From Lachnospiraceae bacterium (GTDB lineage Bacteria > Bacillota > Clostridia > Lachnospirales > Lachnospiraceae), in contig JAAUZL010000019.1 in the NCBI GenBank assembly GCA_014804615.1, positions 47,578 through 81,253 of the forward strand: a stretch of 33,676 bases of DNA, written 5' to 3'. The notes below the pieces were generated by a model. That model had not been told where the DNA came from. It did not search any database and was given only the letters and a program-made list of their open reading frames with translations. Below, in pieces: positions 1-33,676 of the stretch; position 1 is the first letter of the stretch, and each line of letters begins with the position of its first letter. Position numbers and translations under genes: made by a program.

Positions 1-1035
1 ACAGAGGCTCCTGCAGCAGATGCATCAGATGCAGCAGAGGCTCCCGCAGCAGCAAGCGGCAATAAGGTTGGTGTGGCTATGCCTACCAAGGATCTGCAGA
101 GATGGAATCAGGATGGTTCCAACATGCAGGCTGAGCTCGAGGCAGCAGGCTATGAGGTTGACCTTCAGTACGCATCTAACGATGTAGCTACTCAGGTTTC
201 CCAGATCGAGAACATGATCAACGGCGGCTGCTCCGCACTGGTTATCGCATCCATCGACGGTGAGTCCCTCACCACAGTTCTTGAGAGCGCAAAGAGCGCA
301 GGCATCCCGGTTATCGCATATGACCGTCTGATCATGAACTCCGATGCAGTTTCCTACTACGCTACCTTCGATAACTACATGGTTGGTACGAAGCAGGGTC
401 AGTACATCGTAGATGCGCTTGATCTTGACAACGCAGCTGGTCCTTTCAACATGGAGATCACCGGCGGTTCACCTGATGATAACAACGCGAAGTTCTTCTA
501 TCAGGGCGCTATCGATGTGTTACAGCCTTACATGGACGCAGGCAAGATCGTAGTTCCTTCAGGCCAGATCGAGTTCGCAACTGTTGGTACACCTGCATGG
601 TCTACCGAGACTGCACAGTCCAGAATGGAGAATATCCTTTCTTCTAACTACTCCGATGGCACAAACCTTGACATCGCACTTTGCTCTAACGACTCCACAG
701 CACTCGGCGTTGAGAACGCTCTGGCAGCTAACTACACAGGCAACTACCCTGTTGTTACCGGTCAGGACTGTGATATCGCTAACGTAAAGAACATGATCGA
801 TGGCAAGCAGTCCATGTCCATCTTCAAGGATACCCGTACTCTGGCATCTCAGGTGGTTAAGATGGTTGGTCAGATCATGAGCGGCGAGACCGTAGATGTA
901 AATGATACCGAGACATATGACAACGGTACAGGCGTGATTCCTTCTTACCTTTGCGAGCCTGTATTCGCAGATGTTAACAACTACAAAGAGCTGCTGATCG
1001 ACTCTGGTTATTACACAGAGGCAGACTTGCAGTAA
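1..1035 (+). CDS. chvE: Monosaccharide ABC transporter substrate-binding protein, ChvE type (5' truncated)
   Basis: The reading frame is open from base 1, so the start and lipoprotein signal lie outside the window. The first 20 visible residues are an Ala/Glu/Asp/Pro-rich linker (TEAPAADASD...), typical of the spacer after a lipidated cysteine. The mature domain then begins with KVGVAMPTKDLQRWNQDG, which matches the ChvE/periplasmic-binding-protein type 1 sugar fold. Other family features are the segment ending in VIASIDG, the hinge region VIAYDRLI, and NDSTALGVENAL near the second lobe. The protein would sit outside the membrane and deliver monosaccharides to the ATPase and permeases that follow. 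The internal GTG at 73 is not the real start, because the frame and domain extend upstream. The family call is strong; the exact sugar (xylose, arabinose, galactose or glucose are usual) cannot be read from sequence. Confidence 0.9.
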   Translation, partial: TEAPAADASDAAEAPAAASGNKVGVAMPTKDLQRWNQDGSNMQAELEAAGYEVDLQYASNDVATQVSQIENMINGGCSALVIASIDGESLTTVLESAKSAGIPVIAYDRLIMNSDAVSYYATFDNYMVGTKQGQYIVDALDLDNAAGPFNMEITGGSPDDNNAKFFYQGAIDVLQPYMDAGKIVVPSGQIEFATVGTPAWSTETAQSRMENILSSNYSDGTNLDIALCSNDSTALGVENALAANYTGNYPVVTGQDCDIANVKNMIDGKQSMSIFKDTRTLASQVVKMVGQIMSGETVDVNDTETYDNGTGVIPSYLCEPVFADVNNYKELLIDSGYYTEADLQ

Positions 1036-1037
1036 GT

Positions 1038-1079
1038 GTGCGAACAAGTTCGCACTGGAGAATGCAAAAAGCATTCTCC
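1038..1079 (+). promoter_or_regulatory. Two adjacent perfect stem-loops just after the binding-protein gene
   Basis: Bases 1038-1055 are an inverted repeat (GTGCGAAC / GTTCGCAC, 8 bp) and 1057-1079 a second one (GGAGAATGC / GCATTCTCC, 9 bp, loop AAAAA). They start 2 bases after the stop codon of the binding protein. Neither is followed by a U-tract, so they are poor terminators. Inference: they block 3' exonucleases and keep the binding-protein part of the message more abundant than the downstream ATPase and permease part. Confidence 0.6.
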
Positions 1080-1115
1080 GCGTGTAAAAAATGTGATATA
1101 ATTGAATAAAACCAG

Positions 1116-1140
1116 CAGGCGGGTTTTTCCCGCCTGTTAG
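1116..1140 (+). terminator. Stem-loop between binding protein and ATPase genes, possible partial terminator
   Basis: CAGGCGGG (1116-1123), loop TTTTT, CCCGCCTG (1129-1136) form a perfect GC-rich 8 bp stem followed by TTAGTTTT. The U-tract is interrupted, so termination is likely partial. It is the third hairpin in about 100 bases and fits a read-through attenuator that lowers expression of the ATPase and permeases relative to the binding protein. Confidence 0.55.
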
Positions 1141-1187
1141 TTTTAAGAGAAGTGGGTAGATAGAAACTATGTTGGGAGGAATACACT

Positions 1188-2726
1188 TTGGCTAAGATTT
1201 TACTGGAAATGAAAAATATTACCAAAACATTCCCTGGTGTCAAGGCGCTCGACAATGTGAATCTGCAGGTGGAGGAGGGAGAGATCCACGCGCTGGTCGG
1301 TGAGAATGGTGCGGGGAAATCCACACTGATGAACGTGTTGAGCGGCATTTATCCGTATGGTACATATGAGGGTGACATCGTTTATAACGGTGAAGTTTGT
1401 CAGTTTAACAAGATCAAAGACTCCGAGGAAAAGGGAATCGTCATCATCCATCAGGAGCTGGCGCTGGTTCCTTACATGTCTATCGGAGAGAATATGTTCC
1501 TGGGCAATGAGCGGGGCAAGAGCGCGGCCATTGACTGGAATGAAACCTATGGGGAAGCCGACAGGTATTTGAAGATGGTAGGTCTGTCAGAGTCATCAAA
1601 GACTCTGGTTAAGGATATCGGTACCGGTAAGCAGCAGCTGGTGGAGATCGCAAAGGCGCTTGCGAAGCATGCCAAGCTTCTGATTCTGGATGAACCTACG
1701 TCCTCATTGAACGAGACGGATTCCCAGGCTCTGCTTGACCTTATGTTGAAGTTCAAGAAAGAGGGCATGACATCGATTATTATCTCTCATAAATTAAATG
1801 AGGTTGCTTATGTGGCAGATAAGATCACGGTAATCCGTGACGGCTCCACGATAGAAACAATGGATAAGAAGACCACTGAGTTTTCAGAGGACAGAATTAT
1901 TCAGGGCATGGTTGGGCGTGAACTTACCGACCGTTTCCCGAAGCGTCATGATGTGAAGATTGGCGATATCAATATGGAAGTAAAAAATTGGACGGTACAT
2001 CATCCACTCTATCCGGAGCGGAAGGTGTGCGACAATGTGTCTATCAATGTGAGAAAGGGCGAAGTGGTAGGCATTTCCGGATTGATGGGCGCAGGCCGTA
2101 CCGAGCTCGCTATGAGTATTTTCGGGCAGTCCTATGGCACCAACATCAGCGGTCAGCTTTATCTGGACGGCAAGGAAGTGCAGCTCAAGACCATTAAGCA
2201 GGCTATTAAGAACAAACTGGCCTATGTGACAGAGGACCGGAAGGGCAACGGACTCGTGTTGACGAATCCGATCAAGATTAATACTACACTGGCTAATCTG
2301 GACAGCATCAGCCCCCGTAAGATCATCGACAAGGATAAGGAGTATCAGGTGGCTGAGGAGTATAGGGGCAAACTCAGGACAAAATGTCCTACAGTGGAGC
2401 AGAATGTTGGTAATCTCTCCGGTGGTAACCAGCAGAAGGTGCTTCTGGCAAAGTGGATGTTTACAGACCCTGATGTGCTGATTCTGGATGAGCCTACCAG
2501 AGGTATCGACGTTGGCGCTAAGTACGAGATCTACTGTATCATCAATGATCTGGTAGCGGCGGGTAAATCTGTTATCATGATTTCCTCAGAGCTGCCGGAA
2601 GTGCTTGGCATGAGCGACAGGATCTATGTCATGAATGAGGGCAGGATCGCAGGAGAACTCTCCGCTGCGGAGGCGACTCAGGAGAAGATCATGTCCATCA
2701 TTGTAAGTTCGGGAAAGGGGGCGTAA
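1188..2726 (+). CDS. mmsA: Monosaccharide ABC transporter ATP-binding protein (two ABC domains)
   Basis: This 512-residue protein has the tandem-ABC layout of CUT2 sugar importers (MmsA/GguA, XylG, RbsA). The N-terminal domain has Walker [10 protein letters not shown] with the lysine at about residue 44, a signature region [16 protein letters not shown], and Walker [12 protein letters not shown]. The C-terminal domain has a degenerate Walker A ([10 protein letters not shown]), a clear signature [14 protein letters not shown] and Walker [15 protein letters not shown]. One good and one altered nucleotide site is normal for this family. The start is a TTG at 1188, chosen because GGGAGGA at 1174-1180 sits 7 bases upstream and the family N-terminus ([19 protein letters not shown]) follows at once. 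It powers the two permeases downstream; the gap to the next gene is 4 bases. Confidence 0.93.
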
Positions 2727-2730
2727 GAAC

Positions 2731-3903
2731 ATGGATAAGACAAAAGTTTTGGCAACTCTCAAAAAATATACCATGATCATTGCCCTGATTCTGGTTGTGA
2801 TCTTTTTCCAGATCACAACGCAGGGGAAAATTCTGTTCCCGCAGAATATCAATAACCTGATTTCTCAGAACGCTTATGTGTTCGTGCTGGCGACCGGTAT
2901 GCTGCTCTGTATCCTGACAGGCGGTAACATTGACCTTTCCGTCGGTTCCGTTGTCTGCTTCGCGGGCGCGGTGGGCGCGATGATGATGGATAAGAATCTG
3001 AATATCTGGGCAGCGGTTTTGCTGATGCTCATCATTGGTATTCTGATCGGTATGTGGCAGGGATTTTGGATCGCCTATGTGAAGGTGCCGCCCTTTATCG
3101 CAACGCTGGCGGGTATGTACGCTTTCCGTGGACTTTCCAACGTGGTGCTGCAGGGTATGACGGTTTCCTTAAAGAGTGAGACCTTTATCAGAGTGTTCGG
3201 CGGCGGCGCGGACTGTTACGTGCCTGATTTCTTCGGCGGCGGTGAAGGTTTTAATATGACCTGTATGCTGGCCGGCTGCATCGCAGTGGTCATTCTTGTG
3301 GCAATGCAGTTAAAGAACCGCATCAACAATAAGAGCAGGGGCTATGAGACAGCGCCCCTCGGCAGTGTGATCATAAAGCTGGTGATCATCAGTGCAGTGA
3401 TCTTGTGGGTGTCTTATAAGTTGGCTTCCTACAAGGGTATTCCCACGGCATTGATCTGGATCCTTCTTGTGCTTTTGGTGTATGGGTATCTGACCACCAA
3501 GACCAGAATCGGACGTTACTTATATGCGGTGGGCGGCAATGAAAAGGCTACCAGACTTTCCGGTATCAATACAAAGAAGGTGTATTTTATCGCCTATGTG
3601 AATATGGGACTTCTGTCGGCTTTGGCAGGTATTCTGACGATTGCCAGACTGACTACGGCACAGCCTACTTACGGGCAGGGTTATGAGATGGATGCCATCG
3701 GCGCCTGCTTCATCGGCGGTGCGTCCGCTTACGGCGGCGTGGGCTCCGTGACCGGTGTGGTAGTCGGTGCGACTCTGATGGGTGTCATCAACATGGGTAT
3801 GAGTATCATGGGTATCGATGCCAACTACCAGAAGGTGGTTAAGGGTCTGGTACTTCTGGCAGCGGTTGCCTTCGATGTACTGTCCAAGAGAGAGAAGAAA
3901 TAA
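2731..3903 (+). CDS. mmsB: Monosaccharide ABC transporter permease, first of two paralogs
   Basis: The 390-residue integral membrane protein has many hydrophobic segments and the CUT2 permease hallmarks NAYVFVLATGMLLCILTGGNIDLSVGS near residues 47-75, the motif RYLYAVGGNEKATRLSGI, and GACFIGGASAYGGVGSV near the C-terminus. It would form the transmembrane channel for the sugar bound by the ChvE-type protein. The operon is tight: 4 bases after the ATPase gene and 16 bases before a second permease. The second permease (3920-5080) is about half identical by eye along its whole length. Most ChvE-type importers have one permease that acts as a homodimer, so this may be one half of a heterodimer. 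Confidence 0.92.
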   Translation: MDKTKVLATLKKYTMIIALILVVIFFQITTQGKILFPQNINNLISQNAYVFVLATGMLLCILTGGNIDLSVGSVVCFAGAVGAMMMDKNLNIWAAVLLMLIIGILIGMWQGFWIAYVKVPPFIATLAGMYAFRGLSNVVLQGMTVSLKSETFIRVFGGGADCYVPDFFGGGEGFNMTCMLAGCIAVVILVAMQLKNRINNKSRGYETAPLGSVIIKLVIISAVILWVSYKLASYKGIPTALIWILLVLLVYGYLTTKTRIGRYLYAVGGNEKATRLSGINTKKVYFIAYVNMGLLSALAGILTIARLTTAQPTYGQGYEMDAIGACFIGGASAYGGVGSVTGVVVGATLMGVINMGMSIMGIDANYQKVVKGLVLLAAVAFDVLSKREKK

Positions 3904-3919
3904 GGGAGGAGGATGAAAA

Positions 3920-5080
3920 ATGAACAAAACAGTGGATATTATTAGAAAACATACCATGAAAATAGTCCTTGTCCTGATCGTGATATTCTTCTCGGTGATG
4001 ACAAAGGGACAGATGTTTGCGGCTTCCAGTTTTCAGGCATTGATCGCGCAGAACGCTTACGTGTTTGTTCTGGCAACCGGTATGCTGATGTGTATGCTGA
4101 CCGGTGGTAACATCGACCTTTCCGTTGGTTCCTTCGTGTGCTTTATCGGTGCCATCGGCGGTATTATGATGGTGCGCGGTGAGATGTCGGTTCCTGTGGC
4201 GATGCTTCTCATGGTGGGAGCAGGCGTGATCTACGGTATTGTGGAAGGCTTTTTGATCGCTTATATCAACATTCCGCCGTGGATTGCCACACTGGCAGGT
4301 TATCTTGCTTTTCGTGGCTGGGGCACAGCGCTTCTGAACGGCGCAACGATCGCTCCCATGCCGGATGGATTCAGCAAAATGTTTAATGGCAGTGTACCGG
4401 ATCTTTTTGGTGGCGCAGGGCTTAATATTACCTGTATTCTGGTGGGCGTGATTGCCTGTGTGATCTTTGTGCTGCTGCAGTTAAAGGGCAGAGGCGACAA
4501 GGTGAAAAAGGGATATGAGGCGGAGAGCATGGGAAGCGTGATCGTGCGCTGTGTGCTGATCTGCGTGGTGATCATGCTGTTTGCCTTCAAGCTGGCGCAG
4601 GCGGGCGGTATCCCGAATAACCTGATCTGGGTGGCAGTGATCGTGCTGGTTTATAATTTCATTACGGGAAAGACCACAGTTGGCCGTTATTTTTATACCA
4701 TCGGCGGTAACGTGGAGGCTACCAGACTTTCCGGTATCGATACGAAGAAAATCTTCTTCCTGGCATATCTGAATATGTCGGTGCTCACTGTGATCAGCGC
4801 ATGGATGACCATGGCAAGACTGTCTGCGGCAACGCCGACAGCCGGTACCAACTATGAGATGGATGCCATCTCCGCCTGCGTGGTGGGTGGTGTGTCCGCT
4901 TACGGCGGTTCCGGTACGGTATTTGGTATGGTGATCGGCGCGACATTGATCGGTGTTATCAATCTGGGCATGAGTCTTATGGGTATTGATGCGAACTGGC
5001 AGAAGGTGGTTAAGGGCGTAGTGCTCCTGGCTGCAGTGGTATTCGAGATCATGAACAATAAGGATAAGACAAAAGAATAA
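3920..5080 (+). CDS. mmsB: Monosaccharide ABC transporter permease, second paralog
   Basis: The 386-residue multi-pass membrane protein aligns end to end with the preceding permease: NAYVFVLATGMLMCMLTGGNIDLSVGS, RYFYTIGGNVEATRLSGI and DANWQKVVKGVVLLAAVVFEI have direct counterparts. The start at 3920 follows a strong GGGAGGAGG site. The middle loop and several membrane segments differ, so this is an older tandem duplication and not a recent copy. It could form a heterodimer with its neighbour, or an alternative homodimer with different substrate preference; sequence alone does not decide this. It is the last gene of the importer operon. Confidence 0.92.
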   Translation: MNKTVDIIRKHTMKIVLVLIVIFFSVMTKGQMFAASSFQALIAQNAYVFVLATGMLMCMLTGGNIDLSVGSFVCFIGAIGGIMMVRGEMSVPVAMLLMVGAGVIYGIVEGFLIAYINIPPWIATLAGYLAFRGWGTALLNGATIAPMPDGFSKMFNGSVPDLFGGAGLNITCILVGVIACVIFVLLQLKGRGDKVKKGYEAESMGSVIVRCVLICVVIMLFAFKLAQAGGIPNNLIWVAVIVLVYNFITGKTTVGRYFYTIGGNVEATRLSGIDTKKIFFLAYLNMSVLTVISAWMTMARLSAATPTAGTNYEMDAISACVVGGVSAYGGSGTVFGMVIGATLIGVINLGMSLMGIDANWQKVVKGVVLLAAVVFEIMNNKDKTKE

Positions 5081-5111
5081 GTGAAAATTTTATGAAAACT
5101 TTGGAAATCCG

Positions 5112-5140
5112 TTGACAATAATTTTTTATTGTAGAACAAT
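5112..5140 (+). promoter_or_regulatory. Possible promoter for the ABC exporter pair
   Basis: A perfect TTGACA at 5112-5117 is followed after 17 bases by AACAAT at 5135-5140, only a 4/6 match to TATAAT. The hairpin at 5141-5170 would begin within a few bases of the transcription start. The -35 element is convincing and the -10 is weak. Confidence 0.35.
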
Positions 5141-5173
5141 AGAACCATGTGGTGTTTGCCGCATGGTTCTTTT
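5141..5173 (+). terminator. Rho-independent terminator or leader attenuator
   Basis: AGAACCATGTGG pairs with CCGCATGGTTCT (12 bp including one G-U) around a 6-base loop, ending at 5170. It runs straight into TTCTTTT. It lies 60 bases after the importer operon and 34 bases before the exporter gene. The simplest reading is the terminator of the sugar importer operon. If the TTGACA upstream is a real promoter, it would instead act as an attenuator for the exporters. Confidence 0.65.
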
Positions 5174-5206
5174 CATGCGCAGACCCGTGCAGAGGAGGAA
5201 TGAGAC

Positions 5207-6961
5207 ATGATAAAAACCCTGGCAGCACAGGTAAAAGAATACAAGAAGGCTTCTGTCATGACGCCCGTCTTTATGGTCATGGAGGTAATCTTCGAGACCC
5301 TGATCCCGTTTCTGATGGCGTCCATCATTGATGATGGCGTAGAGGCGGGCAATATGCAGCATATTTACATGGTGGGCGCGGCGATGATCGTGGCGGCGCT
5401 ATGCGGATTGTTGTGCGGTGTTATGGGTGGTAAGTACGGTGCCAGAGCGTCCACGGGCTTTGCGAAGAACTTGAGGCAGGCTATGTTTGAAAACATTCAG
5501 ACCTTCTCTTTCGCAAGCTTGGATAAGTTCAGCACGGCGGGACTGGTCACCAGACTGACTACGGATGTGACGAATATGCAGAATGCTTATCAAATGATCC
5601 TGCGGATCTGCTTCCGAGCGCCTGTCAGCATGATCTGTGCGATGTCGATGGCGTTTATGATCAATGCAAGACTTGCGAGTGTCTATCTGGCGGCAGTGCT
5701 TGCGCTTGCCGTGGTTCTGTTTCTGATTATCCGCGGCGCCATGAAATATTTCAAAGAGGCATTCCCTAAGTACGATGAACTGAACGCCTCCGTGCAGGAG
5801 AATGTGAGCGCGATCCGTGTGGTGAAGGCCTATGTCAGAGAGGATCATGAGACGAAGAAGTTTAAGAAGGCCAGCCAGGGGATCTATGATATCTTCCTGA
5901 AGGCGGAGAAGCATGTGGTTTTGAATATGCCCGTTATGCAGTTTACGGTCTATGGTTGTATCCTGTTGATCAGCTGGCTGGGAGCAAAGCAGATTGTGCA
6001 GAACACCCTGACTACAGGTGAGTTGATGAGCCTGTTGGCTTACTGCATGAATATCCTGATGAGCCTGATGATGGTGGCAATGATCTTTGTCATGATGAGT
6101 ATGAGTATTGCCAGCGCGGAACGTATCTGCGAGGTGCTCAACGAGAAGAGTGATCTGACGAATCCGGAGAATCCGGTTTACGAGGTACCGGGCGGTGAGA
6201 TCGAGTTTCAGCATGTACGCTTTTCCTATCATAAGGAGAGCAGTGAGGCGGTCTTGCATGATATTGATTTAAAGATAAAGGAAGGGGAGACCATCGGCAT
6301 CATCGGCGGCACCGGCAGTGCAAAGACCAGTCTGGTCAATCTGATAAGCCGACTTTACGATGTGACGGAGGGAGCGGTGCTTGTAGGCGGCAGGGACGTC
6401 AGAGAGTACGATATAGAGACTCTCAGAAATCAGGTGGCTGTGGTGCTGCAAAAGAACGTGCTCTTTTCTGGCACGATTCTGGAAAATCTGCGTTGGGGTG
6501 ACGAAAATGCCACGGAGGAAGAATGTAAACGTGTGTGCCGGCTTGCCTGTGCGGATGAATTTATAGAAAAGATGCCGGAAGGGTATCATACCTACATAGA
6601 GCAGGGAGGTACTAATGTCTCCGGCGGTCAGAGACAGAGATTGACGATTGCCAGAGCGCTTCTGAAAAAACCGAAGGTGCTGATTCTGGACGATTCCACC
6701 AGCGCGGTGGACACCGCCACAGATGCAAAGATCAGAAAGGCTTTTGCGGAGGAGATTCCGAAGACGACGAAGCTGATCATTGCCCAGCGTGTGGCCAGCG
6801 TCATGAACGCGGACCGTATTATTGTTATGGATGACGGGCGTGTGCATGGGTTCGGAACCCACGAGGAGCTGCTTCGTGACAACGAGATCTACAGAGAAGT
6901 GTATGAGTCGCAGACTAGTGGCGGCAATGGAGATTTTGATGAAAAAGGAGGTGAGGACTGA
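5207..6961 (+). CDS. ABC exporter half-transporter, degenerate-site subunit
   Basis: The 584-residue fusion has an N-terminal six-helix ABC exporter domain (about residues 1-310) and a C-terminal ATPase. Walker A is GGTGSAKTS with the lysine at about 373, the signature is VSGGQRQR, and Walker B is VLILDDSTSAVD. Two catalytic positions are altered. The glutamate after the Walker B aspartate is Asp (about 496), and the H-loop histidine is Gln (IAQR, about 527). This is the pattern of the non-hydrolysing subunit in heterodimeric exporters of the TM287/288 and BmrCD type. Its intact signature would complete the working site of the partner. The stop overlaps the partner's ATG by one base (TGATG), which implies coupled, equal synthesis. 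The substrate is unknown (drug, lipid or peptide are usual). Confidence 0.92.
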   Translation: MIKTLAAQVKEYKKASVMTPVFMVMEVIFETLIPFLMASIIDDGVEAGNMQHIYMVGAAMIVAALCGLLCGVMGGKYGARASTGFAKNLRQAMFENIQTFSFASLDKFSTAGLVTRLTTDVTNMQNAYQMILRICFRAPVSMICAMSMAFMINARLASVYLAAVLALAVVLFLIIRGAMKYFKEAFPKYDELNASVQENVSAIRVVKAYVREDHETKKFKKASQGIYDIFLKAEKHVVLNMPVMQFTVYGCILLISWLGAKQIVQNTLTTGELMSLLAYCMNILMSLMMVAMIFVMMSMSIASAERICEVLNEKSDLTNPENPVYEVPGGEIEFQHVRFSYHKESSEAVLHDIDLKIKEGETIGIIGGTGSAKTSLVNLISRLYDVTEGAVLVGGRDVREYDIETLRNQVAVVLQKNVLFSGTILENLRWGDENATEEECKRVCRLACADEFIEKMPEGYHTYIEQGGTNVSGGQRQRLTIARALLKKPKVLILDDSTSAVDTATDAKIRKAFAEEIPKTTKLIIAQRVASVMNADRIIVMDDGRVHGFGTHEELLRDNEIYREVYESQTSGGNGDFDEKGGED

Positions 6962-8859
6962 TGCCGGGACCACATGGAAGAATGCAAGGCGGAAAAAGAA
7001 TAGAGAATCCGGGTAAAGTATTTAAGCGGTTAATGGGATATGTGGCAAAGAGCTACGGTATTCACCTGGTATTAGTGGCGGTGCTGATCTTCGTGAGCGT
7101 GATCGCCAATGTGCAGGGAACTATGTTTATTCAGAGCCTGATCGACGATTATATTGCACCCATGCTCACACAGGACAGTCCTGACTTTGCGCCCCTGGCA
7201 GGTGCCATCGCGCGGGTGGCCTGCTTTTATCTGATCGGCGTGGCATCGTCCTATGCCTGGAACCGCATTATGATCAATGTGACCCAGGGAACGCTTCGCA
7301 ATGTGAGGGACGATCTGTTTTCCCATATGGAAACGCTTCCGATTAAATACTTTGACACACATTCTCATGGAGATATTATGTCAACCTACACAAACGACAC
7401 GGAGACCTTGAGACAGATGATCAGCCAGAGTATGCCGCAGGTGTTCAACAGTGCGATCACCATTGTGAGCGTGCTGATCAGTATGATCATCTTGAGCGTA
7501 CCGCTGACTGTGGTGACGCTTCTGATGGTGGGTATCATGCTGGTTGTGACCAAGAAAGTGGCAGGGCTGAGCGGCAGATATTTCCTGGAACAGCAGAGGA
7601 ATCTGGGAAAAGTTAACGGTTACATCGAGGAGATGATGAACGGGCAGAAGGTGGTTAAGGTATTCAACCACGAAGAGAAAAGCATCGAGGAGTTTAAGGA
7701 CCTGAACAACGCACTCTTTGAGAGCGCAGACAAGGCGAACTATCTGGTCAATATCGTAGGACCGGTCAATATGCAGCTCGGCAATGTGAGTTATGTGGTC
7801 TGTGCCATCGTGGGCGGAGCGCTGGCGCTCTCCGGTATGACGGGACTGACCCTGGGGAAACTGGCAAGCTTCCTGACCTTCAATAAGAGCTTTAATATGC
7901 CTATTAACCAAGTGAGTCAACAGTTTAACTCCATCGTTATGGCGATGGCGGGCGCGGAGCGTATCTTTAAGATGATGGATGAGGCGCCAGAGGTGGACGA
8001 CGGCTATGTGACGCTGGTGAATGTGAGAGAAGAAAACGGTGCGCTGGTGGAAGTTCCGGAGCGCACAGGCCGCTGGGCATGGCGGCATGAGCATCAGGCG
8101 GATCACACTGTGGATTATGTGGAGCTTACGGGAGATGTGGTCTTTGACGGGGTGGATTTCGGCTACAATGACGATAAGATGGTGCTGTATGATGTAAAAC
8201 TTTTTGCCGAGCCCGGACAGAAGATCGCTTTTGTGGGCTCCACCGGTGCGGGTAAGACGACCATCACCAACCTGATCAACCGCTTCTATGATATTCAGGA
8301 CGGAAAGATCCGCTACGACGGCATCAATGTGAATAAGATCAAGAAAGCGGATCTGCGGCGCTCTCTGGGGATCGTGCTGCAGGATACTCATCTCTTTACG
8401 GGGACGGTCATGGAGAATATTCGCTACGGTAAGCTGGACGCCACCGACGAGGAAGTGCGGGCGGCGGCGAAGCTGGCCAATGCGGACAGCTTTATCAGAA
8501 GGCTTCCGGAAGGATATGATACCGTGCTTTCCGGGGATGGGGCAAACCTGAGTCAGGGACAGCGGCAGCTCTTAGCCATTGCCCGGGCGGCCATCGCGGA
8601 TCCGCCGGTGCTGATCCTGGACGAAGCGACCAGCTCCATCGATACCCGTACCGAGCGTATCGTGCAGGATGGCATGGATAAGCTGATGAAGGGCAGGACT
8701 ACCTTTGTGATCGCCCACAGGCTCTCTACGGTCATGAACTCAGACTGTATCATGGTTTTGGAGCAGGGCCGGATCATCGAGAGAGGAACCCATGAGCAGC
8801 TGCTTGAGGAGAAAGGAAAGTATTACCAGCTCTACACCGGGAATGCGATCACGGCATAG
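6961..8859 (+). CDS. ABC exporter half-transporter, canonical-ATPase subunit
   Basis: The 632-residue half-transporter has Walker A GSTGAGKTT (lysine about 432), Walker B VLILDEATSSID with the catalytic glutamate at about 555, and an H-loop histidine at about 586 (IAHR). Its signature is LSQGQ instead of LSGGQ (about 530-534). In a heterodimer that variant signature would face the degenerate Walker site of the upstream subunit, so all the defects fall in one of the two composite sites. An acidic and basic insert of about 50 residues (around 345-395, VREENGALVEV...HEHQADH) separates the membrane and ATPase domains. A strong AAGGAGGTGA lies inside the upstream gene before this ATG. Confidence 0.93.
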   Translation: MPGPHGRMQGGKRIENPGKVFKRLMGYVAKSYGIHLVLVAVLIFVSVIANVQGTMFIQSLIDDYIAPMLTQDSPDFAPLAGAIARVACFYLIGVASSYAWNRIMINVTQGTLRNVRDDLFSHMETLPIKYFDTHSHGDIMSTYTNDTETLRQMISQSMPQVFNSAITIVSVLISMIILSVPLTVVTLLMVGIMLVVTKKVAGLSGRYFLEQQRNLGKVNGYIEEMMNGQKVVKVFNHEEKSIEEFKDLNNALFESADKANYLVNIVGPVNMQLGNVSYVVCAIVGGALALSGMTGLTLGKLASFLTFNKSFNMPINQVSQQFNSIVMAMAGAERIFKMMDEAPEVDDGYVTLVNVREENGALVEVPERTGRWAWRHEHQADHTVDYVELTGDVVFDGVDFGYNDDKMVLYDVKLFAEPGQKIAFVGSTGAGKTTITNLINRFYDIQDGKIRYDGINVNKIKKADLRRSLGIVLQDTHLFTGTVMENIRYGKLDATDEEVRAAAKLANADSFIRRLPEGYDTVLSGDGANLSQGQRQLLAIARAAIADPPVLILDEATSSIDTRTERIVQDGMDKLMKGRTTFVIAHRLSTVMNSDCIMVLEQGRIIERGTHEQLLEEKGKYYQLYTGNAITA

Positions 8860-8881
8860 AGTGGAAATAGAAAAATTTGGA

Positions 8882-8910
8882 TTGATATTTTATGCTTTAT
8901 GTCATATAAT
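8882..8910 (+). promoter_or_regulatory. Promoter of the orphan small RNA
   Basis: TTGATA (8882-8887), 17-base spacer, TATAAT (8905-8910). This near-consensus sigma-A promoter is not followed by any ribosome binding site or ORF before the terminator at 8966-9014, so it drives a non-coding transcript. Confidence 0.75.
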
Positions 8911-8916
8911 ATGGAC

Positions 8917-9014
8917 ATAAGAAGAGCAACCGCCCACAAAGTGGTTAGCCTTCCATAGTGTTTATAATAAGCTTATCTGGATCTGGCCAAGAAACAAGGT
9001 AGGCTTATTTTTTT
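8917..9014 (+). ncRNA. Small RNA related to a type I antitoxin RNA, without an adjacent toxin
   Basis: The transcript would start near 8917 from the promoter at 8882-8910. It would end at a terminator made of AATAAGCTT (8966-8974) and AGGCTTATT (9001-9009), followed by a T run. The 5' part (GCAACCGCCCACAAAGTGG at about 8926-8944) nearly repeats the 5' part of the antisense RNA at 15449-15540 (ACAACCGCCCACAAGGTGGG). Both terminator loops carry TGGCCAA. No start codon with a ribosome site, and no hydrophobic mini-ORF, is seen on the minus strand in 9015-9160, where the toxin would lie. Inference: an orphan antitoxin-like RNA left after toxin loss, or one acting in trans. Confidence 0.6.
8966..9014 (+). 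terminator. Terminator of the orphan small RNA
   Basis: AATAAGCTT (8966-8974) pairs with AGGCTTATT (9001-9009), 9 bp with one G-U, and continues into TTTTTTT. The 26-base loop contains CTGGCCAAG, matching the terminator loop of the RNA at 15449-15540. Confidence 0.7.
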
Positions 9015-9077
9015 ACTTCTAAAATTAAGTCAGGTGTTTACTTCACTTGATTTAAAAGAGAAAGTATAATATTATAA

Positions 9078-9143
9078 ATTGTAGTAAACAATTGACAGCA
9101 TTCGACAAAAGTAGTATAGTTGAAATGACTATGTTTTATAGTC
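9078..9143 (+). promoter_or_regulatory. Promoter and candidate operators of the BlaI-type regulator
   Basis: TTGACA (9092-9097), 17-base spacer and TATAGT (9115-9120) form a strong promoter. Two perfect inverted repeats flank it: ATTGT-AGTAA-ACAAT (9078-9092), abutting the -35, and GACTAT-GTTTT-ATAGTC (9127-9143), just after the -10 at the likely start site. BlaI/MecI repressors are dimeric winged-helix proteins that bind dyads over their own promoters. The positions fit autorepression, although the sequences are not the classical TACA/TGTA box. Confidence 0.55.
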
Positions 9144-9174
9144 GGATGCCCGCACAGATATAATGGAGGAAACC

Positions 9175-9540
9175 ATGAAAAAGGTTGTAAGCGTGTCGGA
9201 GGCAGAGTTGGAGGTGATGGAGAAGTTGTGGGAGCAGAAAGGTGCTATCAAACAGTCACAGCTCCTTGCATTGTTTGAGGCAGATGGAAAGGTTTGGAAG
9301 CGGCAGACGCTCAATACATTCCTGTCAAGGCTGGAGAATAAGGGACTGGTCAAACGGGAAAACAGGCTGGTGGAGCCCCTGTATGGCAGAGAAGAGTATG
9401 GCAGCATACAGGTGAAGGCGACGATCGACCGGATGTATGAGGGAAAGCTGAGTAAATTCGTGGCGGCGTTTGTGAAGGATAATGCAATCGACGACAACGA
9501 AGCGGAAGAATTGATCCGGATCCTGGAGAAGAATAACTAG
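9175..9540 (+). CDS. BlaI/MecI/CopY-family transcriptional repressor
   Basis: This small winged-helix repressor begins MKKVVSVSEAELEVMEKLWE, the standard opening of the family. A recognition segment follows (QTLNTFLSRLENKGLVKREN), then a helical C-terminal dimerisation part. I place the start at the ATG at 9175 (121 residues) because GGAGG at 9166-9170 precedes it at the right distance. The ATG at 9163 has no ribosome site and its bases supply the one for 9175. It should repress its own operon from the dyads upstream. Release would come from cleavage triggered by the membrane protease encoded 8 bases downstream. No beta-lactamase or penicillin-binding protein is nearby, so the regulated trait is open. 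Confidence 0.9.
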   Translation: MKKVVSVSEAELEVMEKLWEQKGAIKQSQLLALFEADGKVWKRQTLNTFLSRLENKGLVKRENRLVEPLYGREEYGSIQVKATIDRMYEGKLSKFVAAFVKDNAIDDNEAEELIRILEKNN

Positions 9541-9548
9541 GAGAACGA

Positions 9549-10904
9549 ATGGAATATATACTGGTGATGACCCTTTCGGGCAGCACAATGACAGTCATCT
9601 ATCTGCTTGCGAAATATCTGTTGCGGGATAGAATTTCGGCCAGACTGCATTATCTGGTGGCAAAGGCGGCTGTTCTGTATTATTTGATTCCTCTGCCGTT
9701 TCTGAAAAGCTGGTATAAAAAGATCATAGGTTTGGTCATGCCGGCGGAGCAGGCGGCAAGTGTGAAGGTAACGCTCAGATGGACAAACTATGTACTGCAT
9801 AGTGAAGAGAAGATGTATCTCAATATCTACGCCAAGCTGCAGATTGTGTTGATCACTGTATGGTTGGTGGTTGCCAGTCTTTTGGTGATATATCAGATAT
9901 GGGAGTATCTGCATGCAATCCGGTGGTTTGTCAAACATGCGGATCGGAATATGACAGCGTCTCAGAGGACAGTTCTGGAATCTCTGAAAGAAGAGTATCG
10001 GATCAAGCGCAACATCCTGGTGTTTCAAGGAGATGACGGCGCGCCTACAATGACTTTCGGGATTTTCAGACCGATCATTTTATGCGGCAGACCATTGGAA
10101 AGTCGGGAAGCGGAGCTGCTGCTCCGCCATGAGATGATACATATCAAACGCTGGGACATTCTCTGGAAGGTACTCATACAGTTTGTGAAATTTCTTCATT
10201 GGTGGAATCTATTTATGTGGGCTCTGTTGATAGACTTCGAGCGGGTCAGTGAGTGGGCTTGCGATGAGACAGTGATGGAGGGAAAATCAAAGAAGGAAGT
10301 AGATGAATATCTGCTCCTGCTGATCGAGGAAGCGCATGACAGTGAAAAAACGGAGAAATCGAAGAAACCGAGACTGCGGTTTAGAGCCGGCTTTGGAAAT
10401 AATGCAAAGAAAAAACTAAAGAAAAGGATGGAGAATCTGATGAAGAGAAGAAAATGGAACAAAGTAGCGGCAGGTGTGTTGGTGACAGTGTTGGCGTTTG
10501 CCAATTCGATGACGGTGTTTGCGTATAGGGATGGGTTTCAAGAAGAATTAGCAGAGAAAGCATCACAGGAGGAAATAGAATTTACATTGGATAATGATAC
10601 TTTTCTGTTTGTTTCCGATGAAACCTGTGAGGAAGGTATGTCAGAGTTTGAGCTGGCGGAAGAGACGGAAATTCTTTATGAATATCAGTTTATTGACGAG
10701 GCAGGCAATATCTATCCGATCACAGAGCCGATTCAAAGGGGATGCAGTCATGATTATGTTTCTGGGAAAGCGACGGAACATCATTCGAATTCAGATGGAA
10801 GTTGTATAGTAAGAGAGTTTCGTGCTCAGAGATGCAGTAAATGTGGCTATGTGATAAGGGGTGAACAGATCAGTTATCATGAATATACAGTCTGCCCGCA
10901 CTGA
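9549..10904 (+). CDS. M56 (BlaR1/MecR1-like) membrane metalloprotease with a cysteine-rich tail
   Basis: The 451-residue protein has hydrophobic segments near residues 1-24, 33-52 and 96-118. A cytoplasmic zinc protease domain has HEMIH (His194, Glu195, His198) and a downstream WACDE that supplies the third ligand. A last membrane segment lies near 308-328. In BlaR1/MecR1 an external penicillin-binding domain follows; here it is replaced by about 120 residues with an acidic stretch and a His/Cys-rich end (CSHDYV..., RCSKCGY, YTVCPH). That end could bind a metal or form a zinc-ribbon-like fold outside the cell. Inferred role: sense an envelope signal and trigger inactivation of the adjacent BlaI-type repressor. 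The ribosome site AGGAG overlaps the repressor's stop codon. Confidence 0.88.
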   Translation: MEYILVMTLSGSTMTVIYLLAKYLLRDRISARLHYLVAKAAVLYYLIPLPFLKSWYKKIIGLVMPAEQAASVKVTLRWTNYVLHSEEKMYLNIYAKLQIVLITVWLVVASLLVIYQIWEYLHAIRWFVKHADRNMTASQRTVLESLKEEYRIKRNILVFQGDDGAPTMTFGIFRPIILCGRPLESREAELLLRHEMIHIKRWDILWKVLIQFVKFLHWWNLFMWALLIDFERVSEWACDETVMEGKSKKEVDEYLLLLIEEAHDSEKTEKSKKPRLRFRAGFGNNAKKKLKKRMENLMKRRKWNKVAAGVLVTVLAFANSMTVFAYRDGFQEELAEKASQEEIEFTLDNDTFLFVSDETCEEGMSEFELAEETEILYEYQFIDEAGNIYPITEPIQRGCSHDYVSGKATEHHSNSDGSCIVREFRAQRCSKCGYVIRGEQISYHEYTVCPH

Positions 10905-10959
10905 TAACGCGGGACGGAAGATAGTTGATGTCTTCTGAAAATAGTGTGATATATGATAG

Positions 10960-11049
10960 TATAATGCGTATAACAGCCTAACAGGCTGTTGCATAAGAAC
11001 AGTGTAATTGGGGATGCGATGAGCGGCTGCGGTTTGCAGCCGCTTATCG
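10960..11049 (+). other. Two strong hairpins with an upstream TATAAT: end of the M56 operon or a small RNA
   Basis: TATAAT at 10960-10965 is followed by AACAGCCT-AAC-AGGCTGTT (10972-10990), a perfect 8 bp hairpin at the expected start site. A 14 bp hairpin follows at 11017-11049 (CGATGAGCGGCTGC / GCAGCCGCTTATCG, one G-U, loop GGTTT). No good -35 is seen, and the second hairpin has only a short TTT after it. It may end the plus-strand M56 transcript and the minus-strand toxin transcript together, or it may be a short structured RNA. Confidence 0.45.
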
Positions 11050-11071
11050 TGCGTTTGGGGGAGAATATCGG

Positions 11072-11350
11072 TTATTTACCAAACAGATTGGCATGCGTAC
11101 CGGTTGCGGTAGCTGAGAGGATGAGAGTATCTCCATAGATTTGGTACATAAGCAGCCAATCAGGCTCAATGTGGCACTCTCTGAAATCCTGCAGATTTCC
11201 TGTCAAAGAATGATCCTTGTACTGAATTGGCAGAGGATTACCGCTTGCCAACAGTGAAAGCACATTGATCAGTTTTCCCAGATCTTTCCCTCTCTTCTGC
11301 ATCAATTTTGCGTCTCTTTTCATGCGGTTTGTGTAGACGATTTTGTACAT
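11072..11350 (-). CDS. yafQ: YafQ-family mRNA interferase toxin
   Basis: The 92-residue RelE-superfamily toxin reads MYKIVYTNRMKRDAKLMQKRG at its start and ends GTHANLFGK. The YafQ catalytic set is present: His47 (KDH), His60 and Asp64 (ECHIEPDW), and His86 (GTHANLF). In known YafQ proteins these cut ribosome-bound mRNA. The gene starts 3 bases after the antitoxin stop codon, and its ribosome site GGAGG lies within the antitoxin's last codons, so translation is coupled. It is probably functional, since it is full length with no missing key residue. Confidence 0.93.
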   Translation of the reverse strand: MYKIVYTNRMKRDAKLMQKRGKDLGKLINVLSLLASGNPLPIQYKDHSLTGNLQDFRECHIEPDWLLMYQIYGDTLILSATATGTHANLFGK

Positions 11351-11353
11351 GCA

Positions 11354-11617
11354 CTAATCCTCCAGCATGGATGCGACAGCATCTTCTGCATTATCAAAAG
11401 GACCGTTCAGGTTTCTGCGAAATCTACTGTCATACACGGCCTCCTGAAGCGAATAAGAGGGGGTTTTGTGTTGTACGGAAAAAGGAATACCCGCATTTTC
11501 TATAGACGCATTCAAAAAAATGCGTATCGCTGTGGATGTGTCCAATCCAAGACTGGAAAACAGGGTGTCTGCTTGCTTTTTTAACATGTCGTCAATACGA
11601 ATCTGTAATGTAGCCAT
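11354..11617 (-). CDS. dinJ: DinJ/RelB-family antitoxin
   Basis: This 87-residue protein has an N-terminal ribbon-helix-helix DNA-binding and dimerisation part (MATLQIRIDDMLKKQADTLF, then LGLDTSTAIRIFLNASIENAGIPF) and a C-terminal toxin-wrapping tail ending VASMLED. I chose the ATG at 11617 because GGAGGTG lies just upstream on this strand and the family N-terminus starts there. The longer frame back to 11833 would run through the promoter and into the patB region. DinJ neutralises YafQ and, with it, represses the shared promoter. The pair is inserted on the strand opposite its neighbours, as expected for a mobile addiction module. Confidence 0.93.
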   Translation of the reverse strand: MATLQIRIDDMLKKQADTLFSSLGLDTSTAIRIFLNASIENAGIPFSVQHKTPSYSLQEAVYDSRFRRNLNGPFDNAEDAVASMLED

Positions 11618-11645
11618 ATTGCACCTCCATTGGTTTTGTATTAGT

Positions 11646-11674
11646 ATTGTACCATATCTGTAATGCTTCGACAA
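11646..11674 (-). promoter_or_regulatory. Promoter of the dinJ-yafQ operon
   Basis: On the minus strand, TTGTCG (11674-11669), a 17-base spacer and TACAAT (11651-11646) lie about 30 bases before the dinJ start. This is the only good promoter-like pair between the antitoxin and patB. Confidence 0.5.
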
Positions 11675-11706
11675 TGTCAATTTATCGCGGAGAGAAAAGT
11701 TAGGGC

Positions 11707-11763
11707 TTGCAGTTTTCTGCAGGCCTGTTATAATATTTCTTAGCATAGTAATCCGATAGGGAT
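11707..11763 (+). promoter_or_regulatory. Promoter of the sulfur operon with two small dyads
   Basis: TTGCAG (11707-11712), 16-base spacer, TATAAT (11729-11734). A palindrome TGCAG-TTTT-CTGCA (11708-11721) fills the spacer, and a second dyad ATCC-GATAG-GGAT (11751-11763) lies after the start site. Sulfur genes in Firmicutes are often controlled by Rrf2-family repressors such as CymR. Whether these dyads are such sites cannot be told by eye. Confidence 0.5.
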
Positions 11764-11788
11764 AATGATATTCGAAAGAGGAAAAAAT

Positions 11789-12964
11789 ATGGCAGAGAGA
11801 AATCTGGATTTTGACAAAGAGATAGACAGACACGGGACGGGATGCATCAAATACGACTATGCGGCGGAGCGCGGAATGCCGGAGGATGTGCTGTCGCTCT
11901 GGGTGGCGGATATGGACTTTGAGACCTCATCCTATGTGCAGGACGCTCTGCGGGAAAGGTTACAGCATGGCGTTTTTGGTTACACTGAGGAGGTGCCGGG
12001 ATACTTTGAGAGTGTGAGCGGCTGGATGCTCAGGCATCATGACTGGAAGGTAGAGAAGCCCTGGCTTGTCAAGACGCCGGGGGTGGTCTTTGCCCTGGCG
12101 ATGGCGGTGCAGGCTTACACGGAGCCGGGGGACGGCGTTCTCATACAACAGCCGGTGTACTATCCCTTTGCGGGGGTGATTCGGGATAACGACAGAGAGG
12201 TGATAAGTAACAGCCTTTCCTTGGGAGAGGACGGTCGTTACCATATCGATTTCGAGGATTTTGAAAAGAAGATCACAGAGCATCGGATCAAGCTCTTTTT
12301 CCTGTGCAATCCCCACAATCCGGTGGGGCGGGTATGGACGAAGGAGGAGCTTGAGAGGCTGGGAGATCTGTGTGTGAAGCATCAGGTGACGGTAGTCAGC
12401 GATGAGATCCATCAGGATTTCGTCTTTCAGGGAAAGCATCAGGTGTTTGCGAATCTGAAGAAGGAGTATGCGGATATCACGGTTACCTGTACAGCGCCCA
12501 GCAAGACCTTTAATCTGGCGGGACTGTCCATGTCCAACATCTTTATCTCCAATGAGACGCTTCGCAAGCGTTTCCTGAAGCAGATGGACCGGGCGGGCGT
12601 CAGCCAGCTCAATGTGATGGGGCTTGTGGCCTGTGAGGCGGCCTACCGGGCAGGCGAGGAATGGTATCAGGGGATGATGCGCTATGTGGCGGACAATATC
12701 GCTTTTGTGAAACAGTATGTGGAAGAAAACCTGCCCGGCGTGCGCATGGCGGAGCATGAGGGTACCTATCTGGTATGGCTGGATTTCCGCGGACTGGGCT
12801 TAAGCGAGGCGGCGCTGGAGCATAAGATCATCCACGAGGCCAGGCTCTGGCTGGATGGCGGCGCTATGTTTGGTAAGGAAGGGAGCGGGTTCCAGCGGGT
12901 GAATGTGGCATGCCCGAGGAAGCTTCTGGAGGAAGCGCTGGAAAGGATCAAGGCGGTATTGTAG
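11789..12964 (+). CDS. patB: PatB/MalY-type PLP aminotransferase-fold C-S lyase
   Basis: The 391-residue fold-type I PLP enzyme begins RNLDFDKEIDRHGTGCIKYD and has the family motif LWVADMDF near residue 35. The PLP lysine is at about 239 in APSKTFNLAG, and the segment NPHNPVGRVW is present. PatB/MalY proteins split C-S bonds, turning cystathionine into homocysteine, pyruvate and ammonia, or cysteine into sulfide. The start at 11789 is preferred over the ATG at 11765 because GAGGA lies 6-10 bases before it and the family N-terminus begins there. A desulfurase gene starts 13 bases downstream, so it likely belongs to sulfur amino-acid turnover that feeds or balances Fe-S assembly. Confidence 0.9.
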   Translation: MAERNLDFDKEIDRHGTGCIKYDYAAERGMPEDVLSLWVADMDFETSSYVQDALRERLQHGVFGYTEEVPGYFESVSGWMLRHHDWKVEKPWLVKTPGVVFALAMAVQAYTEPGDGVLIQQPVYYPFAGVIRDNDREVISNSLSLGEDGRYHIDFEDFEKKITEHRIKLFFLCNPHNPVGRVWTKEELERLGDLCVKHQVTVVSDEIHQDFVFQGKHQVFANLKKEYADITVTCTAPSKTFNLAGLSMSNIFISNETLRKRFLKQMDRAGVSQLNVMGLVACEAAYRAGEEWYQGMMRYVADNIAFVKQYVEENLPGVRMAEHEGTYLVWLDFRGLGLSEAALEHKIIHEARLWLDGGAMFGKEGSGFQRVNVACPRKLLEEALERIKAVL

Positions 12965-12977
12965 AATGGAGAACACT

Positions 12978-14165
12978 ATGAATAAGAGAATTTATCTGGA
13001 TAATGCGGCTACCACCAGGATGCACGAGGAGGTGCTGCAGGCGATGCTGCCTTTTATGCGGGATAATTACGCCAACCCTTCCGCAATCTACGGCTTTGCG
13101 GGGGAGGCAAAGAAGGCTGTAGGGACAGCCAGAGAGCAGGCGGCATCTCTGATCGGTGCGAAGCCCACGGAAATCTATTTTACGGCGGGTGGTACAGAGT
13201 CCGATAACTGGGCGATCCGGGCGGTGGCGGAGGCTTATGCGGATAAGGGCAGGCACATCATTACCAGCAAGATCGAGCATCATGCGGTACTGCACACCTG
13301 TGAATATCTGGAAAAGCAGGGCTATGAGGTGACTTATCTGGATGTGGATGCGGAAGGAAAGGTATCGCCGGAGGCTTTGGAGCGGGCGATCCGTCCCGAC
13401 ACCATCCTGATTTCCCTGATGGCAGCTAACAATGAGATCGGCACGCTGCAGCCCCTTGCAGAGATCGGGAAGATTGCCCGGGAAAAGAAGATCCTGTTCC
13501 ACACGGATGCGGTGCAGGCTTACGGTCATGTGCCTTTGGATGTGGAGGAGATGCACATTGATCTGCTCTCCGCCAGCGGTCATAAGCTGAACGGCCCCAA
13601 GGGCGTGGGCATCCTTTATACAAGGGAAAATCTGCGTCTCCGGCCCCTGCTCCACGGCGGCGCGCAGGAGCGGGGACGCCGGGCGGGCACGTTGAATGTG
13701 CCGGGCATCGTGGGATTTGGAAAAGCGGCGGCGTTGGCGGCTGAGACGATGGAGGAGAGGCGTAAGAAGGAGACGGCTTTGCGGGATCATCTGATCGACA
13801 GAGTGCTTGCGGAGATTCCCTATACCAGATTGAACGGGCATCGGGAAGACAGACTTTCCAACAACGCCCATTTCTGTTTCCGTTTCATAGAGGGAGAGTC
13901 TCTGCTTATTCTATTGGATCAGAGGGGCATCTGCGCTTCCAGCGGGTCGGCGTGCACTTCGGGCGCGCTGGATCCCTCTCATGTGCTTCTGGCCATCGGC
14001 CTGCCTCATGAGATCGCACATGGTTCCCTGCGGATCACTTTGTCGGAGGAGACCACAGTGGAGGAGCTTGACTATGTGGTGGAGGAGCTGAAAAAGATTG
14101 TGGAACGGCTGCGGGCCATGTCGCCGTTGTATGAGGACTATGTGAAAAGTGGAGGTAACGATTGA
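12978..14165 (+). CDS. nifS: Cysteine desulfurase (NifS/IscS family)
   Basis: The 395-residue PLP enzyme starts MNKRIYLDNAATTRMHEEVL. The PLP lysine is at about 203 in ASGHKLNGPKG. The catalytic cysteine is at about 326 in SSGSACTSG on a long loop, as in the NifS/IscS group and not the short SufS loop. It removes sulfur from cysteine, giving alanine and an enzyme persulfide for Fe-S clusters or thiolation. The start at 12978 follows GGAG at 12968-12971; upstream in-frame codons lie inside patB and read like shadow sequence. The gene stands 3 bases before a NifU-type scaffold, the usual Clostridia pairing. Confidence 0.95.
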   Translation: MNKRIYLDNAATTRMHEEVLQAMLPFMRDNYANPSAIYGFAGEAKKAVGTAREQAASLIGAKPTEIYFTAGGTESDNWAIRAVAEAYADKGRHIITSKIEHHAVLHTCEYLEKQGYEVTYLDVDAEGKVSPEALERAIRPDTILISLMAANNEIGTLQPLAEIGKIAREKKILFHTDAVQAYGHVPLDVEEMHIDLLSASGHKLNGPKGVGILYTRENLRLRPLLHGGAQERGRRAGTLNVPGIVGFGKAAALAAETMEERRKKETALRDHLIDRVLAEIPYTRLNGHREDRLSNNAHFCFRFIEGESLLILLDQRGICASSGSACTSGALDPSHVLLAIGLPHEIAHGSLRITLSEETTVEELDYVVEELKKIVERLRAMSPLYEDYVKSGGND

Positions 14166-14168
14166 GAT

Positions 14169-14597
14169 ATGTACAGTGAAAAAGTGATGGATCATTTTAA
14201 TAATCCCCGCAATATGGGAGAGATCGAAAATCCCAGCGGCGTCGGCACTGTGGGCAATGCGAAATGCGGAGATATCATGCGCATGTATCTGGATGTGGAT
14301 GAAGCGGGCGTCATACAGGATGTGAAATTTAAGACCTTCGGCTGTGGAGCCGCGGTGGCTACCAGCAGTATGGCGACCGAACTGGTCAAGGGCAAGACGG
14401 TCACGGAAGCTTTACAGGTGACCAACAAGGCTGTGATGGAAGCTCTTGACGGCCTGCCGCCTGTGAAGGTACACTGTTCTTTGTTGGCGGAGGAGGCCAT
14501 CCATGCGGCGCTCTGGGACTATGCACAGAAGAAGGGAATTGTGATTGAAGGACTGGAAGAGCCGGTGGAGGATATTGAGGAAAAAATAGAAGGATAA
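14169..14597 (+). CDS. nifU: NifU/IscU-type Fe-S cluster scaffold protein
   Basis: The 142-residue scaffold starts MYSEKVMDHFNNPRNMGEIE. The three cluster ligands are at Cys33 (AKCGD), Cys59 (FGCGAA) and Cys103 (VHCSLLAEEA), with the conserved Asp35. It would receive sulfur from the desulfurase encoded 3 bases upstream and build a [2Fe-2S] or [4Fe-4S] cluster for transfer to apoproteins. The C-terminus has an extra acidic tail (EEPVEDIEEKIEG), seen in clostridial single-domain NifU proteins. GGAGG about 12 bases upstream serves as ribosome site and spans the end of nifS. Confidence 0.95.
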   Translation: MYSEKVMDHFNNPRNMGEIENPSGVGTVGNAKCGDIMRMYLDVDEAGVIQDVKFKTFGCGAAVATSSMATELVKGKTVTEALQVTNKAVMEALDGLPPVKVHCSLLAEEAIHAALWDYAQKKGIVIEGLEEPVEDIEEKIEG

Positions 14598-14604
14598 AAG
14601 AAAA

Positions 14605-15366
14605 ATGGACATACAGGAAATCATTGCGTTGGTAAAGACAACGAAAACCTTTGTGGATAACCGCGAGAGGGCAGGCCATATCAAAGTGAAGGGGCCGGCG
14701 GATTACGTGACCCAGGTGGATACGGATATTCAGGGATTTTTGGCGAAAGAGCTGGGAAACCTTTTTCCGGAGATTCAGTTTCTGGGAGAGGAGGAAGGTC
14801 TTCATGAGATGACCGGAGATACCTATTGGATCTTAGATCCCATAGACGGGACAACGAACCTGATCCACGACTATCAGCACAGTGTCGTATCCCTTGCATT
14901 GTATGAAAAAGGGGAGATCACGCTGGGGATCGTTTACGATCCGTTTCGGGAGGACGTCTATCATGCCGAGAAAGGGAAGGGAAGCTTTTTAAACGGAACG
15001 CCCATTCATGTGTCGGATGCTGAAGACCTGGCGGAAACCATGATTGCCGTTGGCACGTCGCCCTATGACAGGGAACTGGCAAAGGATAATTTTGAACGGA
15101 TTCAGCGTGTCTTTGAACAAAGCCAGGATATCCGCAGGACGGGCTCGGCGGCGATGGATCTGGCTTACGTGGCATGCGGGCGTACCGGAGGATTTTTTGA
15201 GCCGCGGCTGAGTCCCTGGGATTTTGCGGCAGGTATGCTGCTGGTTGCGGAAGCCGGGGGACAGGTGACCGATTTCGAGGGAAAACCTTTGAATCTGCTG
15301 CAGAGAGGAAGCGTTGTGGCGTCCAATGGAAAGGTGCACGGAGAATTGAGAGCATTGATGGGATGA
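14605..15366 (+). CDS. Inositol-monophosphatase-family phosphatase
   Basis: The 253-residue Mg-dependent sugar phosphatase fold shows GEEEG (around residues 57-61), the metal-binding signature ILDPIDGTTN (Asp78, Asp81), and the C-terminal WDFAAGMLLVAEAGGQVTD. The family covers inositol monophosphatase (SuhB), CysQ-type 3'-phosphoadenosine 5'-phosphate phosphatases and related enzymes. Its position 7 bases after nifU in a sulfur operon makes a CysQ-like role worth considering. The overall length and motif spacing look closer to SuhB, so I leave the substrate open. Confidence 0.88.
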   Translation: MDIQEIIALVKTTKTFVDNRERAGHIKVKGPADYVTQVDTDIQGFLAKELGNLFPEIQFLGEEEGLHEMTGDTYWILDPIDGTTNLIHDYQHSVVSLALYEKGEITLGIVYDPFREDVYHAEKGKGSFLNGTPIHVSDAEDLAETMIAVGTSPYDRELAKDNFERIQRVFEQSQDIRRTGSAAMDLAYVACGRTGGFFEPRLSPWDFAAGMLLVAEAGGQVTDFEGKPLNLLQRGSVVASNGKVHGELRALMG

Positions 15367-15414
15367 GACGGGGATTTTCTTTTATGATATTGTCAAATGT
15401 CCGTAAAAATTTTC

Positions 15415-15442
15415 TTGAAAAAGAGGAGAGGTATGGTATAAT
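15415..15442 (+). promoter_or_regulatory. Promoter of the type I antitoxin RNA
   Basis: TTGAAA (15415-15420), 16-base spacer, extended -10 TGGTATAAT with the hexamer at 15437-15442. The opposing toxin promoter uses the nearly identical TGGTAAAAT. Confidence 0.75.
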
Positions 15443-15448
15443 AAGCAT

Positions 15449-15540
15449 ATCAAAAGAACAACCGCCCACAAGGTGGGTTGACCAAATTTAAGGATAGAAA
15501 TTCCACCCCGCTGCTTGGCCAAAGTTTAGGGGTGGTTTTT
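15449..15540 (+). ncRNA. Antisense antitoxin RNA convergent with the holin-like toxin gene
   Basis: The transcript of about 92 nt runs from near 15449 to a terminator made of CCACCCC (15503-15509) and GGGGTGG (15529-15535), followed by TTTTT. The 5' end folds as CCCAC-AAG-GTGGG, with flanking CAA/TTG pairing around a CCG bulge. The terminator loop carries TTGGCCAAA. It ends 10 bases short of the toxin stop codon, so the toxin mRNA 3' end would overlap it tail to tail. TxpA/RatA and BsrG/SR4 of Bacillus use the same arrangement. Inferred action: pairing with the toxin mRNA 3' region to block translation or cause degradation. Confidence 0.7.
15503..15540 (+). terminator. Terminator of the antitoxin RNA, possibly bidirectional
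   Basis: A perfect 7 bp GC-rich stem CCACCCC/GGGGTGG with a 19-base loop, followed by TTTTT on the plus strand. Read from the minus strand, the same stem is followed by AATTTC and could weakly end the toxin mRNA, giving the 3' overlap needed for antisense control. Confidence 0.75.
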
Positions 15541-15550
15541 CTATGTAGCT

Positions 15551-15640
15551 TTACTTACAAAACGTAAAAACGAATGTAAGCAATGCCAGAAGGAAGAGAC
15601 CAAAGGTCATTATATCCTTAAAATCAAAAAGATTTTTCAT
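15551..15640 (-). CDS. Holin-like small membrane toxin of a type I toxin-antitoxin system
   Basis: This 29-residue ORF begins MKNLFDFKDIM and continues into one hydrophobic helix (TFGLFLLALLTFVFTF), ending with Cys-Lys. It fits the putative holin-like toxin class common in Firmicutes genomes: short, one membrane helix, charged end. A strong GGAGGTG precedes two in-frame ATGs. The one at 15640 has 8-base spacing and is preferred; the one at 15646 would add two residues. Just upstream of the ribosome site is a small hairpin (ATTCC-TAT-GGAAT). The leader also carries the AACCG...GGTGGG.TGACC element shared with the antisense RNA. Expected effect when unpaired: membrane depolarisation and growth arrest. 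Confidence 0.72.
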   Translation of the reverse strand: MKNLFDFKDIMTFGLFLLALLTFVFTFCK

Positions 15641-15669
15641 AGGCATCACCTCCATTCCATAGGAATATC

Positions 15670-15698
15670 GGGTCAGCCCACCCTGCAACACGGTTGTC
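15670..15698 (-). repeat. Toxin mRNA 5' leader element shared with the antitoxin RNAs
   Basis: Read on the minus strand, the toxin leader contains ACAACCG...GGGTGGGCTGACCC. The antitoxin RNA (15459-15483) has ACAACCG...GGTGGGTTGACC and the orphan RNA (about 8926-8950) GCAACCG...GTGGTTAGCC. Here it can fold as CAAC-CGT-GTTG and GGGT-GGGCTG-ACCC. The three copies all lie close to their own transcription start sites. Confidence 0.55.
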
Positions 15699-15708
15699 CT
15701 TGTGGAGT

Positions 15709-15738
15709 ATTTTACCATATAATCACAGAGAAAAACAA
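15709..15738 (-). promoter_or_regulatory. Promoter of the holin-like toxin gene
   Basis: On the minus strand, TTGTTT (15738-15733), an 18-base spacer and extended -10 TGGTAAAAT with the hexamer at 15714-15709. The start site would be near 15702, giving a leader of about 60 bases before the toxin ATG. Confidence 0.55.
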
Positions 15739-15787
15739 TAGAAATTTACACAATAAAGATTAAAAAAGAATTAAAAAACGACAGGCT

Positions 15788-15800
15788 TGTCAATATGACA
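15788..15800 (+). promoter_or_regulatory. Small dyad upstream of the AraC-type regulator
   Basis: TGTCA-ATA-TGACA is a perfect inverted repeat 58 bases before the regulator's ATG, in AT-rich DNA shared with the divergent toxin promoter. It could be an operator. No convincing -35/-10 pair was found for the regulator. Confidence 0.3.
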
Positions 15801-15857
15801 CAACAGATATCTTGTAAGTGCGGAATGGAAAAATTATAAGAAAAAAGGAGCCTTCAC

Positions 15858-16793
15858 ATGGAACAACAGCCTTCTCTTCTAAAAGAAATCCGTACTCACG
15901 GAACCAGCTCTTTTCCCTGTGCGATTTATCGGACGCATTTTGAGGGAAAAGGCAGGCTGGTGAAGCATCACTGGCACGATGAGGCGGAGATCCTCTATTT
16001 TTCCGGCGGGAAATTTCGGCTGGAAATCAATATGGAAGCTTTTCTGGTGGAATCGGAATGTCTCTTTTTTCTCAATCCCGGCGAACTGCACAGCATTATG
16101 ACCGAGTCATCGGAGAGCCACTGGGAGGATGCTGTCGTCTTTTCCACCGATATTCTCAGTTTCGATTCCTGCGATGAAGCGCAGATTCATCTGATCAAGC
16201 CCATGCAGAAGGGAAAGCTGCTCTTTCCTCGCTGTATCATGCCGGAGCATCCGGCCTTTGCTCCTGTCAGGGATGCGTTTTTGGATATTATGCGCTCTTT
16301 CGGGCAGATGGCGCAGGAGGATTCTCTCGCTGTGGACAGCAGTCTGGTCACAAATGACTTGACCAGTCAATTATATATCAAATCTTCCCTGCTATATATC
16401 ATCGCCACACTCTCCGGCAGCGGGCTGTTTGTACCTACGGAAAGGAACATGGACAAGCGTGTGGAGAGTATCAAGACCGCCCTGACTTATATCAGGGAGA
16501 ATTATCGGGAGAAGATCTATATTGCGGATCTGGCGGGACAGGTGAATCTGAATGAGCAGTATTTCTGCCGTCTTTTCAAAAAGGCTATCGGGAGTTCTCC
16601 GATCGAATATATCAATGAATACCGGATCAAGCAGGCGAAAACACTTCTGGAGGAGTCAGACCTGCCGGTCACGGAGGTCTGTATGGAATGCGGCTATAAC
16701 AATCTTGGCAATTTTCTGCGGGAATTCCGTAAGCATTCCGGCATGACACCCCTACAATACAGGAAATGTTCTCAAAAAGTCAAAATACCGTAG
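15858..16793 (+). CDS. AraC-family transcriptional regulator with a cupin-type sensor domain
   Basis: The 311-residue regulator has an N-terminal cupin-like sensor (about residues 20-130, with HWHDEAEILYFSGGKF and FFLNPGELHSI). The C-terminal AraC DNA-binding domain has two helix-turn-helix units: first KIYIADLAGQVNLNEQYFCRLFKK, second LPVTEVCMECGYNNLGNFLREFRK, then GMTPLQYR. The start at 15858 has AAAGGAG 7 bases upstream. It stands 138 bases before two alpha-glucosidase genes on the same strand, so it most likely activates them in response to a sugar bound by the cupin domain. The ligand is not evident. Confidence 0.92.
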   Translation: MEQQPSLLKEIRTHGTSSFPCAIYRTHFEGKGRLVKHHWHDEAEILYFSGGKFRLEINMEAFLVESECLFFLNPGELHSIMTESSESHWEDAVVFSTDILSFDSCDEAQIHLIKPMQKGKLLFPRCIMPEHPAFAPVRDAFLDIMRSFGQMAQEDSLAVDSSLVTNDLTSQLYIKSSLLYIIATLSGSGLFVPTERNMDKRVESIKTALTYIRENYREKIYIADLAGQVNLNEQYFCRLFKKAIGSSPIEYINEYRIKQAKTLLEESDLPVTEVCMECGYNNLGNFLREFRKHSGMTPLQYRKCSQKVKIP

Positions 16794-16931
16794 TTTTTAA
16801 TCATATAATTGGAAGATATTCTGCCACTGTGTCAGTAAAATGTATTTAGCAAGCATCCGATGAGATTGGACAGAGAGCGCTGAAAGCGCGTGTTTGCGGG
16901 TATGAGTATAGAAAAACGCAGGAGGCACGGT

Positions 16932-18605
16932 ATGATCAAAAAATGGTGGCATGACAAAGTAGCATATCAAATATATCCCAAAAGCTTTTATGATTCCAAC
17001 GGGGACGGCATCGGCGATATTCCGGGCATTATCAGCAAATTGGATTATCTGCATGATCTGGGCGTGGACATTGTCTGGCTGTCTCCCTGTTACAAGTCGC
17101 CTCTGGCTGACCAGGGCTACGACATCTCGGACTATTACAGCATCGATCCCCGGTTCGGCACGATGGAGGACATGGATCGGCTGATCGCCGAGGCAAAAAA
17201 GAGAAATATGTACATATTGATGGACCTGGTGGTAAATCACTGTTCCGATGAGCATGAGTGGTTTCGGAAGGCATGTGAAGACCCGGAGGGAAAATACGGC
17301 CGTTATTTTTACTTGAGAGATAAAAAGGAGGGCGAGCTGCCTACCAACTGGCGTTCCTATTTCGGCGGACCCGTATGGGAGGACCTGCCGGGCACCGATA
17401 AGCAGTATCTTCATGTGTTCCATAAAAAGCAGCCCGATCTGAACTGGGAAAATCCCGAACTGCGGGAGGAAGTGTACAAAAACATCAACTGGTGGCTGGA
17501 TAGGGGGCTTGGCGGCTTTCGCATCGACGCCATTATCAATATCAAAAAACCGCTGTCTTTCCACGATTATGAGCCCGATCGGGATGACGGGCTTTGCAGT
17601 ATTTTTGCCATGCTGCAGGAGGCCAGAGGAATCGGCGAGTTCCTGGGGGAGATGCGGGACCGCACTTTCAAGAAATACGATGCCTTTGCCGTGGGGGAGG
17701 TATTTAACGAGAAGCCGGAGGAGATACCGGATTTTATCGGGGACAACGGTTATTTTTCCAGCATGTTTGACTTTAATGAAACCATATTCGGCCACAGCGA
17801 AAAGGGCTGGTATGACGCAAAGCCCATTACCCCGGACGATTACAAGAGATGTTGCTTTGAGTCGCAGGCGAAGGTGAAAGAAATCGGGTTTTTGTCCAAC
17901 ATTATCGAGAATCACGATGAGCCGAGGGGTGTCAGCCGCTATATTCCCGAGGGGGATTGCTGCCCGGAGAGTAAGAAAATGCTGGCGGCATTAAACTTTA
18001 TGCTGCGGGGACTTCCTTTTATCTATCAGGGGCAGGAGCTGGGGATGGAAAATGTGCCCATATCTTCTATCGATGAGGTGGACGATATCTCCGCCCGGGA
18101 CGAGTACAGAGTAGCGTTGGAGGCAGGCCTTTCCCCGGAGGAGGCGCTGCAGGTGATTGCCCGCTCCAGTCGGGACAACGCCCGCACACCGATGCAGTGG
18201 ACCGGCGGGGAGAATGCCGGATTTACAGCCGGTACGCCCTGGCTTAAGGTCAATCCGAACTATGCGGACATCAATGTGGAGGCAGAACTTGCGGATGAAA
18301 ACTCTGTTCTTCATTTTTATAAAAAGCTGATTGCTCTTCGAAAAGACCCCGCGTACAAAGAGACTGTCGTGTACGGGGCGCTCGAACCGGTGTGGGAAGA
18401 AAAGCACAATTTGATGGCATACTACAGAAAAGGGGATAAGACTCTGCTGGTGATCGGCAATTACCAGAGGCAGGGGCAGGAGATCGTGCTCCCGGCGGCT
18501 TATCGGAAGGTGTTGTTAAATAACTATGCGGATATTGCGGAGGAGAACGGTGTGATCCGCATGCACGGGTATCAGGTATTAGTGTTGGAGATGGAGGAAT
18601 CATGA
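16932..18605 (+). CDS. GH13_31 alpha-glucosidase, predicted alpha-1,4 preference
   Basis: The 557-residue cytoplasmic enzyme (no signal peptide) starts IKKWWHDKVAYQIYPKSF. The GH13 catalytic set is Asp199 (GFRIDAI), Glu256 (VGEVF) and Asp329 (NHDEPR), with DLVVNHCSDEH and QPDLNWENP typical of subfamily 31. Residue 200, just after the nucleophile, is Ala. In this subfamily Val there goes with alpha-1,6 and Ala or Thr with alpha-1,4 hydrolysis, so a maltase-like preference is predicted. The start at 16932 is set by AGGAGG 6 bases upstream; the longer frame from 16890 lacks a site. TGAAAGCG at 16881 resembles half of a catabolite control (cre) site, but the other half is poor. It overlaps the next gene by 4 bases. 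Confidence 0.92.
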   Translation: MIKKWWHDKVAYQIYPKSFYDSNGDGIGDIPGIISKLDYLHDLGVDIVWLSPCYKSPLADQGYDISDYYSIDPRFGTMEDMDRLIAEAKKRNMYILMDLVVNHCSDEHEWFRKACEDPEGKYGRYFYLRDKKEGELPTNWRSYFGGPVWEDLPGTDKQYLHVFHKKQPDLNWENPELREEVYKNINWWLDRGLGGFRIDAIINIKKPLSFHDYEPDRDDGLCSIFAMLQEARGIGEFLGEMRDRTFKKYDAFAVGEVFNEKPEEIPDFIGDNGYFSSMFDFNETIFGHSEKGWYDAKPITPDDYKRCCFESQAKVKEIGFLSNIIENHDEPRGVSRYIPEGDCCPESKKMLAALNFMLRGLPFIYQGQELGMENVPISSIDEVDDISARDEYRVALEAGLSPEEALQVIARSSRDNARTPMQWTGGENAGFTAGTPWLKVNPNYADINVEAELADENSVLHFYKKLIALRKDPAYKETVVYGALEPVWEEKHNLMAYYRKGDKTLLVIGNYQRQGQEIVLPAAYRKVLLNNYADIAEENGVIRMHGYQVLVLEMEES

Positions 18606-20272
18606 TGAACAGAACGTGGTGGAAGGAAGCAGTTATTTATCAGATTTATCCCCGCAGCTTTATGGACAGCAACGGGGATGGCATTGGGGATCTGCAGGGG
18701 ATCATCAGCAGGCTGGATTACCTGAAATATCTGGGGATCGATGTGATCTGGCTCTCCCCTGTTTACAAGTCCCCGAATGACGACAACGGATACGATATCA
18801 GCGATTATCGCGCGATCATGGATGAGTTCGGCACCATGGAGGATTTCGATGCGCTGCTTGCAGGCGCTCATGACCGCGGTATCAAAATTGTCATGGATCT
18901 GGTGGTGAATCACACCTCTGACGAACATAAGTGGTTCATGGAGAGCCGTAAGTCTAAAGACAACGAATATCGGGATTACTATATCTGGCGTGACGGGAAG
19001 GACGACCGGAACCCGCCCAACAATTGGGGGGCCTGCTTCGGTGGTTCCGCCTGGCAGTATGACGAAGAGACGGCGATGTACTACCTGCATCTTTTTTCCA
19101 AAAAGCAGCCCGACTTAAACTGGGATAATCCCAAAGTGCGGGAAGAAGTCTTCGACATGATGAGATGGTGGTGCGACAAGGGCATTGACGGTTTCCGCAT
19201 GGATGTGATCAGCATGATCTCCAAGACGGCCCAGATGCCGGACGGGGAGATAAACGGCCTGTACGGGGATTTCGGCCCTTACTGTGTCCACGGACCCAAC
19301 GTACACAAGTATCTGCAGGAGATGAACGAGAAGGTACTTTCTCAGTATGACATTATGACCGTGGGTGAGACAGCCGGCGTGACCACCGAATTGGCGAAAC
19401 AGTACGCAGGGGAGGATGCCCATGAGTTGAATATGGTGTTTCAGTTCGAGCATGTGGAGAGCGATGGCAAGTACGGAAAATGGACAGACGAGAAAATGCC
19501 CCTCACAACCTTGAAGAAGACTTTGTCCCGCTGGCAGACCGATCTGTATGGGAAGGCATGGAACAGCTTGTTCTGGGACAATCACGATCAGCCCAGAGCC
19601 GTGTCCCGCTTCGGGGACGACAGACCTCAGTATCGGGAAATGTCCGCAAAGATGCTGGCCACCTGTCTGCATATGCTGCAGGGTACGCCCTATGTTTATC
19701 AGGGTGAGGAGCTGGGCATGACCAACTATCCTTTCCAAACGCCCGATGATTTCCGGGATATCGAGAGCATCAACGCCTATCGGGAGTGGTGCACTGAGGG
19801 ACAGCTCTCCCATGAGGTTTTCTGGCCCTGCATCACTTTCAAGAGCCGGGACAACGCCAGGACGCCGGTGCAGTGGGACGATTCCGAGAATGCCGGATTT
19901 ACCACGGGAACGCCATGGATTGCTGTCAATCCCAATTATAAGGAGATCAACGCCAAAGCGGAGACGGCGGATCCCGATTCTGTGTTTCACTACTATAAAA
20001 AGCTGATCGCGCTTAGAAAACAGAATCCGGTCATGGTGTACGGGAAATATGAGCCGCTTCTTATGGAAAGCGAAGAGCTTTTCGCCTATACCAGAACTTT
20101 AGAAGAGACGAAACTGCTTGTGGTGTGCAGCTTCTGTGACCATGAGACGACATTTGCCATCCCGGAAGAATTTCAGGGCGCCCCCTGTCTGATCTCCAAC
20201 AGAGAGCGGAGCTATGAGGGCGCGGAAATCACACTGGAGGCGTATGAGGCGTTTGTACTGTGTAAGAAATAA
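18602..20272 (+). CDS. GH13_31 oligo-1,6-glucosidase-like enzyme, predicted alpha-1,6 preference
   Basis: The 556-residue paralog of the preceding gene starts NRTWWKEAVIYQIYPRSF. Its catalytic residues are Asp201 (GFRMDVI), Glu256 (VGETAG) and Asp329 (NHDQPR). The residue after the nucleophile is Val, as in oligo-1,6-glucosidase and dextran glucosidase, so isomaltose, isomalto-oligosaccharides or panose are likely substrates. Its ATG lies in an ATGA overlap with the upstream stop, and GGAGG precedes it, implying coupled translation. The two enzymes would clear alpha-1,4 and alpha-1,6 linked oligosaccharides together. A terminator follows 20 bases after the stop. Trehalose-6-phosphate hydrolase is a possible alternative. 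Confidence 0.92.
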   Translation: MMNRTWWKEAVIYQIYPRSFMDSNGDGIGDLQGIISRLDYLKYLGIDVIWLSPVYKSPNDDNGYDISDYRAIMDEFGTMEDFDALLAGAHDRGIKIVMDLVVNHTSDEHKWFMESRKSKDNEYRDYYIWRDGKDDRNPPNNWGACFGGSAWQYDEETAMYYLHLFSKKQPDLNWDNPKVREEVFDMMRWWCDKGIDGFRMDVISMISKTAQMPDGEINGLYGDFGPYCVHGPNVHKYLQEMNEKVLSQYDIMTVGETAGVTTELAKQYAGEDAHELNMVFQFEHVESDGKYGKWTDEKMPLTTLKKTLSRWQTDLYGKAWNSLFWDNHDQPRAVSRFGDDRPQYREMSAKMLATCLHMLQGTPYVYQGEELGMTNYPFQTPDDFRDIESINAYREWCTEGQLSHEVFWPCITFKSRDNARTPVQWDDSENAGFTTGTPWIAVNPNYKEINAKAETADPDSVFHYYKKLIALRKQNPVMVYGKYEPLLMESEELFAYTRTLEETKLLVVCSFCDHETTFAIPEEFQGAPCLISNRERSYEGAEITLEAYEAFVLCKK

Positions 20273-20292
20273 AAAAAAGATACCAAACTGAT

Positions 20293-20322
20293 AAAAGATA
20301 CCTTATGGGTATCTTTTTTTTT
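20293..20322 (+). terminator. Rho-independent terminator after the alpha-glucosidase operon
   Basis: AAAAGATACC (20293-20302) pairs with GGTATCTTTT (20308-20317) around a 5-base loop and runs into a T tract. A second copy of AAAAGATACC ends at 20284 and could pair with the same right arm, giving two mutually exclusive stems. This separates the alpha-glucosidase operon from the beta-glucan phosphorylase genes. The 78 bases from here to the next ATG are AT-rich with no clear promoter pair. Confidence 0.8.
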
Positions 20323-20400
20323 CTTTAAAATGTAAAAAATTCAAACTTTTTAATGTAGGGGAATAAAGCAAAAAAGTGAAATGGAAAGAGGGGACCAGCT

Positions 20401-23127
20401 ATGGATGGATATCATTTTTTGGATGATCAGGGAACTTTTGTACTGAATATGCCGGAGAACTACAGTTATCAGTATTTCCCGGTAGCAGGTGAAAAGGGAA
20501 TCAAAAGTGCGCTGACACCTGACCTTGGAGGGGACAGCAAACGAAACCAGAATGAATTTATTCTGGAGCCGGTCAGTGTGGAAAATCTGCATAATAACCG
20601 CTCCACCAGGAATTTCTGGTGTCATATAGAGGACATCGGAGACTGGTCTGCGACAGGGGCCTCGGCGGAGGCGGAGCAGGATAAATTCACGGATATGCAG
20701 GACGAAAGCACGATGACGGCGGGATTGATGTGGCAGAGTGTCACACGCATTTCCCGCAAATATCAGCTGAAAGCGAAGGTAACTTCCTTTGTGCCGGTGG
20801 ATCATGATGTGGAGATCATGCGGGTGGAACTGACCAATGTCGGAGAGAAACCGATTGCGTTTGTGCCAACGGCGGCCATTCCGATCTACGGGAGAAGCGC
20901 GGACAATATCCGGGATCACAGGCATGTCACATCACTGCTGCACCGTATCCGAGTAGTTGAGGAAGGGGTGATGGTTACGCCGACGCTCTCCTTTGATGAG
21001 AGGGGACATCAGAAGAATAACATCAGTTATTTTGTTTGCGGCGTGACGGGAGAGGGCGAGGCCCCCAAAGCTTTCTTTCCGACGGCGGAGGAATTTATCG
21101 GAGAGGGCGGCAGTTATACCAGACCGCGGGCCGTTTGGGCAGATTACCCGGGTATCTCGGCAGGGAAGATGATAGAAGGGAAAGAGGCGGTGGGCGGTCT
21201 GAAGTTTGCAAAGACTGTGCTTGAGCCAGAGAAAAGCACCTCCTTTACGATACTTTTAGGGGCGACAGAAAACCCGGAGGAAATAGAGAAAATCATAAAT
21301 GCGTACCGGACGACAGACAAGGTGGAGGCTGCATTAGCAAAAACGAAGGTTTACTGGCAGGAAAAGGTTAATATCACGTATCATACGGGAAATCAGGATT
21401 TTGACAATTTTATGAGATGGGTGAGCTTTCAGCCTATCTTGCGGAGAATATACGGCTGTTCCTTCCTTCCCTACCATGATTACGGAAAAGGCGGCCGTGG
21501 ATGGCGGGATCTCTGGCAGGACTGTCTCGCTCTTCTTTTGATGAATCCGGAGGGCGTACGGCAGATGCTTTTAGACAATTTTGGCGGCGTGCGGATGGAC
21601 GGGACAAACGCCACCATCATCGGCGCAGGACAGGGAGAGTTTATTGCAGACAGAAATAACATTACGCGGGTGTGGATGGATCACGGTGTGTGGCCCTTTA
21701 TGACGACGAAGCTGTATATGGATCAGACCGGGGACATCGAGATACTTGAGGAAAAAGTGTCGTATTTTAAGGACAGACAGGTGGAGCGCGGGTTCGCGGT
21801 AGATGAACAGTGGGATGATGCGTACGGCAGCCGGCAGAAGGACAGAAACGGCGTCGTTTACTACGGAACCGTTCTGGAACATTTACTCCTACAGAATTTA
21901 TGTGCATTCTATGAGGTCGGCGAGCACAACCAATGCCGACTGCGTGGGGCAGACTGGAATGATGCGCTGGATATGGCGCAGGAGCGCGGCGAAAGTGTTG
22001 CATTCACCAATGCCTATGCGGGTAATTTGCATGATCTGGCGGAGTATTTGGAGCGCTATGGAGACAGGACGGGAAAAACGGAAATATTCATCGCGGAGGA
22101 AATGCTGCAGCTCTTGCACATGGACAGGACAAAATATGACAGCCGGGAGGAAAAGAATCAGGTGCTTTCCCGATACGGAGAGGTATGTCGACATTCGGTG
22201 AGCGGGAAGACCGTCGCCGTCAAGATTGACAGTCTGGCTGAGAATCTGCGCGAAAAAGCGGATTGGATGAGAAATCATATCAATCAGACGGAGTGGGTGA
22301 CGGATCAGGACGGAGACGGATGGTTCAACGGCTATTACGACAATCATGGCAGACAGGTGGAGGGTGAGAACGAGAGCGGTGTGCGTATGATGCTGACAGG
22401 GCAGGTTTTTGCGATCATGGGTGGTACGGCGGATGAAGAACGGATTCGAAGCATTGCGAGAAGCACGGATAAATATCTGTATGACAGGCATGTGGGAGGC
22501 TACCGCCTGAATACGGACTTCCATGAGATGAAAACGGATCTGGGGAGAATGTTTGGTTTTGCCTACGGCGAGAAAGAAAACGGGGCGGTCTTTTCCCACA
22601 TGACAGTCATGTATGCCAATGCGCTGTACAAACGAGGATTTGCAAGAAAAGGATATAAAGCGCTGCAGACCTTGGCAGATACGGCGATGGATTTTGAAAC
22701 GAGTAAGATCTATCCCGGCATTCCGGAGTATTTTAACGCCAAAGGGCGAGGTATGTATCACTATCTGACCGGGGCGGCAAGCTGGTACATGCTGACAGTT
22801 GTGACAGAGGTATTTGGTGTCAGAGGAAAAGCAGGAGATCTGGAGATCGTTCCGGCACTCATGAAAGAACAGTTTGATGATGAGGGAAAAGCAGAGATGG
22901 AACTCCTTTTCGCGGGGAAGAAATTCCACATCGTCATGAAAAATCCGGAAGGGCTGGAGTATGAAGACTATCGCATCTGTTACGCGGCGATAGACGGCAG
23001 AGAGGTCGTGCTTGCAAAAGAGCAGCGCGTAAGCGAAAAAACGGCGGTTAAGGCAGTGATCAGAAAGGCAGAAATAGAAGCGCTTTCCGAGGACGTACAT
23101 AAAATAGAAATTTTGCTGGAGGCATGA
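20401..23127 (+). CDS. GH94 phosphorylase, laminaribiose phosphorylase-like
   Basis: The 908-residue cytoplasmic enzyme is close to the size of known laminaribiose phosphorylases (about 900). It resembles them through the N-terminal half ([46 protein letters not shown]). These differ from cellobiose phosphorylase, which is shorter and has another N-terminus. The (alpha/alpha)6 catalytic part has [17 protein letters not shown] and [12 protein letters not shown], whose second Asp (about 521) is the expected general acid. Predicted reaction: laminaribiose plus phosphate to glucose 1-phosphate and glucose. It is followed at 13 bases by a larger clan member. GAGGGG lies 7 bases before the ATG. The family is firm; beta-1,3 specificity is inferred from similarity and context. 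Confidence 0.82.
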
Positions 23128-23140
23128 AAAGAGGGTGAGT

Positions 23141-26100
23141 ATGAGACAAGATCAGAAAAAATATATCATGAAAGATTACGGCAGAAAGTCAACGTTTGCG
23201 AGCTTTTTGCCGGGAATTGCAGGGGTTCGGGGCATTCCGATCTGGTGTTACTATGTGAATCGCGGTCAATGTGTGGTCAGCTTTGGTGTGGACAATAAGG
23301 ACAGTGCGATCATGGAGTTTTATCCGGCTCATGTGGCCTATCAGAATGTAAAGCGGACGGGATTCCGCACATTCCTTCGTAAAGACGGAAAGTATATGGA
23401 ATGTTTTTCCGAAGAGAAGCTTGCACAGAAGATGGAGATCGGAATGAACGGCCTGTCCATACAGGAAGTAAATGAAGCGGAAAAACTGCTTGTGAAAGTA
23501 GATTATTTCACGCTTCCGGGGGAGAAGGTGGGCGCTCTTGTCAGAAAAGTGACGGTGACGAATCAGGAGAATCGGGAGATTTCATTGGAAATTCTGGATG
23601 GTATGCCGGCACTGATCCCCTATGGCGTAGACGATGACAACCTGAAAAATATGACGCAGACTGCGAAAGCGTGGATGCAGGTGGAGGATCTGGAGGGGAA
23701 TGTGCCCTTTTTCCGTGTGCGGGCAAGTATAGAAGACACGGCAGCGGTGCGGGCAATTGAGAGCGGTAATTTTTCCTTCGCGTGTTTGGAGGATGGAACT
23801 CTGTTAAAACCGGTTGTCGATCCGGAAGCGATTTTTGTTTATGATTGCTCTTTGCAAACAGCGGTTTGCTTTGCAGAGAATGGCATTTCGGGCGTATATG
23901 CGCAGAAGCAGAATACGATGAATCTTTTGCCTTGCAGTTTCTACGGCGCACAGAAACCCCTGGCTTCTGGCGAATCGATCGTTCTGTATGAAGTCATCGG
24001 CCAGGTGAAAAACAAAGCGTGCTTAAAGCAGTTTATGGAAGAAAAAAAGGACGGCGCCTATTTTGAAGAAAAACGGGAAGAGGCGGAAAGCCTTATGGAG
24101 GAGCTTTGCAGCGGCATTGCGACGAAAACGGCTTCGGAGAGCTTTGACACCTACTGTCAATATACCTATATGGACAATGTGCTTCGGGGCGGGTATCCGA
24201 TGTTACTGGGAAATAACAAGCTGTATTATGTGTATTCCAGAAAGCACGGAGATCTGGAGCGGGATTACAACTATTTCTCCATGCTGCCGGAATTTTTTTC
24301 GCAGGGCAACGGCAATTTCCGTGACGTGAATCAAAACCGGCGCTGTGATACATTCTTTGCACCCTTTGTCGACAGAGAGAACATTAAGGAATTTTACAGT
24401 CTGATCCAGCTGGACGGCTATAATCCTCTGGGTGTGGAAAAGATTACATACAGGCTGGAGCAGGAAAAGGCAAAGACCCTGTTCGGGGAGCTGGATGATA
24501 CGGCGGCCGCAGAGCTTGTAAAATTTGTTGACAGACCGTTTACGCCGGGCGCATTGTGGGCAAAGTTAGACGATGTGTTAGGAGAATGGAAAGAACCTTT
24601 GTTTTATCAGATCATTGACTTTGCGGACAGCATGGTGAACGGCAGCTTCGGGGAAGGATATTGGAGTGATCATTGGACCTATAATCTGGATCTGATAGAG
24701 GATTATCTGGAAATCAATCCGGAAAAGGAAAGAGAAATGCTTTATGAGGAGGACTACACCTATTTCCTTTCCCAGATCAACATCAATCAGCGAAAGAAAC
24801 GCTATGTGGAGACAGAGAACGGGCTGCGCCAATATCAGGCATTGAATGAGGAGAGCAAGAGAAATACGGAGGAGAAGCTGGTCCGGGCACAATTCGGCAG
24901 CGGAGAAGTGATCCGTGTAACCTTGATGGAAAAGCTGCTCTTATTATGCGCCGCAAAGTTCGCCGCGCTGGACGCCTATGGGATGGGCGTTGAGATGGAG
25001 GGAGGAAAACCGGGATGGTATGACGCGTTGAACGGATTGCCGGCCGTTTTCGGATCTTCCATGGCGGAGACATATGAACTGGCGAGGATGCTGCACTATA
25101 CAGTTTCTGCACTGGAAAAATATCCTGCGGAGGTGGCAGTCACAGAGGAACTTGCCAATTTTATTGACGAACTGCAGCTGATCGTACGTTTGGAAAAAGA
25201 AAATCTGGCAGGAGACGGAGAAGTGCTTTCGTTTTGGAACCGCATTAATGATGTGAAGGAGCTTTACCGGGATAAGACGTTTGCAGGCATTTCGGGTCAG
25301 AGAAGAGATTATCGGAGTGAAGAGCTTGCGGCAGTATTAAGAGAATGGGAGACGGTTGTGAGGCATGGCATAGAAAAGGCCTGCGCTTATGGGGAGGGCG
25401 TCTGCCCGACTTATTTCTCCTATGAAGTGTCGGAATATGAAAAGAAACAGGATGGTATCTATCCGCTTCGATTTGAAGTAAAGTGCATTCCGGCCTTTTT
25501 GGAGGGTCCGGTACGGTATTTAAAACTGGATATGTCAAAGGACAGCAAGAAGAGCCTGTATGAGAAGGTGAAGAACAGTGATCTGTATGACAGAAAGTTA
25601 TCCATGTATAAGGTAAATGCCTCTCTGGAACAGGCATCCTATGAGCTTGGCAGAGCGCGCGCGTTTACGCCCGGCTGGCTGGAGAATGAGTCGATCTGGC
25701 TGCATATGGAGTACAAGTATCTGCTGGAACTGTTGAGAAGCGGTATGTATGAAGAATTTTTTGCAGATTTTCATATGGCGGCGGTTCCGTTCCTGGATCC
25801 TGAGATCTACGGGAGAAGTATATATGAAAACTCTTCCTTTATTGCAAGCAGCAGAAATCCCAACGAGAAGATTCACGGGAAAGGATTTGTGGCGAGACTT
25901 TCTGGCTCCACCATTGAATTTATCAGTATGTGGAAGCTGATGATGTTCGGAAGAAATGTGTTCGGATTAAAGAATGATGAACTTGTCTTCTCGCCCAGTC
26001 CGGCGATCCCGGCATATCTGATTCCGGAGGATAGAGTAGTTTTGGCTACACTTCTTGGTGAGATTGCAGTCGAATACCGAATGGAAGAAAAAAGGGATTA

Positions 26101-26248
26101 TATACCGGGAACTTATGCGGTGAAAGATATGAAGTTTATCTATAAAAATAAGAACGAGGTCAATGTGAATGCGGAATGTGTCAGCGGGAAGCTGGCGGAG
26201 GATGTCCGGGCAAGACGGGTAGAACGGATCGAAATTCTGCTTGGATAA
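23141..26248 (+). CDS. GH94-clan glucan phosphorylase, probable beta-1,3-oligoglucan type (GH149/GH161)
   Basis: The 1035-residue cytoplasmic protein opens with [16 protein letters not shown] and [20 protein letters not shown], a beta-sandwich start known to me from large Firmicutes proteins annotated cellobiose phosphorylase. The middle has [15 protein letters not shown] and [11 protein letters not shown]. The catalytic region has [18 protein letters not shown] and [18 protein letters not shown], whose Asp (about 628) is the candidate acid. Size and motifs fit the GH149/GH161 beta-1,3-oligoglucan phosphorylases of clan GH-Q better than GH94 beta-1,2-oligoglucan phosphorylase, whose sequence differs as I remember it. 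It would shorten longer laminari-oligosaccharides that the upstream disaccharide enzyme handles poorly. The ATG at 23141 is preferred over a GTG at 23135. Confidence 0.7.
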
Positions 26249-26291
26249 AAGAGAAAGAACAATCTACAGGAAAGGTATGAGGTGATTACAA

Positions 26292-27623
26292 ATGGGTAAG
26301 ATCAGACAGATTATCACAGATTACAGTGCCGGAAAAATGTGGGAGGAGACCGTGCATGAGTCGGGGACAGTACAGGATTGTATGCATGTCATCAATGTGT
26401 ATCCCGATGCGGAGTACCAGACAATACGAGGATTTGGCGGGGCGTTTACCGAGAGCGCGGCGCACAATTATGCCGGTATGAGTGAAGGAAAAAGGAAAGA
26501 GCTTGCGGCGGCATATTTTGGGCAGGAAGGACTTCGCTATCATCTGGGCAGGGTTCATATGAACAGCTGTGATTTTGCGCTGGGAAATTATGCTTATGTG
26601 GAGGACGGGGATGCGGAACTCACGACTTTTTCCATCGCCCATGACTTCGAGGAGATCATTCCCCTGATTCAGGATGCGCAGAAGGAAGCCGGGAAGGATA
26701 TGGTATTTCTGGTATCACCCTGGTCTCCGCCGGCATTCATGAAGACAAACGGGGAGATGAATAACGGCGGGAAGCTGAAGGAAGAGTTTTATCCGGCCTG
26801 GGCAGCATATTTTGTAAAGTTCATCAAGTCTTATCGGGAGGCAGGAATACCGATCGGATTCCTGACGGTGCAGAACGAACCTATGGCAGTACAGACTTGG
26901 GATTCCTGCATTTATACATCGGAGGAGGAAGCGGTCTTCGTAAGAGAGCACCTGGGACCTGCGCTGGAACGAGAAGGACTTTCGGATATAGGTATCTTTG
27001 TGTGGGATCACAACAAGGAGGAGGCATACCAGCGTTTTAAGGAAGTGGCGGCGGACGAAGAGACCGGGAAGTATATCCGGGGCGCGGCGCTGCACTGGTA
27101 TACGGGGGATCATTTTGACGCGATAGAACTGATCCGCAGGAAATATCCCGACAAAGAGGTGTTTTTTACGGAAGGATGTGTGGAGTATTCCCGATTCGCA
27201 GATTCAGGCGAGGTGGAGAAGGCGGAAATGTATGCGCATGACATTCTGGGGAACCTGAATGCGGGTATCAGCGCATCCTATGACTGGAATCTGTTCCTGG
27301 ATCAAAAGGGCGGGCCCAATCATGTGGGTAATTTCTGTGCGGCTCCGATCATGTGCAATGCGGAAGAAGATACCTATGAAAAGCGTCTGACCTACTATTA
27401 TATAGGACATTTCAGCCGCTACATCGAGCCGGGAGCTGTAAGGATCGGTACGACGAGATACACAGATGCGGTGGAGGTGACTGCGTTCAGGAATCCGAAC
27501 GGGGAAAAAGTGCTTGTTTTACTGAATAAGACGAATGAGGAAGTCCCGGTCACCATACGGGAAGCAGGATGCGGAATGGAAACCGTGATCGGGCCGCATT
27601 CCATTCAGACAATCTGCTACTGA
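26292..27623 (+). CDS. GH30-family beta-glycosidase (cytoplasmic)
   Basis: The 443-residue clan A enzyme has FGGAFTESAAHNYAGM near residue 45, FLVSPWSPPAFMKTNGEM, acid/base Glu196 in TVQNEP and nucleophile Glu294 in FFTEGC. The end, VLLNKTNEEVPVTIREAG, is the usual small beta domain. Bacterial GH30 members include glucosylceramidase-like beta-glucosidases and beta-1,6-glucanases. With no signal peptide it must act on imported oligosaccharides. Next to two glucan phosphorylases, removal of beta-1,6-linked glucose branches is the most sensible role, but beta-xylosidase or fucosidase activity cannot be excluded. GAGGTGA upstream supports this start. It lies 43 bases after the phosphorylase gene, probably in the same operon. 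Confidence 0.85.
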   Translation: MGKIRQIITDYSAGKMWEETVHESGTVQDCMHVINVYPDAEYQTIRGFGGAFTESAAHNYAGMSEGKRKELAAAYFGQEGLRYHLGRVHMNSCDFALGNYAYVEDGDAELTTFSIAHDFEEIIPLIQDAQKEAGKDMVFLVSPWSPPAFMKTNGEMNNGGKLKEEFYPAWAAYFVKFIKSYREAGIPIGFLTVQNEPMAVQTWDSCIYTSEEEAVFVREHLGPALEREGLSDIGIFVWDHNKEEAYQRFKEVAADEETGKYIRGAALHWYTGDHFDAIELIRRKYPDKEVFFTEGCVEYSRFADSGEVEKAEMYAHDILGNLNAGISASYDWNLFLDQKGGPNHVGNFCAAPIMCNAEEDTYEKRLTYYYIGHFSRYIEPGAVRIGTTRYTDAVEVTAFRNPNGEKVLVLLNKTNEEVPVTIREAGCGMETVIGPHSIQTICY

Positions 27624-27628
27624 AAAAA

Positions 27629-27682
27629 TGATACCTTTGTAAAATTTGAGACATTATAACCAAAGTGATACCTATATATAAT
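27629..27682 (+). promoter_or_regulatory. Candidate activator-dependent promoter of the oligosaccharide importer
   Basis: The 114-base gap before the binding-protein gene holds a TATAAT at 27677-27682 without a good -35. Upstream are two direct repeats of TGATACCT, at 27629-27636 and 27666-27673, 37 bases apart. Direct repeats around a poor -35 are typical of AraC-type activators, including response regulators paired with YesM-type kinases. No terminator is visible here, so read-through from the GH30 gene is also possible. Confidence 0.4.
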
Positions 27683-27737
27683 CAACTTATCAAGAGACAA
27701 CAATAAGAAATGTTGGAAACAAAAAGGAGGATATTTT

Positions 27738-29189
27738 ATGAAACTGAAAAAACTGATGGCAATCATGCTTGCCGGAACCATGGTATTTGGATTGACGGCT
27801 TGTGGCGGCGGATCATCTGCCGGCAGCACAGGAAGTGACAGCGGAAGCGCTTCTTCCGGTGCGGCAGCAGAAGATGACGGAGCAGCGGCAGGAGATGACG
27901 GAGCAGCAGCCGACACCGCATCATCAAGCGGAGAAAAACTGGTAGTCTGGACATTAGCAGCGGATCTGGAGCAGTTCGCGGAATATTATAAGGAAAAGAC
28001 AGGCAATGATGTGGAGACGGTTGTCATCGAGCCGGCTAACTATGTGACTAAGGTGCAGACAGCATTAAACGGCGGACAGAAAGAACCTGATATCATCGTA
28101 GGCGAGCCGCAGATGCTGGAGGATTTTTACGATGCGGGTTACTTTGAGGATCTGAACCAGGCGCCCTACAATGCGCAGGATTACGCAGATCAGATCGTGG
28201 ATTATGTCTGGGAGGTTGGACAGGATTCGGATGGCATTCAGAGAGCGATCTCCTATCAGATCACACCGGCGGGTATCTATTACAGAAGAGACATTGCACA
28301 GACGGTGTTCGGCACGGATGATCCCGATGAAATCGGCAAATTGTTTGCTGACTATCCGACCATTCTGAATACAGCTCAGACATTGAAGGATGCGGGCTAT
28401 CGGATTTTTGCTTCCGATGCGGAGATCAATTATTTCTCCGGCGACTCGGCTTGGGTAATCGACGGCGTGCTGAATGTGGATGAGGGAAGAAAAGAGTATC
28501 AGAATCTCTGTATTTCCCTTTACCAGGATGATTACACAGCATATGCGAACCAGTGGTCCACTCCCTGGTATCAGGCAATGGCAGGCGAGGTGCCGATCCT
28601 TTCCGCAGATATCCAGAACTATGCGGATGATTCCGTAAACGTATGGGATGCAGAGCAGTTCGCAGAGGCAACAGCCGGCATGGATAAGACAGAAGTGTTT
28701 GCATTCGGTCTTCCTTCCTGGGGTGTGCTTACCATGAGAGATAATGTGCAGGATACTTCCGGCAAGTGGGGCGTGTGCTCCGGTCCGGCTTACGGCTTCG
28801 GTGGTGGTACTTTCATCGGTATCTCTTCCCTGTCCGATAGAAAAGAGCAGGCATGGGATTTCCTGAAGTTCTGTACCCTCAATGAGGACACTGCAAACTG
28901 GTGGATCGAGAAATCCGAGGGTGATACCGTATCTCTGATCCCGGTACTGGAGGCTCATGCGGATGACGCAAACGAAGTTTACGGCGGACAGCAGCTCTAT
29001 AAGTTCTGGCTGGAGCAGGCAAAGGGCATCGACTATTCCAAGGTTACCAGATATGACAAGTTTATCGGTGACGAGTGGGGAAGAGCGACCACAGCGATCA
29101 AGACCGGTGAGATGAACAAGGAAGAGGCATGGAACGAGTTCTATGACCAGATTGAGGCTACATATCCGGAAATCACGGTTAACAGATAA
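27738..29189 (+). CDS. CUT1 sugar ABC transporter substrate-binding lipoprotein
   Basis: The 483-residue precursor has a lipoprotein signal: MKLKKLMAIMLAGTMVFGLTAC, with the lipidated cysteine at 22. A low-complexity Gly/Ser/Ala/Asp linker follows to about residue 65. The mature binding domain starts KLVVWTLAADLEQFAEYYKEKTG and includes GGQKEPDIIVGEPQMLEDF, as in oligosaccharide-binding proteins of the CUT1 class. AAAGGAGG gives a very strong ribosome site. Two permease genes follow. It would capture oligosaccharides outside the membrane; the preceding intracellular phosphorylases suggest beta-gluco-oligosaccharides. The Asp/Trp-rich middle (DSAWVIDG, QWSTPWYQAM) is consistent with aromatic stacking on sugars. 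Confidence 0.92.
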   Translation: MKLKKLMAIMLAGTMVFGLTACGGGSSAGSTGSDSGSASSGAAAEDDGAAAGDDGAAADTASSSGEKLVVWTLAADLEQFAEYYKEKTGNDVETVVIEPANYVTKVQTALNGGQKEPDIIVGEPQMLEDFYDAGYFEDLNQAPYNAQDYADQIVDYVWEVGQDSDGIQRAISYQITPAGIYYRRDIAQTVFGTDDPDEIGKLFADYPTILNTAQTLKDAGYRIFASDAEINYFSGDSAWVIDGVLNVDEGRKEYQNLCISLYQDDYTAYANQWSTPWYQAMAGEVPILSADIQNYADDSVNVWDAEQFAEATAGMDKTEVFAFGLPSWGVLTMRDNVQDTSGKWGVCSGPAYGFGGGTFIGISSLSDRKEQAWDFLKFCTLNEDTANWWIEKSEGDTVSLIPVLEAHADDANEVYGGQQLYKFWLEQAKGIDYSKVTRYDKFIGDEWGRATTAIKTGEMNKEEAWNEFYDQIEATYPEITVNR

Positions 29190-29203
29190 TGATTGAGGGG
29201 AGG

Positions 29204-29228
29204 AGGGGGCAGCCAGGCGCGGCCCCCT
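29204..29228 (+). promoter_or_regulatory. GC-rich hairpin between binding protein and permease genes
   Basis: AGGGGGC (29204-29210) and GCCCCCT (29222-29228) form a 7 bp stem with an 11-base loop, followed only by TT. As after the binding-protein gene at 1-1035, it lies a few bases past the stop codon. It fits mRNA 3'-end protection, or partial termination that keeps binding protein in excess over permease. Confidence 0.6.
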
Positions 29229-29252
29229 TTGCTCTGTGAGACGGAGGGAAAT

Positions 29253-30176
29253 ATGGCAAAAACAAATGCGGGGAAAGCAAAAAAAAGAGATTTGAATCGA
29301 ATAGCCTATCTGTTTGTGCTGCCTTTTGTGATCGTCTTTCTGACGTTCAACGTATATCCGGTGCTGCGCACGTTCTATTTGAGTTTTACCAACTATAAAG
29401 GTTTCGGAGATGCGACATGGGCAGGACTTGACAACTACATAAGGGTCTTTAAGGATAAATTTTTCTGGAGAGCTCTGAAAAACACCATAAAAATATGGGG
29501 TGTGAATATCATACTTCAGCTGGGATTGGCCTTTTTGCTTACGGTGATCTTCAGCGATATTAAATACAAGATCCGTGGATTAGGGATCTTTCGAGCGGTG
29601 TATTATCTGCCGAATCTGATCGCGGCGACTTCCGTGGCCTTTCTGTTTAAGACACTGCTTGACTGGAAGTACGGCAGCTTTAACCAGCTTCTGCTGACAC
29701 TGGGAATCACGAAAGAGCAGGTCAACTGGCTTGGGTCTACGGGAACGGCGCCTTATGTGATCTCGGTGATCGGTGCCTGGATGTGGTTCGGTAATTCCTT
29801 TATCATGCTGATGGCAGGCGTACAGGGCATTTCGACAGACTATTTTGAAGCGGCGGCCATCGACGGCGCCGGCAGATGGAAGGTGTTTGCAAAGATAACA
29901 CTGCCCTTGCTTCGACCGATCATGCTTTATGTTTTCGTGACTTCCCTGATCGGCGGCCTGCAGCTGTTCGACCTGCCCTTCCTGATGAACGGCGTTGCGC
30001 CAAACACGGCGGGAGAGCCTTCGGGGTGCCTGCAGACAGCGGTTATGTATCTTTACAAGTTTGGTTTTGAGACGCATCAGGTGGGATACGCTTCGGCGAT
30101 CGCCTACACGCTGTTCTTTATTATTCTGATCGTGTCCATCATCCAGTTTAAGACATTGGGAAGGGAGGATGACTAG
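29253..30176 (+). CDS. CUT1 sugar ABC transporter permease, MalF type
   Basis: The 307-residue membrane protein has a basic N-terminus and about six helices, starting RIAYLFVLPFVIVFLTFNVYPV. The cytoplasmic ATPase-docking motif is EAAAIDGAGRWKVFAKITLPLLRP. The start at 29253 (MAKTNAGKAKKRD) follows GGAGGGA; the in-frame codons upstream overlap the intergenic hairpin and read as non-protein. It pairs with the permease starting at 30178 to form a heterodimeric channel. No ATPase gene accompanies them, so a shared MsmK-like ATPase encoded elsewhere is expected, as is common for Firmicutes CUT1 importers. Confidence 0.92.
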   Translation: MAKTNAGKAKKRDLNRIAYLFVLPFVIVFLTFNVYPVLRTFYLSFTNYKGFGDATWAGLDNYIRVFKDKFFWRALKNTIKIWGVNIILQLGLAFLLTVIFSDIKYKIRGLGIFRAVYYLPNLIAATSVAFLFKTLLDWKYGSFNQLLLTLGITKEQVNWLGSTGTAPYVISVIGAWMWFGNSFIMLMAGVQGISTDYFEAAAIDGAGRWKVFAKITLPLLRPIMLYVFVTSLIGGLQLFDLPFLMNGVAPNTAGEPSGCLQTAVMYLYKFGFETHQVGYASAIAYTLFFIILIVSIIQFKTLGREDD

Positions 30177-30177
30177 T

Positions 30178-31005
30178 ATGGCAACGAAGGTTAAAAAAGG
30201 AATTATTTATGCTTGTCTGATTCTGCTTGCATTGATATGCTTCCTCCCGTTTCTGCTGATGATGGTGAATGCGACGAGAAGCGGCGTGGAGATCACCCAT
30301 TCTTTTACGCTCATTCCCAGCAATCATCTGGCTGAGAACTGGACGGCGCTGTTTGAATATGTGAATCTGTTTTTGGGTTTTAAAAACAGCCTTCTGGTAG
30401 CCATACCGGCGACCATACTGACAGCTTATTTCTCGTCGATCACGGCGTATGCTATGGCGGTATATCGCTTTAAGGGCAATGGCTGGCTGTTTAAAATACT
30501 CGTAGTGTTTATGATGATTCCTGCGCAGCTGAGTCTGATCGGATTTTACAATCTCTGTCAGAAGCTGCATATGGTGGATTCTTATCTGCCGTTGATCATT
30601 CCCGCGATCGCGGCGCCCGGCACAGTGTTCTTCCTGCGCCAGTATGTGCAGTCCACATTATCCAAGGCTCTGCTGGAGGCGGCAAGAATCGACGGTGCAG
30701 GTGAGCTGCATATCTTCCATAAGATAGTGCTCCCGATCATGGCGCCCGGTATCGCGACCATGTCGATCGGTTCCTTTATCGGTAACTGGAACAACTATCT
30801 GGTGCCGTTGATCTTATTAAATACACCGAAAAAGATGACGCTGCCGGTTATGATAAGTACACTGAATGCAGCGACGGATCTGCAGAAGAATCAGGGCGCG
30901 ATCTATCTGGGCGTTGCCATTTCTGTAGTACCGATCCTGATCGTGTTCTGCTTCTGCTCTAAATACATTATCAGTAGTATATCGGCAGGAAGCGTGAAGG
31001 AATAA
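30178..31005 (+). CDS. CUT1 sugar ABC transporter permease, MalG type
   Basis: The 275-residue membrane protein has six predicted helices, the docking motif LEAARIDGAGELHIFHKIVLPIMAP, and the typical C-terminal segment SKYIISSISAGSVKE. I chose the ATG at 30178, one base after the upstream stop, because GGGAGG at 30163-30168 is 9 bases away. The ATG at 30169 touches that site and overlaps the previous gene. It completes the importer with the MalF-type partner. A terminator follows within 30 bases, so it ends the operon. Confidence 0.92.
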   Translation: MATKVKKGIIYACLILLALICFLPFLLMMVNATRSGVEITHSFTLIPSNHLAENWTALFEYVNLFLGFKNSLLVAIPATILTAYFSSITAYAMAVYRFKGNGWLFKILVVFMMIPAQLSLIGFYNLCQKLHMVDSYLPLIIPAIAAPGTVFFLRQYVQSTLSKALLEAARIDGAGELHIFHKIVLPIMAPGIATMSIGSFIGNWNNYLVPLILLNTPKKMTLPVMISTLNAATDLQKNQGAIYLGVAISVVPILIVFCFCSKYIISSISAGSVKE

Positions 31006-31033
31006 AACAGAACACAGGAAAAATAGAAGAGAT

Positions 31034-31072
31034 AAAAGGCAGTATATCCTGACGGAGTACTGCCTTTTGTTG
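31034..31072 (+). terminator. Terminator after the importer operon
   Basis: AAAAGGCAGTA (31034-31044) and TACTGCCTTTT (31058-31068) form an 11 bp perfect stem with a 13-base loop. The T residues lie within the right arm. A promoter for the next unit begins 26 bases later, so this is a clear transcription boundary. Confidence 0.8.
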
Positions 31073-31093
31073 TGCTCGGATGGTGTAAAGCCG

Positions 31094-31122
31094 TTGAAAT
31101 AGAATGTTAATAGCTTTATACT
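31094..31122 (+). promoter_or_regulatory. Promoter of the sensory lipoprotein and kinase operon
   Basis: TTGAAA (31094-31099), 17-base spacer, TATACT (31117-31122), with a further TATAAT at 31124. It is close to consensus, suggesting constitutive expression of the sensor unit. An in-frame ATG at 31104 lies inside this promoter, which rules it out as the start of the next gene. Confidence 0.75.
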
Positions 31123-31169
31123 ATATAATAGGAATATTTATGGAAGATTGCAGGAACGGAAGGATAAAA

Positions 31170-32804
31170 GTGAAAAGAAAAAACAAAAAAAGTGTTTTGA
31201 CAACTATTTTTTTGATTTTACTATGTCTGCTTGGGATGGGCTGTGCAGAGAATGAGCAGACATCGGAGGAGCCGGAGCCGGGTTTATTGGATGAAGATGC
31301 TCCGGCCTGGCAGAAATATGCCGGAGAACCGGTTGACTTTGACTGGTATATCAATTATTCGTGGTTTGCGGCTGACTGGGGAGAAAATATTGTTTCCAGA
31401 AAAATTACGGAGGAGACAGGGGTAAGCCTGCGCTTTATTACACCCGGCGGGAACGAAAGCGAGAAGCTGAATGCGCTGATTGCCGCGAATTCTCTGCCGG
31501 ATTTCATTACGCTTGGCTGGTGGGAGCCGCAGATCAATGAGATGATAGACCGGGATATGGTCTATGCCTTAAACGCGCTTGCGGATGAATATGATCCCTG
31601 TTTTTATCAGGTCAGCAACGCCGATGCGGTCAGCTGGTACACGCAGGAGGATGGGAACATTTATTCCTATCCCAATTCCAGCTACAGCGCAAAGGATCTG
31701 GAGGAGCATGACAATATCGGCTCCAATCAGACTTTTTTGGTGCGGAAAGATATTTATGAGGCGATCGGAAGCCCTGACATGACGACGCCGGAGGGATTTC
31801 AGGCAGCGGTGGAGAAAGCGTACGAAATGTTTCCGACGGTGGACGGGGAGCCGCTGATTCCGGTGGGAGCCCATGTCTTTAACGATCAGGGAAATGTGTC
31901 CTTTGACAAATATTTGATGAACTTTCTGGCGGTGCCTTTTGAGGAGAACGGCAGGGTCTATGATCGCTATACGAACGAGGATTATATCATTTGGCTGAAA
32001 ATGTTTCGCAGACTCGGAGAGGAAGGTCTGCTTGCCAATGATATTTTTATCGACCAGAGAACCCAGATGGAAGAAAAGCTGGCAAAAGGAAGATATTTCT
32101 GCATGATCTATCAGTCTACGGATATGGTGACACAGCAAAAGGAACTCTATGTGAATCACCCGGACCGGATCTATCTTGCGGTAGACGGGCCAAAAAATGC
32201 GGCGGGTGACGATCACACGCTCACCACTACCGGGATCAATGGATGGACAGTTACCCTGATATCAAAAAATTGTGAGAACCCGGAGCGCGCCATTGCCTTC
32301 TTGGATTATCTGCTCAGTGAACAGGGTCAGCTTCGCATCTGTCTTGGCGTGGAGGGGGAGACTTTTGATTATGTGGATGGGAAGCCGGTAGTGAAGGAAG
32401 ATGTCAAGGCGGTTTTAAACTCTGACCGTGCAGAATATGACAGATTGTATGGTGCGGATGACACCTATTGGATGCTGCAGGATGATGTGACGCAGCTGCA
32501 ATGGAAACAGGAGACAGCGGAGCCTTTGAGACAGGTTTCGGAATGGTCTTATCCGTATGCGGTTTATAATGGACAGTATGATTCTTTTCTTCCGTATGGC
32601 TCAAAGGAGGCTTTTGCAGAGAATAAAATAATAGCGCTATGGAGTGAGACACTGCCCGCACTGCTGCTTGCGGAGTCGGAGGAGCGTTTTGATGAAATAT
32701 TTGCCCAGTTTCTGGAGCAGAGAGAAGCTTATGGCTTTGAGGAAGTGCAGGCGGTGAAGACGGAATTGATGGAGAAGGCGAAAGAAAAGCTGGGAATGCA
32801 GTAA
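31170..32804 (+). CDS. Extracellular solute-binding lipoprotein without its own permeases
   Basis: The precursor of about 544 residues starts with a basic, hydrophobic signal (KRKNKKSVLTTIFLILLCLL) and a lipobox-like GMGC. A Glu/Pro-rich linker follows, then a large binding domain: PVDFDWYINYSW, EETGVSLRFITPGG, IAANSLPDFITLGWWEPQ. The GTG at 31170 is the best start: AAGGA lies 5 bases upstream and the frame further back is promoter. It belongs to the large CUT1 binding proteins of the LipO/YtcQ kind. No permease follows; the stop codon abuts a histidine kinase gene. It is therefore probably the ligand-catching partner of that sensor. It could also serve the importer just upstream. Confidence 0.85.
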   Translation: MKRKNKKSVLTTIFLILLCLLGMGCAENEQTSEEPEPGLLDEDAPAWQKYAGEPVDFDWYINYSWFAADWGENIVSRKITEETGVSLRFITPGGNESEKLNALIAANSLPDFITLGWWEPQINEMIDRDMVYALNALADEYDPCFYQVSNADAVSWYTQEDGNIYSYPNSSYSAKDLEEHDNIGSNQTFLVRKDIYEAIGSPDMTTPEGFQAAVEKAYEMFPTVDGEPLIPVGAHVFNDQGNVSFDKYLMNFLAVPFEENGRVYDRYTNEDYIIWLKMFRRLGEEGLLANDIFIDQRTQMEEKLAKGRYFCMIYQSTDMVTQQKELYVNHPDRIYLAVDGPKNAAGDDHTLTTTGINGWTVTLISKNCENPERAIAFLDYLLSEQGQLRICLGVEGETFDYVDGKPVVKEDVKAVLNSDRAEYDRLYGADDTYWMLQDDVTQLQWKQETAEPLRQVSEWSYPYAVYNGQYDSFLPYGSKEAFAENKIIALWSETLPALLLAESEERFDEIFAQFLEQREAYGFEEVQAVKTELMEKAKEKLGMQ

Positions 32805-33676
32805 ATGATGAAAACGGATTGGATGAAAAAGTTAAGCGGACTAAAACTGAACGGGAAGTTTACGCTGGTTATTGTTTTCCTTGTTATTTTGCCGATTTCC
32901 GTTATGGCAGGCGTTTTGTTTTATAATATGGAGAAAAGTGTCATCAGCGAAAACCGGAACTATATGCAGTATATGATGGAGCGCAGTCAGGATACTTTAT
33001 TGGATAATATTGATTCTGTCAATATGACGACGCAGTTTTTTCTGAATGATGAGCCCCTTCTGCAGATGCTCCGCCAAACAGCACGCCAGGAGCAGATACA
33101 GACGGACGAACTGGTGGCGTTTTATCACTCAGACATTGCCGCGTTGGAGAGGCTTGTCTATAACAACACATTGTTGTACGGTGTGCGTGTCTATGCGGTC
33201 AATGACAATGTGCAGGAAATGATGCCCATTTTATACAGTCGTTCCCGTATGAATAAAATGGATTGGGCGGGTGAGCCGGATTATACGGGGTGGCACTATA
33301 ACTATCCGGACAGGCTGTTTGATAACCGTGAGGGAACGAAAATTGCGTCCCTTGTAACGAATGTGGAAGATTATGAAGCCGGACTGATCGGCGTGATCGA
33401 GACGACAGTCGCAATAGAGGATATTTTTCCTTCCCTGTATGAGACGATCGAAGACGAGTGGAGCTGTTTTATCTCGGAGGAGGGGAATCTGTATTTTGGC
33501 GATAATGAGCAGGAAAGTTCCGCGGAGTTTGTGCGGGCCAAAATGGAAAAGGGATTTGAGAAAGACGGCATCCATACGGAATATATAAAGCAGAACGGAG
33601 AACATCTTATTGTTTCCTATTCTTATATCCGGGAAATGCAGGGGACTCTGGTATCCGTAAAGGATATCACGGAAGC
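32805..33676 (+). CDS. Sensor histidine kinase, YesM-like, N-terminal part (3' truncated)
   Basis: The frame is open from the ATG at 32805 to the end of the window (290 complete codons). A short cytoplasmic start (MMKTDWMKKLSGLKLNGKF) is followed by one membrane helix (TLVIVFLVILPISVMAGVLF, about residues 20-40). A long external domain with helical and Cache-like character comes next (NYMQYMMERSQDTLLDNID, NVEDYEAGLIGVIETTVAIEDIF). This is the layout of YesM-type kinases, whose HAMP and kinase domains would lie beyond base 33676. The ATG directly follows the TAA of the lipoprotein gene (TAAATGATG), so translation is coupled. An AraC-type response regulator is expected next. Confidence 0.78.
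   Translation, partial: MMKTDWMKKLSGLKLNGKFTLVIVFLVILPISVMAGVLFYNMEKSVISENRNYMQYMMERSQDTLLDNIDSVNMTTQFFLNDEPLLQMLRQTARQEQIQTDELVAFYHSDIAALERLVYNNTLLYGVRVYAVNDNVQEMMPILYSRSRMNKMDWAGEPDYTGWHYNYPDRLFDNREGTKIASLVTNVEDYEAGLIGVIETTVAIEDIFPSLYETIEDEWSCFISEEGNLYFGDNEQESSAEFVRAKMEKGFEKDGIHTEYIKQNGEHLIVSYSYIREMQGTLVSVKDITE

Follow-up and report, generated by a model that had tools for sequence, protein, structure and literature searches.

In the CuaDSR system of Ruminiclostridium cellulolyticum, mutants, two-hybrid assays, and calorimetry showed that CuaD, encoded beside a kinase and a regulator, is a sensing solute-binding protein (SBP), and a separate transport SBP, CuaA, is encoded in the induced operon (PMC10384115). 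Known SBP-kinase systems have been sorted into one-SBP and two-SBP types, and the same source also cites a two-SBP system from Geobacillus (PMC10384115). In a 2022 survey, only about ten characterized examples were counted in which an SBP activates a sensor kinase (PMC9602780). Tandems of GH94 and GH161 are described separately as beta-1,3-glucan-degrading clusters, with GH30 and ABC permeases (PMC6484121).

Here, a stretch of 33,676 nucleotides from a Lachnospiraceae bacterium (G000:C19:47578-81253, referred to as the window) was analyzed, and the genome was read onward past its end. The genes for a lipoprotein of the SBP class, a histidine kinase, and a response regulator form one apparent operon, as judged from gene order and spacing; this operon is free of permease genes, and a second SBP is encoded in the adjacent importer operon (27738-31005) (Table 1). 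Comparison of sequences provides good support for a two-SBP three-component sensor, of a known kind but in a new family, with a likely specificity for beta-1,3-glucan. This gut-type organism seems to detect external beta-1,3-glucan sugars through a binding protein freed from transport and paired with a sensor kinase.

Gene content of the beta-glucan locus and the sensor operon

Table 1. Features of the locus (window positions unless a contig is named)
Feature	Position	Strand	Evidence or remark
Second copy of the 37-bp element, upstream of GH94	20268-20304	+	GATACC repeated 18 bp apart
GH94, laminaribiose phosphorylase type	20401-23127	+	Best solved match 6ggy, 1022 bits
GH161, beta-1,3-oligoglucan phosphorylase type	23135-26248	+	9qqk/9h8v, about 1589 bits, over its length
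GH30, glucosidase type	26292-27623	+	
Conserved 37-bp element, proposed response-regulator operator	27619-27655	+	Ends at -35 position of importer promoter; -10 TATAAT at 27677-27682
Importer solute-binding lipoprotein	27738-29189	+	Best solved match Lin1841
Importer permease 1	29193-30176	+	
Importer permease 2	30169-31005	+	
Intrinsic terminator between importer and sensor operons	about 31031-31071	+	Folding, -22.6 kcal/mol, z -5.35
Sensor operon promoter, sigma-A type, TTGAAA-17-TATACT	31094-31122	+	Promoter scan and orthologue comparison
Sensor solute-binding lipoprotein, 544 aa, SBP_bac_1	31170-32804	+	Lipobox Cys25; likely GTG start
YesM-type histidine kinase, N-terminal part (TM1, double-Cache ectodomain)	32805-33676	+	Gene runs on to G000:C19:82163; 593 aa
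AraC-type response regulator, REC and HTH_AraC	G000:C19:82179-83663		Directly after the kinase

The set of GH94, GH161, and GH30 genes, together with the published GH94-GH161 clusters, makes a beta-1,3-gluco-oligosaccharide the likely substrate of the locus. The signal could instead be another glucan sugar, e.g., sophorose or a mixed-linkage oligosaccharide, as the best solved match of the importer SBP is, at low similarity, Lin1841, which we take to bind beta-1,2-glucan oligosaccharides. This is unlikely in view of the laminaribiose phosphorylase-type GH94, the GH161, and the GH30 at the locus and of the GH16 proteins that relatives carry behind the same regulatory element. A search for GH16 in the genome of the organism itself found none, and any extracellular enzyme would consequently come from another family. 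Upstream of the beta-glucan cluster, positions 15858 to 20272 of the window hold genes for an AraC-type regulator and two members of the GH13 alpha-amylase family.

The strong terminator that the initial annotation had placed between the importer and the sensor genes was recovered by folding and missed by a terminator scan. The well-formed promoter that it had described was also confirmed: chance yields as many matches as the promoter scan of the window, but of five close relatives, four (L025, L026, L028, and L029) have the same promoter at the orthologous site, and it is altered in the fifth (L027). The lipoprotein reading frame is open from ATG 31104, which was rejected as the start because this codon sits within the promoter. 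GTG 31170 is the likely start, since it is preceded by GGAAGGA and gives an N terminus (MKRKNKKS...LLGMGC) that ends in a lipobox, LGMGC. The stop codon (32802-32804) abuts the kinase ATG at 32805 with zero gap, exactly as had been read from the window. NCBIfam provided no name for the lipoprotein. By structure comparison, its closest folds are oligosaccharide-binding SBPs, including AlgQ1/AlgQ2, a GAG-binding SBP, and FusA.

Beyond the window, the extended sequence completed the YesM-type kinase and supplied the response regulator that had been expected. The kinase carries His_kinase (PF06580) and HATPase domains, the HATPase match scoring under its Pfam cut-off, and two transmembrane (TM) helices flank an ectodomain modeled with a pLDDT of 94.8 and a double-Cache fold. 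Six PF06580 kinases are encoded in this genome. The genes 3' of the kinase are the response regulator, a convergent LacI-like/GGDEF gene, and clpB rather than a permease pair, and no permease was found between the lipoprotein and the kinase or downstream as far as clpB, in keeping with the permease-free unit described at the outset. A fused read-through model of the lipoprotein and the kinase ectodomain reached a pTM of 0.73; as no inter-domain error estimate accompanied it, this value is silent on docking.

The convergent gene (minus strand, L002:7718-10129, equivalent to G000:C19:83717-86128) encodes a LacI-like ligand domain, with no recognized DNA-binding domain, and GGDEF. Such a gene directly follows the regulator at 52 of the 119 regulator loci, with the motif SGDEF or GGDEF where found, and its product is plausibly a cytosolic sugar-responsive diguanylate cyclase. 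Past the window end, the L002 record contains scattered N (189 in 5.7 kb); the window itself contains 0.

A candidate operator and the proposed signaling path

A conserved 37-bp element with the consensus ACTAAAAAAATGAYACC-TTTnTAAAA-tttgngtCATT precedes the importer genes. Its end at the -35 position, before the TATAAT at 27677, fits the expectation for an activator site. Repeats at 27629 and 27666 had been put forward as regulator targets; the former is the core of the element, but the latter is absent from orthologous promoters and was ruled out as a site, the true second copy being that upstream of GH94.

The distribution of the element was determined with a weight matrix refined on the upstream regions of importer SBP, GH94, and LplB genes, which was used in place of an earlier strict regular expression that matched only 14 of 64 loci. 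The element was present in all 61 importer-SBP upstream regions (each at least 25.6 bits; shuffled regions peak at 14.4 bits), in 17 of 28 regions upstream of GH94, in 1 of 34 upstream of LacI/GGDEF at a lenient threshold, and in 0 of 81 upstream of the sensor SBP. Scanning 1.6 Mb located additional sites upstream of LplB-type permease operons and of five large proteins outside the training set, all five of which contain GH16. In the genome of the organism itself, a longer pattern of the element matches only the two cluster sites. Across the genus (77 genomes), 14 of the 18 genomes with the regulator or the lipoprotein contain exact matches, versus 0 of 59 with neither (Fisher 3.6e-12, kinship among genomes ignored). 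Two genomes that kept the regulator alone of the sensor genes (G027 and G084) retain the element before their phosphorylases. On the strength of this distribution, we propose that the element is the operator for the response regulator. In Butyrivibrio (L111:6419, L112:6566, and L123:6330), the element is a near-perfect inverted repeat (AAAAATGACACC...GGTGTCATTTTT) and was matched on both strands.

We predict the following sequence of events. The lipoprotein would bind a beta-1,3-gluco-oligosaccharide outside the cell (laminaribiose or a short laminari-oligosaccharide) and, once loaded, would dock on the double-Cache ectodomain of the kinase encoded next to it. This kinase would phosphorylate the AraC-type response regulator, which would bind the elements at 27619 and 20268 and switch on both the phosphorylase operon (20401-27623) and the importer operon. 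Since the sensor operon is driven by a promoter of its own that lacks the element, it is probably made before induction. We assign a probability of about 0.8 to such a three-component sensor, in which the loaded lipoprotein acts through the kinase and the regulator turns on both operons.

Conservation and loss of the lipoprotein and kinase

A scan of a genome collection returned 80 related loci, mostly from Lachnospiraceae, and the kinase directly follows the lipoprotein in nearly all of them. The usual order in this set is [GH94-GH161-(GH30)]-importer SBP-permease-permease, followed by sensor SBP-kinase-regulator. In a minority (L136, L138, L142, L145, and L155, together with L030 and L031, which belong to other families), LplB-type permeases stand directly before the sensor SBP and there is no separate importer SBP. 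A few loci, e.g., L116, L126, L139, L250, and L254, have no recognized ABC permease nearby; at L116, an MFS gene and unrelated genes are present. A double-Cache chemoreceptor is encoded between the regulator and GH94 of one LplB-type locus (L136:9760-11871), and a similar-sized gene occupies this position in L138 and L155; the same sugar may also drive chemotaxis in L136.

The lipoprotein might be a second transport SBP, serving the neighboring importer or a distant LplB-type permease, with its place beside the kinase incidental. Orthologues from Anaerocolumna-type genomes and from two further families do lie directly behind LplB-type permeases, and four LplB-type permeases are encoded in the genome of the organism itself. 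However, these four are just 34 to 41% identical to the orthologous permease, at least three of them adjoin a putative SBP of their own, and the neighboring importer already has its own SBP. The lipoprotein, moreover, was never found without the kinase, yet was found without a recognized nearby ABC permease in the loci listed above. We consider an incidental placement very unlikely.

Regulator loci were surveyed in 397 genomes of the family and 77 of the genus. The raw tally (both genes, 91; neither, 11; kinase only, 4; lipoprotein only, 1) was corrected for L104, scored as lipoprotein only, which has a kinase, and for L247 (neither) and L258 (kinase only), which end at contig ends. Among the 105 scorable loci, 92 have the lipoprotein and the kinase, 10 have neither, 3 have the kinase alone (L170, L235, and L251; full length in the last two), and 0 have the lipoprotein alone. 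The ten double-loss loci represent four lineages on the regulator tree (G027/G084; G068; G072/G073/G023; and G026/G065/G069/G090). Genome searches of G027, G084, G068, G072, G073, G023, and G026 found the lipoprotein absent and no kinase orthologue, and G065, G069, and G090 have a lipoprotein orthologue, in a full system, at another locus. As the two genes are adjacent, a single deletion with no bearing on function could account for some of the co-losses. In the orphan regulator of G027 (L168:15574-17073), Glu replaces the phospho-acceptor Asp and Asn is present within the acidic pair, and these changes may render it independent of phosphorylation.

In G070, the lipoprotein is missing and TM1 of the kinase is joined in frame to TM2 by a short loop. 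The ectodomain is about 243 residues shorter than that of L026, and the kinase core shares 84% identity with its counterpart in a close relative. Retention of TM1 and of the kinase start implies two deletions, in a case represented by one assembly, because the sister genome G067 is interrupted there by a contig end.

These losses bear on whether the ectodomain of the kinase itself detects a small molecule, with the lipoprotein merely tuning the response. Double-Cache domains often bind small ligands themselves, the ectodomain has this fold, and L235 and L251 hold the kinase and no lipoprotein. The R. cellulolyticum kinase, overproduced without CuaD, still allowed some induction, but the CuaS ectodomain bound CuaD and had no affinity for cellobiose or cellotetraose (PMC10384115). 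The loss of the ectodomain along with the lipoprotein in G070 also argues against direct sensing, to which we give little credence. The proposed presentation of a sugar to the kinase by the lipoprotein, which the initial annotation had suggested, is supported by conservation, by co-loss with the kinase (once with the ectodomain), and, by analogy, by the CuaDSR precedent.

Origin of the sensor lipoprotein and comparison with known systems

Several lines of evidence bear on the origin of the lipoprotein. First, its stop codon is at most 47 nt from the kinase start, often overlapping, in 76 of 78 loci with an own-SBP importer versus 96 to 339 nt in 10 of 10 LplB-type loci (p 5e-7, kinship ignored). 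Second, a terminator-like hairpin (-12 kcal/mol or better in a folding scan) separates the lipoprotein from the kinase in 7 of 10 LplB-type loci versus 0 of 78 others and the permease from the lipoprotein in 37 of 73 importer-type versus 1 of 18 LplB-type loci; independent switches being few, these spacing and terminator statistics describe few events. Third, every more distant relative on the SBP tree is LplB linked, and the importer-type members group largely in a single clade, with the exception of L252, on a long branch. Across sensor-only and permease-linked lipoproteins, 119 alignment columns, 30 of them aromatic, are invariant.

A transport SBP that changed operon appears to be the simplest reading of the tree, spacing, and terminators. 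As reconstructed from the tree, the lipoprotein would derive from the SBP that served LplB-type permeases in transport; uptake would have passed to an importer equipped with an SBP of its own, and the old SBP would have become cotranscribed with the kinase. We lean toward the view that one orthologous lipoprotein changed jobs in this way, from LplB-type transport SBP to dedicated receptor subunit in the kinase operon once the own-SBP importer had arrived, with terminator and promoter now on the importer side. If true, the switch would explain how two-SBP three-component systems originated from one-SBP ones, and the family studied here seems to include both types. With its unusually clear evolutionary record, the family opens the question of how dedicated sensor SBPs arose to testing. 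To the few characterized cases it contributes a large group of conserved members for which a class of ligand is likely and a candidate operator is at hand, and among which deletion variants occur naturally. The use of beta-1,3-glucan by Lachnospiraceae bears on gut and rumen ecology.

The two-SBP system of Geobacillus is presumably AraPST of Geobacillus stearothermophilus. In AraPST, a separate sensing SBP is encoded with the kinase and regulator; the likeness lies in this arrangement, and the sugar differs (arabinose/arabinan). The GH94-GH161 clusters of PMC6484121 share with this locus the tandem phosphorylases, GH30, and ABC permeases, and a word search of that paper found no mention of a two-component system. 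In XylFII-LytST of Clostridium beijerinckii, an SBP is bound to the kinase ectodomain and the transport SBP is separate (PMC10384115, PMC9602780); here too the likeness lies in the arrangement, and the sugar, xylose, is different. CuaD, at 410 aa, binds cellobiose and shares 28% identity with XBP1 (PMC10384115), unlike the 544-aa, AlgQ-like SBP described here, whose sugar is likely beta-1,3 linked. As in CuaDSR, an operon for an SBP, a kinase, and an AraC/YesN-type regulator lies beside an importer operon with its own SBP and a disaccharide phosphorylase, and the constitutive expression of CuaDSR (PMC10384115) is matched here by a sensor promoter without the candidate operator.
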